This document shows, piece after piece, positions 1-64,000 of a stretch of DNA of 64,000 nt. The translations under genes and the position numbers were made by a program. The notes beneath the pieces are model-generated. The model was not told where the DNA came from and made no database searches. It was given only the letters and a program-made list of their open reading frames with translations. Position 1 is the first letter of the stretch. Each line of letters begins with the position of its first letter. Source of the DNA: a virus; the IMG/VR virus record IMGVR_UViG_3300032245_001520, positions 18,345-82,344 of that record, one strand, 5' to 3'.

Positions 1-128
1 CAGGCGACGACCGCAATCAACTGTCGGTCAGGGTGTGCCTTCTTAATGACTTGGGCGACGGCTGTAGCCAGAGTATTTTTCCCCAGCCCCCCTTGCACTT
101 GAAATACTACGTACTTGTTGTCTGACAT
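1..128 (-). CDS. Truncated gene, N-terminal 42 residues; possible glycosyltransferase-like protein
   Basis: The start codon is at 126-128 on the minus strand and the gene runs off the left edge of the window. The visible protein begins MSDNKYVVFQVQGGLGKN and continues with an alternating helix/strand pattern ending in IAVVA. The GGLGKN loop after a beta strand, followed by a helix and a PDR-x-LI-x-VV strand, resembles phage glycosyltransferase-like proteins I have seen. It also superficially resembles a ParA P-loop (KGGxGKT), but the final K-T/S pair is replaced by K-N, so ATP binding is doubtful. It follows the 693-residue fibre gene by about 50 bases. Function is uncertain without the rest of the protein. 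Confidence 0.6.
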   Translation of the reverse strand, partial: MSDNKYVVFQVQGGLGKNTLATAVAQVIKKAHPDRQLIAVVA

Positions 129-177
129 TGGTTTGAGTGCACTGAGTGTATTGTAGCGGTGGTGTGACAGTGTAAAC

Positions 178-2259
178 TCACGCGACAGTCACAATGATCA
201 TCGATGTACTGTTAGGGGGAGCAGTGGCAAAGGTTAGGGTACTTCCCGTGAAATTGTAATGAAGACCAGGCACCTGGGGAACCCCTCCAACAAACACAAG
301 AAGATTGTTCGCGGACGGTGAATATGGAACTCCACTAGAAGACATTCCAAACACAGTCGCAGTGCCATTGGGCGCGGGAGTCGTAGCGAGGAAGAGGAAG
401 GAGGGGTTGCCCGCAGCACCAGGTGCGCTGAGGATACCGTCTCCGTCGACGAACACCGTCGCGTTGTCCGGCCTCACGACGCCGACGGCAGTGGTCGTCG
501 CTGCGGTGATGCCGAGCGTCGGCGTGGTAACAGCGCCGGTCTTTGTCAAAGGTGCTGTGACCGAGACACTTTGCACTGCGGTACCAGTGGCAGCTGCTAT
601 GAGTTGACCCTGTGCGTTAACCGTAATGTTCGCGTTGGCATAAACACCAGGAGTTACGCCGCTGTTCGCCAACGAGATCGTGCCGGTGGACGTGATGGGT
701 CCGCCAGTCAGACCGGTGCCGGTGGCCACAGAGGTCACAGGTGTGTCACCGCTTGCCGCTGCTGTCAGACGACCTTGGGGGTCGACGGTGAACGACCCGT
801 ATGTGTAGTCACCAGCAGCGACTGCCGTATTCGCGAGAGAGACGGTGCCGACACTAATGATAGGACCGCCAGTCAGACCAGTGCCGGTGTTGACTCGGGT
901 GACGGTGCCCGTGCCGGTGCTAGCGCCATCGCATATCTGCGTGATGCGACCTTGCTGATCGACTGTTACGTCTGCATTGAGATAAGTGCCAGGGATGACT
1001 GTTGTGTCAGACAGGTAGACTGTGCCAACAGTTGTGATCGGACCACCCATGAGTCCGACGCCAGTGTCGATTTGAGTGACGGTGCCGTTGACTCCACACT
1101 GCGACCGCCATCCGACCTGACCGGTGACCTTATCGAGCAGGGTGAGGACCGACCCATTCTGGCCAGGGGCGATGCCCGGCGAGGTAGGGATTGGCCAGAT
1201 GTACGAGTTGTAGGAATATGGGTTGTTGGTGCGGACCACTTGGTCAGCACTAATGACGCCATCCGTTCCGATGCTAATGTTGGTGCCTGCCCGGACGCCA
1301 CCGAGGGTCGTGGCAGTCGGAGGGAGGAGACGGATCGTGCCGCTGGTCGTGATTAGATTGCCCGAGACCGGAGCGCCGAGTCCAGGACCCGCCTGAATGC
1401 TGGTGACGGTGCCGAGGTTGACGGACGACAACTCGCCCTGGGCAGTGATGTTGAGTCCGTTGCCGATGGAAACGGTGCCACGGGTGACTCGTGTGGCAGG
1501 GGCGACTGAGACGCCAGGGAATGTTTGGGTGGGCGAGAAGACGATGTCTCCTGCCATCGTACCACCTGCAAGAGGCAGTTTGGTGTTGGTGACAGCAAGA
1601 GCAGCGATGACTGAGTCTGCAACCGTCTTGACTGCCTTACTCGTCGCTGCTTGTGTCGAAGAACTGCTGTCGGTGGCGTCCGAGAGAGTTGTGAGACCGA
1701 ACGCACCGCCAGTCGTGGCGATCTTGTCGCGCAGGGTCAGAGGGGTGACAGCGAGACTGCCATTGTTGCCATCGACAACCTGCTGTGATGTGGCAAGTTG
1801 GATGACACCTCGACCACCAAGAGAGGCAGAGGGGACGTCGATCTGACCAGCATTGATCGTGAGCGACGGTCCGACACGGACGATACCCGCGATTGCGTTC
1901 GTGGCGACGTTGGCATTGAGGGTGACTGTTCCGCTGAGACCGCCACCGTTGAGTCCGGTGCCCGCGACGACCCCAGTGATGGTGCCGGTTCCGGGAGAGG
2001 CGACGGAGATGGTGCCATCGGGGGATATTTGGACATTCGCCCCCGCTTTAACTCCTCCGATTTGGCCAGCGAGAGGTGGCAGCAGACCGACAGTGCCTGT
2101 CGTTGCGATGGTGCCGCCAGACAAACCAGTGCCAAATGTGATCGAGGTGACAGTGCCGCCAGCGGTGGAGGCGACGTTGAGGTATCCTTCCTGGTCTACT
2201 GACAGTCCCGCACCCAACAGCAGGGTTCCTTGGGGCCAAGTTACGTTGAAAGCAGGCAT
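178..2259 (-). CDS. Repetitive tail fibre protein (693 aa)
   Basis: Low-complexity fibre protein rich in Gly, Thr, Val and Ser, with almost no charged clusters or cysteines. A repeat of about 45-60 residues recurs through the chain: GTVTS/R-x-x-x-GTGL-x-GGPI-x-x-x-GT-V/I-x-L, followed by an x-x-DPQGRL-x-AA segment. A segment near residue 150 (GRGVIQLATSQQVVDGN) matches the QLAT/EVDAG segments in the two fibre genes at 35326 and 37916. The C-terminus (LLVFVGGVPQVPG, then strands to IIVTVA) is a compact beta domain of the kind that ends many phage fibres and matches repeats in the 1650-residue protein upstream. A promoter-like decamer lies 27 bases before the ATG. Likely a receptor-contacting or fibre-shaft protein; the exact position on the virion is unknown. 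Confidence 0.8.
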   Translation of the reverse strand: MPAFNVTWPQGTLLLGAGLSVDQEGYLNVASTAGGTVTSITFGTGLSGGTIATTGTVGLLPPLAGQIGGVKAGANVQISPDGTISVASPGTGTITGVVAGTGLNGGGLSGTVTLNANVATNAIAGIVRVGPSLTINAGQIDVPSASLGGRGVIQLATSQQVVDGNNGSLAVTPLTLRDKIATTGGAFGLTTLSDATDSSSSTQAATSKAVKTVADSVIAALAVTNTKLPLAGGTMAGDIVFSPTQTFPGVSVAPATRVTRGTVSIGNGLNITAQGELSSVNLGTVTSIQAGPGLGAPVSGNLITTSGTIRLLPPTATTLGGVRAGTNISIGTDGVISADQVVRTNNPYSYNSYIWPIPTSPGIAPGQNGSVLTLLDKVTGQVGWRSQCGVNGTVTQIDTGVGLMGGPITTVGTVYLSDTTVIPGTYLNADVTVDQQGRITQICDGASTGTGTVTRVNTGTGLTGGPIISVGTVSLANTAVAAGDYTYGSFTVDPQGRLTAAASGDTPVTSVATGTGLTGGPITSTGTISLANSGVTPGVYANANITVNAQGQLIAAATGTAVQSVSVTAPLTKTGAVTTPTLGITAATTTAVGVVRPDNATVFVDGDGILSAPGAAGNPSFLFLATTPAPNGTATVFGMSSSGVPYSPSANNLLVFVGGVPQVPGLHYNFTGSTLTFATAPPNSTSMIIVTVA

Positions 2260-2286
2260 TTACTGAGACGGCGACCTTCTTAAAGT

Positions 2287-2296
2287 GGTTTTACCC
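2287..2296 (-). promoter_or_regulatory. Promoter-like decamer, 693-aa fibre gene
   Basis: GGGTAAAACC followed by ACTTTA on the minus strand, 27 bases before the ATG. Part of the family described in the findings. Confidence 0.65.
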
Positions 2297-2321
2297 TCGT
2301 TCTTGTGGGGAGGACCCTTTG

Positions 2322-3440
2322 TCAGATCGTTACGTCACCCCAGACTCGCGCACCTGTAACGATTGTGACATTGACAATCCTGCCGTTCTTTTCGATAGCT
2401 GACCCTCCAGCGCCGCCACGCGCAAGTACCGCGCCAGCTACAAAGTTAGAGTTTTGGCAGTTCCCCCCTGAAGCACCCCAACCACCTCCGCCAGCGGCAC
2501 CCTGTTTTGTGCCTGTACCTGCGTATCCCGTGTTAGGCCCCGCGTTGTTCTGCTGTCCGCCGACACCGCCTGCATAAGCTGAACCTAGAATCACAAATTG
2601 ACCACCCCACGCGCCCGCACCTGCTGAGGAGTACAGAGATCCTACGGGGTTGATTAAGTTGTCGCCAGGCAGTATCGTACCCCCCATACCGCCGGAGTAC
2701 TTGCGGTTATCCGGTGTGTCTCCTTGAGGGGGACCGAAAGAAGGGGTGGGGGTAGGGATTGTTGTTACCGGGTTGGGACCTCCCCCGATGCCAAAACCTG
2801 CTCCGCCTCCTCCTCCGCCTGACGCGATGGAGACTAGACTAGTCTGCCCACTGGCAGCTCCACCTCCGCCACCTCCGCAAATGTACCCCGGTGTGCCATT
2901 GGTGACAGAGATATTTACACTGCACGGAACGTAGACGTTGGTTTCAAACCTCAACGCTGGCCCACCCCTGGCCCCGTTCCTGAAAAGAGGGTCGTTGCTC
3001 TGAGACCCGCCAGTACCCCCCTTGCCTAGGAGTGCTCCAGCCACGTCCATCACGAAAGAGTCTTTCCAGTAGGTGTTGTTGTAGGCTTGGCCTCCTGCAA
3101 TTGTGAGTGCGGCGGTGGTAGTGAACCTTGAGAATATGTAGGTAGAGCGGGGCACTGTAACAACGAAGGCAGTCCGGCCACGAATAATGGCCGCGCTGTT
3201 CATATCGAACGTATAGTTGGTTGTCTGGGTTTGACTTAACAGGTTCACGGATTTTGTAAATATCCAACTTGAACCTAACCACTGAGAAGCAGAGACTGAG
3301 GCGGAGTTTTGAGCAGGGAACTCCTCAAATAGCGCTAGAGAGATGGACTCAGGGGAACCCCAGTTGAAGTTGACGCGAGACATCCCTATTTCGTTGGCGA
3401 CGTCTAGAGCGGAGATTGGGCCGGTTGAGGGAAGTGCCAT
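2322..3440 (-). CDS. Glycine-rich tail adhesin-like protein (372 aa)
   Basis: The N-terminus (MALPSTGPISALDVANEIG) is a common opening of phage tail-fibre and tip proteins. After about 130 residues the sequence becomes extremely glycine-rich, with runs such as GGGGGGAASGQ and GGGGGGAGFGIGGG, then SGGMGGTILPG and AAGGGGWGASGG. Such runs are typical of polyglycine-II helical bundles in adhesins like the gp38 tip proteins of T-even-like phages. It ends VTGARVWGDVTI, a terminus often seen in glycine-rich phage tip proteins. It is followed by the 693-residue fibre gene and preceded, 8 bases away, by the 1169-residue fibre gene, so it may be the tip or adhesin of one of these. The functional assignment is inference from composition. 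Confidence 0.75.
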   Translation of the reverse strand: MALPSTGPISALDVANEIGMSRVNFNWGSPESISLALFEEFPAQNSASVSASQWLGSSWIFTKSVNLLSQTQTTNYTFDMNSAAIIRGRTAFVVTVPRSTYIFSRFTTTAALTIAGGQAYNNTYWKDSFVMDVAGALLGKGGTGGSQSNDPLFRNGARGGPALRFETNVYVPCSVNISVTNGTPGYICGGGGGGAASGQTSLVSIASGGGGGGAGFGIGGGPNPVTTIPTPTPSFGPPQGDTPDNRKYSGGMGGTILPGDNLINPVGSLYSSAGAGAWGGQFVILGSAYAGGVGGQQNNAGPNTGYAGTGTKQGAAGGGGWGASGGNCQNSNFVAGAVLARGGAGGSAIEKNGRIVNVTIVTGARVWGDVTI

Positions 3441-3448
3441 AGCTAGGG

Positions 3449-6400
3449 TCAGGGCAGGGTGGCGAAAGCAGTGATGTTTCCACGAACTTGAAGGTCGCCT
3501 GTGTTGGTGAGACGCATCAGAACGGAAGCGTTACCAACGAGTCTGAAGTCGAGGTTTGTACCGTTTTCGCGAATCCACCAGTTGCCGAACACACCGTCAA
3601 GTTTCCAGGCGACACCTGCAGCACCTGCGGACCCGAGAACGTAACCTGCTCCGCCATTGGAGAGGTTGCAGTCAATGATGCCAGCGCCAAACTGGACGGA
3701 CTTGTCTGTGTTACCCCGAATCCAGTAGTTGGTACCGTATCCGATGGCCATCTGACCGCTGGCAGTGGGGGAAGGTGCTTGGACGTTCGGTCCGATGAGA
3801 ACGTTGTTGCTTCCGGTAGTCAGGGTGCTGCCAGCGTTAAGACCGACTGCCACGTTACATCCGCCAGTGGTGGTAGCAAGTGCCGTTGCGCCGATGGCCA
3901 CGTTACCAGCAGCTCCTGTGCTTCCGCCGCACATCGAATTGTAACCCAGGGCAACGTTGAAGTTGCCGGGGGCGCCGACGGAGAGGGCGGCGTTGCCGAT
4001 CGCGACGTTACCGTTGGAGACTCCACCAGACTTCAGAGCCCCGTCCCCCAGTGCGGTGTTGTTGGAACCAGTCGTGACTTGGAATCCTGCACACTGGCCG
4101 ATGAGGGTGTTGAAATTAGCGACGGTAAGGCATTGGCCGGCGAATCCCCCAAGGGCAGTGTTGACTCCATTGATCGCTGAGGCTAGGGCACAGTTGCCAA
4201 CGGCCACGCTGTTGTTGAGACTTCCGCCAAGAACCGTCCCACTGAGGGCGCTGGCTCCGACCGCGACGACCCCGTTGGAAGTGGCAACACATTGCCCGGC
4301 AAGGGCGCCAACGGCGGTGTTTCTCTCTCCGTTGCTGGAGCGAAGAGTGCAGGTGCCGACCGAAGTGTTGTTCGAGACCAGAGCGCCGACGTTCTGAGCG
4401 CAGTAACCTACAGCGGTGTTGTTAAGGGAACCCGAACCACTGGAGAGGTTCTGAAGGGCGGCGAAACCAATACCCGTGTTGGATACTGAAGTAGAGTTGT
4501 TGTTCCCGGCGCACTGGCCGAGATAGGTCGGACCGCCAACGCATGTCTTGGCGAAGACCGTTCCGGCAACGACCGGAGTAGCGGCGGAGGTGGCTACCGA
4601 CCCCCAAGCTGTGCCGGTGCCTGTGCTCGTGAGTGCCTGACCTGATGTGCCGAGGTTACCAGCGGTGTCCCTCAGACCTTTGACGATCTGAACATTGAAA
4701 CCGGAGTCGCCCTTGATCCAGGTGCCAGAGGTGACCCAATCGTTGGACCCGATGACCAGTTGGAGGGATCCAGCAGCATCGTCGACTTGAGTGCAAGCAC
4801 CAATGACAACGTTGCCACAACCGGTCGTGACGTTGCGTCCGGAGGCATGACCTAAGAAGGTGTTATGGCGACCAGTCGTAAGAGTGAGACCAGATTGGCA
4901 ACCGACAGCAACGTTGCGACATGCCTGACCTGCACCGTTCAGAACAGGCAGAGCACAGAAACCAACGGCAACGTTGCCGGGGTCGTTAGCGGTCATGGCA
5001 GACAGTGAGAAACCGCCGATGGCCGTGTTCCCGGAAGAAGATGTGCTAACCTGAAGAGCAGATATTCCGATGGCAACGTTGTCCGACCCCCCGACCAAGA
5101 GGTTGCCGGCACAGTACCCGTTGACAGTGTTTCGCGTGCCGGTCCGCAAGGAACTCAGAGCATTCTGGCCGATAGCCGTGTTGAGGGTGCCGGTCGTTAC
5201 AGAGGCCAGGGCGCAGTTGCCAAACGCGGTGGTGCCGTTTGCCGCGTCACTCGTGCAACCAAAGACGATGCCTGCGACTGTCGGTGTGGCCGATGGGACC
5301 GACTGAGCACCGGCAGAGATGACGCCGGTCGGACTAACTGTGATGGTCGTGCCATCGACGCACACACCACCGAGGACGGTGGTCGTGGCGAAAGGAAGAA
5401 CGTAGGCACCAACCCCGTTGACCCAGGTGAGACCACCCGACCCATTGCGAGAAAGGTACTGGCCAGTCGCACCAGTGTTGCCGCCGGAGTCGAGAATGGT
5501 GTTGGCGAACTGGACCGCGCCAGTCGAGTTTCCACGGATCCAGGTAACGTTGTTGGAACCGATCGCGAGTTGCTGGTTGCCCGCAGGGAGAGTGACGTTT
5601 GTTTGGGGTCCAATGATGACGTTGCACGACCCGGAAGTTAGACCGTATCCGGCACAGAAACCGACGGCGACGTTGGTTGAACCTGTCGCAGACCCCGAAA
5701 CATCGCCAATAGCCAGGTAACCTAGGGTAGTGTTGTTACTTCCAACTCCCAGCCCTAGTCCGGAACAAGAACCCACAGTTGTGTTTCCGGACGAGTTTGA
5801 AGCGATCCCTGACCCGGAAGTGAACCCTAGGAAGGTGTTGTTGCATCCGCCCACGACAGATTCACCTGCGGACTCGCCTAGGGCAGTGTTGGAGGAACCA
5901 GTGGATCTACGCAGGGCGCACATTCCGACTGCGGTGTTGCGGGTTCCTGTCACCACGCTGCAGAGACTGTTGTAACCCACCGCAGTGTTGTTCGCGCCAG
6001 CGGCGAGACTTCCTAAGGCGTTGAATCCGACAGATGTCGCGAAGGAAGGAGCGTTGAGGGAGCACCCGTACACCAAACCGAAGTTGGTCGGAGTGGCAGG
6101 CGTAGCGACGGGAACGCTACCCCAAATGACCCCGTCTCCTGAGGATGCCAGCACTTGACCAGCGGTGCCAATAAGTCCGTTGCAGTCGATCAGACCAGCG
6201 CCGAGGGCCACGTTGCGGTTTTCATCTCCGCGAAGCCAGTAGTTGGGACCGCCTAAATCGCTGTTTCCGATGACCAGTTCGTTGCTAACTGTAGGAGAAC
6301 TGGTCTCCACACCGTATCCGATCAGAACATTACCACATCCGGCAGTGTTGTTCTGCCCTGCGTTTAAACCTAGAAAGATATTTCCGATCCCCTCGGTGAA

Positions 6401-6958
6401 CGAGAGTGCAGCCTCGGAACCAATCGCAATGTTTCCTCCTGAAACGCCTACGTTATTGCCCGACAGAGCATTGTAACCGATAGCGACGGACCGCTGCTCA
6501 TCTGTCTTGCTCCCCATTGCGAGGACGCCAATGGCAACGTTGTGGTCGCCCACCATCGGGGTGGCACCGCCACCTGAGTCAGCCCCCAGGAAGGTGTTCT
6601 CAAAGGGGCTGCCATTAGGGTCTGTATGAGCGAAAACGATGCCAGGCACGACTGTGCTGGCAAAAGGCGCTCCTGCGGGCTGCCAGTTTGCTCCGTCCCA
6701 AATAAGGGTATTTTTGGCATCGGGATTGTACCAAAGCTCGCCCAGTGCGTTGCCCGGTGACCCAGTTCCGGCAGTGTTAGGCGCATTGTCTCCAACGAAA
6801 GCAGCGCCGACTTTCTGCAGTGTGCCCGCAGCGTTCTTGAAGTACACACCGCTGTCGGCAGTGCTGTAGTTCAGTGCGAGTTCGCCGAATGACAAATCGG
6901 TGGAAAAAGGTCGTTTCCCGTTGACGGACGACTTCTTGAGAGTGATTGTGATGGCCAT
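3449..6958 (-). CDS. Large tail fibre with YadA-head-like AVG repeats (1169 aa)
   Basis: Residues 1-95 are the shared fibre N-terminal module (LKKSS...KRPF...FGELALNY...GVYFK...ELWYNPD). Most of the rest is made of 14-residue repeats of the form N-T/V-A-V/I-G-x-x-A-L/G-x-x-x-x-x-G, the left-handed beta-roll seen in YadA-like trimeric adhesin heads. These are arranged in four super-repeats, each closing with an IGPN-x(n)-WIRGN-x(n)-AG-x-V-L-x-S-G-x-G segment. The C-terminal domain (NWWIRENGTNLDFRL...MRLTNTGDLQVRGNI) looks like a capping domain. About 30 cysteines sit in the repeats, mostly in G-x-C-A positions, which is unusual. Probably a trimeric side fibre. No separate promoter motif is seen in the 38-base gap upstream, so it is probably co-transcribed with the 153-residue gene. 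Confidence 0.82.
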   Translation of the reverse strand: MAITITLKKSSVNGKRPFSTDLSFGELALNYSTADSGVYFKNAAGTLQKVGAAFVGDNAPNTAGTGSPGNALGELWYNPDAKNTLIWDGANWQPAGAPFASTVVPGIVFAHTDPNGSPFENTFLGADSGGGATPMVGDHNVAIGVLAMGSKTDEQRSVAIGYNALSGNNVGVSGGNIAIGSEAALSFTEGIGNIFLGLNAGQNNTAGCGNVLIGYGVETSSPTVSNELVIGNSDLGGPNYWLRGDENRNVALGAGLIDCNGLIGTAGQVLASSGDGVIWGSVPVATPATPTNFGLVYGCSLNAPSFATSVGFNALGSLAAGANNTAVGYNSLCSVVTGTRNTAVGMCALRRSTGSSNTALGESAGESVVGGCNNTFLGFTSGSGIASNSSGNTTVGSCSGLGLGVGSNNTTLGYLAIGDVSGSATGSTNVAVGFCAGYGLTSGSCNVIIGPQTNVTLPAGNQQLAIGSNNVTWIRGNSTGAVQFANTILDSGGNTGATGQYLSRNGSGGLTWVNGVGAYVLPFATTTVLGGVCVDGTTITVSPTGVISAGAQSVPSATPTVAGIVFGCTSDAANGTTAFGNCALASVTTGTLNTAIGQNALSSLRTGTRNTVNGYCAGNLLVGGSDNVAIGISALQVSTSSSGNTAIGGFSLSAMTANDPGNVAVGFCALPVLNGAGQACRNVAVGCQSGLTLTTGRHNTFLGHASGRNVTTGCGNVVIGACTQVDDAAGSLQLVIGSNDWVTSGTWIKGDSGFNVQIVKGLRDTAGNLGTSGQALTSTGTGTAWGSVATSAATPVVAGTVFAKTCVGGPTYLGQCAGNNNSTSVSNTGIGFAALQNLSSGSGSLNNTAVGYCAQNVGALVSNNTSVGTCTLRSSNGERNTAVGALAGQCVATSNGVVAVGASALSGTVLGGSLNNSVAVGNCALASAINGVNTALGGFAGQCLTVANFNTLIGQCAGFQVTTGSNNTALGDGALKSGGVSNGNVAIGNAALSVGAPGNFNVALGYNSMCGGSTGAAGNVAIGATALATTTGGCNVAVGLNAGSTLTTGSNNVLIGPNVQAPSPTASGQMAIGYGTNYWIRGNTDKSVQFGAGIIDCNLSNGGAGYVLGSAGAAGVAWKLDGVFGNWWIRENGTNLDFRLVGNASVLMRLTNTGDLQVRGNITAFATLP

Positions 6959-6996
6959 GTTCGCCTATAGAGACAGGAGGGACGTCGGGGGGACCA

Positions 6997-7458
6997 TTAA
7001 GAAATGGTGGCGGAAGAGGTTTGCACCCACTGCGTATTATACAGCACATAGAGCAAACCCGTGGCGGTATTAAACCACATGGTGCCGTTCACATAGTTCG
7101 CAGCATTGGGTGTGGTGTCTTGGGTTAGTGCCTGCGCATACTGGGGCATGGCAAACACGAAATTGCTACCATCAAACACTCGCAGTTTGGGTACAGTTTC
7201 CGAAGTGTCTAACCACAACTCACCCTTGGTGTTTCCAAGGTCTCCAGGAGCACTCGCTCCGGTGTTGGGGGCAGTGGTGCCAACAGAGCACGGTCCCACC
7301 TTGAAAAGTGTCGTACCAGTGTCATCTGCGAAGAATAACCCTGGTTGTCCGGCATTGGTGTTGATCGCTCCTTGACCCGGAAGAAGTAGAGCAGCGATGG
7401 GTCGTTTATTGAGAACGCTGCTCCTTAATAGCTGAACCGGGGTGACTTGTGTTGCCAT
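6997..7458 (-). CDS. Short fibre-module protein (153 aa)
   Basis: Consists almost only of the N-terminal module shared by the fibre family of this window: LLRSSVLNKRP, then GQGAINTNAGQPGLFF, LFKVGPCSVGTTAPNT and GELWLDTSE. A second short part repeats the idea (YVNGTMWFNTATGLLYVLYNTQW). No adhesin body follows. It could be a chaperone, an adaptor that occupies a docking site, or a truncated relative of the neighbouring large fibres. A promoter-like decamer is 51 bases upstream of the ATG, further than usual. Confidence 0.75.
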   Translation of the reverse strand: MATQVTPVQLLRSSVLNKRPIAALLLPGQGAINTNAGQPGLFFADDTGTTLFKVGPCSVGTTAPNTGASAPGDLGNTKGELWLDTSETVPKLRVFDGSNFVFAMPQYAQALTQDTTPNAANYVNGTMWFNTATGLLYVLYNTQWVQTSSATIS

Positions 7459-7509
7459 GAGTGACTAGACGTCGGGGGTAGACCCCTGTAGACCAGAGGT
7501 TGTGTAAGT

Positions 7510-7519
7510 GGTTTTACCC
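7510..7519 (-). promoter_or_regulatory. Promoter-like decamer, 153-aa module gene
   Basis: GGGTAAAACC followed by ACTTAC, 51 bases before the ATG; longer leader than most copies. Confidence 0.55.
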
Positions 7520-7528
7520 CGACCGTTG

Positions 7529-10500
7529 TCAATCCAGCAACCCTTCATCGATGACGTCGATACTACCGTCGCTTCTCTGCGTCACGCCATCTCCCGCCAG
7601 CAAAACATACTGAGTGACAAGACCTTCAGATTGTGTGGCAGCGCAAGCGATAAACTCGGCAGCAGTGACCACCCGGATGTTGCAAGTCGTCAGTGCCTGC
7701 GGCGGTTCTGAGAACTGAATGCCCAGGGTGCCCGTCGCAAGATTGGGAACGACTCGGTAGGAGATGGAGTTGGGATCCAGAGTGCTCGCCTTGGACGGAG
7801 TTTGCAGGACACCACCCAGGTTGACGAACAGGTTCTCCGCATTGACGATGGTCGCGTCAACTGGTTTGCCACCGATGATCAGATCAAAAGTGACCTTAAC
7901 CCCATTGAACTGCGGGGAGATATCGTCTAGATTCTGCACGTAGACCGAAGTTGCCTCGCGAGACCGGTACCCTGCGCCAGACAAGATGGCGCGATAGTCG
8001 TACGAGGTGCCCAGGGCAGGCGACTCGCCCAGATAGCTGAGTTGGGTGACCTTCGTGGTCGACACGAACACCTGCTGCACCTGGTACGAGGCATCTCCCT
8101 GAAAGTCACCAGTGGGAATCTGCCCGACACCACTGAGGAATGCGAACAGATCCTTGCTCTTGAGAGTGATCTCGGTCGGAGATAATGTGAACAGCGAAGT
8201 TGTGCCATCGATCTCTGGGATAGCGGACAGAGTCACAACCTCGAGTGTCGTCTCGTTGTCCTCCGATGTGACAACACGGATGTCGCAGATGGCGCCGATC
8301 GCAGGTGGCGATGTGAATAGGATCTTCGGTTGGACCACACCGTCTTGAATCACCAGACTGTAGGCAGTGCCAGGTTTCTGTACGACACCACCGAGGTTGA
8401 CGAACAGGTTTGACCCGTTCTCGAGCAACTGGGTGGAGGGCAGGTTGTACCCTTCCCGTTTCAGGTCAAACTCAACTTTCGTCCCATCAAACTCGCTCGA
8501 GATGTTGTCGGTGGAGTACACCAGAATAGGTGCAGGGTACTGAGTCGGTGATGGGGGCAGGTAGACCAGTCGGTTGGCAGGGTTGTTGCTGGGATTCTCG
8601 TTCTGATAGAAGTTGCCAGTGACTGCCTCGCGAACGGGACCGTACAGAACGGTGGATCCGTAGTCGTTGACACCGGCGACGACCAGGCGACCACCCCAGA
8701 CGGAGGTGGCGTAGTAGTCGAACAGCAACTTGCGCGAAATGTCGTTGGTCTGATACTTGAGGAGACCACGCGAGGGATTGTAGTATCCGCAGTACTGCCA
8801 GGTGTGAGTGTTGGACAGAACCTGAGATGGCTGGTTGAACTCAATCGGCCAGGGCGATGTGAAGGCGGCATAGCCATTGATGGGAGACAGTCGGATGCTC
8901 TCGATAGGCAGGACTCGATCGCCCCAGTACTGGGGTTGCAGGTAGGTTTTCATCAGTTCGGCACTGTATCCCATCACCTCGAAAAATCGGTACATCGTCG
9001 ACTTCGTGATGGACCAGAACGGGTCGTACACGGTCGGTTCCGGTGTGTTCGTCTCCTCGCACAGTGTGACAGTCGTGCCCTTTGGCCACTGCTCGGGTGT
9101 GAACGTTCCGTTGTCGGAGTTGAAGACGCCAGGGTTGTACTCGGGATAGTAGTTGCGGATGGCACGCACGTTGCTCGACACAACATTGACGATGCGCACA
9201 TACTCGGTGGTCGCCACATCCGGGTGAGAGAGTTGGGCGACGATCAGACCCTCTTTGGGGTCGCCGATGCCTAGGACGGAGAGGACGTCGAGTTCGATGA
9301 TCGCAGGGCGACCGCGAGTCGCACCGCTATCGCTGGGGAGAGACATCGCCTGATACGTCTGAACCGTGCGCGAGACAGTCAGAGTGGCAGTGGAGACGGG
9401 AGTCAGACGTCGCTTGTAGATGATGCCGAGACCGGATGACCCATCGTCACCGTCGTACACATTCTGAGCACCGAATTGGGTGATCGGAGGTGTGGCACCT
9501 CGCATGAATGTCAGATTCGGTTGCTGGGCGAGGTATCCGGTGTAAGTCGGGTAAAGAGTGGGTTGGACGTATCCGAGGTAGGAGTCGGTAATTGGTTCTT
9601 GTCGCAAGGTGACACTCGTTGTGACAAATGGCGAGTCGACCTTGTTCGGAGAGACCTTGGTGGGTCCGTTGAGAGTAGTGAAGTTGGTTTGGTAGTAGAG
9701 TGTGTTCCAGATGTTGTTCTCTGCCGCGAAGTAGTTGCGATTCTGATAGGTGAAGTACGAACCGGCAGCGGAGTTGAATGCAGTCTGCCCATTGGTGTTG
9801 AACCCCAACTCGGTAAAGTTGGCAGACTGGACCCAGGGGGCACTGCCGTCGACGAGTGTGGCGTAGACGTTGTACGTCGTGCTCTGCGTGGCGTCGGCGA
9901 CCTTGTTGTTGAAGTTGGCTGAGAGACCGGAGACTGTCGGTGAAGACCCGACCACCGAGAAAGTCTGAGAGACGCCACCGTTGATGCCAGGGTCAAACTG
10001 GTACCCTCGCTTGAGGGTGTTTGACAGGTTCTGACCTGTCTGGTTGAGTCGGAGGACGGAACCGTACTGGGGTGCGAGCGATGTCGGGTTGGTCGAGGAC
10101 ACGAAGAACCCGTAGGACCGTTGCTCCTGCGACCGAGGGTCGATAAACCGACGAATGTACGGAGTGTCAAAACCGGAGGTGTCGTTGGAGTACTGGTCGC
10201 CCATCGGAATGCGCGAGTCAGACAGTCGCAGACGGAGAACACCACCACCGTTGTAGGTCGGGTCGGAGAGGATGGCTGTGGGAGAACCGTCGGTGACGAA
10301 GAATCCCTGGTACGAGCAGTCAGGGTCGGCGATGTACAGAGCGCTGCCAGGGGCGAGAGAGAAGGGCAGGATGCTCTCGGGATTGAAGGGGTGGCTGAGC
10401 ACCACGAGTTGAACCGAGGAGTCGGTAGGGTCTTGAACCACCCGGACCACCTTGCTTCCCAAGTTGAGGATGCGTTTCTGCTCGTTCGACTTGACCTCTT

Positions 10501-12481
10501 CTTCGAGGAGGACAAGAGGGCGAGAGATGCCTGAGAGGAGGAACCCTCGGTCGTTAGCATTGGCGCCACCCAGTGTGCCGATGCCCGCGAAACCCTCGGA
10601 CTGAATAGCGACAGACCCGAAGTCGGTCTTGCTATTGGTGAGCGACAGAATGGCACCGTTCATAGCCCAGGCACCGACAGCAGCGCCGATGGTGTAACAT
10701 TCGCCTGCCTCGGTGAATGCGTTGGCACCACGCACTCGGAACCCGAAGTGGCGGAAGTCGTTGTCCAGATCGGTGATGCCAGTGCTCAGTCGCCCGTCGC
10801 CGACTCGCAGAGTCTCGTAGTAGTACCGGATGTTCGAGATGGAAGCACGGTTGAGTGTCTCGAGTTGGTACTCAGTCGGAACCTCGTACGGATAGGCATA
10901 CTCGGTGACCAAGGACTGACCCAGTGTTGAGAGAGACACCCAGTCTTGATCGGAGGTGGCGTACACCTCGTAGGCAGCAGGGTCGAGTTGTAGGGAGAAG
11001 GCAGTGCAGGTCTCGGTGATGGCGGATTTGAATCCGGAGACCAGATCGCCGTCGTTGTCTTCGAGGCACATGCCATAGCTCGATCGAAGACTCAGACGTG
11101 TCGCACGAGGCGAGGCGAATGCTGTCGAGTTGCTGCTGATGTTGTCAGGGAAAACACCGGTGGTCGGCGCCACGATCGTGGTCTCGCCAGGGAAGGACAC
11201 TCGGGTGTCGACGCGACCCGCAAACTCGGGGAATGCTTTCTGCACTTTGGTGTAGAAGTCGCGCAGTTCCTGCAGAGTGGCACTGGTGTGACCACGCAGT
11301 CGATGGTGAGAGTAGTTGTGCAGTTCGTACGATGTGCCGTCTGCCGGTTTGAAATACGGAAAAATGTTGCTAACTGCCAGTTTGGTGCCACTCAGATCGT
11401 TGATGCCGGGGGGCAACTGACTGAAGAGCACGTAGGTGGCTCCGGTGCTGTACGCAGACGAGGTGGGCGACAGACGGAAGGTGAACGAGTCGACGGGACT
11501 GGCGTAGTATGCGCCAGGGGGGAATGCGTCGGACCGAATGGTCGTGCTAGGGTACGACACCGATGTGAAGTCGTCCTCGCTCAAACCGTGGGGGCGACGA
11601 GACCGGAAGACTGCCTCGCCGTTGGCGTTTGCTGTGATGGAGACAACGTCGCGGGTCTCGACTTTGTCACAGTAGACGAAGTTGTCGAAGAAGCACCCGC
11701 CCGACCGTTTGAAGATCGATGTGATGGGTTGATTGCTGATCGCGGTGCTAGTGGTGGTCAGTGCGTAGGGGACCGGGTACGCAGGGTGGGTGTATTTCGG
11801 AACGTACGTCGGATGAATCGAACACTCTCTGGGATTGTCGCTGATGATCGAGATGCCAGCAGGGATAACGAGAGCACCGTCTGGAGTGTTGAACTCTTGC
11901 AACTGGTACTGTTGGACGTTTCCGTCTACCGATTGAGAAAAATCAACTGAGAAATCTTGGACGGTGTTACCGGGACCATTGACCACACAATTGCGGCCAC
12001 CAAGGAGAACAACCTGATAGGTGGCGTCAAACCATCCCTTCAGGAAGTTCTCAATGTATAATTTCGTGAGTTGGATGACAGCGCGATTGACTGTGACAAA
12101 CGGGATAGACTGTCCATCATTCTGAAGCGAGTCGGTAGCGTTTGGGTACTCAGGTCCGACGAAGACGGTGTATCCGCCGCTACCACCAAAGAAGGGCGAC
12201 GAGACTGCCTCCCACGTGTTCCTATCAGATCCAATACTAAGCGACTTGGTGTTGACGTCGTACCAGAGTTCGCCTTTTGCAGGGAGGGAGGTTGGTTCCG
12301 AAGGCGAATACGCAGTCGGGCCAATCTTGACGATGCTGCTGTCAGAGACTTGGAAAAATGCTCCAGGATCGACGCTATTTGTATTTAGCCCCAACTCTCC
12401 TGGCACCAAATTGGCCGGGGTGGGGCGTTTTCCGAGGATCGAGGATCGCTTGAAGACGATTTTTACAGCGTTGCTGGACAT
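7529..12481 (-). CDS. Giant virion structural / fibre protein (1650 aa)
   Basis: Residues 1-95 are the shared module (FKRSSILGKRP, PGELGLNTN, AKGELWYD). Next comes a region starting YTVFVGPEYPNATDSL and GQSIPFVTVNRAVIQ, which looks like the opening of a parallel beta-helix: the 'many events listed in a row' pattern known from large cyanophage structural proteins. The middle 900 residues are Tyr/Asn/Ser-rich, without a recognised family. The last 350 residues contain about three copies of a beta domain with the landmarks DNIS-x-x-FDG-x-K-x-x-FDL, NLFVNLGGV-x-Q-x-P and C-x-IRVVT. The C-terminal domain of the 693-residue fibre is related. A promoter-like decamer lies 45 bases upstream. Probably a long tail fibre or a large baseplate-attached spike. 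Confidence 0.8.
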   Translation of the reverse strand: MSSNAVKIVFKRSSILGKRPTPANLVPGELGLNTNSVDPGAFFQVSDSSIVKIGPTAYSPSEPTSLPAKGELWYDVNTKSLSIGSDRNTWEAVSSPFFGGSGGYTVFVGPEYPNATDSLQNDGQSIPFVTVNRAVIQLTKLYIENFLKGWFDATYQVVLLGGRNCVVNGPGNTVQDFSVDFSQSVDGNVQQYQLQEFNTPDGALVIPAGISIISDNPRECSIHPTYVPKYTHPAYPVPYALTTTSTAISNQPITSIFKRSGGCFFDNFVYCDKVETRDVVSITANANGEAVFRSRRPHGLSEDDFTSVSYPSTTIRSDAFPPGAYYASPVDSFTFRLSPTSSAYSTGATYVLFSQLPPGINDLSGTKLAVSNIFPYFKPADGTSYELHNYSHHRLRGHTSATLQELRDFYTKVQKAFPEFAGRVDTRVSFPGETTIVAPTTGVFPDNISSNSTAFASPRATRLSLRSSYGMCLEDNDGDLVSGFKSAITETCTAFSLQLDPAAYEVYATSDQDWVSLSTLGQSLVTEYAYPYEVPTEYQLETLNRASISNIRYYYETLRVGDGRLSTGITDLDNDFRHFGFRVRGANAFTEAGECYTIGAAVGAWAMNGAILSLTNSKTDFGSVAIQSEGFAGIGTLGGANANDRGFLLSGISRPLVLLEEEVKSNEQKRILNLGSKVVRVVQDPTDSSVQLVVLSHPFNPESILPFSLAPGSALYIADPDCSYQGFFVTDGSPTAILSDPTYNGGGVLRLRLSDSRIPMGDQYSNDTSGFDTPYIRRFIDPRSQEQRSYGFFVSSTNPTSLAPQYGSVLRLNQTGQNLSNTLKRGYQFDPGINGGVSQTFSVVGSSPTVSGLSANFNNKVADATQSTTYNVYATLVDGSAPWVQSANFTELGFNTNGQTAFNSAAGSYFTYQNRNYFAAENNIWNTLYYQTNFTTLNGPTKVSPNKVDSPFVTTSVTLRQEPITDSYLGYVQPTLYPTYTGYLAQQPNLTFMRGATPPITQFGAQNVYDGDDGSSGLGIIYKRRLTPVSTATLTVSRTVQTYQAMSLPSDSGATRGRPAIIELDVLSVLGIGDPKEGLIVAQLSHPDVATTEYVRIVNVVSSNVRAIRNYYPEYNPGVFNSDNGTFTPEQWPKGTTVTLCEETNTPEPTVYDPFWSITKSTMYRFFEVMGYSAELMKTYLQPQYWGDRVLPIESIRLSPINGYAAFTSPWPIEFNQPSQVLSNTHTWQYCGYYNPSRGLLKYQTNDISRKLLFDYYATSVWGGRLVVAGVNDYGSTVLYGPVREAVTGNFYQNENPSNNPANRLVYLPPSPTQYPAPILVYSTDNISSEFDGTKVEFDLKREGYNLPSTQLLENGSNLFVNLGGVVQKPGTAYSLVIQDGVVQPKILFTSPPAIGAICDIRVVTSEDNETTLEVVTLSAIPEIDGTTSLFTLSPTEITLKSKDLFAFLSGVGQIPTGDFQGDASYQVQQVFVSTTKVTQLSYLGESPALGTSYDYRAILSGAGYRSREATSVYVQNLDDISPQFNGVKVTFDLIIGGKPVDATIVNAENLFVNLGGVLQTPSKASTLDPNSISYRVVPNLATGTLGIQFSEPPQALTTCNIRVVTAAEFIACAATQSEGLVTQYVLLAGDGVTQRSDGSIDVIDEGLLD

Positions 12482-12526
12482 GTGCTAACGAGCATAGGGA
12501 CCCAAGAGTAAAGACTCTGGCGCAAG

Positions 12527-12536
12527 GGTTTTACCC
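12527..12536 (-). promoter_or_regulatory. Promoter-like decamer, 1650-aa fibre gene
   Basis: GGGTAAAACC followed by CTTGCG, 45 bases before the ATG. The leader contains an imperfect hairpin built from CCAGAGT and ACTCTTGG. Confidence 0.55.
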
Positions 12537-12537
12537 G

Positions 12538-12705
12538 CTACAGGTATGCAGCACCGATGACTGCATCGTCGCTCACATTCCCCCTTTCGCGCAGTGCGAT
12601 CGCGGCATCCAGGTACTTCATGGCAGCATCGTTCTCCTCACTTGAGGACCCGCGATTCTGTTTATACTTGTCGTACAAGGCGACATACTTTTCGTCGTCA
12701 TTCAT
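12538..12705 (-). CDS. Small hypothetical protein (55 aa)
   Basis: Starts at the ATG at 12703-12705, one base after the TGA of the kinase gene (TGA-C-ATG). A longer in-frame reading exists but would overlap the kinase by 47 bases. The product (MNDDEKYVALYDKYKQ..., ending VIGAAYL) is hydrophilic, probably helical, without a known motif. The tight TGA-C-ATG coupling implies translation together with the kinase. Confidence 0.6.
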   Translation of the reverse strand: MNDDEKYVALYDKYKQNRGSSSEENDAAMKYLDAAIALRERGNVSDDAVIGAAYL

Positions 12706-12706
12706 G

Positions 12707-14320
12707 TCAAATTCCTGCATAGAGAGTGTTGATGAGGTCCATAGCTTGCTCATCAGTTATTTTAGCGAACGCGCCTTTCGTGTAAACCTCTGGTTTTTTT
12801 CTAATACCACGGGTCATGATCTCGCCGATCTCGTCGTCAGAAAGACCCATCTCATTCCGCATTTTCGAAATCACGTCGCGTTTGTTCTCATTGACCTTAT
12901 AAAGGGCAGGTGCAACCGTTTCAAGGTCAGCGTAAGTTTTCTGACCTCTCATCACTTGATTCAGTTCCCCCAACCCTGGAACATCCCACCGTTTCACCTG
13001 CCAGTCCCCGTCACCCACGCTAGTGGAACCGCGAGGGGGTTGAAACGCACCGAGTGCCTCGGCGAGTGCAGCACGAGGGTTGTCGAGTGCGAGACCCAGA
13101 TCGACAATTTTGCCCTTGCCGTCTTTGCCAACCATCACGTTGTCAATGTGCATATCGTTGTGTTGAATGCCAGCACGATGCACATCGGCACGCGTCTCCC
13201 AGTAGATAGTTGAGTGTTGTTTACCAGTTGCGTGGTGTGAACCAGGGGTCTTATCGCCGAGGGGTTTCCCGTCGAGTGCCTCCATTGCGATGCGACCGGT
13301 GCGGACGTCGACGAAACTCTGCCTGTTATTGCCAGGACCATTGATCTCAGCACCGATGAGTTTCGGTCCGACACCTACCTCGCCCAGTTTCTTGATGATC
13401 GCTGCCTCCTCAGAGGAAACATCGCCTCGCTTGTGTGCGACGCCACCCTTGGTCTGAATTACGGTGCCGTACGCACCCTGACCGAGTTTCTTCGACCCCG
13501 ACCCCGTGCTCTCTTTCCAGTCGACGGTCTCGCCGATTTTGCGCACTTGGTCGATGCGTGGGAACGCTGAGTCAAAACTGCTTGCGCTGCTTCTTGCCAG
13601 TCGCGTTGCCATCGGAGCGGCGGATGCGTCGGCACCGGGTCCGTTGATGGCACGGTTGAGTCTCTCGTCGCCGTCGCCTTGCTGGTTTCTCAGGTCTCTG
13701 GCGGCGAACAGCAGTGCGGATAGATCACCTTTGAAATCCTCTCGAGTCATCCCCCCGTGCCCCATCGCCTCGTGCAACATGTCAAGGTGCTGTTGCTTGC
13801 GATTGGCAGCGTCAAGTTCCTGGCGCACCGGTCCGACGTTACCGCCGGGCGACCGAGGCATTTGGCGTGGTGCCTGCCAATCCACCTTCAGGTCGGACAT
13901 TTTGTCCGGTGCGTTTGCCTCCTCTTCGAGTCTCTTTTGCAGACCAGGAGTCAGAAACGGTTTGCGCGCGATACCTATAGGTTTCTTTTCCTCCTTCACA
14001 GCGTCAGTCATAGGTTTCCCCGCAGACCCCTTCGGTATCAACCCTGCTGCTTCCAACCGTCGCTTAAACTCCCTGCCCTTCTCGCCGGGGACCACGTTGC
14101 CCCCTCGCTCCGCTGCGATCTGACGGCGGATGTCTTTCGCTTTCTTCTCTGCTTCCCTGCCTCCAATGTGCTTGGCGACGGCAACCAGTTCTTTCGCCCT
14201 GACCTCCTCGCTCGCCTTTTCCAGGGCGCCACGGAGTGTCGTCGGCATGCTGACACGGCAGTATCGCGATTTCTCGATGCAAGTTCCACCGCAGGATTTT
14301 CCACTACCGCATTTTTTCAT
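12707..14320 (-). CDS. Protein kinase with N-terminal cysteine motif (537 aa)
   Basis: Start chosen at the ATG at 14320, 7 bases after the upstream stop; an earlier in-frame start would overlap that gene. Residues 4-21 hold C-x5-C-x3-C-x6-C with the core GKSCGG. A Lys/Arg/Glu-rich helical region follows (30-250). A protein-kinase-like catalytic domain then occupies about 270-430: glycine loop GQGAYGTV (280-287), a candidate VAIK lysine in VAHKRG (297), a helix C glutamate in SSEEA (about 304), hinge MEALDG, catalytic loop HNDMHIDNVMV (HxDxHxxN, 387-397) and metal-binding DLG at 407-409 in place of DFG. All core catalytic positions appear present, so it may be active. The loop HNDxHxxN recalls RIO/lipopolysaccharide-kinase-like or APH-like families more than typical Ser/Thr kinases. 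The position among head-associated genes suggests a virion-borne or late-expressed kinase; target unknown. Confidence 0.82.
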   Translation of the reverse strand: MKKCGSGKSCGGTCIEKSRYCRVSMPTTLRGALEKASEEVRAKELVAVAKHIGGREAEKKAKDIRRQIAAERGGNVVPGEKGREFKRRLEAAGLIPKGSAGKPMTDAVKEEKKPIGIARKPFLTPGLQKRLEEEANAPDKMSDLKVDWQAPRQMPRSPGGNVGPVRQELDAANRKQQHLDMLHEAMGHGGMTREDFKGDLSALLFAARDLRNQQGDGDERLNRAINGPGADASAAPMATRLARSSASSFDSAFPRIDQVRKIGETVDWKESTGSGSKKLGQGAYGTVIQTKGGVAHKRGDVSSEEAAIIKKLGEVGVGPKLIGAEINGPGNNRQSFVDVRTGRIAMEALDGKPLGDKTPGSHHATGKQHSTIYWETRADVHRAGIQHNDMHIDNVMVGKDGKGKIVDLGLALDNPRAALAEALGAFQPPRGSTSVGDGDWQVKRWDVPGLGELNQVMRGQKTYADLETVAPALYKVNENKRDVISKMRNEMGLSDDEIGEIMTRGIRKKPEVYTKGAFAKITDEQAMDLINTLYAGI

Positions 14321-14327
14321 GGGTGTC

Positions 14328-14825
14328 TCAACGATTTGCGCGACGCTCGGCGAAGTCACGAATGCGCGACTCCAGACTGGCGATCTTCTCGTCAAGGTTG
14401 ATGCTCTCCGAGTATCCCATCATGCCATCGTATTGATCAGTCTGGGCAGCACCCAGGTCATTGACCGCAGCAGCAGCGTCGATCCTGCTCTTCTCCTTCG
14501 TCAGTGCCGCCAGTTCTTTCAGTTGAGTCTGCAATGCCTGGAAATTGCCTTGGAGGCGAGACACGCGAATCTTTTCCTGCACTCGCTCAATTTGATCTTC
14601 GACAGCATATCCTTTCTGCTCCAGCGCAGACTGGCGCGACTGGCGTGAGGTAGGGTACAGTTCGTCGTATGCGTTTTCGACAACACTTGTATTTTGTGGC
14701 TCCATAACCGTGCCTCGGAAGTAGTCCGTGGGGTCATGGGTGAAATTCAGGGTTTCGTGCCCCCTTTCAGAATAGATGAGGTATGCGCTCTTCAGCGCCT
14801 CCTCAGAGATGGCATCTTTCCGCAT
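14328..14825 (-). CDS. Coiled-coil hypothetical protein (165 aa)
   Basis: An upstream in-frame ATG at 14867 exists, but the promoter-like decamer lies inside that extension (14851-14860). The ATG at 14825 gives the usual spacing of 25 bases and is preferred. The protein has a central Gln/Glu/Lys-rich coiled coil (about residues 55-115) and a second short coil at the C-terminus (ESINLDEKIASLESRIRDF). No family is recognised. It is followed 7 bases later by the kinase gene and is probably co-transcribed with it. Could be an internal head protein or a scaffold partner. Confidence 0.65.
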   Translation of the reverse strand: MRKDAISEEALKSAYLIYSERGHETLNFTHDPTDYFRGTVMEPQNTSVVENAYDELYPTSRQSRQSALEQKGYAVEDQIERVQEKIRVSRLQGNFQALQTQLKELAALTKEKSRIDAAAAVNDLGAAQTDQYDGMMGYSESINLDEKIASLESRIRDFAERRANR

Positions 14826-14850
14826 AGCCGGGAACAGAGGTTCGTTGACA

Positions 14851-14860
14851 GGTTTTACCC
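14851..14860 (-). promoter_or_regulatory. Promoter-like decamer, coiled-coil gene
   Basis: GGGTAAAACC followed by TGTCAA, 25 bases before the preferred ATG at 14825, and next to a GATCGATC palindrome cluster. Confidence 0.6.
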
Positions 14861-14861
14861 C

Positions 14862-14895
14862 TGCCATGTGTTCGATCGATCATGCTTGTTCGAGC
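14862..14895. repeat. Small GATCGATC element
   Basis: CATGTGTTCGATCGATCATG followed by TTGTTCGAGCACAT: a shorter relative of the two larger clusters, again immediately upstream of a promoter-like decamer (14851-14860). Confidence 0.65.
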
Positions 14896-15620
14896 ACATC
14901 CTGTCCGATCTTGTTGATGATCTTCTGACGACCGCTACCCGTTTTCTCTTTCACCAGTTCTTTGCTTAGTTGCTTCACACCTTTCTGGGGAGCAGGTTGA
15001 ACCATCTTCGGCGAAGGTTTCTTAGAGATTTTCGGCATCTCCTTGTTTTCGCCGTAATCCTCCTCGGCACCCTGCACAAAGTCGCCGACCGCATTCATCC
15101 CCTCGTAGGCAGAGGAGATTTTGTAGGCAACCCACGGCGGCATGTTCTCGCTGCCATCGAGCATGCCGAGAACACTGTCAACGTTCTCTCGCAGAGACCG
15201 CAGTTGACTCATCAGCATGCGCCCATTATCCTCCTCTGAGTGCAGAGGATCCTCTTCCTCGCCCTCCTCAGCATAGTTTGGTGCCGCACGCATTGCCAGT
15301 GTGCCATTCTTGTTGCTCGCTTTCGCCAGCACGTCGGATCGGGGCATTCTTTGGGGCACACCCTCGCTCATCTGCGGATTCTTCAGGTCGCCCTTGCCGG
15401 GTTCTTTCGGTAGGTAGTTCGGAGTCATCTCAGCAGTGGCAACGTCACCCTCGCTGTGCTTGGAGTCCACAGGCGCACAGTTGGGTACCATGCGACCGCC
15501 TTTCTTTTTCATCCCAAACGCTTCGTAGTTCTTCCAACAAGCGTCCTTAAGAGACCTCGCAGTCCCCTCGCTGTACCCCATGGACAGCAGGCGATCCCAG
15601 TCGTAGTTCAAGATTTCCAT
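14880..15620 (-). CDS. Virion-associated hypothetical protein (246 aa)
   Basis: Residues 20-50 contain an ACWKNYEAFGMKKKGGRMVPN segment (given here in part): a Trp/Tyr motif followed by a 'GxxxKxGRxVPNC' end that recurs in small phage head and scaffold-related proteins. A second recognisable stretch, MPPWVAYKISSAYEGMNAV near residue 165, is the 'P-x-W-x-x-x-K-I' motif common in phage-encoded structural or clamp-like proteins. The middle is acidic and probably disordered; the C-terminus is Lys-rich. Its first 13 bases overlap the end of the upstream membrane-protein gene, showing translational coupling. Function unknown. Confidence 0.7.
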   Translation of the reverse strand: MEILNYDWDRLLSMGYSEGTARSLKDACWKNYEAFGMKKKGGRMVPNCAPVDSKHSEGDVATAEMTPNYLPKEPGKGDLKNPQMSEGVPQRMPRSDVLAKASNKNGTLAMRAAPNYAEEGEEEDPLHSEEDNGRMLMSQLRSLRENVDSVLGMLDGSENMPPWVAYKISSAYEGMNAVGDFVQGAEEDYGENKEMPKISKKPSPKMVQPAPQKGVKQLSKELVKEKTGSGRQKIINKIGQDVLEQA

Positions 15621-15886
15621 GGTGTCTCCGCGTGGCGCCAGATTGTAAACTCTTTGTCGAGGTCGTCGACTTTTTCGGACAGGCGAACGTGGTCCTCTCT
15701 GAGTGTGTATTTCAGGGGGAGGTCTGCACGCATGTCGTTGATGGACTTTTCCATCCGCTCCATGTGAATGATAATGGACTCAAAACGACCGTCTATCCTC
15801 CTGCCATTTTTGTCCAGGAAGTACCCGATACCGGTCACAGTCGTGAAGACAGATCCGATGATTCCGATAATTACATCAATGCCCAT
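15608..15886 (-). CDS. Small membrane-anchored coiled-coil protein (92 aa)
   Basis: Residues 1-24 (MGIDVIIGIIGSVFTTVTGI) form a hydrophobic segment suited to one membrane helix. They are followed by a polar amphipathic helix with heptad-like Ile/Met/Leu spacing up to residue 85. The layout recalls holin-accessory or XhlA-like proteins, but XhlA usually has its membrane helix at the C-terminus, so this is only a topological resemblance. No endolysin is visible nearby. The gene lies 2 bases from the upstream gene and overlaps the downstream one by 13 bases. Confidence 0.7.
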   Translation of the reverse strand: MGIDVIIGIIGSVFTTVTGIGYFLDKNGRRIDGRFESIIIHMERMEKSINDMRADLPLKYTLREDHVRLSEKVDDLDKEFTIWRHAETPWKS

Positions 15887-15888
15887 CT

Positions 15889-16596
15889 CTAACTCGGCAG
15901 TCCGGACTCACCTGCTGCCATGCGTTGTTTGACTGAGTCGGGAAGACCGGACTCCAGACCGTGTGCCTTAGCGATCTTGATGATGTTCGCCATCACTTGA
16001 CGGGGGTTCTTGGCACGACCAACTGAGGACCATGCCGCAGAGACGTCTTCGGCGGAGGAGATCGGGAAGGACATTTCTGGACCAGCAAAGGCACCCTTGG
16101 CAGCGCCACTCTGCAGTTCCTTGCGCTTTTCAGTGGACCACTCGCGGTACTCCTGATCCTTGCGCTTCTTGTCACGACAGGACGCACAGGAGCAGTCACA
16201 TCCGCAGTCCTCCTTAAAAGCGGGCAGGGGGGTGCTAAGCACCTCGGCGTCGAGTGACTCTTCCTCGGAGAAGTTGTACTGGACCCGCTTCATCTCCTTG
16301 AATGACTCCATCCGCGCCTTCTTGCGCGAGAAGATTTCTTTCATGGCAGAAGCACCGTCGCAGTGATCGCAATACTCGCGATTGACTGTTGACTCGTTCT
16401 TTTGACGACGTGCTGCGTTTGCCTGAAGGATGCTCTCATTGTGATGGGAGAGATTCCCGTGGATGTCGGGCGACCACTTTTTTCCTTCGCGGTTCCTCTC
16501 CATTAGGTCAGGGATGCCGATCGAGTTACTCGCATTTAACATCCCCCCTGCACCAGGGAGTGTCACCCCGCTGAAATCAAGACTACTTCCGTACAT
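15889..16596 (-). CDS. Cys-rich head-associated protein with DUF6582-like C-terminus (235 aa)
   Basis: Start chosen at the ATG at 16596, 21 bases after the promoter-like decamer; an in-frame start at 16689 would overlap the upstream gene and run through the motif. The middle contains two cysteine clusters, CDHCDG and CGCDCSCASC, that could bind zinc. Residues about 165-225 read GAFAGPEMSFPISSAED, then VGRAKNPRQVMANIIKIA: the 'aFaGP..SFPI....d...A....gra' pattern that I associate with small phage and prophage domains annotated as DUF6582. Likely carried in, or assembled with, the head, but this is inferred from its neighbours. Confidence 0.68.
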   Translation of the reverse strand: MYGSSLDFSGVTLPGAGGMLNASNSIGIPDLMERNREGKKWSPDIHGNLSHHNESILQANAARRQKNESTVNREYCDHCDGASAMKEIFSRKKARMESFKEMKRVQYNFSEEESLDAEVLSTPLPAFKEDCGCDCSCASCRDKKRKDQEYREWSTEKRKELQSGAAKGAFAGPEMSFPISSAEDVSAAWSSVGRAKNPRQVMANIIKIAKAHGLESGLPDSVKQRMAAGESGLPS

Positions 16597-16617
16597 ACGG
16601 GTCAATCGACGTTGAGG

Positions 16618-16627
16618 GGTTTTACCC
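16618..16627 (-). promoter_or_regulatory. Promoter-like decamer, Cys-rich head-associated gene
   Basis: GGGTAAAACC followed by CCTCAAC, 21 bases before the ATG at 16596. The upstream gene ends in TGA directly adjoining the motif. Confidence 0.65.
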
Positions 16628-16996
16628 TCAGTCTTCTTCGTCGGTGTCGTACTCGATCTCGTCGTCACCGATGGAACCGAGCAACTCATCGACGAGTGCG
16701 TCGAGTTCCTCGTCGGAGATCACGTCCGAGTCCAACTCATCGTCCTCAACGTTCTCAGAGTCGTAGTGGTCCTGGGGATTGAACGGTTGGTTCACGGGTT
16801 CTGGGTATCTGCCCGAGGGATAGCGCCATAAGCCCGTATGCGCTATCCAGGGGGAAGTGTTGGAGATTTCTCCGGTTGGAAGTCCTGTCTCCTTATGAAC
16901 ATCCAGGTCTTCGGGGGTTTGCATTTGGGCAGCGTAAGCGGAGCGGAACGCTTCAAGTGCCTCCGCCGAGTAGTCGCCACCGATTCGATTGGTCAT
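16628..16996 (-). CDS. Acidic hypothetical protein (122 aa)
   Basis: Start chosen at the ATG at 16996, 22 bases from the promoter-like decamer; an upstream in-frame start at 17053 would run through the motif and overlap the GIY-YIG gene. The N-terminal half is mixed (MTNRIGGDYSAEALEAFRSA). The C-terminal 45 residues are almost entirely Asp/Glu, ending EYDTDEED, which gives a strongly negative tail. Acidic tails of this kind occur in scaffold-like or internal head proteins. No family recognised. Confidence 0.68.
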   Translation of the reverse strand: MTNRIGGDYSAEALEAFRSAYAAQMQTPEDLDVHKETGLPTGEISNTSPWIAHTGLWRYPSGRYPEPVNQPFNPQDHYDSENVEDDELDSDVISDEELDALVDELLGSIGDDEIEYDTDEED

Positions 16997-17018
16997 GTTT
17001 GATCGAGTTGTTCTGAAT

Positions 17019-17028
17019 GTTTTTACCC
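17019..17028 (-). promoter_or_regulatory. Promoter-like decamer (variant), acidic protein gene
   Basis: Variant GGGTAAAAAC followed by ATTCAG, 22 bases before the ATG at 16996. It lies in the last codons of the GIY-YIG endonuclease gene region. Confidence 0.55.
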
Positions 17029-17673
17029 CCTCCACTTGCGTCCGTTTTTCCACTCTGCCCCCGGGCTGTCCACCTGGTTTCTAATTTCCCCCTCTTTATT
17101 TACCCAGTACTTCCTGCCTTTCAGGGTGTCGCTTATTTTACGTCGCTTTTCATCGTTATACTTTTTTCCTTTCAACGATTCACTAATTTTTCTTCGGGTT
17201 TCCTCACTACGTTTTCGACCGGTGTGCAGCTTGATTAACTTTTGCCGGGTTTCCTCACTAAGCCTTCGTCCCACCAGGGATGAACTAATTTTTTGTCGAG
17301 TAGCTTCGCTTACCTTTTTCCCAAACCTGTGATTTTTCTCTCCTGTGAATGCTTCTTTAAGGGCTATACGGGTTTCTTCGCTAAGTGTTTTTCCCGTGGT
17401 ATCGAACTTTGTGCTGGTTTGTTTCGCCCTATTGGCAAATTGAGGATTTCGTCCCACATCGTAAAATTCGTGCAAAGTAATTTCATCTGCAATCGCCTCT
17501 TCTCTTGTCTTGTAATCGCTTCTCAAAATAATTTTTTGTGCGGGTTTGAAGTTCTTGTCCGAGTAAGACCCGAAGTATGCCGTGTCTTCTTCAGGTAAGC
17601 AGTCACATGACCGGCTGCCTATGTATCCGCGACCCCAATTCTCGAAAGAGTAGTAAACGTAGTGGTTTCTCAT
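17023..17673 (-). CDS. GIY-YIG homing endonuclease with NUMOD3 repeats (216 aa)
   Basis: The N-terminus reads HYVYYSFENWGRGYIGSRS, a GIY-YIG variant (VYY...GYIG), followed by the catalytic-module Arg and Glu candidates in SDKNFKPAQK and EEAIADEITLHEFY. Residues 95-190 contain four to five NUMOD3 DNA-binding repeats of the form LSEETRxKISxSLKGR, ending in a short basic tail with W. This is a typical SegA-like free-standing endonuclease. It is inserted between two small head-associated genes and has no promoter decamer of its own. The gene is visibly more A/T- and Lys-rich than its neighbours, consistent with lateral arrival. Confidence 0.88.
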   Translation of the reverse strand: MRNHYVYYSFENWGRGYIGSRSCDCLPEEDTAYFGSYSDKNFKPAQKIILRSDYKTREEAIADEITLHEFYDVGRNPQFANRAKQTSTKFDTTGKTLSEETRIALKEAFTGEKNHRFGKKVSEATRQKISSSLVGRRLSEETRQKLIKLHTGRKRSEETRRKISESLKGKKYNDEKRRKISDTLKGRKYWVNKEGEIRNQVDSPGAEWKNGRKWRG

Positions 17674-17679
17674 GCGATC

Positions 17680-18168
17680 TCACCTTTTTTCTATTTTACC
17701 GTCGGTGCGCTGAAGTAAACGCGAGTTCCCGGTCAGTCTGGCCTCGTGTTTTTTGCCCTCCACCTTCACCTCCGCTTTCATTTTTGCCTCACTTAGCATA
17801 TCTTTCTTCCTCTCCTCCAGAGTCGGTTCTGACTCTTTCTCAGGTTCGAGTGCGGTGGCATGCTCCTTCAACTTCGCCTTCACCTCGTTTTTCACAATGC
17901 CCTCCTCAAACATTTTCTTTCCCTTTTCTTCGGGTGTTTGTTCCACGTTTTCCGGCACGACCTTTCCACTCTCGTCGATTTTATGCCCCTTGGGTGCCTC
18001 TTTCTTGATTGCTTCGGGGGTGCTGAGGGAGGACAAACGATCTAGAATCTTGGCGTGGTCCTCGCCTAGCTTAAATCGGCAGACTGCGGATGCCTTAACA
18101 GACATAGGACCGCAGGGCATCTTGTGAAGTGTCAGCAAGTCCGAGAGTGAGGGTTTTTCTTTTGTCAT
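17680..18168 (-). CDS. Charged helical hypothetical protein (162 aa)
   Basis: Begins at the ATG at 18168 (MTKEKPSLSDLLTLHKM), one base after the TGA of the upstream gene (TGA-C-ATG). A longer in-frame reading overlaps that gene and is rejected. An N-terminal segment contains two cysteines (MPCGPMSVKASAVCRF). From residue 50 on the protein is Lys/Glu-rich and predicted helical. No known family. The last codons run to 12 bases before the GIY-YIG gene start, so that endonuclease probably landed at this junction. Confidence 0.65.
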   Translation of the reverse strand: MTKEKPSLSDLLTLHKMPCGPMSVKASAVCRFKLGEDHAKILDRLSSLSTPEAIKKEAPKGHKIDESGKVVPENVEQTPEEKGKKMFEEGIVKNEVKAKLKEHATALEPEKESEPTLEERKKDMLSEAKMKAEVKVEGKKHEARLTGNSRLLQRTDGKIEKR

Positions 18169-18169
18169 G

Positions 18170-18502
18170 TCATGCTCCAGTACGTTGTGGCATCCAACCA
18201 TCGTTATGCGGTGCGTAGTGAACACCTTTCTTCTTCTCTTTCCGGGGGTTCGAGTCCTTTCGGTTCTCCTCTCGCATCGATGCGATCATCGTGTCTCGCA
18301 TGTTTCTGAGGTGGTCGCGTGGCACTGTGCAATGATCTGAGTCACGGTAAGATCTGTAATGTCGACAAACCTCAGACGGGTCGTCACTGCGGGCCATCAT
18401 CTCCCATATTCCCAATGCCTGCGAGTCATTGAGGATGCCCGGTTTGAGACCGGACTGAATCTCGTCCCTTGGAGGGCGATTGAATCGGGTGTCTTTGCGC
18501 AT
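18170..18502 (-). CDS. Basic hypothetical protein (110 aa)
   Basis: A hydrophilic, Arg/Asp-rich protein starting MRKDTRFNRPPRDEIQSGLKP. A central region has regularly spaced His/Cys/Tyr (VCRHYRSYRDSDHC) that could bind metal. It lies 24 bases downstream of the HNH gene and is coupled to the next gene through TGA-C-ATG. No family recognised. Confidence 0.62.
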   Translation of the reverse strand: MRKDTRFNRPPRDEIQSGLKPGILNDSQALGIWEMMARSDDPSEVCRHYRSYRDSDHCTVPRDHLRNMRDTMIASMREENRKDSNPRKEKKKGVHYAPHNDGWMPQRTGA

Positions 18503-18526
18503 TTGGATCGGGTGATGATGTGGGGT

Positions 18527-20224
18527 CTAGAGGGATAAAATATCTACTAGCACATTTTCACGTATGTCTTTTATCATACTCGAGATAGCCGCTCTGGATC
18601 CGGTTTCCGCGCTCATCTCCAAATCCCTAATTTTTGTACCTTTCCACTCTTTCTCGTTTAGGTTCAAAAGTTCTCGCTGTGCTCTTCCAAGCAATGCTCC
18701 AAGTTTTTTCAATCCTTCCGTGTCTCCCTTAGCCTCCAACTCAGCAACTTTGTCTGCAATTTTCTTTCCAGCAGGGTTACCTCCTGCCGAAGTTGGCCCC
18801 CCGTACCAGTACCACGGCTGGGCGGCGCGGGCCATAGTTCCTTCTTTGGCTGACTGCATACCGATAGCAACAGTACGAGCAGACCCTTCAGTCCAAAAGG
18901 AGATTATTTTACCTAGTAGTTTTGATTTCTTGTCAGACGGAAGCCCTGACTCCTCTATCATCTTAATGGCATCAGTTGGTTTGACAGATTTGTCAAGAAG
19001 TTTATTTTCCAGATCTGCTTTTGTTCCTCCGCTAGCTTCCCTCAGGGAGTGAAGTTCTTTCCCCCGAGGGGTCAGCTGCCCTCGATTGTCGAAAGTTACC
19101 TGTTCTCGCTTTTTCGAAGTTTGCTTTCCTGTGGGACTCACGTAGAAGTAGCCTTCAGGGTTGCTTACGTCAAAGTAGTCGGGACTTCCTTCGGACTTAC
19201 CCCTGTTGAGTCTGGACTTGGTTAGACCGTAATTGTACCCTTGCTCGGAAAACCTCCCTCCATGGGAAGCAGGTATGATGTGTTCCAGGTCAGCCTCCAG
19301 TAAAGGCAGTTTTTCACCCGTGTATATGTCTCTCCACCCCGACTCCAATCCTATTCGGACTATCAACTCAGCCCTCCCCCTTTGTTGTTCAACGCTGGCC
19401 TTTTGAACTGGACCGAAAGAAACGGGAATCACGTCAGATTTAGACCCTGGAGGGAAGTGACCACCTTCTGCAACTGACCCCGCTTTCCCCAGGAACGTTC
19501 TTGCTTCAGCGGGCATGAAAGCCAGAGCCAGTTTAACCTCCGCATCAGATACTTTATTCACTCGGTACCCTTCGGCGACTTCTCTCAGAGAATCTCTCAT
19601 TTGCTCTGCGGTCTTGATTTTGCCACTCAGCATGCCCTCGTAAGCCCTGGTCGCCGCTTTTATTCTACCCTGTAGTTTGAAGATGCCCTCCACTTCTTTT
19701 TCTGAAACAGCTGCTCCGGGGTTTTTTACCCCAAACGCCGTTTCTAGCACTCCGTCGACAGTTCTGTTAAAGACTTTCTCTCTCTCTTTGGGGTCCGGGT
19801 AAGCCCTTTCCAGCTCAGAGTAAGCTTCTGTTAGTTCTTTAGCTCTTTTTCTGATGTCCTGCTTTTGAGACTCACCCTTTAACTCTGTGTCCCACTCGGA
19901 CTTTCCAGATTTATCGCTCCCCCCAATTCTCAACTCCCTACTTTGATCTTTAATGTCCTCCAAACCTGAATACTTCTTGAATACTTTTTCTGCGTCTTCA
20001 GGTGTGATGCTACCCTGTTTCACTCGCTCTCGCAAGTGGTCTCTGACTTTGGACAGTGCTTTTTGCACTTCCGGGTCCGGGAAAATTACAAGACAGTCGT
20101 CATCGCGAAAAACACAAGCTGCCCCGCAAGACTTACCTTTTTTGCATACGTCCTTGCTCTCGGCGAAGGAAACCGCCAACCGATTGGACAAGGCGTCGAG
20201 AAGTAGTTGGCGGCGGCAGGTCAT
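18527..20224 (-). CDS. HNH nuclease with N-terminal cysteine motif (565 aa)
   Basis: Residues 27-44 hold C-x5-C-x3-C-x6-C with the core GKSCGAAC: the same spacing and core as in the kinase at 12707. A long, charged helical region follows (50-260). An HNH-type nuclease domain occupies about 290-350: IYTGEKLPLLEADLEHIIPASHGG, quoted here in part, with EHIIP as the first catalytic element, then YNYGLTKSRLNRGKS supplying the Asn and downstream residues. The catalytic His (315) and Asn (341) candidates are present. The ATG overlaps the stop of the PhoH gene (TGATG), so translation is coupled. Unlike the small homing endonucleases, this is a large protein with no NUMOD repeats, so a role as a virion or DNA-processing nuclease is at least as likely as homing. 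Confidence 0.78.
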   Translation of the reverse strand: MTCRRQLLLDALSNRLAVSFAESKDVCKKGKSCGAACVFRDDDCLVIFPDPEVQKALSKVRDHLRERVKQGSITPEDAEKVFKKYSGLEDIKDQSRELRIGGSDKSGKSEWDTELKGESQKQDIRKRAKELTEAYSELERAYPDPKEREKVFNRTVDGVLETAFGVKNPGAAVSEKEVEGIFKLQGRIKAATRAYEGMLSGKIKTAEQMRDSLREVAEGYRVNKVSDAEVKLALAFMPAEARTFLGKAGSVAEGGHFPPGSKSDVIPVSFGPVQKASVEQQRGRAELIVRIGLESGWRDIYTGEKLPLLEADLEHIIPASHGGRFSEQGYNYGLTKSRLNRGKSEGSPDYFDVSNPEGYFYVSPTGKQTSKKREQVTFDNRGQLTPRGKELHSLREASGGTKADLENKLLDKSVKPTDAIKMIEESGLPSDKKSKLLGKIISFWTEGSARTVAIGMQSAKEGTMARAAQPWYWYGGPTSAGGNPAGKKIADKVAELEAKGDTEGLKKLGALLGRAQRELLNLNEKEWKGTKIRDLEMSAETGSRAAISSMIKDIRENVLVDILSL

Positions 20225-21039
20225 CAGTCTTCGTATGCTTCTAGGATGTCGGCGATAATGCCGTTGCGGACAATGTCAGATCGGTCAAACTGTATGCGAC
20301 CTACCCCCTTGATGTTGGCCAATCGGTGGTAGGAGTCCAGAAGTCCGCTGTTACGCGAGAAAACCTCCAGGTCAACTTGGCGAGTGTCCCCTGTGATAAC
20401 CACTTTGGCATCCTCACCTACGCGACTGATGACAGTCTTGACATTTTCCGGCATTGAGTTTTGTGCCTCGTCGAAAATGATGAGACAGTTAGAGAATGAT
20501 CTTCCCCGCAAGTCTTCCAACATCATCGGTTCGACAATCTTCTTGGACACCAAGTACTCGGAGGCCCCGTAGGACCTTGTCATGACCGCCAAGTTGTCAA
20601 ACACAGGACCAACCAAGGGAGCCATTTTTTCCTCCATGGTCCCGGGAAGAGCGCCTCTACCCCTCTGATGAGCACACCCTACATCACTTCTAACATAGTA
20701 AACTTTGTCAAGATTACCGCTAGCTATTTCACTCAAGCCCCACCAAAGGGCCACTAGAGTTTTACCAACCCCTGAAGGGCCAATTGCGATGGTCACCGTA
20801 TTTTTATTCAAGGAAGTCCAAAGATCTTCCTGATGGCCGGTTTTAGGGAGGAACGGGAGAACGTCCATGCCACGAGAATAGGACTTCTCGAGCGACTGTG
20901 TGGCTTCGGCACGACGCTTTGTGCGCTTTGTCTTCGAACTTAACATGGGAGTGATTAGGCAGACGGTGGGTAACTGAAACTCTTTGCTGCTTAGAAGGAT
21001 TACATCCGACTCACCCCCTTGACACGTGTTCTGAAACAT
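20224..21039 (-). CDS. phoH: PhoH-like ATPase (271 aa)
   Basis: Walker A motif GPSGVGKT at about 87-94, Walker B LIIFDEAQN at about 186-194 and the sensor element VVITGDTRQVDL at about 213-224: the standard signature of the PhoH ATPase domain. Length and order match phage PhoH proteins, which are widespread in marine and cyanobacterial phages. The biological role is unsettled, with RNA- or nucleotide-related activity proposed. A promoter-like decamer lies 23 bases upstream, so the gene heads its own unit, followed by the HNH/Cys protein with a 1-base stop/start overlap. Confidence 0.93.
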   Translation of the reverse strand: MFQNTCQGGESDVILLSSKEFQLPTVCLITPMLSSKTKRTKRRAEATQSLEKSYSRGMDVLPFLPKTGHQEDLWTSLNKNTVTIAIGPSGVGKTLVALWWGLSEIASGNLDKVYYVRSDVGCAHQRGRGALPGTMEEKMAPLVGPVFDNLAVMTRSYGASEYLVSKKIVEPMMLEDLRGRSFSNCLIIFDEAQNSMPENVKTVISRVGEDAKVVITGDTRQVDLEVFSRNSGLLDSYHRLANIKGVGRIQFDRSDIVRNGIIADILEAYED

Positions 21040-21062
21040 TGGGGTCTGCTCCAGGGTTAGGT

Positions 21063-21072
21063 GGTTTTACCC
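21063..21072 (-). promoter_or_regulatory. Promoter-like decamer, phoH
   Basis: GGGTAAAACC followed by ACCTAA, 23 bases before the phoH ATG and directly after the stop of the 63-residue gene. Confidence 0.68.
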
Positions 21073-21264
21073 TCAATGCCAACGCTCCGTAAAGTCCGAC
21101 CATCCACCTTTGCCACCGCAGAACTCGGTGAACTTCTTTTGGTTGGGGTTCTCTTTATTTGCTTTTGTCAGGTACTTGTCCGATGCAGGGTCCGTGATAA
21201 GGACTTTGGTGCCGAAGTCTTCCTGCATAATAGCAGGGACTTTGTCTACCGGTGAAATAGCCAT
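21073..21264 (-). CDS. Small hypothetical protein (63 aa)
   Basis: Reads MAISPVDKVPAIMQEDFGT and ends FCGGKGGWSDFTERWH. The ATG at 21264 is preferred over an upstream TTG. Located between the large terminase and phoH. Its TGA is immediately followed by the phoH promoter decamer. No recognised family; the start site has only a weak ribosome-binding site. Confidence 0.55.
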   Translation of the reverse strand: MAISPVDKVPAIMQEDFGTKVLITDPASDKYLTKANKENPNQKKFTEFCGGKGGWSDFTERWH

Positions 21265-21312
21265 TGTGATCTGTCTTGTGAGGGACAGCAACTTTTCGTG
21301 AGGTTGCGAATC

Positions 21313-23070
21313 TCAGTCGTCGTAACCGATGCGACCCCGCCCGCCACCCCGACGCAGTCCGAATGATTGAGATCGGTCGTCATCTGACGCAGAGTCATAG
21401 TCAACGCTATTGTATCGCGCTTCCCCGAAAGGTAAACTTCTGCTCAGTCCTCGAGATGTTTGGGTGAACAGAGTGCTGTCCTTAAGACCCTCGCGTCGCA
21501 AATCTCCCAGGTAACGTTTATTTTGAATAATCGCCTCCTGCAGACCCCTGTCGACGACGTCCATCGACATTGCATAGTATGTGAGTGCCCATGTGAATGA
21601 GTCCACGTCATCGTCATGTTTGACATACGGGAAGGTGGTTAGGTTTTTGACGAACTTTTGAGTCCAGTAATCGTCAAGGAAGAATACACGCCCGCTCTCA
21701 AGATACGGAGTGACCGCCTGCAGACGGGTAGACTTCGACTTGAGGGGTTTCATCTCTACAACGGGGATCTTCCCCTCCTTCTTCAGCACCTGGATCAGCG
21801 ATTGACCGCTTGCTGCCTTCTCTATGCACAGCAGTTTTGCCTTGTAGAATGAATATGCTTGTTTTACCGCTTCAATCAAATCGGGGAAACCCCACCTCCC
21901 GGTGATGATCTCGCGTATGTAAATCTTGGTCGGGTCCTTCAGACAGATCGACGCCACACAGAGTGCCGACTCGTCTGACATCTCCCTCTCCTGGAAGGCA
22001 GTATCGCAGGCGATCCAAGTGACATCGTACGATGGCGGTTCCTCGTCCTCACCAATGACCCGCACCCAGGAGTTTTTAACAATCTGACCCTCAGACGCTT
22101 TGGGGACTCCCTGATATAAGGCGGCAAATTTAAATGAACCCATGATTTTCCGCTGCGACTCCAGCATCGGTACAGAGAATGTCGGGTTGCTCGGCCAGTG
22201 CGACTCGCCTACCTTCCGCTCCAGGGGATCATTGTGGGGTTCCTCGCAGAGTCCGGCAATGTTGATCCACCGCCACCGGAAGTCGTCTTTGTCGGGGTGT
22301 CCGACCTCGTCCGGATCGTAGACACCGTCGCCCTGAATCAGCACACCGTGAAGATCCTTCTCGTGGAATCTCGTGGCGATGATCAACTGGCAGTAGTGAT
22401 TTGTTCTTCGAGTCGATGCTTGCTCACTCCACCAACTTTCCAAATTGTCCAGTGCCTGTTTCGAGTCAGACGATTTCAGCGGATCGTCGATGACCATCGC
22501 ACCGACACCGGGCGAGTCCATATCCGTCGTCCCTGCTGTGAATCCAGTCAGCACCCCACCCACCGACGTCGCAAGGATGTACCCGCCGCCATTCATGTCG
22601 TACTTAGAGTCGGGGGAGAATCCCAACCACTCGGGGAATATTTTCTTGAACGTCGGTGTCTTCAGCATCCCCACCACCTCGCGGTGGAACTTGAATGACA
22701 GCGACGCACCATACGATGCGATAACATGCTGTGTCTTCTGATCGCGTCCGAGCAACCACGCCAGGAACATCGTCGCCAGCATCGACTTGCCAGATCGCGG
22801 AGGGCAGGAGACGATCAGTCGCCGATTCCTCCGGGTGGCCAGATCTTCGAATGCCGACGCAATGATCTCATGGAAATCGGATACTTGAAGGTCGCCTGCC
22901 TTCATCAGGTCGCAGAATGCCAGAAAGCAGTCTCGTGCTGCCTTGTGCTTGTACTCTTGAATGATGCTCCGAGGCGCCTCCAGCAGAGTCAACTCTCGAA
23001 GTCCCTTCTGATACTGGCGCCACGAGGAATGCTGCTCCAGCTGGCTGACCCGTGTTATTGGCGGTCTCAT
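21313..23070 (-). CDS. terL: Terminase large subunit (585 aa)
   Basis: DNA-packaging motor. The ATPase domain carries Walker A SCPPRSGKS at 88-96 and Walker B AMVIDDP at 191-197, plus the coupling motif LIIATRFHEKDL. The nuclease half has the RNase H-like first strand in DVTWIACDTAF, a conserved CIEKAASGQSLIQ segment and a C-terminal Asp-rich HDDDVDSFTWAL. Length is standard for the Terminase_6/Mu gp28-like group. ATG overlaps the stop of the small subunit (ATGA), as usual for terS-terL pairs. The C-terminal tail is Arg/Gly-rich (RRGGGRGRIGYDD). Confidence 0.95.
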   Translation of the reverse strand: MRPPITRVSQLEQHSSWRQYQKGLRELTLLEAPRSIIQEYKHKAARDCFLAFCDLMKAGDLQVSDFHEIIASAFEDLATRRNRRLIVSCPPRSGKSMLATMFLAWLLGRDQKTQHVIASYGASLSFKFHREVVGMLKTPTFKKIFPEWLGFSPDSKYDMNGGGYILATSVGGVLTGFTAGTTDMDSPGVGAMVIDDPLKSSDSKQALDNLESWWSEQASTRRTNHYCQLIIATRFHEKDLHGVLIQGDGVYDPDEVGHPDKDDFRWRWINIAGLCEEPHNDPLERKVGESHWPSNPTFSVPMLESQRKIMGSFKFAALYQGVPKASEGQIVKNSWVRVIGEDEEPPSYDVTWIACDTAFQEREMSDESALCVASICLKDPTKIYIREIITGRWGFPDLIEAVKQAYSFYKAKLLCIEKAASGQSLIQVLKKEGKIPVVEMKPLKSKSTRLQAVTPYLESGRVFFLDDYWTQKFVKNLTTFPYVKHDDDVDSFTWALTYYAMSMDVVDRGLQEAIIQNKRYLGDLRREGLKDSTLFTQTSRGLSRSLPFGEARYNSVDYDSASDDDRSQSFGLRRGGGRGRIGYDD

Positions 23071-23348
23071 TTCCCGTCAGTCAGGCGACTCAGAAGTTCG
23101 TCCACTTTTCCGGTGTACTCCTTCGCCAGACTTGCCTCATCCTTCGACTCCTTATCGCTGAGCGAGACAATATCAGACACAATGTCGCGATGTGTCTTGA
23201 CGGCACTGTTGAAGATGTTGACGAGGTCGCGCACGGAGCACTCAGTCATTTGGTCCTGGATGTACCCCAACGCGTCATTCGCAACCTTCAGTGCTTCTGC
23301 AGCGAGATATTCCTTCTGCTGAAGAATATCCTCGTGTTTTTTGCTCAT
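23067..23348 (-). CDS. terS: Probable terminase small subunit (93 aa)
   Basis: The start at 23348 (MSKKHEDILQQKEYLAAE) is 22 bases after the promoter-like decamer; an in-frame ATG at 23462 would run through the motif and the palindromic cluster and is rejected. The protein is short, all-helical and charged, with a CSVRDLVNIFNSAVKTHRD segment resembling small-terminase central helices. Assignment rests mainly on position: it precedes terL with a 4-base overlap. Sequence similarity alone would not identify it. Confidence 0.7.
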   Translation of the reverse strand: MSKKHEDILQQKEYLAAEALKVANDALGYIQDQMTECSVRDLVNIFNSAVKTHRDIVSDIVSLSDKESKDEASLAKEYTGKVDELLSRLTDGK

Positions 23349-23370
23349 GGGGGTGTGCCCTCTGTTGAGT

Positions 23371-23380
23371 GGTTTTACCC
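23371..23380 (-). promoter_or_regulatory. Promoter-like decamer, terminase genes
   Basis: GGGTAAAACC followed by ACTCAAC, 22 bases before the small terminase ATG. The upstream 80 bases are filled by a palindromic GATCGATC cluster. Confidence 0.68.
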
Positions 23381-23389
23381 TGCCAGGTG

Positions 23390-23456
23390 TTCGATCGATG
23401 TGCCATGTGCGCACATGTGCCATGTGTTCGATCGATCGATGCATCGATGACATGCC
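23390..23456. repeat. Palindromic GATCGATC cluster upstream of terminase genes
   Basis: Two copies of TGTTCGATCGAT, a perfect CATGTGCGCACATG palindrome and TCGATCGATCGATGCATCGA, ending in a CATGCCAGGC arm that pairs with GCCAGG near the start. A 23-base segment at 23425-23447 is identical to one at 47688-47710. Lies directly upstream of the decamer at 23371. Confidence 0.8.
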
Positions 23457-23462
23457 AGGCAC

Positions 23463-23618
23463 TCAGAACCTTCGACGACAGGAGGAGCACCCTCGCGTCG
23501 CTGCCTGCTGCCCATGCCCCTTGTACTGGTGAATCTGCCGAAGGATTCTCGCTGCCAGTGCGTGATTATTTGTAGAAACTGCGTGTTGGTACTGTTTCCA
23601 TAACTCTTGAATACCCAC
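23463..23618 (-). CDS. Small Cys-tailed protein (51 aa, GTG start)
   Basis: A GTG that overlaps the TAG of the preceding gene (TAGTG) opens a frame encoding VGIQELWKQYQHAVSTN, then ALAARILRQIHQY and a terminal GCSSCRRRF. I recognise this pattern (helix ELW/FKQYQ-x-A, then a Gly-Cys-x-x-Cys-basic end) from small cyanophage proteins of unknown function located near structural genes. A longer in-frame reading overlaps the upstream structural gene and is probably not used. Translational coupling through the TAGTG overlap supports this start. Confidence 0.6.
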   Translation of the reverse strand: MGIQELWKQYQHAVSTNNHALAARILRQIHQYKGHGQQAATRGCSSCRRRF

Positions 23619-24841
23619 TAGCAAATCCCCACACCAGGGCCACCACCACCGGGACCGACACCGGAACCGGAGCAGGGGAGGCAACCCAGTCGCCACAGCG
23701 AGTTGACCGAAGCAAACTCGAAGGTGTCCTCCAGTAACCACCCACGACCCTGAGGTGATTGACCAACGAAGTAGAACCGACCGGAAGACGTTTGGATGAA
23801 CGTCTCCGTCATCACACCGACAAGTGTGCCACCGTCGATGGGTCGCTTCGGTGCTTCCGGATTCAGAGGGTCTGTGTACAGGTTCTGAACACCGCCAGTC
23901 ACCACAGCAAAGTCGCCAGTCTTCATGCCACTAAAGAACACCGCATCCAGTTGCTTCCGGTCGCCACTGATCGACTTGTTCCACAGTTCGAGTGCGTATC
24001 GCGCCAGTTTCTTCTTCGTCGTGCAGTACAGCACCTCGCGGATCGGTTGCTTCGTCACCGAGTCCCAGATGGTCACCACCAGGTGTCCGTCCGGAGTGTA
24101 CGAGTTGTTGCTGAGCAGATAGATTGGTTGATTGAGCGGGTCCTCGATGAAGACGCAATCAGGGTCGCATACGAACACCCAGTCACCAGATTGAGTTAGC
24201 TCGTCGCTCCACCGGATGCCGAAGCACTTGTCGTAGTCCTCGTCCGGTTTGCGGTCGCAAGGGTAGGAGGGAACGTAAATGTCGCCAGTCGCCTCGTCGA
24301 CCACCCCACCAAGGGGCAGTCGCGTCTCGACACCGAGACCGGGAAATAGCTGCGAGCAGTTGCCCCGCGCCACGCAAGGGTCAAGAGCGACGTATGGTAG
24401 GGTCGCCTGAGTGGTCAGGACATATTCTTGCGTGTAGCAGTATTGAGAGTTTTCACTGAGTCCTGTGAATCTCTCAGATTGACAAGTAAAAGATTCCAGT
24501 ACCTCAACTCCCGCATTGCCCGGCACCCCACCGTTGAGGGTTAAGAAAGCACCGGCAAGAAGTTGAGTGGCGAAATCATGCCCAGACGAGGACAGGTAGT
24601 TCTGCGTTGAAAAATTGCACTCAAACGACATTTGACGAGTGTAAACTAATGGAACTCTATTCATGACGGAATCAGTGCTCCCTGTGTACCTGACAACGAT
24701 ATTGTTGGTCCCCTGGACTACCCCTTCTTTTTCAATGGCATCCGCAAGGCGTAAAACATTAACGCTCAGAGGAATCAAAGGTGATGCAATTAAGGCATCG
24801 CAGATGTACTGCTCTATGCGCGAGATGGTATCGAGTCTCAT
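23618..24841 (-). CDS. Virion structural protein (407 aa)
   Basis: Start chosen at the ATG at 24841, just after the upstream TGA (TGA-A-ATG). The protein opens MRLDTISRIEQYICDALIAS and continues as a mixed beta-rich structural protein containing 13 or so cysteines, including CDPDC and the C-terminal CLPCSGSG. It ends in a flexible Gly-rich tail (GVGPGGGGPGVGIC). The N-terminal helix followed by a strand-rich region is reminiscent of tail-completion proteins, but I do not recognise a family. Coupled to the adhesin-module gene upstream and the 51-residue gene downstream. Confidence 0.7.
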   Translation of the reverse strand: MRLDTISRIEQYICDALIASPLIPLSVNVLRLADAIEKEGVVQGTNNIVVRYTGSTDSVMNRVPLVYTRQMSFECNFSTQNYLSSSGHDFATQLLAGAFLTLNGGVPGNAGVEVLESFTCQSERFTGLSENSQYCYTQEYVLTTQATLPYVALDPCVARGNCSQLFPGLGVETRLPLGGVVDEATGDIYVPSYPCDRKPDEDYDKCFGIRWSDELTQSGDWVFVCDPDCVFIEDPLNQPIYLLSNNSYTPDGHLVVTIWDSVTKQPIREVLYCTTKKKLARYALELWNKSISGDRKQLDAVFFSGMKTGDFAVVTGGVQNLYTDPLNPEAPKRPIDGGTLVGVMTETFIQTSSGRFYFVGQSPQGRGWLLEDTFEFASVNSLWRLGCLPCSGSGVGPGGGGPGVGIC

Positions 24842-24842
24842 T

Positions 24843-25205
24843 TCAACCCACGAATTGCGTTGTGGAACCGTCGGTATTGGTAAAGGTGATAACCTGCACT
24901 CGAGGTTGTGGATCCGCAACCGGCGCAGGGACCGCAGGTTTCCACTCGATGCCCACCCAAACCTTCAACATCTGCTCCTCCATATCGAACCATAACTCTC
25001 CCAATGTTGGACTCGCCACCGAATCTTCGGGAAGAGAGACATGCGCCGGACCGGACTTGACCAGGTTACCCGTGTGATCCTTGAAAAACAACCCTGGCGT
25101 CGAAGCATGATAGTTAACGACGATCTCGCCTGTCGACAGATTGCTCGGAGAGGGGCGACGATGGGCGACGTTTGACCGTTTAAGACGAAGAGTGGGGGTC
25201 GCCAT
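24843..25205 (-). CDS. Short fibre-module protein (120 aa)
   Basis: Essentially only the shared N-terminal fibre module: LRLKRSNVAHRRP, STGEIVVNYHASTPGLFF, LVKSGPAHVSLPED, TLGELWFDMEEQ. A short tail ends TNTDGSTTQFVG. Like the 153-residue protein at 6997 it lacks an adhesin body. A promoter-like decamer (variant TGTTTTACCC as printed) lies 32 bases upstream and a terminator follows the preceding gene, so this gene starts a new unit that also includes the 407-residue protein. Confidence 0.75.
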   Translation of the reverse strand: MATPTLRLKRSNVAHRRPSPSNLSTGEIVVNYHASTPGLFFKDHTGNLVKSGPAHVSLPEDSVASPTLGELWFDMEEQMLKVWVGIEWKPAVPAPVADPQPRVQVITFTNTDGSTTQFVG

Positions 25206-25237
25206 ATCTACGGTAGTGGTTCAGGGTGACTTGAAAG

Positions 25238-25247
25238 TGTTTTACCC
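25238..25247 (-). promoter_or_regulatory. Promoter-like decamer (variant), 120-aa module gene
   Basis: Variant GGGTAAAACA followed by CTTTCA, 32 bases before the ATG and only 4 bases from the preceding terminator. Confidence 0.58.
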
Positions 25248-25250
25248 TGC

Positions 25251-25285
25251 ATACGGGAAAAGGGACCCCGAAAGGTCCCCCGTAT
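25251..25285 (-). terminator. Rho-independent terminator after the 348-aa fibre gene
   Basis: On the minus strand GGGACC-TTTCG-GGGTCCC forms a G/C-rich stem, followed by TTTTCCC. An outer ATACGGG/CCCGTAT pairing can extend it. Located 16 bases after the stop at 25301 and just before the next promoter-like decamer. Confidence 0.75.
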
Positions 25286-25300
25286 CGCCTGTATCAGAGA

Positions 25301-26347
25301 TCAGAACGTTCCAAAATCCGCCGATGTGGTCACCAGCACGCCATCAACGATGTCAAGACCATCGCCGATGGTGATCTCGCCGAAGTTTCCAGCGACTTCA
25401 GCACCGAGGATGCTCTTCTGGGTTGCCTGTTGGATCTTGGCATAGGTGACGCCATTGTCAGCGATGCTGATTTCGCGGTTGGCACTGATGTCGCCACCAC
25501 CTTGCAGACCACCGCTGGTGGAGATGGTGGTTGTCTTGACGGCATACAGGACATCCGTGATTGCCTGGGTGACGGAACCGGGGGTTCCCAGCATCAGCCA
25601 TTGGCCCTGTGCCGAGGCGATCAGAGAGACAGCGACGTGCTCAGTGATCGAACCGGAGAGGTTCAGAATGGCGTAGTTTGGGTCGCTCTGCAGCAGACCA
25701 TAGGCATCAGCGATGACAACGACGTCGCCTGCCTCGGGAACGGTACTGTAGCCAGCACCTTCGGAGAAAGCAGCGACGTTGGCGAAGCCCCGAACGTTGG
25801 CCAGGTTGGTGGGAACGTTGGCCCAAACAGGCGCACCTTCGACTAGTTTGAGAAACTGGCCATCAGTGCCAGCGGGCAGGGCATCTTGCTTGGTCGCAAC
25901 ACTCTGAGCCAGGGCATCTAGTGCTTCCTGAACTGTGGTTGCAGACAGCTCATAGGTGTCGACGTAGGAAACCTGAGAGGCAGCCTGGTCGTCAGCACTC
26001 TGGTCTACCCAGACGGTCGCGGTGCCATTCCAGCTGAGGACTTGGCCAGCGGTGCCAGCAGCGGCAGGTTTGTCGATTTTGTCGGAGAGACCAGCGAGCG
26101 CATCGGAGGCGTCGCTCTGAGCAGAGGCAATCGCGGCGTAGTCATTCAGACTGACAGCAAACCATCCCTCCAAAGGGGTGGAGGCAGCGGTTTGAGTGCC
26201 GTCAATAGCGGTATAGAAGGAGGTGCCATCGCCGACGAAGAGGATCTTGTCAGCGAAGTTGAAAGCGATTTCACCAGCTTTCAGCGACGCGGGAGCGTTG
26301 CCGGCAGTGGTACTGCGGAGAAACTGAAGATGCTTAGGCAGTGTCAT
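25301..26347 (-). CDS. Tail fibre with Mtd-N-like N-terminus (348 aa)
   Basis: Residues 1-50 (HLQFLRSTTAGNAPASL, KAGEIAFNFADKILFVGDG) resemble the N-terminal domain of major tropism determinant-type fibres ('LR.GT......L..GE......lkiGDG'). The remainder consists of segments also used in the fibre family here: SGLSDKIDKPAAAGTAGQVL, EALDALAQSVATKQDA and a C-terminal ISTSGGLQGGGDIS...GDGLDIVDGVL. A rho-independent terminator follows 16 bases after the stop. The promoter-like decamer is 51 bases upstream. Probably a short tail fibre. Confidence 0.78.
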   Translation of the reverse strand: MTLPKHLQFLRSTTAGNAPASLKAGEIAFNFADKILFVGDGTSFYTAIDGTQTAASTPLEGWFAVSLNDYAAIASAQSDASDALAGLSDKIDKPAAAGTAGQVLSWNGTATVWVDQSADDQAASQVSYVDTYELSATTVQEALDALAQSVATKQDALPAGTDGQFLKLVEGAPVWANVPTNLANVRGFANVAAFSEGAGYSTVPEAGDVVVIADAYGLLQSDPNYAILNLSGSITEHVAVSLIASAQGQWLMLGTPGSVTQAITDVLYAVKTTTISTSGGLQGGGDISANREISIADNGVTYAKIQQATQKSILGAEVAGNFGEITIGDGLDIVDGVLVTTSADFGTF

Positions 26348-26398
26348 TTTTGAAACTCAAGGGGATATCGTTGGTTCACTTGCGCAATCGCGCTAATC

Positions 26399-26408
26399 GG
26401 TTTTACCC
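26399..26408 (-). promoter_or_regulatory. Promoter-like decamer, 348-aa fibre gene
   Basis: GGGTAAAACC followed by GATTAG, 51 bases before the ATG. Confidence 0.58.
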
Positions 26409-26409
26409 G

Positions 26410-26637
26410 TCAGAAAACACCGTAGTCCAAGTTACCATCAAGACCGTCCCCTGCGATCACAAGTTCGCCATCTCGCACAAAAATGTTCGCACCTGAGTTG
26501 AGCATACCCGCACTGGTCTGTATACCAAACTGCTCTGCCTCCAGGATGTCGGGAGTGCGAAAAGGATCGTTGGGGATCTCTTCCGTCGGGTCGAACGGTT
26601 CCGCAGCGTTTATGTTCTTGCGTTGCCTCGGAATCAT
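26410..26637 (-). CDS. Small paralogous protein A (75 aa)
   Basis: Contains EEIPNDPFRTPDI, then EQFGIQTSAGMLNSG and GLDGNLDYGVF. The neighbouring 65-residue protein has the same landmarks (PNEPF, EEFLIQSGDKM-x-SGA, GLVGDIDCGV), so the two are paralogues. Two possible ATGs exist, 26643 and 26637; the inner one gives 20 bases to the promoter-like decamer, matching other units. Function unknown; possibly a small virion or fibre-associated protein. Confidence 0.6.
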   Translation of the reverse strand: MIPRQRKNINAAEPFDPTEEIPNDPFRTPDILEAEQFGIQTSAGMLNSGANIFVRDGELVIAGDGLDGNLDYGVF

Positions 26638-26657
26638 GCCCATGACGCTGTCTGGGG

Positions 26658-26667
26658 GATTTTACCC
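26658..26667 (-). promoter_or_regulatory. Promoter-like decamer (variant), 75-aa gene
   Basis: Variant GGGTAAAATC followed by CCCCAG, 20 bases before the ATG at 26637 (14 bases before the alternative ATG). Confidence 0.55.
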
Positions 26668-26670
26668 GGT

Positions 26671-26868
26671 TCACTCACCTAAGACACCGCAGTCTATGTC
26701 ACCAACAAGGCCTCTAGCTTCGATTGCTGTTGTCTCGCCTTCGACAATCAGAGCGCCGCTGGGCATCATTTTGTCACCAGACTGGATCAAAAACTCTTCG
26801 TTGTCGTTGACAAAGGGTTCGTTGGGGACTGGCTGGTTAGGGTTGAAGGATGGGGTGTTGATGGCCAT
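26671..26868 (-). CDS. Small paralogous protein B (65 aa)
   Basis: Paralogue of the 75-residue protein next to it: NPNQPVPNEPFVNDNEEF, MMPSGALIVEGE and GLVGDIDCGV line up with that protein. It lies 2 bases after the stop of the first lectin-like paralogue, so it is translated as the last gene of that unit. Its own 3' end is followed at once by a promoter-like decamer. Function unknown. Confidence 0.6.
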   Translation of the reverse strand: MAINTPSFNPNQPVPNEPFVNDNEEFLIQSGDKMMPSGALIVEGETTAIEARGLVGDIDCGVLGE

Positions 26869-26870
26869 GG

Positions 26871-28031
26871 TTAGATGCTCGCGTGAAGGGAGTTGGCAAT
26901 GTTGAGCAAGGTTTGGTCGGGTGGGAGGTCGGCAGGATCACCGATCCACCAGGCAACGGTGACGATGGGGGAAGACCAGTTATTTGCGGCGGAAGCAGGG
27001 GCGGCTCCGCCGATAAACTGAGACCCGTTGACGTACCCTGTGGAAGTGGTGACCACCCCGTTCGTCAGAGTGGCTGCACCGTTGATTGAGGAACGTGTTG
27101 CTTGCCCCGGACCCCGGTCGATGAACAGGTAGGTGTTTTTACCGAGGGTTGTCGTGTTTATAGTCTGTTCCCCGAAGCTTCGGGTGATTCCGTTGTCGAC
27201 GTAGAAGGTGGTGCCGTTTCGTGTGAATGACAGGTTCTTTCCGCTCACAAATGTGGCGTTACTTGCAAACTCGTACACCCTACCACTTGCAGGGGAGGTT
27301 GCTGCGTTGAACTGAAAGATGAACCAACAAGCAGTACCTGTTTGGGGGGAGCCAGTCTGAGAGGCAACGTTGGTGAACTTTCGGACGGCTTGATCTGTTC
27401 CCGACGTCGGCCCCATTAGCTGGCCACAGTAACGCAGGGTGGGTGCGGGGACGGTGCCTCCGATGATGTCACAAGTCGCCTGAACGCTAAGACCGCTCGC
27501 CTGGTCATACCAACGTTGTAGGCTCACGTAAGTAGACCCGGTTAGGGGTGCGTAGTTCGCCATTGTCCAGTTGTTCGCCGAAGCGTTGTCAGTGACGTTG
27601 CGGCATTGAAACCACGCAGGGGTTGTCCACCCGGATGTCATCTGCCCTAGCATCGGCGTGTAGGAGCTTGTCACCTGCTGCTTCATCGAGTAGATGTGAA
27701 CCCCAGTCAGACTCGGCAGAAGGTCGAACGGCAGCGGCGGATTCATGTCGACGGCGTTAAACCATGAGTACCCGTAAGTGTTCAACTGTTGGAGATTGGT
27801 ATCGTACCACATCTCGCCAGGGGAGTTTCCTGCAGATCCCGCCGGGGTGGAGTTTGGTACGGTGGTCCCGACCTCGACAGGGCCCACTTTGCTAATGTCG
27901 CCACTAGAGCTTTTGAAGAAAATGCCGCCGCTTGTGGGGTTGAAATTTAGTCCCAGCTCGCCGCTTAGCAGGTCTCCAGGTTGGGGGCGTTTGTTTGCGG
28001 TGCCTGAGCGCTTGAGCAGAAAAGTTGACAT
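26871..28031 (-). CDS. Lectin-like tail adhesin paralogue 1 (386 aa)
   Basis: Residues 1-95 are the shared module (LLKRSGTANKRP, SGELGLNFN, KVGPVEVGTTVPN, GEMWYDTN). The body carries landmarks found in all seven neighbours: GVHIYSMKQQV near residue 108, a strand TACWFIFQFNA around 230, KNTYLFIDRGPG followed by a short N-G hairpin around 295, then VAWWIGDPADLPP and a terminal helix ending LHASI. The two-sheet, strand-rich pattern suggests a concanavalin A/LamG-like fold, but no lectin motif is conclusive. Closest in pattern to paralogue 4 at 30461. Confidence 0.78.
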   Translation of the reverse strand: MSTFLLKRSGTANKRPQPGDLLSGELGLNFNPTSGGIFFKSSSGDISKVGPVEVGTTVPNSTPAGSAGNSPGEMWYDTNLQQLNTYGYSWFNAVDMNPPLPFDLLPSLTGVHIYSMKQQVTSSYTPMLGQMTSGWTTPAWFQCRNVTDNASANNWTMANYAPLTGSTYVSLQRWYDQASGLSVQATCDIIGGTVPAPTLRYCGQLMGPTSGTDQAVRKFTNVASQTGSPQTGTACWFIFQFNAATSPASGRVYEFASNATFVSGKNLSFTRNGTTFYVDNGITRSFGEQTINTTTLGKNTYLFIDRGPGQATRSSINGAATLTNGVVTTSTGYVNGSQFIGGAAPASAANNWSSPIVTVAWWIGDPADLPPDQTLLNIANSLHASI

Positions 28032-28032
28032 G

Positions 28033-29199
28033 TCAGATGCTCACGTGAAGGGTGTCGGCGATTGCCTTGATTTGTGCGGCTGTTGGGCAGTTGACAGTGG
28101 TGCCGATCCAGTACGCACAGGTCACGATGCCGTTGTTCCACTCTCTGTTGGCCTGCCGTGTACTGCCAGCACCGCCGACCCCCAACCCCTGACTGCCCAC
28201 GGTGTATACGCCGGTGAAAGACGTTCCCGTCTGGAGTGCTCCCCCATTGAGCGAGTACGAGACGGCGGTGCCAGTGTCATGGACCATGATCGTGTTCTTT
28301 CCGCCCACAGCGCCGTTCAAAGCTAAATTCGTGAAAACATTTCCATAGGACCGGTCAAACCTGATATTCTGCGTTGTGCCAACCCGAAGAAGTGAGAAAG
28401 ACCCAGTGCCGAAAGTTCCAGAAGATGAGGCGCCTTCGAACAACGGTGGATTGCCCACCGGACTGCTCGGGTCCGCAGAGTTAAACTGAACGATGCACCA
28501 GAACGCAGCCCCAGTCTCGGTCGCTGAGACCAGGTTGGGCGCGTCGTAGAACGCTCGGGACAATGCATCGTTGGAAGGTTTGAACCCAATGAGTTGCCCT
28601 ACTTGGCCAAGAGGGACAGCGCTGGAGTTCGCATAAATCTGCGCCCCACCCGTGCTGACGAGAGTGCGAGAAGCCACCTGGTCATACAGACGAAAGGCAT
28701 CCACCCAAGAACCCGACTCCTGATAGTTTCTGAGCCAACTGTTCTGAATGTTGTTGACGGAACTTGAAGGAATAGGATTAATGTTGCTGCTATCGATCTG
28801 CTGCTTGACGCCCATTGTGTATGGAGTGGCCGTGTCAGAGAACTGCGGCCCAACAAGCCACTTGACTCCGTAAACGTGAAGGGGGCGACCGGCTGTTGGC
28901 AGAGTCGAGAAGAAGTCCTGAGCGAAGGAGTTTGTCGTGGCAGCCCACCCTGTACCGTTGTACACTCTGAGAGTGTTCATCGTGGTGTCGAGCCACGTCT
29001 CTCCTCTACAGGCATCCGCAGGAGCCACGGCGGCGACCTGTGCAGGGCCAACTTTCCTCAGATTGCTGCTGGAGTCCCGGTAGAACAGACCCAAACTACT
29101 GTCGTTGTTGTTGAGGACGAGCTCCCCCGCATAAAGACCCCCTACGAAAGGTCTGGCGTTTGCTGTTGACGATCTTTTAATCAGGAAAGAGATGCTCAT
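28033..29199 (-). CDS. Lectin-like tail adhesin paralogue 2 (388 aa)
   Basis: Starts at the ATG that overlaps the upstream TAA (TAATG), giving MSISFLIKRSSTANARP; a longer in-frame reading overlaps the previous gene. Shared module at 1-90 (AGELVLNNND, LRKVGPAQVAAV, GETWLDTT). The body has PLHVYGVKWLVGPQF, AAFWCIVQFNSADP, KNTIMVHDTGTAVSYS and CAYWIGTTVNCPT, ending LHVSI. Closest in pattern to paralogue 5 at 31645. Probably a receptor-binding or carbohydrate-binding tail protein. Confidence 0.78.
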   Translation of the reverse strand: MSISFLIKRSSTANARPFVGGLYAGELVLNNNDSSLGLFYRDSSSNLRKVGPAQVAAVAPADACRGETWLDTTMNTLRVYNGTGWAATTNSFAQDFFSTLPTAGRPLHVYGVKWLVGPQFSDTATPYTMGVKQQIDSSNINPIPSSSVNNIQNSWLRNYQESGSWVDAFRLYDQVASRTLVSTGGAQIYANSSAVPLGQVGQLIGFKPSNDALSRAFYDAPNLVSATETGAAFWCIVQFNSADPSSPVGNPPLFEGASSSGTFGTGSFSLLRVGTTQNIRFDRSYGNVFTNLALNGAVGGKNTIMVHDTGTAVSYSLNGGALQTGTSFTGVYTVGSQGLGVGGAGSTRQANREWNNGIVTCAYWIGTTVNCPTAAQIKAIADTLHVSI

Positions 29200-30458
29200 T
29201 ATGTGCTCACCGTTGCGTGAAGGAGTGTTGCCGCGTTTCGCACTGCGGTTTGTGACGCGATGTTGGCAGGGGTGCCGACCCAAGCAGCTAGTGCGGTGTA
29301 CGCGTTGCTGTTCCCGAAGTTGCTAGAAGCATTGGCAACGACCGATTGTCCCCCTAGCCAGGCGTAATTGAGACTGTAAGCTCCGCCTTGACTAACGGTT
29401 GTCACAGTTGGCGTGGTCCAAGCACCGCCGTTGTACGAGTACTGAATAAGTCCTCCGGCAGTTCCGCTGTCCCAGAACGCGAAAGTCGAGACCTGACCTG
29501 TCATGTTAGGCACCGCACAGTCGTACTGGGTTCGAGTATTTCCAGCCCCGATAAGACGGGACAGACGGACAATCGTGGTGGAGGGTACCCAGGCACCTAT
29601 GCCACCTCCTGTCCATCCGCCGTTAGTCCCCCCGAACTCAAAAACTTGGGGGCCCGACGCGGCACCCGCATTGTACACAAACTGCACGATCCACCACCCG
29701 GCGTTGCCAGTCGTGTAACCAGTTGCAGTCCGAGCGTCACGGAACTTGCGGTTAGAGTTCGAGGTGACGGAGATGAGACCGTACATGTTACCGACTTTCA
29801 CGGGAGGGAGGGGGAACCCTTTATCTGCAAACTCCGGATTCCCGTTGGCAATGGCCCCTCCAGACAGAGTCCTACCAGACACCTGGTCGATAATCATCGG
29901 AACTTGAATGATGCCGTCAGAGTCGTACAGGTAGGTGCCCATTGTCTTTTGATTGGACTCCACCCAGTTCAGTGCCCTGACGGGTTCAGCGCTGTTGCCA
30001 ATGCTACTAGCAGCAGTCAGAAAATTCCACCCGTTGCCGCTGGCGCGCCGATCGCTGTAGAGGTCGATGAGACCCCAGACATGCGAGGGGGGTGCGGCTG
30101 CCCCACCTGCTGTGGTCAGCCCGTCAAAGGGAAGAACTGTTCTACTTGCGGCTTGACGAAGCCAAGCGCTGCCGTCATACGCATACAGAGAAGGAAAGGG
30201 CAACCCGGATCCCAACGGGTTCGGCTGCAACCAAGTCTCTCCTAGGCTATTACCGGAGGATCCAGGGGGGTTGAGGTTAGGCTGGTCTATGGATGTCTGA
30301 GTTGGCCCTATTTTTCCTACAGATCCGGAACTTGTAAGAGTGTAGATTCCCCCGTTGAGTCTGTTCTCGTTCAGGGCGAGTTCTCCTGACTGTAGTTGGG
30401 CAGGACTTGGCCTCTTTTCTATAGTGCTGCTGCGCTTGAGTAGGATTGAGACTGCCAT
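29199..30458 (-). CDS. Lectin-like tail adhesin paralogue 3 (419 aa)
   Basis: Module at 1-105 (LLKRSSTIEKRP, SGELALNENRLNGGIYT, KIGPTQTSIDQPN, LGETWLQPN). Body landmarks: PSHVWGLIDLYSD, NAGWWIVQFVYNAG, FWDSGTAGGLIQYSYNGG, ALAAWVGTPANIAS, and LHATVST at the end. It is the longest of the seven, mainly because of an expanded module and an extra loop around residues 150-190. Its stop codon overlaps the next start by one base. Confidence 0.78.
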   Translation of the reverse strand: MAVSILLKRSSTIEKRPSPAQLQSGELALNENRLNGGIYTLTSSGSVGKIGPTQTSIDQPNLNPPGSSGNSLGETWLQPNPLGSGLPFPSLYAYDGSAWLRQAASRTVLPFDGLTTAGGAAAPPSHVWGLIDLYSDRRASGNGWNFLTAASSIGNSAEPVRALNWVESNQKTMGTYLYDSDGIIQVPMIIDQVSGRTLSGGAIANGNPEFADKGFPLPPVKVGNMYGLISVTSNSNRKFRDARTATGYTTGNAGWWIVQFVYNAGAASGPQVFEFGGTNGGWTGGGIGAWVPSTTIVRLSRLIGAGNTRTQYDCAVPNMTGQVSTFAFWDSGTAGGLIQYSYNGGAWTTPTVTTVSQGGAYSLNYAWLGGQSVVANASSNFGNSNAYTALAAWVGTPANIASQTAVRNAATLLHATVST

Positions 30459-30460
30459 AG

Positions 30461-31639
30461 TTACGACACCCAGAGCTGGTCAGAAATTTGCTTGAGGAGT
30501 GCGTTCGTTGGCATATCGACCGGGGCTCCGACCCACCAGGCCACAGTGGCGATGGGAGCGTTCCACTGCTGGGGGACAAAACTGGTGCCGGTCACAATGG
30601 GACCGCCGACGGCGAAGCAGCCGTTCTGGTATCCAGTGTTGAAAGAGAGAGGTCCATTCGTAAGTGCGCCCCCGTTCACCGAGTACTGGATGTTGGTTCC
30701 GGGCCCACGGTCGCAGTAGAGGATGACGTTCTTGTTCCCAGTGGAGTATGCGATTTGCAGGTCGACGCTGGTTCCGTTGCATCTCGCGAACACGGTGTTG
30801 TTTGCACCGTTGCGAATGATCTGTAAGCTCTTCCCTCCCACGAAGTTGTTGATCGCAGGCCCGAACTCGCAGATATACCCGTTGTTCGGCACTCTACCCG
30901 CTTCGCCGCTGAACACGGCCATTACCCAGCAGGCGTTGCCGTCCTGCCTGGTGACTGTCGTGCCGTCGAGCATCACACGACCCTGATAGTCAGTCAGCGC
31001 AGTCGGAGCGTAGGCACCACCGCAGTCGCCACCGTACAAAGAGTAGAGTACAGGAGGCCCGTCTGTCTCAGTTGTGTCTCCCTGGAGATGGCGAGTGCCG
31101 ACCTGGTCGTACCAGCGAGTCATCGTGGCGTACCAACTGCCGGTGTTGGCACTGTTGTTGCTGGTCCAGATGAGGGCATTCGTCCAAGGTTTACTTGTCC
31201 ACAGAGGTACCGGAATCAGATTCCTGTCACCGAGTTGCGTATCGAAACTGAACGCGAGAGGGCTGCTAGTGTTAGTAAGTTGTTTCTGCGTCGAGTAAAT
31301 GTGGACTCCGGTCGTGCTCGGCAGCAGGTCGAACGGCAGCGCTGGGTTCATGGGCACGCCGACCCACCCATTGGCTCCAGTGAAAGTCTTGAGCGAGTTC
31401 TGTGTCGTGTCGAGCCACATCTCGCCTAGGGAGTTGCCAGCGAAGCCAGCAGGTGTGGCATTCGGCGCAGTCGTGCCAACGTGCACCGGGCCAGCTTTCG
31501 ACAGGGCACCACCAGCGTCCTTGAAGAAGATGCCGGGGGATGCTGTGTTGGTGTTGAGCGCTAGTTCGCCGTCAGCGAGGAGGGCGGGATCGGGTCGTTT
31601 GTTGGCGACTGCGCTGCGTTTCAGGAAAAAGTTTGCCAT
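30461..31639 (-). CDS. Lectin-like tail adhesin paralogue 4 (392 aa)
   Basis: The ATG at 31639 (MANFFLKRSAVANKRPDP) is used; a start 9 bases earlier is possible. Module at 1-95 (DGELALNTN, KAGPVHVGTTAPN, GEMWLDTT). Body landmarks: GVHIYSTQKQLTN, NACWVMAVFSGEAG, KNVILYCDRGPGTN, VAWWVGAPVDMPT and a C-terminal helix ending LWVS. Shares with paralogue 1 the phrase FDLLPSTTGVHIYS just after the module, which suggests a relatively recent duplication of these two. Confidence 0.78.
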   Translation of the reverse strand: MANFFLKRSAVANKRPDPALLADGELALNTNTASPGIFFKDAGGALSKAGPVHVGTTAPNATPAGFAGNSLGEMWLDTTQNSLKTFTGANGWVGVPMNPALPFDLLPSTTGVHIYSTQKQLTNTSSPLAFSFDTQLGDRNLIPVPLWTSKPWTNALIWTSNNSANTGSWYATMTRWYDQVGTRHLQGDTTETDGPPVLYSLYGGDCGGAYAPTALTDYQGRVMLDGTTVTRQDGNACWVMAVFSGEAGRVPNNGYICEFGPAINNFVGGKSLQIIRNGANNTVFARCNGTSVDLQIAYSTGNKNVILYCDRGPGTNIQYSVNGGALTNGPLSFNTGYQNGCFAVGGPIVTGTSFVPQQWNAPIATVAWWVGAPVDMPTNALLKQISDQLWVS

Positions 31640-31644
31640 AGTTA

Positions 31645-32832
31645 TCAAATCAGGGCATGCATCTGAGACGCCAAAGATTGCATAGTCGCTGCCGTCGGAC
31701 AGTTGGCTGTGGTACCAACCCAGTAAGCGGCTGTGCAGAGAGCACAGTTCAAGTTTCGCGAGTTAGGCTGATAATCAGCGCCACCAATGTTCACGCCACC
31801 GTTGCCAATGATGTAATCTTGGTTTCTTGAGGTGTTGCCAGCCACAAGTGCGGAACCGTTGATGCTCATTTGAACGTTACCCGTGCCGTTGTCGTAGTAG
31901 AGAAGTGTGTTTTTGGCGTACTGCGTCGTGTCACAAACGATGTTGTTGTTGAACATGTACGGGTCGGTGCCATCCACTCGCCTGGCGATAAGCAGGTTGC
32001 TTCCTGTTCCCCTCTGAATGGTGACAGACCCGTTTCCGTAAGTGTTTTCTGAGGACCACAGCTCCATGACGATTTGGCCGTTGTTGGTGTTGGGGGCAGA
32101 AAGATTGAACTGAAGGATGCACCAGAACGCTGGCCCCTGCTCAGTCGCCTGAGGAATGGTCGACTGGAGATCTTTCCAGTACCGAGTGGCATTGTCCGCA
32201 TTGGAGGGCACTGGACCCCACAGGTTTCCAACGAGCGGTGTCCCCGTGATTCCGGCAGCGGGCCAGTACCAGGGAACGTTGCCGACCAGAGTGCGGTTGC
32301 CGGTTTGATCGAAAAATCGTTGACACGTGGAGTCGCTTTCGCCATTGACGATGGTGGCGGGCCAACTGTTCTGAATGGTGTTGTTAGTCGACGCTGGAAC
32401 GTAAACCTGCTGGTTCGGCGCGTTCGCCGTCTGGATGCAGCATGTGAACCCCGACCCGACCTTCGCTGTGGACGAAATCGAAACCCACTGCCGGGTGCTC
32501 CAGACATGAAGAGGAGTCTGCACCCCTGAGAGAGACCCGAGCACTCTGCTGCTGGTGCCAGGTGCGGCGGCACGGTACCACGAGGAAGCACCACGAACGT
32601 TCAGCCAGGGACCAGTCGTGTCGAGCCAGGTGGAACCGACTGTCGGGTTGACCGGGGCAGCCACAGACTGCGTGGCCGGACCCACTTTGACTAAGGACCC
32701 AGCGGAGTCCTTCAGGAAGATTCCGGGGGAGGATGCATTGTTATTGATATTGAGCTCGCCTTCGGCCAGATTGCCGACTGTCGGCTGGGCGTTGGCCGTT
32801 GAACTTCTTCGAAACAAGAATGAGACTGCCAT
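31645..32832 (-). CDS. Lectin-like tail adhesin paralogue 5 (395 aa)
   Basis: Module at 1-90 (LFRRSSTANAQP, EGELNINNN, KVGPATQSVAAP, STWLDTT). Body landmarks: PLHVWSTRQWVS, PAFWCILQFNLSAP, KNTLLYYDNGTGNVQMS, AAYWVGTTANCPT and MHALI at the C-terminus. Lies 5 bases from paralogue 4 and 3 bases from paralogue 6, so the set is translated as a chain with short gaps. Confidence 0.78.
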   Translation of the reverse strand: MAVSFLFRRSSTANAQPTVGNLAEGELNINNNASSPGIFLKDSAGSLVKVGPATQSVAAPVNPTVGSTWLDTTGPWLNVRGASSWYRAAAPGTSSRVLGSLSGVQTPLHVWSTRQWVSISSTAKVGSGFTCCIQTANAPNQQVYVPASTNNTIQNSWPATIVNGESDSTCQRFFDQTGNRTLVGNVPWYWPAAGITGTPLVGNLWGPVPSNADNATRYWKDLQSTIPQATEQGPAFWCILQFNLSAPNTNNGQIVMELWSSENTYGNGSVTIQRGTGSNLLIARRVDGTDPYMFNNNIVCDTTQYAKNTLLYYDNGTGNVQMSINGSALVAGNTSRNQDYIIGNGGVNIGGADYQPNSRNLNCALCTAAYWVGTTANCPTAATMQSLASQMHALI

Positions 32833-32835
32833 GAT

Positions 32836-34077
32836 TTACACCGATGCGTGAAGAGAAACGGCAGCGGCCAACAGCGATGCCTGTGTGGGCATACCTGCGT
32901 TATTGCCAACGTAGTAAACGCAAGCGGAGATGGGGTTGGCGTTGCCGAAGTTGTTGGCAGCGATTGCGTCTCCGGAGTTCCTTCTTCCTAAGAACATTCT
33001 GGAGTCAGTGTAGTTCGAGTTGGAGGAAACACCGGACTCCAGGAAGGCTGTCCACGCACCACCGTTGAAGGAGTAACGAAGGACTGTGCCGTCGTCGTAG
33101 ACTGCGAAGGTGTTCTTGTTGTTGTCGCCGGTGTTGAAGGCCAGGGCAGCGGTGGTGCGAATGCTCGTGGCTCCGGAGATGCCCCTGTAATAGGTGATGT
33201 TACCGGCCCCCCTGTTAACGTCGATAGCGACGGAGGCATTCCCCCACGCGCCGTCCGTTTGTGTGAAGGTCATGAAACGACGACCATTCTCAGTGGCGCC
33301 GTTCAGACCAAACTGGCAAGTTATCCAGAAGTTCGTTCCAGTGGTTCCCCCACCGACAGCGTCTATCCACCCGCGAGAGATGTTGTCAGTGTAGCAGCAA
33401 GGGGCGAAGAGGGAACCGACTCTCCACCAGTTGCCGCTGCCTACCACGTTGACAGTGGCGCCGCCGAATCCAAAGATGGCGCCACTGTTGAGTGCTGAGA
33501 TAAGAGTCCGCTGCCGAGTCACCTGGTCGATGAGTTGGTAGCAGTGGCAGTAGTCCTCGACTGCGTTAAGGTTGTAGGTCGTCAGGTTGCAAGCAGCTGC
33601 GGATCCACCGCCACCACCGGCAAAGTTGCAACCGGGGTTGGTGGTGGCGTTCGACGTCATGAACGTGAACGGTAGCTGACCGACGACGGGGTCAGTGTAA
33701 AGGTTGTTCATCCCCCAGGCGTGCTTAGGACTCACCTTGGTTCCCGATGCATTGACAAGGTTATCGAACGGGAGAGTCTGGTTCAAGTCGGGAAATGTCG
33801 ACCAAGCTCCGGTACTTACATTGAGCTTAGGCGCAGAGCCGGTCTGCAACCAAAACTCTCCGACCGTTGTTCCAGAGGATCCAACCGGATTTCCGTTGGG
33901 CGTGTTTGATGATACTTGAGCAGGTCCCAACTTCGAGATGGTGGTCCCGTTACTGTTCTTCAGGAACAGGCCGGGTGCCACTGCTGCGGTGTTAAGGGCA
34001 AGCTCTCCGAAGTCTATTTGAGTCGTGTCGGGACGTTTGTTCGCGACTGCCGACCGTTTTAACAAAAAATTGGCCAT
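32836..34077 (-). CDS. Lectin-like tail adhesin paralogue 6 (413 aa)
   Basis: Module at 1-100 (LLKRSAVANKRPDTT, FGELALNTA, KLGPAQVSSNTPN, GEFWLQTG). Body landmarks: KHAWGMNNLYTDP, a Gly- and Cys-containing insert (GGGGGSAAACN), NFWITCQFGLNG, KNTFAVYDDGTVLRYS, CVYYVGNNAGMPT and LHASV. A promoter-like decamer is 48 bases upstream of the ATG, so this gene appears to head the transcript that includes paralogues 5 to 1. Confidence 0.78.
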   Translation of the reverse strand: MANFLLKRSAVANKRPDTTQIDFGELALNTAAVAPGLFLKNSNGTTISKLGPAQVSSNTPNGNPVGSSGTTVGEFWLQTGSAPKLNVSTGAWSTFPDLNQTLPFDNLVNASGTKVSPKHAWGMNNLYTDPVVGQLPFTFMTSNATTNPGCNFAGGGGGSAAACNLTTYNLNAVEDYCHCYQLIDQVTRQRTLISALNSGAIFGFGGATVNVVGSGNWWRVGSLFAPCCYTDNISRGWIDAVGGGTTGTNFWITCQFGLNGATENGRRFMTFTQTDGAWGNASVAIDVNRGAGNITYYRGISGATSIRTTAALAFNTGDNNKNTFAVYDDGTVLRYSFNGGAWTAFLESGVSSNSNYTDSRMFLGRRNSGDAIAANNFGNANPISACVYYVGNNAGMPTQASLLAAAVSLHASV

Positions 34078-34125
34078 GAGGATAAGGGTCCCCCCAAATA
34101 ATCAGCCGAAGCTGTTTCTCTCAAG

Positions 34126-34135
34126 GGTTTTACCC
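34126..34135 (-). promoter_or_regulatory. Promoter-like decamer, adhesin paralogues 6 to 1
   Basis: GGGTAAAACC followed by CTTGAG, 48 bases before the ATG of paralogue 6; probably drives six consecutive adhesin genes. Confidence 0.6.
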
Positions 34136-34141
34136 TCGCCT

Positions 34142-35317
34142 TCAGGTCTGAGCGTCAAGTTGCTCCGCCATCGCAACGAGTGCTGCCCAAGTCGGAGAGT
34201 TGAACCGGCTGCCAACCCAGTAGGCAACGGTGATAATCGGGTTGTTCACTCCCCAATTCTTGGCGTTGTCCACCGTTGCTGGACCGCCGATAGTGATGTT
34301 GCCAATGCTGTAGTCGCCAGCGAGGTTGACGAAACCGCTGTCGGTCACACCGTTTATCCACGCTTTGACAGGGTCGGTGCCGTTCCCAGGGTCGTGGACG
34401 AGCAGCGTGTTCTTGGATCCCAAACCGGGGTTCACCGTAAGAGCGTCGGTGTAAGGGAGTGTAGAGAGTGGCCCATTTCGGTAAAACTTGACGGTGTTCG
34501 TGGAACCCTCTCTCTTGATGTGCACTGACCCGTTCGTCGGTGTGAAACCCGGACCTGTGAACTCCAGAAGGTACCCGTCCGGAACGACATTCCAAGCACC
34601 AAATTGAACAACGCACCAAAATGCTCGACCGATTCCAATCACGTCCGGCGTCCGGGCAGTCCTAAAGGGAGAGTTCCGAAGCGTAGAGAACTGGGGTCCA
34701 TAGCTGATACCCACTGAAGCGGGTACTTGGCCAGCCACAAAGACACCGCCCTCGCCGACCAGGGTCCGCAATTCCTCGGTCTGCGAAAACCACTTCGTCA
34801 TAGAGGTGGAGGTGGAACCTGCATCGATGGCCAGCAGGTAGTTGTTTGTTTTGTTGGGGTCGGTGAAGGGTGGCAGAGTCTGCAGGGAATCAGGGTACTG
34901 CGACGCCACGAAAGCGCCAACATTGTAAGACGAGGGGTTGGTGTTCACCTGCCTCATCGACCACGAGCAGATTGGTTGGCAAGCACCCTGCAGAGGGAAA
35001 CTAACAGTGGAGGGTGTAAACTGAGACTGTGCCCATCCGCCGCCAGTGTAAATCTTGAAAGTGTTGTCTCGTGTGTCGTACCACATTTCACCGAGGGAGT
35101 TCCCCGAGAAACCCCCTAGTGGCGGAGTCTGGTTTGGTGCAGTGCTGCTGACTTGAACCGGACCAACTTTGACCAGACCGGTGCCAGAGGCAGTCTTGAA
35201 GAACACCCCTGGATACAAATCGGCATCGTTGACTGCTACCTCACCGAAGGCAAGGGCGCCGGGTTGTGGTCGTTTATGCTCTGTTGACGACCTTTTCAGC
35301 GTGATTGTCAAGGCCAT
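34142..35317 (-). CDS. Lectin-like tail adhesin paralogue 7 (391 aa)
   Basis: Module at 1-100 (LKRSSTEHKRPQ, FGEVAVNDAD, KVGPVQVSSTAPNQT, GEMWYDTR). Body landmarks: ICSWSMRQVNTN, RAFWCVVQFGAW, KNTLLVHDPGNG, VAYWVGSRFNSPT and LDAQT at the end. It is separated from the other six by a promoter-like decamer and is 8 bases downstream of the 576-residue fibre, so it probably belongs to that transcript. Confidence 0.78.
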   Translation of the reverse strand: MALTITLKRSSTEHKRPQPGALAFGEVAVNDADLYPGVFFKTASGTGLVKVGPVQVSSTAPNQTPPLGGFSGNSLGEMWYDTRDNTFKIYTGGGWAQSQFTPSTVSFPLQGACQPICSWSMRQVNTNPSSYNVGAFVASQYPDSLQTLPPFTDPNKTNNYLLAIDAGSTSTSMTKWFSQTEELRTLVGEGGVFVAGQVPASVGISYGPQFSTLRNSPFRTARTPDVIGIGRAFWCVVQFGAWNVVPDGYLLEFTGPGFTPTNGSVHIKREGSTNTVKFYRNGPLSTLPYTDALTVNPGLGSKNTLLVHDPGNGTDPVKAWINGVTDSGFVNLAGDYSIGNITIGGPATVDNAKNWGVNNPIITVAYWVGSRFNSPTWAALVAMAEQLDAQT

Positions 35318-35325
35318 GGTCGTCC

Positions 35326-37056
35326 TCAGAAGCTGCCGCCGTCAACAGTTCCCGTGTACCTGAGTTGGTTCCCAGCAGGGTTGACTTCGAGCATTTGACC
35401 GGCAGTTCCGATGGGGAGAACACCTGGTCCTGGCCCAGTGGTGAGACCCTGGAGGATAGTGCCTGGCTGGGCATACTCACTCTGACCCACCTCATTGAGA
35501 ACGGTGCTCAAGAAGTCGTACGTAATCGCAGTGGTCGGACCAACGGGGTCAAGGACGTCGTCCGCGATAAACACCGGACCCCTTTGGGTGGCGCTGGTTG
35601 GAATGCCGAGAAGAGTTTGGGGGGAGACGACTAAGGAAGCCTCTGACCCCGCATTGACTTGCTCCTGTGTGGCGTATCGGGCGAGTCCGGACAGACTGGT
35701 GCTTGCGATTCTGCCGTTTAACGTGGACGGCGTAACAACCTTGAAGTCATTCTCACCAATGTTGACCTCCAACTGAGTCGCCAACAGAGCCAGACCCGGA
35801 CTGAACTCGCTTGCCTCCAGAGAGGACAGACCGAGAGGCGTCACAGCGATAGTATCGTCCGTGCCCGCCTGAGTCTCCCCAGGTTCTGCGAGGCGCACGA
35901 TGCCCTTGACAGTGGTGCTGGCATCGGGTACCGAGGATGAACCGATGGGAATGTACTCCCAAGCAGTGCCACTGCACACATACCAGTCGCCAGGGTTGAC
36001 CGTGTCAGGTGTGCCACCGGGGGGAGTGTAGACTCCAGCAGTGTCGACCACCACGAAGTAGCTGGTAAGACCAGCAGCGGCAGCAGGCAGGTCAGCACCG
36101 ACAGTGAAACCTTTGGCAGCACCTGCGGTGGTCACCGTGCTCACTTTGCCGGTGTTACCGTTCAGTGTCCCTGCGAGTGTGAGTCCGCCACTGATAGACA
36201 GGTTGTTGATTTGAGTTTGGAGAGCAGCGCCAGCACTCGCAGTCAGAGCAATGGTGTCATCATTGAGAGCCAGAGAGTCTGTCAGTGCGACAACACCAGG
36301 AGTGCCGATGGCGCCATCTGCGACACTGATGATTGAGTTGCTATCAACGTTAATGTTCTGGCCGACCTGAAGTATGCCTGCCTGGCCAACAGAACCGGAG
36401 TTGACGCTGACGATACCAGCGGTGGCCGTCAGACCCGTGCCAGGTTGCATGACACCAACCGTGGTCGCAGAAGCGATGGCGACGCCGATGATGGCGTTGG
36501 TCGTGCCGATGACGCTGATGGATCCGGATCCCGCGATCGTCTCCACTCCACCCGGACTGGGGAGAACCCACCGGACGCCAGTGGCAGAGGCAGGGTCAGC
36601 AGTCAGTACTGTTCCTGGCCCACCGATGGCAACGTTGACTGGAACGCCAGCGCCGGAAGCAGCCAGGATGGCGCCTTTCGCCGGATAGGCACCCGTGAGG
36701 ACGGGCGGAGTGGCGTAAAGAGTGGGAGGAGCGTTGAGGCGACCGAAGGCATCGAAGGAGACACGACGAACATAGTCGTAGCTAGCAGCGGCGATACCAA
36801 CGGTTGCGAGACCGATCGTGCCTGTGTCGATGATGCCAGTCGCGGGGTTGGTGACAATACCGACGCCTGCCGTGACCTCGGAGACACCGCCACCACCACC
36901 ACCACCACCAGTGACGTTCAGGTAGTTACCAGAAACTGCGAGACCTGACCCAACAATCAACAGACCTGTGGGCGTGTTGAGACCGAATGTTGGCGGCCAG
37001 TAGAATGGCGAGTTGGGGATGGGGATTAGGAAACTTGGGGGATTAGGCAGCGACAT
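35326..37056 (-). CDS. Tail fibre protein (576 aa)
   Basis: The ATG at 37056 has a GGAG ribosome-binding site; an upstream GTG at 37137 is less likely. It opens MSLPNPPSFLIPIPNSPF. A run of eight glycines (about residue 50) is followed by beta-rich repeats. Residues about 315-450 (NNLSISGGLTLAGTLNGNTG...ADLPAAAAG...GDWYVCSGTAWEYI...KGIVRLAEPGETQAGTDD; segments only) match a cassette in the giant fibre at 37916. The C-terminus GTAGQMLEVNPAGNQLRY resembles the closing segments of the AVG-repeat fibres. The 5' untranslated part between the promoter-like decamer and ATG contains a strong hairpin. Confidence 0.8.
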   Translation of the reverse strand: MSLPNPPSFLIPIPNSPFYWPPTFGLNTPTGLLIVGSGLAVSGNYLNVTGGGGGGGGVSEVTAGVGIVTNPATGIIDTGTIGLATVGIAAASYDYVRRVSFDAFGRLNAPPTLYATPPVLTGAYPAKGAILAASGAGVPVNVAIGGPGTVLTADPASATGVRWVLPSPGGVETIAGSGSISVIGTTNAIIGVAIASATTVGVMQPGTGLTATAGIVSVNSGSVGQAGILQVGQNINVDSNSIISVADGAIGTPGVVALTDSLALNDDTIALTASAGAALQTQINNLSISGGLTLAGTLNGNTGKVSTVTTAGAAKGFTVGADLPAAAAGLTSYFVVVDTAGVYTPPGGTPDTVNPGDWYVCSGTAWEYIPIGSSSVPDASTTVKGIVRLAEPGETQAGTDDTIAVTPLGLSSLEASEFSPGLALLATQLEVNIGENDFKVVTPSTLNGRIASTSLSGLARYATQEQVNAGSEASLVVSPQTLLGIPTSATQRGPVFIADDVLDPVGPTTAITYDFLSTVLNEVGQSEYAQPGTILQGLTTGPGPGVLPIGTAGQMLEVNPAGNQLRYTGTVDGGSF

Positions 37057-37113
37057 GAGGTCTCCGAAGGCAGGGATATCTGTGGCGCAAAAGCGAGTTG
37101 TGAAAAAGTTGAG

Positions 37114-37135
37114 GACCCCTGTAGAAACAGGGGCC
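37114..37135 (-). promoter_or_regulatory. Leader hairpin of the 576-aa fibre gene
   Basis: CCCCTG-TTTCTA-CAGGGG on the minus strand, between the promoter-like decamer and the ATG at 37056. A CAACTTTTTC tract follows 9 bases later, so it could act as an attenuator or stabilise the 5' end of the mRNA. Confidence 0.5.
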
Positions 37136-37151
37136 ACGTTTATCGTTGTGT

Positions 37152-37161
37152 GGTTTTACCC
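37152..37161 (-). promoter_or_regulatory. Promoter-like decamer, 576-aa fibre gene
   Basis: GGGTAAAACC followed by ACACAAC, 95 bases before the ATG. The TAA stop of the GIY-YIG-like gene is inside the motif. Confidence 0.58.
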
Positions 37162-37869
37162 TACCCTGACTCGATTTTCTTTGCCGTGGGGAAGGCCACG
37201 TGATTTTTGTTTGAGGGTGAGACTCCCGGCGCTGAGTGCACCCAATTCAGGGTGAAGAGGGTCTTCCCACTTTTGGGCAGCCACTTGTTTTCCTCTTTCT
37301 CGGCGTTCTTCTGTTGGGATGCCGCAGATGCCAACTCCGAGCTCTTTAGATCGGGCCCCACCTTTCGCCGCTCCCTTTAGACCGCACCTGCGTTGATAAT
37401 CGGGGTCTTCGGCTATTCTTTTAGCGATAGCAGCGCGACCCCCCCTAGCAAGTCCTTCCTTGGTTCTTTTTGCCGCGTTCTTTTTGTTTCGTTCGCTCAA
37501 ATAAACGGGGTCGTCTGAGTACATGCCCTTTTTCTCAGCCATAAGTTTAGCAGTGCTCCTCCTTCCATTCTCCCTGGCAACCTTTAATGAGACGCCCGTT
37601 CCAGAACACCCCTCATTGAGACAACAAGGGTTGTTAAGATCGGGACGAATTAAACGGTCTTCTACCAAGTTAGCCTGTTTCCATCCTTCATCAGAGTAAG
37701 GGAAACACTCTAGCACTTGCTTTTCAGCGTCGTAAAAATCCCAGGCCCACTTGTTTGTGCTAGGGGATCCCCAGTACTTTTCGTCGAAGACCCTTTCCTT
37801 GTGGACACCCCAGTAGAAGTATGAGGTGCCCGGAAAGGTGATTTTGTAAGTGTAGATGCGCGGTTTCAC
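37156..37869 (-). CDS. GIY-YIG-like homing endonuclease (237 aa, GTG start)
   Basis: The N-terminus IYTYKITFPGTSYFYWGVHK fits a degenerate GIY-YIG core (YTY...YWGV), followed by YWGSPSTNKWAW and the Glu candidate in QANLVEDRLI. The C-terminal half has basic helix-turn repeats, and SKELGVGICG-x-PTEERRERGKQ matches the repeat units of the HNH-like gene at 50237. It ends SRGLPHGKENRVRVG. Located between two fibre genes, with a promoter-like decamer 20 bases upstream. Its TAA stop lies inside the next decamer. Codon use is more A/T-rich than the fibres around it. Confidence 0.72.
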   Translation of the reverse strand: MKPRIYTYKITFPGTSYFYWGVHKERVFDEKYWGSPSTNKWAWDFYDAEKQVLECFPYSDEGWKQANLVEDRLIRPDLNNPCCLNEGCSGTGVSLKVARENGRRSTAKLMAEKKGMYSDDPVYLSERNKKNAAKRTKEGLARGGRAAIAKRIAEDPDYQRRCGLKGAAKGGARSKELGVGICGIPTEERRERGKQVAAQKWEDPLHPELGALSAGSLTLKQKSRGLPHGKENRVRVG

Positions 37870-37889
37870 AGTGTTGGTGCAACTGCAGT

Positions 37890-37899
37890 TGTTTTACCC
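37890..37899 (-). promoter_or_regulatory. Promoter-like decamer (variant), GIY-YIG-like gene
   Basis: Variant GGGTAAAACA followed by ACTGCA, 20 bases before the GTG start. Confidence 0.58.
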
Positions 37900-37915
37900 T
37901 TCAGTAGGGGCCAGC

Positions 37916-40900
37916 CTAAAATCCACCGGCGTCGAAGCTGACAACCGTTTTTAGCTGACCCGTGCTCAGGTCAACCACAACTCCCAACTGATTCGCAGCA
38001 GTCACAGTCGAGGTTGTCTGCAGCGGAGTGGAGAACAGGTTTCCTGTCAGAGTTCCACCAGACTTGGGCAGCGCCGCAGCAGCCAGATCGTAAGCAACCT
38101 TGACCGAGTTGGGTGTCGCAGCCGTTGTGGCAGAGGTTGAGGCAACGGAGTTGGTGAGTTGCAGCACACCGACTTCGGAGGTTGATCCCGTCGAGACACT
38201 GACGATAACGTTCGCCGGGTCTGTGGAGTTCACAGTGACAGGAGCGACGCCAGCCACTGTGTCAACGGTTCCCCCACCGCCACCGCCACCTGCGGTCCAA
38301 GTGAGCGGTGAGCCAGGACCGTTGGAGGTTAGGACCTGACCGGCAGCACCGACGCCTGAGGGCAGAGTGATCGGACCGGCAAGAGACAGTGAGCTGACTG
38401 TGCTCAGCAGGTCGATAGAACCGAAGCGAGCCGGTGTATCAATCAGAGCGCCTTCCAGCAGCGAGTTAGCCTTGTCGAACGTGGAGTCGTCAAGAATGAA
38501 ACTACCATTGAGGTTGAGGCGAGCAGCAGCGCCGGAGGGAGTGTAGAACTGGCTATTGCGCAGGAACGCAGTGGTTCCGAGAGCACTCGTAACGGCAGCG
38601 TTAGTCTCGCCAGTGGCAAACACGTTGCTCGTGTCGATAACAGTTGTCCCCAGGGTGAGAGTGACAGCACCGACGACAGGGCAACCGCTGGCAGAGAAGA
38701 CACCAGCAGCGTTGTTGATAGTAACAGGACCGATGCGACTATCGTCAACGTTGAAATAACCTGCACCCGTGATGTTCAGGGAGGACAGATTGGCCTCGAC
38801 ATCGAAGAACTGAGAGTAGCCATTGCCTGACTTGGTAAAGACGACGCCAGTATTGAGTGTGCACTCGTCAAGGTAAACTCCGCCAGCACCGCTGTGAGTG
38901 ATGTTGCCAAAGAACAGAACACCCGAGACGCGAACGCTGGAGGAGGCACCCGTGAAGGCGACTGTGCCGTTGATGGTGGCACCGGAGCGGTTGGCACCCA
39001 CGATGTCCAGGTTGAGGTCCGTAGCACCGATGGTCAGGTTCTCGGTGTAGGTGCCCTGGTGAAGCACAATGCGCTCGCCAGTGTTGCCAGCGGCGGTGAG
39101 AGCACGACCGATGGTCAGGAACGGTTGCTCTTCCGAACCAGTGCCGTTGGTGTCGTCACCGCCCACCGGGTCAACGTTCCACTCTTTGCTGTACTTGTGG
39201 AAGTTGGCACCGGAAGTGCGAGTGTAGCTAATGGGGTCGGTGCCGATAGTGTTGACGGTGGTGTACTGGGCGTAGGAAGTGCCACCATTGGTCGTTCCGT
39301 TGGAGACGAAGTACAGTGCGCCGTTGGGCAACTCGGCCGTAGAGTCAGCGTTGCTCGCACGGGTCAGCAGGGTTGTAGTCGTCCAGACGTAGACGCCGTT
39401 CTGGAAAGCGGAGGCCTGGTTCTTAACTAGAACTCGGTCGGTAGCACCAGTGCGAGCAACACCGTCGATGGTTGCCAGAGCAGTCCCAAGTGTCAGTGTG
39501 GCGCCGACGCCAGCAGTGCCGTTGTTGTAAGTGACGACCCCTGGAATGGCGACTGTGGTGGCGACTCGGACAGCGTCCTGAGGGCGAAGACCGCCAGAGA
39601 TCTGGTCGACGTAGAACTTCGAGGTCGGCGACTCGGGGGACGAGGGGATAGGGTTGCTGCCGTTGAGGAAGATCTCGCCGGAGAAGGTGCCACCCGAGAT
39701 GGGCATCGCAGCAGCAGCCAGGTCGTAGGCAGCCTTGACAGCGGTGTCGGTGGCGGCGACTGTGGAAGTCGCAGTGTTGGTGGCGTCGGAGAGTTGAACC
39801 GACCCTTTGACCAGCAGGGTACCGTCCTTGGTGTTGACGACGTTGTATCCACTAGGTTCACCTTCCAGCCAGTAGTAGGAGATGCCAGTGTCGAGAGCGA
39901 CGTAAAGCGTCTCAGGAACACCTAGCGCAGGGAAGGAACCGAAGTTGGCAAACTGGGCCACCCCACCAGCGGGGGCGTCACCCGGAGTGATCCACTCGAG
40001 AGCGGAACCAGTGGAACTGAGGACTTGACCCGCAGCACCGACGGTGCCCAGTCCGTCCAGAATGCCCGCACCCGGTTTGATATTCATCGCGCTGTCGCCC
40101 GTCAGCCAGGAAGCTGTGGAGTTAGGGGCGATGACGAGTTGACAGTTGGCAGTGGCGTCTGTAACAGCAGCACCGAAACCTACGGCCACGTTGTAGTTGC
40201 CGCTGGTGGCGTTGCCAGAGCAGGCACCCAGAGCGACGTTGCCGATGCCAGTGGTCAGAGCGTTGTTGGCGCTGAAACCGACGCCGGTATTAGGGTTCTC
40301 GCCATCCTCTGTGCTAGCGAAGACGACCCCCAGAGCAGTCGGAGTGGCAGTGTTGACGCCAACAATAGGATCAGCGGGGTTCTCGTTGTCAATCGTGATG
40401 GGCAGAGTGCCGGAAACGGACTGAACTCCGTCAGCAGCGTTCGTGATCCACTCAATGGCAGTGCCAGTGGAACTCAGGACTTGACCCGCAGTACCGAGGT
40501 TGCCGGCTGTGTCGCGAAGACCAGCACCGGGTTGGATGTGCTTGCTAGAGTCGCCCGTCAACCAGTTCTGACCGACGGCAAACGACAGTGCCATTTGGCA
40601 GTCGCCGTCTCCGACAGTGGCCTCGTATCCGAGCAGCAAGTTGCGGGAGCCGGTCTGGAGATCTTCACCAGCGTGAGCGCCAATAGCTGTGTTTCCACTG
40701 CCATTCACATCAAGAAGAGCATTGCCACCGATGGCAACGTTATCGCTTGACGCACCCGCCGCGAAAGCCATGGCGAAACTGCCGATGGCCAGGTTAGAGT
40801 TGCCAGTGGTGAGGGAGCAAGCAGTGCCATCACCGATGGCGACGTTCCTGCACCCCGTCGTGATAGCAGCGAGAGGAGCACAACCGATGGCAACGTTGTC

Positions 40901-43756
40901 TGCGCCGGTCAGTGTCGCAAACATCCCTGTTCCCAGGGCGACGTTGTTCTTGACTGTCTCTGTGCAACCTAGGACGAGACCGGCGACAGAGGGGGTAGCA
41001 TTGGGGGCACTGTAAGGTGTGACCCATTGAAGACCAGTAGCACAAGCACTGTTGGCACTGAGCACTTGGTTGTTGGTGCCGATCGAAAGAGCAGAGTAGG
41101 CAGAGGCACCCGTGGCAGCGAGGAGATCACCTTTGGTTGCGTAGGCACTCTTGGGGACCGCATCGCCAGCGAGAGTGTTTGCGTCATCTGCCAGGTCGTA
41201 GGCACTCTTAACGGCGGTGGAACTGGCTGCAGTGACCGAGGAAGTTGTGGAAACGCTGTCGCTGATGCCCTCAATCGTGCCACCCTCACCATTGTTGAAT
41301 GTGACCGACTCGCCTGTTGCGATGTTGACAGTCAGTGCATTTAGCTGCCCTGCCATCGTTCCACCGGCAAGTGCCAGGTAGGCAGCGGAAAGGGTGGCGG
41401 GAGTGACTGCCTTGGTGGCGTCGGTGCCAGCATCCACTTCGCCTTGAGTAGCGAGTTGAATGACACCGGGGAAGGTTGTGGAGGCGTAGCCTGGCTGATA
41501 ACCAACGTCCAGGAATTGCCAAACAGCACCATCGGAGAGGAACCAGTCACCGACGTGGGTCAGCGTAGGTGTGCCACCCGTGGGGGTCATGGTGCCGTTG
41601 ACAGTCACGATGACGAAGAACTCGGCGTTGCCAGCGGCAGCGGCAGGGAGGGCAGCGCCAGGGACGAACGGGGGGACGAGCGCGGCACCGGCACCGGTGA
41701 CCGTGACCAGCAACCCTGTGGAACCATCAATGGTGCCTGCCAGGGTCAGGTTGCTGGTAATGACCAGGTTGTCGATCTGATCCTGCAGCGCTTTACCTTG
41801 AGCAGCGGTCAGTGCCTCAGTCGTCGAGGTCGAAGTTACGGTGTTGACGAGTTGAACGACACCCGATTGCGAGGTCGAGGACGATTTGACACTGATGGTG
41901 CCAGAGGACACATCGATGTTGGTGCCCACTTGCACAACACCTTTGGCAGATGTGGTGGCATCTTGAATACCTGCGACGGGGAAGGTCTGACTCGCGTTGA
42001 AAGCGATATCGCCAGACATCGTACCACCTGCCTTGGGCAGGGCAGCATTTGCCAGGTCGTAGGCAGTCTTGACTGCGTTGGCAGTCGCTGCTTGAGCAGT
42101 GCTCGTGGAGTTGGTCGTGTCGTTGAGTTGAACAACACCCTTAGCGCCAGTCGTGGCGTCGGCGACGCTGATGACACCGTTCTCGACGTCGATGTTCGTT
42201 CCAACCTGAACGACACCTTTCTGAGCATCTGTCGCGTCCTGAATGCCAGCGACGGGGAATGTCTGACCGGAGTTGAATACGATGTCGCCGGTCATCGTGC
42301 CGCCTGCTTTCGGCAGAGCGTTATCAGCGGTGGTCTGAGCAGCACCAGCAGCGTCGTATGCCGACTTGACTGCACTCGGAGTGGCGGCGAGCGCGTCGGA
42401 GGTAGAGTCAGTGGCGTTGCTCAGACGGACCACGCCTTTCTGCAACAGGGTGCCGTCCTGAATATCGCCAACGGGAAGCGTCTGGTCTTCCGCGAAGGTG
42501 ATGACCCCAGTCATCGTACCACCAGAGAGGGGCAGAGCGGCGTTGGCCAGGTCGTAAGCAGTCTTGACGGAACTGGGAGTCGCTGCTTTGGTTGTGTCCG
42601 TACTGGTGACGGACGTCTCAAGGACGACGATGCCAGCAGTGGTGGTAGTCGCAGTGGGTTGCGTGCCGGCGAAGACGATGTCGCCGGTCATCGTGCCACC
42701 TGCCTTGGGTAGAGCAGCGTCGGCGGTTGCCTGGGCAGCGGCAGCGTCAGCCAGCGCCTGGGTGGCGTCGCCCTGGGCAGCGGCAGCGTCAGCCAGCGCC
42801 TGGGTGGCATCGCCCTGAGCAGTGTTGGCAGTTTCTTGTGCCTGAGTGGCGTCGAGAGCGGCAGAGTTGGCAGTGTTCTGAGCGGCCAATGCGTCGGCGA
42901 GTGCCTGAGTGGCATCGGTGCCAGCGGTGACTGCAACGTCGTAGGCAGACTTAACTGCGCTTGCTGTGGCAGCGAGAGTCGTGCTGGTGGAGTTGGTCGC
43001 GGCGCTCAGTTGGACAGCGCCCGCGACTGAGGTGGAAGCAGCGTTGATTCCGACGACCGGGTTAACAGGGTCGGTGTTGTTGACAGTGATGGGCGAGGTG
43101 CCAGACACGCTGTCTACGGAACCACCCCCGCCACCACCACCTGTGACCCAGGCAGTCGCGCCAGTGCCAGGGTCGGTCAGTGCCAGGACCTGGTTGATGG
43201 TGCCAGCGACGAGCGGAGAGGAGACTTTGGTGCCTGCAAACTGGTAAGTAATCTTGACTGCGTTGGCTGTGGCAGCGACGAGAGCAGAGTTGTCGGTGGT
43301 TGAGTCGCTGAGGCGCAAAACACCAGACTGAGTGGTGCTGCCAGTGCGGACAGAGACAACAGGATTGGCAGGATCGGTGTTGTTGACAGTGATGGCATTG
43401 CCAACGGGGGCAGTGACGCTGTCTACGGACCCACCGCCACCGCCACCGCCGCTACCCCACACGAGGCGATTTTGAGCGGCATTCCAGGTCGGGACCTGAC
43501 CGTTAGTCGGGGATCCGCCGTAGTAATTGGGTGAGATGAGGAAGGGGTTGTTGCTGGCAGCGGTGAGGGGGAACGAGAACCACCCTTGACCAGCGACGCC
43601 GGGGTTGGAGGTGCCGGTGAAGTCTGTCTTGAAGTTGCTGCCGTTGCCGATGTAAATGATCTTGTCTGCCATGTTATAGCAGACTTGCCCCGGTTGGAGA
43701 GCGAGAGGTTGCTCACCGGGGGTGAAAGAGCGTAGATTTAGGACTTGTACGGACAT
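37916..43756 (-). CDS. Giant chimeric tail fibre (1946 aa)
   Basis: Residues 1-100 are an Mtd-N-like module (LNLRSFTPGEQPLAL, QVCYNMADKIIYIGNG). Next come many units of a classical phage-fibre repeat: ATASAVKTAYDLANAALPK-x-GGTMTGDI-x-F and KGVVQVGTNIDV. A coiled-coil-like stretch of ALADAAAAQGDATQ repeats (42-base tandem DNA repeats) occurs at about 310-350. The shared NNL-x-LAGT cassette (about 660-800) is followed by YadA-head-like AVG repeats with Cys (about 930-1060 and again around 1150). Then comes a ThrThr-rich segment, and at about 1480-1700 a right-handed beta-helix (GSEEQPFLTIGRALTAAG, IVLHQGTYTENL, GANRSGATINGTVAF), as in many polysaccharide-binding fibres. The C-terminus returns to fibre repeats. 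This may be the main long tail fibre. Confidence 0.85.
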   Translation of the reverse strand: MSVQVLNLRSFTPGEQPLALQPGQVCYNMADKIIYIGNGSNFKTDFTGTSNPGVAGQGWFSFPLTAASNNPFLISPNYYGGSPTNGQVPTWNAAQNRLVWGSGGGGGGGSVDSVTAPVGNAITVNNTDPANPVVSVRTGSTTQSGVLRLSDSTTDNSALVAATANAVKITYQFAGTKVSSPLVAGTINQVLALTDPGTGATAWVTGGGGGGGSVDSVSGTSPITVNNTDPVNPVVGINAASTSVAGAVQLSAATNSTSTTLAATASAVKSAYDVAVTAGTDATQALADALAAQNTANSAALDATQAQETANTAQGDATQALADAAAAQGDATQALADAAAAQATADAALPKAGGTMTGDIVFAGTQPTATTTTAGIVVLETSVTSTDTTKAATPSSVKTAYDLANAALPLSGGTMTGVITFAEDQTLPVGDIQDGTLLQKGVVRLSNATDSTSDALAATPSAVKSAYDAAGAAQTTADNALPKAGGTMTGDIVFNSGQTFPVAGIQDATDAQKGVVQVGTNIDVENGVISVADATTGAKGVVQLNDTTNSTSTAQAATANAVKTAYDLANAALPKAGGTMSGDIAFNASQTFPVAGIQDATTSAKGVVQVGTNIDVSSGTISVKSSSTSQSGVVQLVNTVTSTSTTEALTAAQGKALQDQIDNLVITSNLTLAGTIDGSTGLLVTVTGAGAALVPPFVPGAALPAAAAGNAEFFVIVTVNGTMTPTGGTPTLTHVGDWFLSDGAVWQFLDVGYQPGYASTTFPGVIQLATQGEVDAGTDATKAVTPATLSAAYLALAGGTMAGQLNALTVNIATGESVTFNNGEGGTIEGISDSVSTTSSVTAASSTAVKSAYDLADDANTLAGDAVPKSAYATKGDLLAATGASAYSALSIGTNNQVLSANSACATGLQWVTPYSAPNATPSVAGLVLGCTETVKNNVALGTGMFATLTGADNVAIGCAPLAAITTGCRNVAIGDGTACSLTTGNSNLAIGSFAMAFAAGASSDNVAIGGNALLDVNGSGNTAIGAHAGEDLQTGSRNLLLGYEATVGDGDCQMALSFAVGQNWLTGDSSKHIQPGAGLRDTAGNLGTAGQVLSSTGTAIEWITNAADGVQSVSGTLPITIDNENPADPIVGVNTATPTALGVVFASTEDGENPNTGVGFSANNALTTGIGNVALGACSGNATSGNYNVAVGFGAAVTDATANCQLVIAPNSTASWLTGDSAMNIKPGAGILDGLGTVGAAGQVLSSTGSALEWITPGDAPAGGVAQFANFGSFPALGVPETLYVALDTGISYYWLEGEPSGYNVVNTKDGTLLVKGSVQLSDATNTATSTVAATDTAVKAAYDLAAAAMPISGGTFSGEIFLNGSNPIPSSPESPTSKFYVDQISGGLRPQDAVRVATTVAIPGVVTYNNGTAGVGATLTLGTALATIDGVARTGATDRVLVKNQASAFQNGVYVWTTTTLLTRASNADSTAELPNGALYFVSNGTTNGGTSYAQYTTVNTIGTDPISYTRTSGANFHKYSKEWNVDPVGGDDTNGTGSEEQPFLTIGRALTAAGNTGERIVLHQGTYTENLTIGATDLNLDIVGANRSGATINGTVAFTGASSSVRVSGVLFFGNITHSGAGGVYLDECTLNTGVVFTKSGNGYSQFFDVEANLSSLNITGAGYFNVDDSRIGPVTINNAAGVFSASGCPVVGAVTLTLGTTVIDTSNVFATGETNAAVTSALGTTAFLRNSQFYTPSGAAARLNLNGSFILDDSTFDKANSLLEGALIDTPARFGSIDLLSTVSSLSLAGPITLPSGVGAAGQVLTSNGPGSPLTWTAGGGGGGGTVDTVAGVAPVTVNSTDPANVIVSVSTGSTSEVGVLQLTNSVASTSATTAATPNSVKVAYDLAAAALPKSGGTLTGNLFSTPLQTTSTVTAANQLGVVVDLSTGQLKTVVSFDAGGF
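42730..42813. repeat. 42-base tandem repeat inside the giant fibre gene
   Basis: Two nearly identical 42-base units (starting at 42730 and 42772) plus a partial third at 42814. They encode the 14-residue unit ALADAAAAQGDATQ. Units differ by one base (GTCGC versus ATCGC), suggesting recent duplication. Confidence 0.85.
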
Positions 43757-43766
43757 GGTGAGAACT

Positions 43767-44240
43767 TCAGGAAAGGGTACCGCAATCGATGAGAGAGATT
43801 TCAGAAGCGTCGTTTATTGTTACTCCTGCGCCGGAGCGGACGTAACCGTTGTCTTTCAGGTACGCCGTAACGGTACCGTTTACCCACCCGACAGTGACGA
43901 ACGCTGCCGGATTGTTCGGAACTTCTGCTTGAAGGTAAATCGGTCCTTCAAACACCCCGCCATTTTGGTCGATGCTGTCGGTGGGATAGGGGACAACTGC
44001 CACCCACTGTGAACTGTTTAAGTCTTTGTAGTAGATGTTTAGGTTACTCGTGACTGTAGAGTACCACAGAGAACCATTGATCGGGTTTGCCGGAGGGGAC
44101 GCCGACACGAACACAGGTGCGGAAGTGGGGGTCGTAACCTGGGTAGCAACCCATGATGTTCCATTCCACTTGAAAGTTCTGCCTGTGTTAGAATATACCT
44201 GCCCTAGAGCAGGATTTGGAGGAAACGTCAGTGCTGCCAT
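43767..44240 (-). CDS. Small fibre-associated protein (157 aa)
   Basis: Starts MAALTFPPNPALGQVYSNTG followed by FKWNGTSWVA: the 'FP-x-x-P-x-x-GQ-x-y-x-x-x-GRT-x-x-WNG-x-x-W' pattern widely found in phage fibres and attachment proteins. A second similar unit follows (NGSLWYSTVTSNLNIYY). Residues 95-157 contain a short helix-poor part (GGVFEGPIYL, SEISLIDCG). Lies 10 bases before the giant fibre, after a promoter-like decamer 23 bases upstream, so it opens the fibre transcript. Confidence 0.72.
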   Translation of the reverse strand: MAALTFPPNPALGQVYSNTGRTFKWNGTSWVATQVTTPTSAPVFVSASPPANPINGSLWYSTVTSNLNIYYKDLNSSQWVAVVPYPTDSIDQNGGVFEGPIYLQAEVPNNPAAFVTVGWVNGTVTAYLKDNGYVRSGAGVTINDASEISLIDCGTLS

Positions 44241-44263
44241 TCGCCCTGGAGACTTCTTTGAGA

Positions 44264-44273
44264 GGTTTTACCC
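44264..44273 (-). promoter_or_regulatory. Promoter-like decamer, giant fibre unit
   Basis: GGGTAAAACC followed by TCTCAAA, 23 bases before the ATG of the 157-residue protein that precedes the giant fibre. Confidence 0.65.
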
Positions 44274-44300
44274 TTTCTTGTTGCGACCCTGCGGTAAACC

Positions 44301-45380
44301 TCAGGGGAAGGTATTTTCTTGACCCCAGTTGATGCCACCCGCGTCTGTCGGGTATGTGATTAACGGGGTTCCTCCCGTCAAATCCTGAGCATTTGCAGTG
44401 GTTAACCAGTTCGGGAACGTGTTATTTTGACCTACCGAACCGAATCCTGCCCTGTAGTCGGGTGTCAGATCCCCCGCAGTGTCGGTTGAAAAACCTGAAA
44501 AACCCTTACCACTCACACTATTGTAACGTTGCGGTGTCCGCCACGAACGCATGATACCTTCGGGAGTGTCAATCGCTGAGATGCCTGCCCCTGCTCGCGC
44601 AGCAGTCATCTTCATCTCTGCGTCGAGAGTCTTGAGCGCTACTTCGTAGTCCTTGTAGACGTCATCGCGACGACGCACCGTGTCGAGGTAGTACCGAGCG
44701 ATGATCATCGCAGTGCGACGACGACTGCTGGTGATTAAAAGTTTCCCAGATTTACCTGACTGCTCAATATAGCTGTCAATTAGCGCATTCGCGTCCTCAA
44801 TCGCCAGTCGCAGTTTTGCCACGTTGACGGTCGTCGCCGATGCATCATCAATGTTCGTGAGTTGGACCGCTTCCTTAAGACCGTACGCCATGATAAAGTC
44901 GTCCGGCGAGGCACTGCGAGGGTCAGACTTGCCGGGGGTGGCGACACCCGACCGGTTGTAATAGGGGTACCCCACCCCGGATACGGTCGCCCCGAGGTTA
45001 GAGTTGGCACGGGTGTTGTCGGTCTTCTCGTCAGGCGCTAGTTGATTGCGACCAGGGATTCTATAAAATGCCCTGACAGCATTGCGCTTGCGAACGACGT
45101 CGTTGGCAGTCGGCGGAACCGGACCCCGGAGGCACTGTTTCAGATCGAGTGGCGGTTCGTAGGACACGAAAATCTCGTCCCACGGCGACAGAAACGTTTC
45201 CAAACCGAGAGTCAGCATCGTGTCCGATGAGTACACCATCGTCGACACAGTGTGCTGACCATAGCACACAGTGAAACTCGACAGGGGCACCACGACTGTT
45301 GTGTCGAGGGGTGCGTCGAACCAGAGTATGACTGTGCCAGGGGTTGGCACTGTGACTTCTTTGATACCAGGGATTGCCAT
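44301..45380 (-). CDS. DUF1320 / gp36-like connector protein with extra domains (359 aa)
   Basis: Residues about 160-265 (DDFIMAYGLKEAVQLTNIDD, ANALIDSYIEQ, RRTAMIIARYYLDTVRRRDDVYKDYEVALKTLDAEMK; segments only) match the DUF1320 family, the Mu gp36-like head-tail connector component. Those proteins are usually near 140 residues. Here an N-terminal beta domain (residues 1-95, ending FVSYEPP) precedes it, resembling SwmB/Ig-like units, and a Gly/Asn-rich C-terminal tail follows. Gene order, between the spike and fibre genes rather than beside the capsid, is unusual for a connector. Confidence 0.78.
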   Translation of the reverse strand: MAIPGIKEVTVPTPGTVILWFDAPLDTTVVVPLSSFTVCYGQHTVSTMVYSSDTMLTLGLETFLSPWDEIFVSYEPPLDLKQCLRGPVPPTANDVVRKRNAVRAFYRIPGRNQLAPDEKTDNTRANSNLGATVSGVGYPYYNRSGVATPGKSDPRSASPDDFIMAYGLKEAVQLTNIDDASATTVNVAKLRLAIEDANALIDSYIEQSGKSGKLLITSSRRRTAMIIARYYLDTVRRRDDVYKDYEVALKTLDAEMKMTAARAGAGISAIDTPEGIMRSWRTPQRYNSVSGKGFSGFSTDTAGDLTPDYRAGFGSVGQNNTFPNWLTTANAQDLTGGTPLITYPTDAGGINWGQENTFP

Positions 45381-45384
45381 AACT

Positions 45385-45807
45385 TCAGGTGTACAGATAG
45401 TCGACTGGGGAGTTGGTTAGCGGAACGAATCTCTCCGAGACCCAGAATGCGTAGGCGCTCTTGTCTACTCGAAATGTGTATCCCTTCCGCACACTGTACA
45501 GGCACTGGGTGATATAGTTGGACGCCACTCTCAGAGGCATCTCATCTCGCCAGTTTACAGACCAGTCATCAATCGTGATCAAGTTGCCCACGATGGTGTA
45601 GTCAATCTGCCCCACAATATGTCCCCCTCGCTGCTCAAAGTTGGCGTAAGGCGGATTACTGTAGTCAAACGTCTGAGAAGTCCGGGTGTACAACTCGCCA
45701 TCCCACTTGACTTGCACATAGCGATGCTGCTCTGGCGGGTTGTCCAGATACAAGAAGTCCTGGCAGATCCACTCTGGATTCGCGATACCAGGGCGACGTA
45801 TTGCCAT
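45385..45807 (-). CDS. Hypothetical structural protein (140 aa)
   Basis: MAIRRPGIANPEWICQDF opens an aromatic-rich protein with many Tyr and Trp (VKWDGELYTRTSQTFDY, DDWSVNWRDEM) and no recognised family. It lies 4 bases upstream of the connector gene and starts 21 bases after a promoter-like decamer. Co-transcription with the DUF1320 gene suggests a head-tail junction or baseplate role. Confidence 0.66.
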   Translation of the reverse strand: MAIRRPGIANPEWICQDFLYLDNPPEQHRYVQVKWDGELYTRTSQTFDYSNPPYANFEQRGGHIVGQIDYTIVGNLITIDDWSVNWRDEMPLRVASNYITQCLYSVRKGYTFRVDKSAYAFWVSERFVPLTNSPVDYLYT

Positions 45808-45828
45808 GCTCCTCGGGACCTTTGAGTG

Positions 45829-45838
45829 GGTTTTACCC
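45829..45838 (-). promoter_or_regulatory. Promoter-like decamer, 140-aa and connector genes
   Basis: GGGTAAAACC followed by ACTCAAA, 21 bases before the ATG. Confidence 0.66.
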
Positions 45839-45840
45839 CG

Positions 45841-46197
45841 TCAGTACGCAGCGAGCACCATGTGGTTGCCCGAGATTGTCCTGATGACTTTCGGTCGGAA
45901 CGTGATACCCTCGACGACGATCGGTTTGTCAAACGTCGCAGTCTGGTTGAATCTCACTGTCTGAAGAAACACCCCTGGCGGGTGAACCTCGAACCCATCT
46001 GTGGTAAACCGACTCTCACCCAGAGTAAACTCCTCGCCTGCTGAAACCTTTTGTGTAGCGTACAATGACTGATAAACGGTGAGGTCTTGGACGACACCGA
46101 GCGACTGGTAGAAGACTGGTGCCATCGGGTTTGTGGCACTCTGTCCAAATCCGGGAACGTTGACGAATCCGGGGTCGTAATCCTGAACGAAGGTCAT
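45841..46197 (-). CDS. Hypothetical structural protein (118 aa)
   Basis: Beta-rich protein starting MTFVQDYDPGFVNVPGFG. The C-terminal half (EEFTLGESRFTTDGFEVHPPG, then ITFRPKVIRTISGN) resembles a small jelly-roll or baseplate accessory domain, but I cannot assign a family. The ATG overlaps the stop of the spike gene by 4 bases (ATGA), indicating coupled translation with the spike and a role in the baseplate or spike complex. Confidence 0.66.
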   Translation of the reverse strand: MTFVQDYDPGFVNVPGFGQSATNPMAPVFYQSLGVVQDLTVYQSLYATQKVSAGEEFTLGESRFTTDGFEVHPPGVFLQTVRFNQTATFDKPIVVEGITFRPKVIRTISGNHMVLAAY

Positions 46198-47378
46198 GGT
46201 TTGGGTGGGCGAGGGAGCGAGGATAGGACAGTCTTGATGAACGCCTGCGGGTTCAGTATCTTGGCGAGCAGTCCTTTGGTGCTCTGCGGGATAAACGAGG
46301 CGATGGTGCTCTGCGAGTTGGTGCTGACGTACTGCGTCGGATCTTCAACACTCAGACCTTTTGTGATCGCAGCGAGCAGTTCCTTCTGAGCAGTCTTGAG
46401 CGCCTGACCGGCGAAGTTAAGACCTGGCACGGACGACGTCGCTGCTGAGATGTTCGGTGCGTACGAGGTGGTGAACGACCCTGCCACGTTGTCGGTGTAT
46501 CCGGTCTCTCGAACGAATGACAGTGCTGTGATCTGATCGAGCAGAGCAGGTTCGATGGTCGGCAGAGGTTTGGCGTCGCTCATGGGTGCGGGCGACCAGG
46601 CAGCATCGGCACCCCAAGGGTTGCCACGAGGGGCAGTGCCATACGCAGTCGGTTTGCTCATCTCCTGGTGACTGGTGACGAACACGTGGTCCCAACTCGA
46701 TGCTGCTTGAGCAGGCGACGGTCGGTTGCCCGAGGAGTCGACTTGACCGGTGACGTCGTTCGCCCCTGCGTGTCCGTGGGCAAGGTCGGAGTGGCGGACC
46801 CAGGTGTACTTGCCGTCGCGTCGGAGACAGACGCACACCCAGTCGGAGTTCATGGGTCCTCCCTCCTCGACGACCATACACCCGAGGTTGTTGGCACTCG
46901 GGGGTGGAAGTTTGCCTGCTTCGTACACAGGAAGGCGAGTCATGCTGCTGTTGTTCGGTATGACCATCTCTTTCGCTTTATCCGCCACGAGAAGTTGTGG
47001 ATCGTACACCACGTCCTGCAGCATGGCGTATTGATACTGACCAGAAGAAGCGACAATGTTGACTCTCTTGCCTACGAGTCCGGCAGGTTGACGACCCTCA
47101 AATGCAGGGGAAACGTCAATCCAGTGCGACTGATCAGGTTCCTCTCCTACTCGCCGTTCTGCGTACTGCCCGCCCCCGGTTAGTTGTGGAATGTCGGGAT
47201 TGAAGTCATCGAATATCACCTTGACGCGACCCTGGTTCTTGGGGTCCTCCACAGAAACAACAGTTCCCCTAAGTGTGCCTCGAGGTAACCCCGCAAATCG
47301 CGACGTTGCCTCGTACGCTTCCATCGCTGCCGCCAGATTTTGAACTAGCGGAATAGTTTTCAGCAGAGGGTTGGTCAT
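46194..47378 (-). CDS. Baseplate spike / hub protein, gp5/gpV OB-fold type (394 aa)
   Basis: Residues about 34-125 read GTLRGTVVSVEDPKNQGRVK, then SHWIDVSPAFEG and KRVNIVASSGQYQYAMLQDVVYD: the oligosaccharide-binding fold found at the base of gp5, gpV and VgrG spikes. The later part (residues 150-240) has loops with MVVEEGGPMN and CLRRDGKYTWVRHSDLAHG. The C-terminal helical region LNFAGQALKTAQKELLAA lacks the long triangular beta-helix repeats of T4 gp5, so the needle may be a separate small protein. No lysozyme motif is evident. Followed by the 118-residue gene with a 4-base overlap. Confidence 0.85.
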   Translation of the reverse strand: MTNPLLKTIPLVQNLAAAMEAYEATSRFAGLPRGTLRGTVVSVEDPKNQGRVKVIFDDFNPDIPQLTGGGQYAERRVGEEPDQSHWIDVSPAFEGRQPAGLVGKRVNIVASSGQYQYAMLQDVVYDPQLLVADKAKEMVIPNNSSMTRLPVYEAGKLPPPSANNLGCMVVEEGGPMNSDWVCVCLRRDGKYTWVRHSDLAHGHAGANDVTGQVDSSGNRPSPAQAASSWDHVFVTSHQEMSKPTAYGTAPRGNPWGADAAWSPAPMSDAKPLPTIEPALLDQITALSFVRETGYTDNVAGSFTTSYAPNISAATSSVPGLNFAGQALKTAQKELLAAITKGLSVEDPTQYVSTNSQSTIASFIPQSTKGLLAKILNPQAFIKTVLSSLPRPPKP

Positions 47379-47629
47379 TATTCTTTGAACTCAGAGAAAC
47401 GAGGCACATTGCGTGGCGTCCGTGTCTGCTTCGCCTCGAACACGGGGAACACGCGAGTCAGTGCGGGTGCGGGTGCTTCCTCTGGTGGGGGTGCTGGCTT
47501 GGGGTCCGGTTCCACCTTCGACTCCGGCACAGAGGGCACCTCCTCAACCACGACTGGCAATGCGTCAGTCTCTGTCTCTGCGACTTCCTCAGTCGATGTG
47601 AATCCTAGTGTCTTGCGTCGTGTCGTCAT
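47378..47629 (-). CDS. Proline-rich small protein (83 aa)
   Basis: Starts at the ATG at 47629 (MTTRRKTLGFTSTEEVAE), 19 bases after a promoter-like decamer; a longer in-frame reading would run through the decamer and the palindromic cluster. The middle is a Pro/Glu/Ala-rich linker (EPDPKPAPPPEEAPAPA), the C-terminus is basic with RTPRNVPRFSEFKE. Likely intrinsically disordered. Its TAA overlaps the spike start (TAATG). Confidence 0.66.
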   Translation of the reverse strand: MTTRRKTLGFTSTEEVAETETDALPVVVEEVPSVPESKVEPDPKPAPPPEEAPAPALTRVFPVFEAKQTRTPRNVPRFSEFKE

Positions 47630-47648
47630 TGTGTGGTTCTCTCTTCGT

Positions 47649-47658
47649 GGTTTTACCC
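47649..47658 (-). promoter_or_regulatory. Promoter-like decamer, Pro-rich protein and spike genes
   Basis: GGGTAAAACC followed by ACGAAG, 19 bases before the ATG at 47629. Upstream lies the second large GATCGATC cluster. Confidence 0.66.
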
Positions 47659-47665
47659 GTGGGTT

Positions 47666-47725
47666 ATGGCATGTGCTGCGATCGATGTGTTCGATCGATC
47701 GATGCATCGAGCACATGTGCTGCGA
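47666..47725. repeat. Palindromic GATCGATC cluster upstream of spike operon
   Basis: GCATGTGCTGCGATCGATGT, then TCGATCGATCGATGCATCGA and an inverted GCACATGTGCTGCGAT. Shares a 23-base identical core with the cluster near the terminase genes and has outer ATGTGCTGCGAT arms. Ends at the last codons of the 826-residue baseplate gene. Confidence 0.8.
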
Positions 47726-47726
47726 T

Positions 47727-50207
47727 CTATCGAGGCAACAAGTACCCTGTCCTTCCTTGCGAAACAGGGTAACGCCAAGCGATCTCCTGCAAAGGATCAA
47801 AGAACCCATCCTCTGCGGCACTCAGATCAGCAATGAAATACGCATACCCAACCTTGAAATGATTGGCATCGACAGTGTATGTCTCGATAGCATTCTCGCA
47901 TGTCGGCGGATATTTGTATATGCTGGCATCCCAGATCGGTGCGGTCATCGGTTCTGCTGCGCCATCTTCCAGATCAGACACCAAGAACCCCGAGAGCATC
48001 GTGCACGGTCCAGAACGCAGGTACATCCCTTCCCAGTCGCCATATCCCTCGCCCAGTTTCGCGGTGGTGTCTGCTCTTCGGTTGTGCAGGGGGTCGTAGT
48101 CAGTCAGAGTCGCCTCAGCAAACTCGTCAAACGGCAAATCAACAGTCGGGTAAGTGTTCGCGTTGGCGTAGTCGTCGGTGGTAGCAAACCCGTAGGCAAT
48201 GTTCGAGTACAGGTACGGTTCTGCGTAGATATATTCCAGGTTGACAGTGTCCAAACCAAAAAGTACAACCTCCTCGTAAACCTCGGGCACCGACTCTGGG
48301 GAGGGGCACCGCATAAACTCGGGTTCAATCGTCGATCCCCAGTAACCAAAGTCCTGGCAGATGAGGTTGACCTTCTGCCACACCTCGTCGTTCCTGCCGT
48401 AGGTGGGCGGGAGGCGAACAAAGTACCTCTCCCAATTATCCGGTCCTGGACCTGTGTTCAGGTCGGCACGGAGGGGGTTGGCGTAGGTGTCTTGCGCCAG
48501 GTGTTGCACTGTGTTGACCACCTGCAGATCCTGCGCCTTCCACAGTCGCAGAGGAGTCTCGCAGTCGTAAACGTTGGGACTGGCGTAGAGTGCCAAACCA
48601 CCGTACACCAGGTCTGAGACGTTGTGGATGTACTGCTGGGTGACAGTGTCAGAGATGGAGATGGTCGGCAGGTTGCTGAGAGCAGACTGCGTCCTCGCAA
48701 CAATCTCAAACTCGTATGTCCCTGTGCTAGGCGACTCGGTGTAGGTGACACGGTAGTCGTCGGTCTGCACAGAGACGCCACTGGTCAGACGGACTCCGTC
48801 GCAGTAGAAGTACAGGACTCCGAGGTTGACCGTGGGGTCGGGTGCCGCCAGGGGGTCGTTCGTGTTGACAGACACCCAGGTGTCGTCGTACCGGATGGAA
48901 GCAGCACGAGTTGCCTCGTCGGGGTTCCCCCAGTCCCACCACATGGAACCTTGGGGGTACTCGGTGTCGGGAAACAGACGGGTGGCGGCGATGAACCGGA
49001 GCAAGTTGAACGTGGGGGTGACACCGTCGTCAGGAGGGATACGATAGTCAACCTCCACCCAGTTCGAGCAGGTGGCGTTCTGATAGTACCAGACTGCGAG
49101 AACACCAGTCTCGTTGTTCCACCATATATCTCCCTGCTGCGGGTTGCCGGGTGGCTGTGAGTATATCGGCACTCGTTGATAGTAAACGTAGTCCAGCAGG
49201 TCGTTGAACGACAGCGACCGCACAACAGGTTGCAGGAGAACAGATCGTGCCTCGTCAAATCCGTGGACACTCAGCGAGTCAAACGCGAGATTGAATGGCA
49301 GGGCACCACCTTTGTTGGACCAGGCACCGAGGAAGTTTTGTAGGACGTTTCGGGTGTTCCAGTCAGTGGGATCCACCCACGGTTGTACTTTGACCTCGAG
49401 CGTCTTGGATACCTGTGTGCTTGTATCAGAGTAGTCCCACACCAGGGTCGCTGTCAGACCTACTTGGTCATGCGACAGGTTGGCGGGGACGTCTAGGTAC
49501 CACGATTCCCGCACAACGTCCCACACAGGTTGCACTGTGGTGACCGAGTCGGAGCAGAGGAGGTAAACGGGGACGTTGAACCAATACCGCGATCCTGCCA
49601 TCAGAATGGGGAATGCGTACGGGAGTGTGTTGCCGGTGTCCCACCCAGGGTACAGCACCAGACTGTCGCCGGAAACACCGACACGGAAAATGGCGTCGCC
49701 AGCGATGCCGATGGTCGGTCGATAGAAGGGTGCCGGTCGCACCGATGGCACGTCGACCTTGATCTGACCTGTCGCGGAGAAGTCGGACAGGAACTGGTCA
49801 GTGAGTGGCAGAATCAATCGAAGAGTCGGACCATCGTCGATAATGTCTTCGATCGCATACTCATAGTCACCGAGGACAACAGTCTGCCCAGGTTGCAGTC
49901 GTGTGTCTCGCTCGACAATTACGGAAGACTCCCAGTTTCTGATTTCAAGGACGCGAGGGATAACGTACGAGTTGTAGACACCGAGAGTGCCACCCTGAAG
50001 TTGGCGTTTCTGATCCGGTGAATTAGGCAGATTCCCCCAGTAATTTGGACCGTTGAAACCCAGCAATTGCGCCAACCAGTCTAACTGCCCGTCTACGCGA
50101 CTTTCAACGAGAGCAACCTGCTCTGCCTGGGTTGTGCTCAGATAATCGGAAGTCTGACGACGGAGTTCCCACTGTTTGGTGTTGAATTCCGCAGTGTACG
50201 TCGTCAT
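47727..50207 (-). CDS. Baseplate or tail structural protein (826 aa)
   Basis: The N-terminus MTTYTAEFNTKQWELRRQTS is followed by a stretch ESRVDGQLDWLAQLLGFNGP, then a beta-rich body of about 700 residues with many Trp and Tyr. Two short modules of the type GDIWWNNETGVLAVWYYQN and GSMWWDWGNPDEATRAA occur near 380 and 425, similar to fibre-module ends. The C-terminal part (YAYFIADLSAAEDGFFDP, REWRYPVSQGR type ending) is unassigned. Located between the baseplate wedge operon and the spike, so a baseplate or tail-tip component is likely. No family recognised. Confidence 0.72.
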   Translation of the reverse strand: MTTYTAEFNTKQWELRRQTSDYLSTTQAEQVALVESRVDGQLDWLAQLLGFNGPNYWGNLPNSPDQKRQLQGGTLGVYNSYVIPRVLEIRNWESSVIVERDTRLQPGQTVVLGDYEYAIEDIIDDGPTLRLILPLTDQFLSDFSATGQIKVDVPSVRPAPFYRPTIGIAGDAIFRVGVSGDSLVLYPGWDTGNTLPYAFPILMAGSRYWFNVPVYLLCSDSVTTVQPVWDVVRESWYLDVPANLSHDQVGLTATLVWDYSDTSTQVSKTLEVKVQPWVDPTDWNTRNVLQNFLGAWSNKGGALPFNLAFDSLSVHGFDEARSVLLQPVVRSLSFNDLLDYVYYQRVPIYSQPPGNPQQGDIWWNNETGVLAVWYYQNATCSNWVEVDYRIPPDDGVTPTFNLLRFIAATRLFPDTEYPQGSMWWDWGNPDEATRAASIRYDDTWVSVNTNDPLAAPDPTVNLGVLYFYCDGVRLTSGVSVQTDDYRVTYTESPSTGTYEFEIVARTQSALSNLPTISISDTVTQQYIHNVSDLVYGGLALYASPNVYDCETPLRLWKAQDLQVVNTVQHLAQDTYANPLRADLNTGPGPDNWERYFVRLPPTYGRNDEVWQKVNLICQDFGYWGSTIEPEFMRCPSPESVPEVYEEVVLFGLDTVNLEYIYAEPYLYSNIAYGFATTDDYANANTYPTVDLPFDEFAEATLTDYDPLHNRRADTTAKLGEGYGDWEGMYLRSGPCTMLSGFLVSDLEDGAAEPMTAPIWDASIYKYPPTCENAIETYTVDANHFKVGYAYFIADLSAAEDGFFDPLQEIAWRYPVSQGRTGYLLPR

Positions 50208-50232
50208 GCCCTGTTGGTCACACCTTTTCAGT

Positions 50233-50242
50233 GGTTTTACCC
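50233..50242 (-). promoter_or_regulatory. Promoter-like decamer, 826-aa baseplate gene
   Basis: GGGTAAAACC followed by ACTGAAA, 25 bases before the ATG. Contains the TAA stop of the HNH-like endonuclease gene. Confidence 0.65.
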
Positions 50243-50935
50243 TGAGACTTTAACCCTCAGAGACGTGTCAATACCTCGCGCATTTTGCCAACGAGAAAGA
50301 GCACCGGCGTTGGAAATGTGCCCTGTGACAAGGCACATCCACTTTTGAGAAGAGGTGGTTTTGCCACCTTTTGTGCCACCTTTCGCTTGCATACCGGGGG
50401 CATGTGCACCAACACCCAACCCTGCTGCTTTTGTGCCACCTTTCGATTGCATGCCAGGGGCATGGAAACCAGCACCCAACTCTGCTGCTGTTTTACCACC
50501 TTTCGACCGCACGCCAGGGGCATGGATGCCAACACCCAACTCTGCTGATTTTGCGCCACCTTTCCTTCCGTCCTCCTTCATTTGCTCTGCGGACCTGCCA
50601 TGAACACCAACACCCAACTCTGCTGATTTTTTGCCAGCACCACTCGAATGCAGGGTTGAGTATTTGTCATAAATGTCCCACAGTTCGAACCATCCAGACA
50701 CAAATGGACCTTCTGTTAGGAACTGTTTGGCATCCCCTGAGAAGAAACAACACTGCTCATATTCCTTGCTCTGCCACAATCCCTGCACTTGATGATGGTC
50801 GTGCAACATCGAGATTGTTGTTTCTCCTTTACCGTTGGGCGCAGGATAATGAGCATCCTCCCACTTCGCCCCCGGAATGAATCCTGCCTCCTCGTAGAAC
50901 TCAAGGCATTCTTTGACGTAGTCGTGTTGGTTCAT
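50237..50935 (-). CDS. HNH-like homing endonuclease with ELGVGIH repeats (232 aa)
   Basis: N-terminus contains a HDHHQVQGLWQSKEYEQCCFF segment (in part) and GPFVSGWFELWDIYDKY, which I recognise from phage HNH-type endonucleases of cyanophages. Residues about 105-195 are four tandem units of about 20 residues with KSAELGVG-x-HAPG-x-x-SKGG, coded by 60-base DNA repeats. The C-terminus KWMCLVTGHISNAGALSRW ... RGIDTSLRVKV is a recurrent homing-endonuclease tail. A free-standing gene inserted between two baseplate genes. It has no promoter decamer 5', and its TAA stop is inside the decamer of the next unit. Confidence 0.78.
   Translation of the reverse strand: MNQHDYVKECLEFYEEAGFIPGAKWEDAHYPAPNGKGETTISMLHDHHQVQGLWQSKEYEQCCFFSGDAKQFLTEGPFVSGWFELWDIYDKYSTLHSSGAGKKSAELGVGVHGRSAEQMKEDGRKGGAKSAELGVGIHAPGVRSKGGKTAAELGAGFHAPGMQSKGGTKAAGLGVGAHAPGMQAKGGTKGGKTTSSQKWMCLVTGHISNAGALSRWQNARGIDTSLRVKVSG
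50375..50574. repeat. 60-base tandem repeats in the HNH-like gene
   Basis: Units begin with a CCACCTTTC box at 50375, 50435, 50495 and 50555, exactly 60 bases apart, and encode the K-x-AELGVG-x-HAPG repeats. Identity between neighbours is high. Confidence 0.85.
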
Positions 50936-50985
50936 ATACTCCAGGTCTTTGAATCTATTTTAGGTTGGACTCCGAAGGGTAAACC

Positions 50986-52191
50986 TCAACCTGCTGCGAG
51001 TTCGATGTTCAGTCTCGCCTCTTCATGTCGCATACTTTCAGTTGGAGACATCCACAATGTTGGGTACCCCTTGACTTGTTCGTAAAGGTCAATTAGGTCC
51101 TCGTCGAAGGGCAGGGTGATCCAGTTCGCTACCGGCTGATAATCCCTATGCGTCAAATATCTGGCATCCTCCACCCGTGTGATCTGGTAATCATTGTCAA
51201 TCTCAACGACTGCCAACTGCGCCAAAGTCAGTTCTTTAGGTACCGTATTCTCAGGGTAGATGACGAGTGTTGCACTAGGAATGGGGTTGTCGGGTTGTTT
51301 GAGCAGGGTGATTGTGCCCGAGACGGTCAGGGAGGACACTGACACGGATAAGTCAGAAAATGAGACGTTCCACCCAGTGTTGAACACCGGGGACATGTTG
51401 AACGCGAAGTACGGACCGGAGGTGTCTCGCGAGACGGCGGTGGTACTCGCGACGACCAACTCGCCGTCAACAACATACGACAAAGTGGCGGTCCCTGAAA
51501 CAGCAGATGTTGAGGGGCACCGCAAGGTAACATTGGAATATGCGGATCCCAGTTCGCTCTCCCACTGTAGGAATGCGGAGGTCGGTTGTGCGTACGCAGG
51601 CAGAAGGGTGTCGTTGTTTGCCCAGAACAGTGGGGAGGTGTTGACGAATGCGTTGACAGGCACATAGCGCCATCCGACGACTCCGTCGGTGCTCGATGTG
51701 ATGCTCAGGGGTGTACCAGACAGACTGAAATCCTCGACGGTGTACGTCGCCTGGAAGGGTGCGTCATCGAAGAGCAAAGAGTATGCGACAAGGTAGCGAC
51801 CTGACACCAGACCGACATTCTCGACGTTGACCAGTGCGGGATAGACAGTGGTTCGACCTTTTCTCCAGACAATGACACCACCCTGAATGACCAGGTCGGT
51901 ACGTGTTGTTGAGGAAGTGACCTCAAGGGAACCCGTGCCAATTGTGGGCACACCCCAGGGTGTAAAGACGTACCCGATGGTGCCATCGGCATCGAAGTCA
52001 ATTCTATAAGTTTGTGATACCGACGGAAGTCTGTGATATACTGGTCTGCCCCCTGGCACCCACTGCGTCGGTCTGACCTCGAGGTTGTTGGCAGCGATAT
52101 ACTGCTCTGAGAGGGTCTGCGTATTTACGGTGGAGACTGTCGTCTGAATGGGTTGGACGCCACCGTTAGTTGGTGTGAGGAGTTGCGCCAT
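50986..52191 (-). CDS. Baseplate / tail structural protein (401 aa)
   Basis: Start at the ATG at 52191, overlapping the stop of the baseplate J-like gene by one base (TGATG). The N-terminus MAQLLTPTNGGVQPIQTT leads into a beta-rich body of repeated Ig-like strands (about 70-330). The C-terminus is helical and aromatic (HRDYQPVANWITLPFDEDLIDLYEQ, given in part), ending MRHEEARLNIELAAG. Translational coupling to gp6/gpJ-like wedge points to a wedge or baseplate partner. No family recognised. Confidence 0.72.
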   Translation of the reverse strand: MAQLLTPTNGGVQPIQTTVSTVNTQTLSEQYIAANNLEVRPTQWVPGGRPVYHRLPSVSQTYRIDFDADGTIGYVFTPWGVPTIGTGSLEVTSSTTRTDLVIQGGVIVWRKGRTTVYPALVNVENVGLVSGRYLVAYSLLFDDAPFQATYTVEDFSLSGTPLSITSSTDGVVGWRYVPVNAFVNTSPLFWANNDTLLPAYAQPTSAFLQWESELGSAYSNVTLRCPSTSAVSGTATLSYVVDGELVVASTTAVSRDTSGPYFAFNMSPVFNTGWNVSFSDLSVSVSSLTVSGTITLLKQPDNPIPSATLVIYPENTVPKELTLAQLAVVEIDNDYQITRVEDARYLTHRDYQPVANWITLPFDEDLIDLYEQVKGYPTLWMSPTESMRHEEARLNIELAAG

Positions 52192-55022
52192 CAGAGTCTC
52201 ATTGTGCCATCGCGATATTGCGGTGGCGAATACGGATACGAAGTGCCTGTGTACCACGACAACTGGGGCACGATTTCAAGAGTCGAGGCATTCTCCCAGA
52301 CGTACAGTTGCTGTCGCTGGTTATTGGTGAACCGTCCGCTATTCTTGGGTACGACAGTGATGCTGGCGACCCCGAGTTTGATAGCAGAGACATCGCGTCC
52401 GAGTTGAGACAAGATGGGTTCTTCGCACACATACTTGTTGACATATCGCAGCAGATTTCCTGCGTACTCCTGAATCCTGGCAGTGTTCGCCACTGTGGTT
52501 CCGGTCCAATCGACGATAGTGGGGGTCGGAGTGAACGCACGCATGACTCGGTACAGGTTCTTGCCGTCTTCAGAGAGGATAGTGTCCTCTGCGTATTCGG
52601 TATACGCCGGGTCAAAGTATGGAACATACTGCGAGTACTCGAACGCAGGGTCCAGCAACTCTGGGGCACTCGCAGAGGGCACAAAGACCCCTGACTGAGT
52701 GTAGATGTAAAAGGCGAACAGGGGAGTGACGTTCGTGGTCGCAGTGTACGACAGCACACGCGAACCTTGTCTGAAGAAGGTTCGGTCGCCAGCGAAGAAG
52801 GTAAACATGCGCACCGGCATTCTCCCAGTCCCCGCAGTCAGGAATGACGCCAGTTCGACCCTCTGCTCGGAGGTTGTCGCAAGAGGAATAATGAGTCCCT
52901 CGTTAACAAGGTCCTGCGACCTCGTGCTGTTGGGGGTGAAGTACGTCGCAGCGATGAAGTACTCGGGCACAGCAAGATGGTCAGCGCGGTACTCCAAATA
53001 CGTGCCGACGGGGAACCGGGGACTGTACTTGTACACAGACAGTCCGTTGTCTGCGTTCTCGACGACGATCTCTTTAACGATGCCCTGCTCAACGAGAGTG
53101 TCGAAATACGCACTGACTGTCAGAGTGTCCGGGTTGTATGTGAAGTCGGAGACGACATAGGCATACTTGACGACTGCCCCGTCGAGCACGTCGACGTAGT
53201 AGTAGTACGGGTCAACCTCTGCCGTCGGTCCCGACCCGACCTGCGGAGTGAAGACCCACGTGCCTGCAGTGTACGAGTCGCCCGAGGTCAGTTCTGCAGG
53301 TGTAACGGGTGACCCGACTTTCGCTTCGCTTTGCGCCCCTGCCAGACTGTTCGTCGACGGGGCGAGTGTGAAGTTGGCAGAGGTGACCCACACCAGAGTT
53401 CCCGGTCGCTGAGTTACAGAAACTGTCGACGGTTGAGCAGGGACAAATTCCTCCGGTGCGTAGTCGTACTGAACTATCTGAGGGTTAAAAGTGCCGTCAG
53501 GGTCGTTAGATTGGTACGTCGACCCGACAGACCACGGAGTGTAAGTGGTCGCCGCTGAGACCCTGCCAGTGGCGATAAGTTGGGGCACCTCGGTCGGTGT
53601 GCTGATGACCAGGTTGGACAGGACCACGTGCAGTTGGTTGTCGCCACCGTTCGCAGAGGACCAGTAAACGACGTCTCCCTGCAGGAACTGACCGGGAGTC
53701 AACAGTTTTATCTGACGCAGTTGCAGGTTGCCATAAATAACCTGGTCGGTCTTCGCAGCAGAGTACGGGGTGAACGACTGCAGAACAGGGTAGAACACGT
53801 CGCTCGGTGTCGTTGTGACGACCAGTCCGTTCTGTTGGTACAGGTACTCGCTCGGGGCGAAGCTGTAGACTTGCGTGTACGTGGCAGCACCTGGTTCCAG
53901 TAGCGCTGGCGTATTGTACGCAGACGAAGACGTAATATGAGGGTCGATGAAACGCACAGTCGCGTCAAACGTCGAGTAGAAGGCAGCATCGGCATCGCTG
54001 ACTGTGGGGTCGACGGTAACTGGAAACACGTTGCCGGGTCTCAGCACCTCGAAAAGTCGGTCACGGAAGTTGAGGGACGAGTCCTTGAGGTTGCCACCGA
54101 AAGGTCCGTTGGCATCGACCTCCACGGTCAGGTCGTATTGCACCTGACTCAGAGTCATAGGGTACAAGTGTGCCTGATTCTCGACTGGCACGGAGAAGTT
54201 GACGACCGTCTGACCCCTCTCGAGTTGGTCCTGCGTCAGTTCTTGCCCGTTGGGACCAAGCACGAAGAACGACACTTGGCCGTTGGGCAGAAGGTAGTCG
54301 CGAAGGTAGTTGTAGGTGCCCTGGTTGGGTCGGTTCGGTTGGACCGAGGTGTAAGTGCCGTCGCCGTAGAAGTCAAGGAAGAACCCACGCCAGTCCTCTG
54401 CACTGACAGGGTTGCGACGGCGAATAAGGGAGAAGAAGCGACTCTGAACCTGATCGAACGTCTCAACATCGCTGCCACCGACCGCAGGTTGGGGGTTGGT
54501 CGCTGTCAGTCCGGGAACGTTGACTGCACCTGTGACAACGATGGTGTTCGCTGCGCAGTTGTACTGTGACCCGACGAACTGCGACGAGACTGTGACCTGA
54601 GCAGTGGTCTGACCCGCAGGGATGACTTCCTGCTGCGAGGTGATGAACGAGATGGAGGTGCCACCAGTCAGGTTCTGGTTGGTCGAGAACGTGGTGCCAA
54701 CGGGGAGAACTGTGTCGGTGTCGCTGGGGGGAATAGTGACGGTGAGGCGAGCAGTCGAAGCAGTCCCTAGACGGCGCATCGCGCCCAGGAAGGGACCAAT
54801 CCACTCAACCAGGATCTTTTGTGGTAACTGGTTTGCCCAGAAGAGAAACTCTCCCTGCGAGAAACTGAGACCCTCCAGTAATGCCGCAAGGGGATTTCCC
54901 GAGGAGAAATCGTTGAGAGTCTGATTGGATGCTTCGTATACCCTTTGAGATGCCTGTTGAACGAGTTGTGCCTCGTTGCGAGGGTCAATGCTTACAGATG
55001 GCAGAGGCGCATATCGTGTCAT
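52191..55022 (-). CDS. Baseplate wedge protein, gpJ/gp6-like (943 aa)
   Basis: N-terminal 200 residues contain the baseplate J signature: RNEAQLVQQASQRVYEASN, a helical hydrophobic segment FSSGNPLAALLEGLSFSQGE, WIGPFLGAMRRLGTAS, TVTIPPSDTDTVLPVGTTF, and VPGLTATNPQPAVGG. Later SAEDWRGFFLDFYGDGTYT and LRDYLLPNGQVSFFVLGPN are also typical of this family. The C-terminal half is a larger addition than in P2 gpJ (about 300 residues), approaching T4 gp6 (660 residues) or more. This protein builds the wedge that surrounds the hub in contractile tails. It is the strongest evidence for myovirus morphology. Confidence 0.88.
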   Translation of the reverse strand: MTRYAPLPSVSIDPRNEAQLVQQASQRVYEASNQTLNDFSSGNPLAALLEGLSFSQGEFLFWANQLPQKILVEWIGPFLGAMRRLGTASTARLTVTIPPSDTDTVLPVGTTFSTNQNLTGGTSISFITSQQEVIPAGQTTAQVTVSSQFVGSQYNCAANTIVVTGAVNVPGLTATNPQPAVGGSDVETFDQVQSRFFSLIRRRNPVSAEDWRGFFLDFYGDGTYTSVQPNRPNQGTYNYLRDYLLPNGQVSFFVLGPNGQELTQDQLERGQTVVNFSVPVENQAHLYPMTLSQVQYDLTVEVDANGPFGGNLKDSSLNFRDRLFEVLRPGNVFPVTVDPTVSDADAAFYSTFDATVRFIDPHITSSSAYNTPALLEPGAATYTQVYSFAPSEYLYQQNGLVVTTTPSDVFYPVLQSFTPYSAAKTDQVIYGNLQLRQIKLLTPGQFLQGDVVYWSSANGGDNQLHVVLSNLVISTPTEVPQLIATGRVSAATTYTPWSVGSTYQSNDPDGTFNPQIVQYDYAPEEFVPAQPSTVSVTQRPGTLVWVTSANFTLAPSTNSLAGAQSEAKVGSPVTPAELTSGDSYTAGTWVFTPQVGSGPTAEVDPYYYYVDVLDGAVVKYAYVVSDFTYNPDTLTVSAYFDTLVEQGIVKEIVVENADNGLSVYKYSPRFPVGTYLEYRADHLAVPEYFIAATYFTPNSTRSQDLVNEGLIIPLATTSEQRVELASFLTAGTGRMPVRMFTFFAGDRTFFRQGSRVLSYTATTNVTPLFAFYIYTQSGVFVPSASAPELLDPAFEYSQYVPYFDPAYTEYAEDTILSEDGKNLYRVMRAFTPTPTIVDWTGTTVANTARIQEYAGNLLRYVNKYVCEEPILSQLGRDVSAIKLGVASITVVPKNSGRFTNNQRQQLYVWENASTLEIVPQLSWYTGTSYPYSPPQYRDGTMRL

Positions 55023-55030
55023 TTTCTACC

Positions 55031-55594
55031 TCAGTTTGGGCAGATGATCGTGTTACCGCCAGTACCTACAGAATAGTTATTGCACGCAGGATTGGTTGCA
55101 GAGTAGTAGACTCCGTTGTCAACCTCCAGACCCTCAGCGATTGCTGTCACCTGGTCTGCGAGGATTGCTTTCGTGATGATATCTGAGTTGCTCAGCGAGG
55201 CGAACTTCTGCGCAGTTGAGGGTGCAGGTGTCCCACCTGCGTAGAGATACTTGGCGTTGGTTGTGTAGTTCTGAGGGGCATTCGCACCGTTGCTGTTGCT
55301 GGGGTTACCCAGCACGTTAGGGTCGTACCCGAAGTTGAATACCCCCGTGACAACCTTAGTGCCAGTGATCGGGGTGCCACTGATATACAGACCACTGATG
55401 GCCAGCGAAGGTTGGTCCGTTCCCAGGGTGATGTACCGAGAGTCAAGACCGTTGGATCCCCCTGTGACCAGGGAGTTGAGACCCAGAGGGTCATAGTGAT
55501 GGTCTAAATCCTGCCCATCGAAGTAGATCTGTTGAAAACCGTTAAGGAACTGGGAAGTGACTATCACTCCACTAGAGAAAGTTGTCTTTGTCAT
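55031..55594 (-). CDS. Hypothetical structural protein (187 aa)
   Basis: ATG at 55594 (MTKTTFSSGVIVTSQFLNG) preferred over an upstream ATG at 55603 because it gives the usual 27 bases to the promoter-like decamer. Contains QQIYFDGQDLDHHYDPLG followed by small Gly/Asn-rich strands and a C-terminal segment with three cysteines (NPACNN, TIICPN). It lies 8 bases before the baseplate wedge gene, so it is probably a baseplate or tail-related partner. No family. Confidence 0.66.
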   Translation of the reverse strand: MTKTTFSSGVIVTSQFLNGFQQIYFDGQDLDHHYDPLGLNSLVTGGSNGLDSRYITLGTDQPSLAISGLYISGTPITGTKVVTGVFNFGYDPNVLGNPSNSNGANAPQNYTTNAKYLYAGGTPAPSTAQKFASLSNSDIITKAILADQVTAIAEGLEVDNGVYYSATNPACNNYSVGTGGNTIICPN

Positions 55595-55621
55595 GCACCA
55601 CACGGTCGCCGTTCTTGAGAG

Positions 55622-55631
55622 GGTTTTACCC
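55622..55631 (-). promoter_or_regulatory. Promoter-like decamer, baseplate wedge unit
   Basis: GGGTAAAACC followed by CTCTCAAG, 27 bases before the ATG at 55594. Here the flanks also make a perfect GAGGG/CCCTC hairpin. Confidence 0.64.
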
Positions 55632-55637
55632 TCAGCC

Positions 55638-55823
55638 TCAATCGTTGATGACTAACTCCCAGTGCGGGTCGCTCCGCAGGTTGATCCAGGTGCAGTACTT
55701 GCCGTTGTCAGAAACAACAAACACCTTGTCTACGAGTCTCTGCTCCACTCTGACCACAGGGTTGTTGCCCATGGTATTTGTCAGACGGTTCTTCGCCTTG
55801 GCGGAAAGAGGCAGGACACGCAT
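55638..55823 (-). CDS. Small conserved-type phage protein (61 aa)
   Basis: Reads MRVLPLSAKAKNRLTNTMGNN, then VEQRLVDKVFVVSDNGKYCTW and ends HWELVIND. I recognise this short type from cyanophages, where it is found as an isolated small gene of unknown function. The start codon directly follows the T-run of a strong terminator, so it may have its own promoter or depend on read-through. A small beta-rich fold is likely. Confidence 0.68.
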   Translation of the reverse strand: MRVLPLSAKAKNRLTNTMGNNPVVRVEQRLVDKVFVVSDNGKYCTWINLRSDPHWELVIND

Positions 55824-55825
55824 AC

Positions 55826-55855
55826 AAAAAGACCCCAGAGGGTAACTCTGAGGTC
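55826..55855 (-). terminator. Rho-independent terminator after the tail tube gene
   Basis: GACCTCAGAG-TTACC-CTCTGGGGTC followed by TTTTT on the minus strand: a strong stem with a run of five T. Its end is only 2 bases from the ATG of the 61-residue gene. Confidence 0.82.
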
Positions 55856-55897
55856 AGTATAGCAGGTTGAGAGAAGAAGTAAACCCTGACGCAAAGG

Positions 55898-56341
55898 TCA
55901 GGATCTCTCCCAGTACGCGACGTTAAACGTAACTTGAATCTCCTGCACGTTTCCGCTTTCTCGATCCACATCGGCAGTGTTGATCGATACGAACTGGCAC
56001 TCGTAGCAAATGTAAGCACCGCCAGCAGGAGCAGAACCCCGACCACTGCAATCACGGGGGGTGACTGTGATGGTGATGGGGTTGCAGTTGTACTCCAGCC
56101 AGAAGGTCTCCAGTGCCTTGAAGATGGTAGGATCGTAGGGAGCAGTCAGATCAACATTGTCCGCCTTGCGAGGGCCAACAACGTGGAAAATGCGGTTCCC
56201 TGTTCCGTTAGCGTAGTCGCTGCTATCTGAGGAATCCTTGATCCCTCCGAATTTGGTGAAGACAGCAGTAAAGGTGGGACCGTTCAGTGCGGTGAACGAC
56301 ACCTCGTACTGGCTCTTAGTTAAAGGGCGCAGAATAGCCAT
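55898..56341 (-). CDS. Tail tube protein (147 aa)
   Basis: About 150 residues, starting MAILRPLTKSQYEVSFTALNG. The order of strands, FTKFGGIKDSSDSSDYANGTGN, VGPRKADNVDLTAPYDPTIF, FKALETFWLEYNCNPITITV and the final VQEIQVTFNVAYWER, corresponds to T4 gp19/phage tail-tube proteins: an antiparallel beta sheet with an 'EiQVTFNVaYWeR' terminus. Directly downstream of the capsid gene. A rho-independent terminator follows. No sheath gene is seen next to it. Confidence 0.8.
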   Translation of the reverse strand: MAILRPLTKSQYEVSFTALNGPTFTAVFTKFGGIKDSSDSSDYANGTGNRIFHVVGPRKADNVDLTAPYDPTIFKALETFWLEYNCNPITITVTPRDCSGRGSAPAGGAYICYECQFVSINTADVDRESGNVQEIQVTFNVAYWERS

Positions 56342-56365
56342 GGTAAGAACCTCCGAGTAAAGGGC

Positions 56366-56529
56366 TCAAACGCCCAGGATGTTCGTAACCATCGCTCCGG
56401 AACCGATCAGGTTGGTGGCACCGAGGCCGACCAGGTTGACCACACGCTCGACGGTGATCTCAGCACGAACCACACGACGCTCACGCACATAGTACTCAGG
56501 ACGCACGGCAGGGGTGCCGGTGAGTTGAT
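56366..56529 (-). CDS. Major capsid protein, exon 3
   Basis: Third coding segment of the capsid gene, encoding (Y)QLTGTPAVRPEYYVRERRV and VVRAEITVERVVNLVGLGAT to the TGA at 56366. It has no start codon of its own. It joins to exon 2 in frame if the intron ends at base 56530 (G on the minus strand) and exon 2 ends at 57394, giving a codon split T|AT. The amphipathic, Arg-rich beta content is typical of a capsid P-domain end. The exact splice junction is inferred from reading frame and from the 3' end shared by both introns, and may be off by a few bases. Confidence 0.7.
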
Positions 56530-57393
56530 CAATTATGTTATCGCCAGTGTGTTTATCACTGACTTCTGCATGTTTCTATGCAGTTCAGACTATATCTTCT
56601 TCCCTGAACTCCTTTATAAACCTCTGAAGAGTTTTTGATCTGTAACCATTTTTCTTAGTGCCGAGACCGAGTAACTGCCCGAGAAGGATATCTCCAGGTT
56701 TATTGTTATCGTTCCAGACTTTCCGTATCTCAGACTTTCTGCTCTCCAAATCTTTGTTAGAGTTGGGATGAGAAGACCCCCTGGGTGTATTTGGGGATTC
56801 TAGTCTTGCCTTTGAGATGTTTGAACGTCTCTCGGGAGTTTGCGGTACCCCTTTCAGGGAATCAGCGATACGGGAGTTATGTGATTCAGTCCTAACATAG
56901 TTTTCTCGGAGGTATTCGTAAACTCTTCCCCCTCCCGAAGAACTCATTCTGAAAACTGCGTACCACAGACCTTCGTGGTCTGGGAACATTTTATTCAGGA
57001 GTCGGTGAAGGATGAAGTGTTGCCTAAGAGTCGGATAACAGAGGTTGTCTGGATCCGTTTTGCTACCGCCGAGACATTTAGAAACTATGTGATGCTCTTC
57101 TGTCTTATGGGAGTTTGGACGAGTTTTAGGGCACTGGTTGATAATTTTCCAATACCACCTCTCGTACTTGTTACGATAGTAACATTCAGGGAGTGGGGCA
57201 CTCGTGGATGGGTTATTGTTGTCGAGACTCACCATCTAGTCGTTGAACCTTTTTACTGCAAACATTATAGCAATGTTTCGACGCAGTAAACTTGGCTGCT
57301 GATTGCCTTGTGTTCGGATTACCGAACCGTCAGGGTTCCCAGCAATTCACCCCATTGACTCGCGGATCAGGCGAGTAATCTGACGTTACCGTC
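56530..57393 (-). ncRNA. Group I intron 2 in the capsid gene
   Basis: An 864-base intervening sequence. Its 5' part has a GNRA-capped hairpin next to the exon boundary, then GGTGAATTGCTGGGAACCC, AATCAGCAGCCAAG and GGTTCAACGACTAG (57236-57249). Its 3' part has GATATAGTCTGA (56585-56596). GACTA and TAGTC can form the P7 helix, the guanosine-binding core of group I introns. The intron carries an HNH endonuclease gene placed between the two P7 strands (loop P8). The same conserved blocks occur in intron 1. Boundaries are estimated from reading frame; P1 has not been proven. Confidence 0.85.
56585..57235 (-). CDS. Intron-encoded HNH homing endonuclease (216 aa)
   Basis: HNH motif EEHHIVSKCLGGSKTDPDN, quoted in part, continues with YPTLRQHFILHRLLNKMFP: His-His, Asn, His in the expected order and spacing (about residues 47-85). 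The N-terminus has a WYWKIINQCPKTRPNSHKT segment. NUMOD3-like repeats (SRIADSLKGVPQTPERRSN, ISKARLESPN) occur at 118-150. The ATG follows GACTAG directly and the TGA overlaps the 3' P7 strand, so the gene fills the P8 loop exactly and its last codons (GAT ATA GTC) also form intron core. More A/T-rich than the exons. Confidence 0.9.
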   Translation of the reverse strand: MVSLDNNNPSTSAPLPECYYRNKYERWYWKIINQCPKTRPNSHKTEEHHIVSKCLGGSKTDPDNLCYPTLRQHFILHRLLNKMFPDHEGLWYAVFRMSSSGGGRVYEYLRENYVRTESHNSRIADSLKGVPQTPERRSNISKARLESPNTPRGSSHPNSNKDLESRKSEIRKVWNDNNKPGDILLGQLLGLGTKKNGYRSKTLQRFIKEFREEDIV

Positions 57394-58321
57394 AGACCAC
57401 GCATTCAACTCGTTTGAAAGAAACGATGTTATTAGCATACGTGTAAGCGAACGCAGGAGTGGCAGCGTTGGCGCCACCAGCAGGCATCACGGAGTCGCTG
57501 GGGCCGTTCGGGCTGTAGAACAGCAGGAGGCCATTCTCAGGGAACACGGGCAGCAGTTCACCGGACTCGGCCAGATAACGACCTTCGGCAACACGCAGAC
57601 CACGCTCGAGACCGAAGTAGCGAGCGAGCATGTCGGTGTCGATGCTGTCAGCGGTGGTGTACTTGATGCGCTCAAGGATCGCGCTGTTGGTCAGCAGCTC
57701 ATCGAACACAGCGGTACCGACCACCATCGAGTTGGGGCGGATGCCGATCTGGTTAGCGACGGCACGCTTCAGAGACAGGACGTCTTGGATCGGGTTGGAG
57801 GTCAGGGCAGACCAGGCAGCGGGGCTGGCGGCCGAACCGTAGGCAGTCTTGAAGGCAGCCCAGTCAACGAAACCGAGGCCGGTCTGGGTGCCAGCGCCAG
57901 CGGTGGGTTCGTAAGGATTGTAACCGGCAGTCACGGTCACGGCTTGCGAGACGGTGTACTCGTAAGCATTCATCAAGCGGGACATGGCGTTGCGAGTTTC
58001 AATCGCACGCAGGTCAACCTGGGCGGGACCTTCGCCAGCGTTCTCGATGGTTTCTTCGGGGAGTTCCCACGCAACCACTTCTTGCTCAAGAGCATAAGGC
58101 TCCGAGTCAAAGCGGCTCTGGACGTAGGGGATGTTGGTGCCATAAGCACGACGGAAGTCGTTGATAGCAAACTGCTCCTTCCCAAAGCGAAGGATTCGTC
58201 CAGCCCTTGTGGGCGTGTCAACGACGGGCGCGATAAAGTTGGCGATATTAGTCGCCGGAAGCATGAAACCTTGTGCAAGCGTAGTCAAAATTGGATCTAC
58301 GCCCGCATAGGTTTGCGAGAG
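57394..58321 (-). CDS. Major capsid protein, main exon (exon 2)
   Basis: Encodes LSQTYAGVDPILTTLAQGF, then FIAPVVDTPTRAGRILRFGKE, RFDSEPYALEQEVVAWELP, RNAMSRLMNAYEYTVSQAV and a late NQIGIRPNSMVVGTAVFDEL: the typical order of the phage major capsid protein E (lambda/Mu-like coat) family, including an early 'V.D....gri..f....f', a central amphipathic helix and 'N.mv.g..v...l'. Joined with exon 1 (59195-59218) and exon 3 (56366-56529) it gives about 371 residues, a normal length for this family. It is interrupted at both ends by group I introns. Without splicing only a truncated protein (GTG at 58322-58324 to TGA at 57392) could be made, lacking its C-terminus. Confidence 0.87.
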
Positions 58322-59194
58322 CACTTTGTTATCGTAACGACTCTTTATTCGTTACTTCTCATACTTTCGTGTGAGGTCAGACTATATCATCATCTCGGAT
58401 TTTTCCCTCGTTCCCACCCTTCCCCGGGGTGTTTTTCTGAACGAGTTCTGATCACTACTCCATCCACGATCTTCCAGTACCACTTCAGACGAGAGATAGA
58501 CTCACTTGTCTTTTTCCTGGACTCTTCGGATTGTGTAGATCCTTCTCTGGAGCAACGGTCTCTAAGTGTGGGGTCGTTTATCCACGCTTGTTTCATGGAC
58601 TCACTCAGGTTCTCTCTATGCTCCTCTGTTTTCTCTTTCCCTGATAGCGCCTTGGAGATTTTGTCCCCCCAGGTTACTTCTCTTCTCCGGTTGGATTCAG
58701 CAATGAGCTTTGACTTCTCTTCGCAACTTTGAATGTATGCCAGAGACTTGTAAACTCGAGACCCCTTGGATCCGCACATAATGGCAGCGCACTGTGCCAG
58801 TTTTGTTTCATTTGGATAGGATTTGTGAAGCAGTAGATGCAGTAAAGCGTGCTCTCTGCGGGTCACTAGAACCACATTTCCCTCCACGTAACTTCCGCCA
58901 AGGCACCCCGGCAGAATTCTGTGCTTTTCAAGGCGATCTCTTTTTTGCTTCTTCCTGTGTAAAGATAAGAGAAAATTGCAGAGTCGAAGGTATCGGTTGA
59001 AGTAATGATCGTTCCGAGAGTCGGGCACTCGTGGCAAGGTTATTCTTGGGTCAGTCACTTGCTAGTCGTTGAACCTTTTCACTGCACTCATCATAGCTGA
59101 TGAGACCCGCAGTAAACTTGGCTGCTGATTTCCCTCGACTTTACGTTAGGGGTTCCCAGCAATTCACCCGATTTTCCACTCAAAATCACTTCTG
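58322..59194 (-). ncRNA. Group I intron 1 in the capsid gene
   Basis: An 873-base intervening sequence that separates an 8-codon exon 1 from exon 2. It has the same conserved blocks as intron 2: GGTGAATTGCTGGGAACCC, AATCAGCAGCCAAG, GGTTCAACGACTAG (59062-59075) and, at 58380-58388, GATATAGTC; GACTA/TAGTC form P7. Immediately after the exon a 12-pair hairpin with a GTGA tetraloop (about 59173-59200) could be P1 extended into P1ex. The intron ends with ...CGATAACAAAGTG, similar to intron 2 (...CGATAACATAATTG). It carries an HNH endonuclease gene in P8. Confidence 0.83.
58390..59058 (-). CDS. Intron-encoded HNH homing endonuclease (222 aa, GTG start)
   Basis: HNH core LEKHRILPGCLGGSYVEGN (in part), then VVLVTRREHALLHLLLHKS: the same layout as the endonuclease of intron 2 (His-x-IL/V, GCLGG, N, H). 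NUMOD3-like stretches KISKALSGKEKTEEHREN and LSESMKQAW follow at about 140-165, and a C-terminal SEESRKKTSESISRLKWYW. GTG at 59056-59058 opens the frame shortly after GACTAG. The protein is clearly related to, but well diverged from, its intron 2 counterpart. Confidence 0.88.
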   Translation of the reverse strand: MTDPRITLPRVPDSRNDHYFNRYLRLCNFLLSLHRKKQKRDRLEKHRILPGCLGGSYVEGNVVLVTRREHALLHLLLHKSYPNETKLAQCAAIMCGSKGSRVYKSLAYIQSCEEKSKLIAESNRRREVTWGDKISKALSGKEKTEEHRENLSESMKQAWINDPTLRDRCSREGSTQSEESRKKTSESISRLKWYWKIVDGVVIRTRSEKHPGEGWERGKNPR

Positions 59195-59218
59195 AGGGGA
59201 ACCGAATCGATTCATCAT
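59195..59218 (-). CDS. Major capsid protein, exon 1 (about 8 codons)
   Basis: A CTCTCCTTAGGAGAACAATC sequence upstream offers an AGGAG-type ribosome-binding site, followed by ATG ATG and codons for M-M-N-R-F-G-S-P. The frame then meets a stop (TGA) in the intron. Joining CCT at 59195 to CTC at 58321 restores a full-length capsid reading frame. The second ATG at 59215 may be the true start. This tiny exon is inferred from the ribosome-binding site and intron structure, not from homology. Confidence 0.6.
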
Positions 59219-59250
59219 GGGATTGTTCTCCTAAGGAGAGAGTTGACTTC

Positions 59251-59272
59251 AAAGGCTGCCGAGCAGCCCCTT
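59251..59272 (-). terminator. Stem-loop terminator after the decoration gene
   Basis: GGGGCTGC-TCG-GCAGCCTTT forms a compact stem of six G/C pairs with a short T-run, between the decoration gene and capsid exon 1. The T-run is weak, so it may only attenuate read-through into the capsid gene. Confidence 0.6.
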
Positions 59273-59320
59273 GGTCTTACGCCTGAGAACAGGCAGCCAA
59301 GAGGCGAGCAAGGCGATCAA

Positions 59321-59797
59321 TCAGTTGAACGCAACCAGCACGAGGGCGCGACCACCGATGCTGATGATTTCGCGAATCAGCGGGGTGGTGCCGTCGAGGG
59401 TCACATCCACGCCGCTCTTGGCAGCTTGGCCGAGTTCGTTGATCTTGAGCTGAGTGTCGAGGTCTGCGGGAGCCACGAACAGGTCGGTGGGGTCCACTTC
59501 GAGCAGCAGCAGGCCGCTGGTGGCGACAGTCAGCTGGCGAGCGGTGTAAGGCTGAGCCAGGGCGGTGGGCATGTAGGCCTGGTTGACACCGACGATCTTG
59601 TTCACACCAGCAGGGGCAGTGAAAGCGTCGGGGGCAGCGGCGTAGTTCTGACCAGCGAATTTGGCGTAGGCGACAGCGCGAAGCTCGCCCACTTCCACGA
59701 CACCGACGTCGCCGTCTTGGTTGTCTGCGGGGGCTTCGAAAGTTTCCGCATAACGGATATACTGACGGCCATAAATTGGAGCAGAGTTGGTCGACAT
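59321..59797 (-). CDS. Capsid decoration protein candidate (158 aa)
   Basis: Starts MSTNSAPIYGRQYIRYAET. It has a Gly/Ala/Val-rich, beta-strand composition with few charged residues, a TAPAGVNKIVGVNQAYMPTA stretch and VDPTDLFVAPADLDTQLKI. This size and placement (between the scaffold/minor head genes and the capsid gene) suit a head-decoration protein such as the lambda gpD or DUF2190 type, but no specific motif confirms it. A stem-loop terminator follows. Confidence 0.68.
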   Translation of the reverse strand: MSTNSAPIYGRQYIRYAETFEAPADNQDGDVGVVEVGELRAVAYAKFAGQNYAAAPDAFTAPAGVNKIVGVNQAYMPTALAQPYTARQLTVATSGLLLLEVDPTDLFVAPADLDTQLKINELGQAAKSGVDVTLDGTTPLIREIISIGGRALVLVAFN

Positions 59798-59824
59798 GTT
59801 ATTGTCTCCAGAAATAGTGGGACT

Positions 59825-60367
59825 TCAATGCCTCGCCAGGATATGGCGAGAAAGGTTGTTGGAAGAGACTGTCAGTTCGCAGTGAGGGCACTGCTTGAAT
59901 GACCTGTTGATCTTTCCATGAGGTAGTTTCCCGCTAACGTAACCCTCGCCGGGGCACGTGTGAGACCTTTTGTTGTTTAGTCCGTTGTTCCAGTAGGGCA
60001 TTTTGCCGGTGGACTGTCCACCTTTGGCTTTGCCCTCTGTGCTTTGTTTTGACCCGTTGAGTCGGGACTGATTTGACCGCTCTTCGAACGGTCGCGAGTT
60101 GTAGTTTTGGATGTTTTGAATAGCAGCTGGCAGGAACTTATCGCTTAGCTCTTGACCCTGCTTGCAGGCTTCTTGCCTTGCCTGCTCCACTGTCCAGTCC
60201 CCTGAGAGCAGATTTGCAGCGCAACAGTCATAGTAGTCGCCAGTTTCTTTGTACCGCAGACGGTGAAGAAACGAGTGCATCGCCCTGTTAACACGGACAA
60301 GATTGGCGGGATCGTCAGTGCCCCCTGCGTGAGTGGGGAGTAGGTGGTGTTTGTGCCAGGTGATCAT
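59825..60367 (-). CDS. Free-standing HNH homing endonuclease (180 aa)
   Basis: HNH motif at the N-terminus: ITWHKHHLLPTHAGGTDDP, NLVRVNRAMHSFLHRLRY, with catalytic His pairs and Asn in place (about residues 3-40). The middle carries a basic Ser/Asn/Gly stretch (GSKQSTEGKAKGGQSTGKM) of the type seen in DNA-binding repeats. The end is a zinc-finger-like CPHCELTVSSNNLSRHILARH (in part), C-x2-C-x13-H-x5-H. A promoter-like decamer is 21 bases upstream of ATG (60367). It interrupts the head operon between minor head and decoration genes. Confidence 0.85.
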   Translation of the reverse strand: MITWHKHHLLPTHAGGTDDPANLVRVNRAMHSFLHRLRYKETGDYYDCCAANLLSGDWTVEQARQEACKQGQELSDKFLPAAIQNIQNYNSRPFEERSNQSRLNGSKQSTEGKAKGGQSTGKMPYWNNGLNNKRSHTCPGEGYVSGKLPHGKINRSFKQCPHCELTVSSNNLSRHILARH

Positions 60368-60388
60368 CAAGTTGGTTTCTCTTTGAAG

Positions 60389-60398
60389 GGTTTTACCC
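60389..60398 (-). promoter_or_regulatory. Promoter-like decamer, HNH / decoration / capsid unit
   Basis: GGGTAAAACC followed by CTTCAAA, 21 bases before the ATG at 60367. Flanks form a GAAGGG/CCCTTC palindrome. Confidence 0.64.
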
Positions 60399-60406
60399 TT
60401 CCCCCC

Positions 60407-61066
60407 TCACCGGTACTCAATGCGACAGCGACAGTAGTCGTAGCACTGACACTGGCGGTCCGGCATAGGTAGGGTTCCGATGGGTTGCCACCCTGCGTTT
60501 CCGTAGGTTGTGCAGTCTGGGCAGACTCTGCCATCGACAAGGGGCACCCGACGCATTTCTTTGTATCCCTGCTCCTCCTTCCGGTAGTAGTCGCCTAGGT
60601 TAAAGAAGGAGTAAGCAGGGTTGGCGATGTATCGAATGACACGAGTGAGCAATCCTGGCCAACTGGACATGCCCTCCTCAGCAAACTCGGTAGTCGTGTC
60701 GCCCTGTCGCAGGGACCCAGACTCGATCGCTTGCTTCGTCTCGTTCAAGAATGTTGTCAGGGGTGGGAGCATATCTCCGACGACCGTGGGCCATGCTTTT
60801 TCCATCTTCGCCTTGGGGTTTTGGTTTTCGGTGGCAAGATAGACAGCAGCAAGAGCGGCAGTTATGGTTTTGTCCACCATCGTCCGCTCGTACTCCTCAA
60901 ATCGCATCTGACGGTCACGAAGACCCTTGACCACTGCCTTTGACTCTTTCGCCATCTGCTCTTCGAGACGGTCCAGAGTCTTGTACTTTGTGGCCAGAGA
61001 CTTCGCTTGATCGAAGTAGTCTCCCCTCCGCTTCGTGGCGATGCCAACTAGAGAGAGGAGATCCAC
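60407..61066 (-). CDS. Minor head / head morphogenesis protein, Mu gpF-like C-terminus (219 aa, GTG start)
   Basis: A GAGGTGA ribosome-binding site precedes GTG at 61066. The N-terminal 120 residues are helical and charged (LATKYKTLDRLEEQMAKES). The C-terminus DGRVCPDCTTYGNAGWQPIG, then PMPDRQCQCYDYCRCRIEYR is the Cys-rich end of Mu gpF/SPP1 gp7-like minor head proteins ('CpdC......G..P.g.lP.pg..CqC...C.C'). Mu gpF proteins are often longer, so this may be a reduced form. It lies 8 bases after the protease-scaffold gene and is probably co-translated. Confidence 0.75.
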   Translation of the reverse strand: MDLLSLVGIATKRRGDYFDQAKSLATKYKTLDRLEEQMAKESKAVVKGLRDRQMRFEEYERTMVDKTITAALAAVYLATENQNPKAKMEKAWPTVVGDMLPPLTTFLNETKQAIESGSLRQGDTTTEFAEEGMSSWPGLLTRVIRYIANPAYSFFNLGDYYRKEEQGYKEMRRVPLVDGRVCPDCTTYGNAGWQPIGTLPMPDRQCQCYDYCRCRIEYR

Positions 61067-61074
61067 AACTCACC

Positions 61075-63483
61075 TCAGGAGAACATGGTCTTCTTGAGTG
61101 CTTCCACGTAGTCGCTTGCCTCGCCCTTTGCCACCATCTGCAGAGCAGCAGTGTGGGGGTCAAGGTCCTGCTCGGAGTACTGGAAGGTGCCACCGGGGAC
61201 GTACTCGCCGTAGGAGACCATCGGGGGCAACTTGCTCAGGAGACCCAGCAGTTTGGTGGCGGCAGTCTCACCCTCGCTGAACTCAACCGTGCCAAACTCG
61301 AGACCCTCGCAGTAGTTCCGCAACTCGCTCTGGGGCATGACACCGTCGGTCAGGCGACCATCTTCGTAGAGAGCCTCGACGAACGACGAAATTTGATCGC
61401 GACGAGCGCTGATTTTGGCCTCGCGGTACTCGTTCTTGATTCGGTCGTTTTCCGCCTTCAGTGCTTCCAACTCGTTGAGCATCTGAACCATGAGGTCAGC
61501 CTCAGAGAAGTCGTCCTCACCGTCATCCTCAGACTCGTCGTAGGTGGACCCGAATCCAGTCTTCGTGTAGGGGTTCTTCTTCTCGCCGTGCTCCTCGGAG
61601 AACACACCACCAGATCGCTTGGTCTTCTGGTTGGGGCCACCCTGGTAGTCGCCCAGTTCTCCTTCTCCGTCGCGGACGTCTTCGGAGTAGGCACCACTGG
61701 GGCCGGTGTGCTCAGCTGCTTCGTCTACTTGATCAAACTCACCGGGAGTCAGCTGGGGTTTGGTGCTCTTCTTCTCGCCACGGGGCACCTCGGCGAACGA
61801 ACCGTCGGGTCCGACCACCTCGGCAGGGCCACCCTCGAACTGACCGGGCTCCAGCTGTCCCTTGCGGAACTTGGCTTTGCCCTGTTGGAAGTCGCCGTCA
61901 GCGTCGTCGTCCTCGGCGTGGGCGGTCACACCCAATTCGGAAGTCTCTTCAGCAGCGATAGGTTCCTTGAAGTTTTGCGCCACCTTGGGGGCAGTCCGAC
62001 CGTCGCTGCTCTTCTTGCGAAGAACACGCATGTCGTGGTCGTCCATAACGTTCTCAGTGTTGACAGCGAACACTGTGTTGTCAGGAGACTCCTCTGTCTC
62101 GGTGGGGAACTTGGTTGGACCACCGGCGCGACCGGCAGCACCGTTGGCAGTCTTGGGTGCGTTCACACCGTAGCTCTTGGCATCGGTGTCGTACTGGTCG
62201 TTGTTCATGGTGCGCTCCTCGGCTTCGCTCTGACCGGCCCAGCGAGACTCGCCGACAGCACCCTTGCTGCCATCTTTGGCAGTGCGCTTGCGGTCCACTT
62301 CCTGCTCACCATTTTTGGCAGTGTTCAGACGGTCCTCGTCCTGCTCAGAACTGCGGGCAGTGTGCATGCGATCTTCGCCGACAGCACCTTTACCCTCTTC
62401 GCCGAGAGTCATGCGCTTGGCGTAGGAGTCGGAGTCTGAACGGGCAGTGTCCATGCGGTCCTCTTCCATGGACTGGCCCTCGGGGTGTGTGCCGAAGTGG
62501 ACCTTACCGCCTGAGGAGGTCTTTTGACTCACCTCAGCGTGCTCGTCAGCGAAGGGGTTGCCACCCTCTTCTTTGTGGCCTTTGGCCTTGGCCTTCATCT
62601 TCTCGGCGTTAGCCTTGAAGGCAGCGGGCATCTCGCCGTGTTGCTCGTCGTAGACGTTTTCCACGATCTGCATAACTTGGCCGTTAGCGCCGTTGGTGCG
62701 CTTCCGGCTGATTTTTCCTTTGTCTTCCATGAAATGTTCCTCCGGAAACTGGTCTTCAAGGTTTGCGATTTGCTGAGTGTTCTCAGTGAAGTGTTGGTTG
62801 GTTCCCTGCTTGTCGTTTCCTCCGTCAGCGGGGGCGTCCGCCTCAGTGGCGGGGGTGGCGTCGGCGCCAGCGTTGTTTGTGTCCGTCTGTTTTTGGTTTG
62901 CTGTCTCCTCCTCCAGGTCCTGAACAGCAGAGGAGACATCCTTGCGGACCTCGTCCAACTTCTCTTTCAGCATTTCGAGGGGACTCTTCTCGACGATCAT
63001 GGTAGGACCGAGTTCGTCGTCGAAGATTTTGTCGAGGGTGAGCGCGACCGCGAAGTCGAACACTCCGGACTCCTCGTTGAAGTTAAAGGGTTCGAGCCCT
63101 TTGACGGCTGGAGGAGATGCACCCAGCAGTGCCAGGTGGCGGGCAGACCATTTCCCCCGATGGGGGTTGATCTGTGACTCGGGACTGTAGAAAGAGATGG
63201 AAACCTTGCGGTAGTGCCCATCCTTGACCAGGTCCTTCGCCACGTCGGTGAACTCCACCTCCGCGTAGAGGTTTTCGCCCTGGCGTTCAAATCCCTTGAT
63301 CCAACCGTAAGAAGGCAGACTGTCGTTGTCGCCCTGATGTCCCAGCACTAATGGAGCAGTGTGGGTGTCCGGGTCGTAGGTGTTTACGACCTCGTCCAAC
63401 TCCTTCGGGGAGAACTTTCGGGTGGCACCCTGAGCAGAGGTTTGCTCACCTGCCTTGAAGACATGTACTTTTTTCGTGAACAT
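61075..63483 (-). CDS. Prohead protease-scaffold fusion (802 aa)
   Basis: Start at the ATG at 63483, 20 bases from a promoter-like decamer (an in-frame TTG lies 6 bases earlier). Residues 1-110 look like the Mu gpI/herpesvirus-protease type: FSPKELDEVVNTYDPDTH, PLVLGHQGDN (His 49), SLPSYGWIKGFERQGENLY and DGHYRKVSISFYSPE (candidate catalytic Ser 95 in VSISF). From 160 to 640 the chain is acidic, polar and repetitive, with short repeats EDRM-x-TA-R/K around 325-400. The C-terminal 130 residues (IKNEYREAKISARRDQISSFVEALYEDGRLTDG, in part) are a coiled scaffold-like domain. Family members are usually near 350-400 residues, so this is a strongly expanded version. Confidence 0.86.
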   Translation of the reverse strand: MFTKKVHVFKAGEQTSAQGATRKFSPKELDEVVNTYDPDTHTAPLVLGHQGDNDSLPSYGWIKGFERQGENLYAEVEFTDVAKDLVKDGHYRKVSISFYSPESQINPHRGKWSARHLALLGASPPAVKGLEPFNFNEESGVFDFAVALTLDKIFDDELGPTMIVEKSPLEMLKEKLDEVRKDVSSAVQDLEEETANQKQTDTNNAGADATPATEADAPADGGNDKQGTNQHFTENTQQIANLEDQFPEEHFMEDKGKISRKRTNGANGQVMQIVENVYDEQHGEMPAAFKANAEKMKAKAKGHKEEGGNPFADEHAEVSQKTSSGGKVHFGTHPEGQSMEEDRMDTARSDSDSYAKRMTLGEEGKGAVGEDRMHTARSSEQDEDRLNTAKNGEQEVDRKRTAKDGSKGAVGESRWAGQSEAEERTMNNDQYDTDAKSYGVNAPKTANGAAGRAGGPTKFPTETEESPDNTVFAVNTENVMDDHDMRVLRKKSSDGRTAPKVAQNFKEPIAAEETSELGVTAHAEDDDADGDFQQGKAKFRKGQLEPGQFEGGPAEVVGPDGSFAEVPRGEKKSTKPQLTPGEFDQVDEAAEHTGPSGAYSEDVRDGEGELGDYQGGPNQKTKRSGGVFSEEHGEKKNPYTKTGFGSTYDESEDDGEDDFSEADLMVQMLNELEALKAENDRIKNEYREAKISARRDQISSFVEALYEDGRLTDGVMPQSELRNYCEGLEFGTVEFSEGETAATKLLGLLSKLPPMVSYGEYVPGGTFQYSEQDLDPHTAALQMVAKGEASDYVEALKKTMFS

Positions 63484-63503
63484 TATCAAGAAAGTCCGTG
63501 AGT

Positions 63504-63513
63504 GGTTTTACCC
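63504..63513 (-). promoter_or_regulatory. Promoter-like decamer, protease-scaffold unit
   Basis: GGGTAAAACC followed by ACTCACGG, 20 bases before the ATG at 63483; its TAA is the stop codon of the portal gene. Confidence 0.65.
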
Positions 63514-64000
63514 TTGTTCACCTTGCTCCTCCGTTGTTGTGTCAAAGGGTTCGGGTTCCTCGCCCTGGGGGTTTGACCCCAGGTCACTCTCGGGGTCGGT
63601 GCCGAAGATGGACTCGTACATGTCGCCGGTCTCAGCAGGGTTTCCGGTCTCCACTCCCCCATCACCACCCTGCGGTGCCGTCTCCTCTGTCTTCTCCTGC
63701 AGGTCGACACGGAAGTGCCTGGTTATCCACTCCTTCGTCGGTGTGAACCCAGACTGAATCAGCAAAGAGACATCGGGCATTGTGAGAGACGACTCCTCGA
63801 TCCTAAACTCGCGTGTCAGTCGCGGCGCCGCAACATCGATACCAAAGTTAAGGTCGACGATCCATCGCACCAGAGTGCGAGTCAGAGTCTGAGAGACCAG
63901 TTCAGAAAGTTCGGATGCCTTGACGACTCGCACCGTGTTCGCAACCTGGGAGGAGGCACGCGATCCTGCCTCTGCCTGCCCTGCCTCGTTCTCGCCGCAG
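63508..64000 (-). CDS. Portal protein, DUF935-type, C-terminal part
   Basis: The frame is open to the right edge of the window. The visible C-terminus includes GENEAGQAEAGSRASSQVAN (in part), VKASELSELVSQTLTRTLVRWIVDLNF (in part) and WITRHFRVDL. The 'SQTLTRTLVRWIVDLNFG' stretch is the characteristic end of DUF935/Mu gp29-like portals, which is followed by an acidic, disordered tail. Position immediately upstream of the protease-scaffold gene supports this. The TAA stop is part of the promoter-like decamer. Confidence 0.8.
   Translation of the reverse strand, partial: CGENEAGQAEAGSRASSQVANTVRVVKASELSELVSQTLTRTLVRWIVDLNFGIDVAAPRLTREFRIEESSLTMPDVSLLIQSGFTPTKEWITRHFRVDLQEKTEETAPQGGDGGVETGNPAETGDMYESIFGTDPESDLGSNPQGEEPEPFDTTTEEQGEQG

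Follow-up and report, generated by a model that had tools for sequence, protein, structure and literature searches.

The major capsid gene of a cyanophage-like virus is interrupted by two group I introns, identified as such from their sequences, and each of them carries an ORF for a predicted HNH homing endonuclease. In intron 2 this ORF covers most of the 3' half of the ribozyme core. Comparison with related sequences indicates that the double use of the DNA extends over a large part of the catalytic core and is also present in related phages. The arrangement is very likely that of a mobile, IA-like group I intron with an HNH ORF in the P8 loop, which would be read from and into the core as a result of 'core creep' and would serve homing. 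The stretch of DNA analysed (hereafter the window) comprises 64,000 nucleotides of virus record IMGVR_UViG_3300032245_001520, which has 82,344 bases. Both introns and their elements lie on the minus strand.

An Rfam search of the window matched RF00028 to intron 1 at 59220-58358 (70.0 bits) and to intron 2 at 57440-56566 (69.0 bits). Both matches span model positions 1-253 and exceed the gathering threshold of 50, so that the covariance model recognises each intron as a full ribozyme. The splice sites were inferred from homology with the capsid gene of Synechococcus phage S-CBWM1, the nearest named relative, in which the gene is uninterrupted, together with an exon-final U and an intron-final G. 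On this basis intron 1 (888 nt, 58322-59209) is inserted after the first nine coding bases of the capsid gene (ATGATGAAT), and intron 2 (909 nt, 56530-57438) after ..TAC ACG T. The joined exons encode an in-frame capsid protein of 351 amino acids in line with that of S-CBWM1, the sites having been picked with the U/G rules in mind. One covarying hairpin is located between P7 and P3. An extra pairing at this place, P7.1, is a trait of subgroup IA (IA2 also has P7.2), and the introns are tentatively described as IA-like. We take the hairpin to be P7.1 from its place, with the P-numbering in general use in the field.

Mapping of the intron 2 ORF onto the core showed where coding sequence and ribozyme coincide. 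The 5' strand of P7 (GACUA, 57237-57241) is followed by a G that completes an in-frame UAG just before the ATG. The ATG is contained in the 5' strand of P7.1 (GAUGG, 57232-57236), which forms a 5-bp hairpin with the coding 3' strand CCAUC (57207-57211), and compensatory pairs are found in relatives. The 5' strand of P3 (UGGGGUG, 57348-57354) lies upstream of the ORF; its 3' strand (UGCCCCA, 57194-57200) is coding, as are the two strands of P8, UCCCUGAA at 57185-57192 and UUCAGGGA at 56601-56608. The 3' strand of P7 (UAGUC, 56588-56592) is formed by the end of the codon ATA and by GTC, and the stop TGA (56585-56587) is directly 3' of it. The ORF thus begins in P7.1 and takes in the 3' strand of P3 and the 5' side of P8 before the loop; past the loop come the 3' side of P8, J8/7 and, just ahead of the stop, the 3' strand of P7. 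The original prediction, that the ATG directly follows GACTAG (57241-57236) and that the last codons, GAT ATA GTC TGA, contain the 3' strand of P7, was borne out. It had also held that the ORF fills the P8 loop exactly; this is wrong, since the ORF starts in P7.1, and P8 itself (on both strands), J8/7 and the 3' strand of P3 are coding as well.

Intron 1 had been expected to be laid out almost identically, and the layout is indeed similar. The last base of its P7.1 5' strand (GCAAG, 59058-59062) is the G of a GTG start, which lies three bases past GACTAG instead of directly after it. The 3' strand of P7.1 (CUUGC, 59034-59038), the 3' strand of P3 (UGCCCGA, 59021-59027) and the 5' strand of P8 (59013-59019) are coding, P3 being read in a frame that differs from that of intron 2. 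The 3' strand of P8 (58393-58399) is encoded in the last codons. The stop is one base, and not two, 5' of GATATAGTC, and the 3' strand of P7 (UAGUC, 58380-58384) is noncoding here.

P7, P7.1, P3 and P8 all covary in the sequences compared. The helices were examined in 28 of 53 ORF-bearing introns, a class defined by the xTGA motif together with an ORF that starts either directly after GACTAG or 3 bases further on. P7.1 was fully paired in 28/28 members, with 8 different strand pairs, and P3 in 25 of the 26 in which both strands were present. A P8 of at least 6 bp was formed in 22/28 members, versus 146/748 when strands were crossed between loci; for L121 and for the first ORF of L142, a simple pairing search gave helices of just 3 bp. 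Since P7 is invariant in this motif-selected set, a separate scan for the variant GACCAG was performed. TGGTC was found nearby downstream in 27 of 58 distinct GACCA sites and TAGTC in none (0/58), whereas TAGTC followed 76 of 115 distinct GACTA sites and TGGTC none (0/115). In the initial loci P7 covariation was uninformative (6/200 non-GACTA sites versus a shuffle mean of 2.0 and a maximum of 8). When P7.1 was folded alone, no unusual stability was observed in three sequences (z +1.7, -0.6 and +0.9).

The intron 2 ORF (56585-57235, 216 amino acids, start at ATG 57235 or GTG 57232) and the intron 1 ORF (58390-59058, 222 amino acids, GTG start) matched the profile phrog_655 with E values of 4.5e-33 and 2.1e-20, respectively. 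Weak HNH similarity to a nuclease of known structure (E 2e-4) was also obtained, and the Pfam search of the window ORFs gave no HNH match. Family profile and location within introns lead us to predict that both proteins are HNH homing endonucleases. Like the phrog_655 homing endonucleases, they match the profile; they differ in carrying ribozyme-encoded tips beyond the match, which in the intron 2 protein takes in residues 21-176 of 216. A free-standing ORF adjoining the capsid region (59825-60370) shows a weak phrog_655 match and a zinc-finger-like C-terminal end that is below the Pfam cut-off.

At the 5' end of the intron 2 ORF the frame is closed by the UAG after GAC in the 5' strand of P7, and then come the ATG and a GTG. 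After these two codons the next ATG, GTG or TTG comes no earlier than residue 83, beyond the HHI HNH motif. ACG stands in place of the ATG in four class members (L008, L009, L173 and L167), which start one codon later, and GTG 57232 may therefore be the true start of the intron 2 ORF. No ribosome site with good spacing was seen by eye upstream of the ORF starts, and the intron 1 start, GTG, is a weak one. At the 3' end, GAT ATA GTC TGA closes the ORF in all five loci (with three distinct sequences) whose proteins are 66-79% identical to that of intron 2, and the reading frame is kept in 5/5. One relative of intron 1, in L015 (about 520-1389), lacks the in-frame P7 stop: its frame continues upstream without a stop across the 5' half of the core and has no start in P7.1.

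A further question is whether the RNA or the protein holds the shared codons. In the ORF bodies the changes fall mostly at third positions (difference of 0.57 at third positions versus 0.25 at positions 1 and 2 for intron 2, and 0.49 versus 0.19 for intron 1), a pattern like that of real genes under selection. Suppression of synonymous change had been suggested as a check on the overlap, and it was detected in both introns. Among degenerate codons with an invariant amino acid, 11/15 were also base-invariant in the overlaps of the intron 2 set, versus 9/87 in the body (5 sequences; Fisher p 9e-7). For intron 1 the values were 8/11 versus 10/83 (7 sequences; p 5e-5). The comparison covered the 5 close relatives among 13 class proteins for intron 2 and 7 of 13 for intron 1, excluding L015 and divergent ones, and L008, L009 and L173 were read one codon upstream of their ATG to maintain the alignment register.

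The same bases had been expected to be constrained by protein and ribozyme alike. Their dual use is supported, over a wider stretch than had been predicted, by the synonymous suppression and by the covariation of P7.1, P3, P8 and P7. At the tips, the constraint from the protein seems weak, because related ORFs leave P7 in other frames and P3 is read in two frames. Thus, the related proteins of L181 and L146 end in GEDIV and GVKI, and those of L005 and L172 in KEEDIV and RKKI. Identity among 13 proteins with a shared P7.1 averages 75% over codons 2-13, 43% at 14-20 and 27-51% thereafter, and the drop after codon 13 coincides with the P3/P8 boundary. A conserved N-terminal protein motif was rejected as the main cause of this pattern, since introns 1 and 2 translate the RNA element in different frames and conservation fades past codon 13. 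The AlphaFold model of the intron 2 protein (mean pLDDT 70.5, pTM 0.41) predicts residues 1-17 to be disordered (pLDDT below 50) and a C-terminal helix at 201-215 with fair confidence; in a structure search with this model, no match reached E 0.001. Given the predicted helix, the 3' overlap may have some role in the protein. As judged from the alignments, the overlap codons are held more by RNA structure than by protein function, and our reading is that the N-terminal codons are probably held by the RNA and the C-terminal tail tolerated rather than selected. The protein tips of intron ORFs would then be RNA structure in translation, and conservation at the ends of intron endonucleases should not be taken as a sign of protein function.

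The second core of L121, located at 7429 on the minus strand and between codons 93 and 102 of the capsid gene, belongs to the same class and has no P8 ORF. It has the same P7.1-P3 sequence, with the P7.1 start codon retained, and a 7-bp P8 hairpin. A start codon unique to ORF-bearing introns was considered and rejected, given that the xTGA motif is also present in 15/77 introns without a P8 ORF.

The position of the ORF stops was analysed in a survey seeded by motifs from intron 2 of the window, which therefore does not sample group I introns at random; duplicate loci were merged by sequence, and near-identical ones such as L012 and L013 were kept. In 103 introns chosen by their P7 motifs, stops were counted in an 18-base segment made up of the GA(T/C)ATAGTC motif with six bases on its 5' side and three on its 3' side. 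The J8/7-P7 segment (GAUAUAGUCUGA) closes two or three frames in 98/103 introns (three in 52, two in 46 and one in 5). Among random stretches of 18 bases drawn from these loci, the mean was 0.71 closed frames, and all three frames were closed in 58/20,000. An L8 ORF without a stop of its own would hence end at P7 in whatever frame it is read. A long insert was present in 59 distinct introns, 53 of which have an ORF by a set rule, the other 6 being excluded. In 42 of the 53 the ORF stops between -2 and +12 of the motif, and all three frames are used (15 stops at +12, 9 at +7, 3 at +2 and 15 at -2 to 0); the remaining 11/53 stop outside this zone. Taking only the loci newly added by the motif scan, 15/20 ORFs stop at the P7 motif. 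Several unrelated nuclease families, among them endonuclease VII, HNH, LAGLIDADG and GIY-YIG, are represented in the 10 of these 42 ORFs that were classified. This indicates that the neat 3' fit of the ORF to P7 is due to stop codons built into J8/7-P7 and not to a special fit. The little-tested idea of core creep is thereby made countable, the stop position being set by stop codons in the catalytic core.

A mobile IA-like intron affected by core creep would work as follows. The frame opens after the UAG of the 5' strand of P7, and its only usable starts (ATG or GTG) are in the P7.1 hairpin; translation would then take in both strands of P8 along with J8/7 and the 3' strands of P3 and P7, so that the ribozyme motifs themselves would provide the start and stop signals of an ORF brought to its present overlap by core creep. 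A ribosome that starts in P7.1 would have to unfold P3, P8 and P7 en route. Translating ribosome and folded ribozyme would be mutually exclusive locally, and at any moment a transcript would either splice or make endonuclease, the latter only from unfolded or not-yet-folded transcripts. The predicted endonuclease would cut intronless capsid alleles, leading to homing.

Overlaps of this kind can be annotation artefacts, as cautioned in PMC3073962, with a protein that starts later or ends earlier and core codons that remain untranslated. The GTG start of intron 1, the lack of a well-spaced ribosome site by eye, the predicted disorder of the 17 N-terminal residues and the L015 frame without a P7.1 start are in agreement with such an artefact. 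We consider it improbable, because the next possible start in intron 2 would leave out the HHI motif, no earlier in-frame stop exists at the 3' end, and the frame is kept in all five relatives. Far less probable still is that P7 is made of other bases, which would render its coincidence with the ORF end meaningless: the Rfam alignment has the core in order, and the compensatory GACCA/TGGTC and GACTA/TAGTC variants contradict this possibility, which had been named as the finding that would overturn the overlap.

A different proposal is that of a tuned regulatory switch, in which selection would have sequestered the start in P7.1 and only misfolded or nascent intron RNA would yield endonuclease. 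In each of the 28 class members, which were selected by start position, the start falls within the covarying P7.1 or at its end, and intron ORFs with sequestered or weak initiation signals have been documented (PMC3073962). On the other hand, the occurrence of the xTGA motif in introns without a P8 ORF makes a regulatory origin unnecessary, and P7.1 is weak alone; a switch of this type seems rather unlikely to us. Core creep in a mobile intron is the preferred explanation. We tentatively put forward, as a possible extension of it, that phage IA-type cores might act as ready-made expression cassettes in which folding and translation exclude each other and the P7 stops influence the retention of P8 ORFs. 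P7.1 would give the start, one P7 strand the upstream UAG and the other strand stops in nearly every frame, and nearly any nuclease domain landing in L8 would become a complete gene; the N-terminal peptide MVxxxNNNxSTSA of the intron 2 class would be translated ribozyme. Long P8 inserts were found in 2/29 GACCA-type versus 26/102 GACTA-type introns (p 0.04 without correction for relatedness), a difference that gives a hint of such an influence of the P7 stops. The loci with GACCA-type P7 introns, which have no UAG in P7, are L242-L321.

Overlap between ORF and core has already been published, and the present case is a further example and a clear test of core creep. That term was given to overlaps at one or both ends, which were tabulated by Edgell, Chalamcharla and Belfort (2011, PMC3073962). 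The overlapping ORF termini are proposed there to be non-essential, and Table 1 includes the Synechococcus lividus rDNA intron (81 nt over P6/P7/P3/P8/P9.0/P9) and SPO1 (9 nt in P8). As in those cases, the ORF runs here from the loop into the core; in contrast to the overlaps described there, the stops cluster at P7, and P7.1, a covarying hairpin, contains the start. The coding sequence in the window includes core pairings and is selected as protein. With regard to the length of the extension, stops occur in all three frames, and in most ORFs they fall between -2 and +12 of the P7 motif. The switches between DIV and KI tails and the disordered N-terminus agree with dispensable tips, although the C-terminal helix is predicted to be ordered.

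Another near case is the intron of I-PfoP3I, from cyanophage Pf-WMP3 (PMC3428280), a group IA2 intron with an HNH ORF. Bases of this ORF are predicted to form part of P6a, P6, P7, P7.1 and P7.2, and splicing and nicking are reported. It differs in starting in P6a instead of P7.1, in residing in a DNA polymerase gene instead of a capsid gene, and in the typical ribosome-binding site reported for it, whereas no well-placed one was seen by eye here. In the T4 td intron the 3' end of the I-TevI ORF likewise forms part of P6a, P6.0 and P7, but the enzyme is of the GIY-YIG type (PMC3073962), the ORF is in the P6 loop and the overlap is of 20 nt, at the 3' end only. A figure legend of a review (PMC3984707) also mentions ORF/core overlap, and a 2025 survey (PMC11878797) notes gpI elements that overlap nuclease genes. 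Neither clustering of stops at P7 nor ribozyme-derived N-termini were found in the literature searched, which was mostly that available without subscription.

A side finding of this work, which may matter more than the overlap, concerns relatives of the virus: four related contigs have this capsid gene split into many more pieces than in the window. The one in L136 (IMGVR_UViG_3300044846_005229, minus strand, about 73-5451) contains 12 group I introns. Rfam gave 11 matches in it, and the spliced alignment, which imposes U/G intron ends, gave 12 introns with such ends and a P7 motif. They are located after codons 3, 12, 13, about 31, 50, 53, 64, 91, 93, 106, 122 and 298, with micro-exons of 5, 8 and 10 bases. 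The spliced product matches at 254/351 residues, and its frame is open up to the last intron, where the locus ends. No phage gene with more introns was found in the literature searched, and a crAss-like capsid gene in five fragments has been called intron-rich (PMC7886860). As a chance yardstick, the wrong-strand spliced alignment of L011 scored 74, versus 1135-1409 for the three better loci, under slightly different settings. Apparent introns after codons 338 and 348 were discarded as alignment artefacts, the P7 motif being absent. These capsid genes, with up to 12 group I introns, constitute a natural series in which one intron class occurs with and without an ORF. By spliced alignment, 9 group I introns were identified in the capsid gene of L181 (288/351 residues matched), at least 10 in that of L199 (294/351) and at least 7 in L142, a truncated locus (136/351). 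The introns of L142, L181 and L199 are at mostly the same sites, and the 5-base exon CCCAT recurs in all of them.
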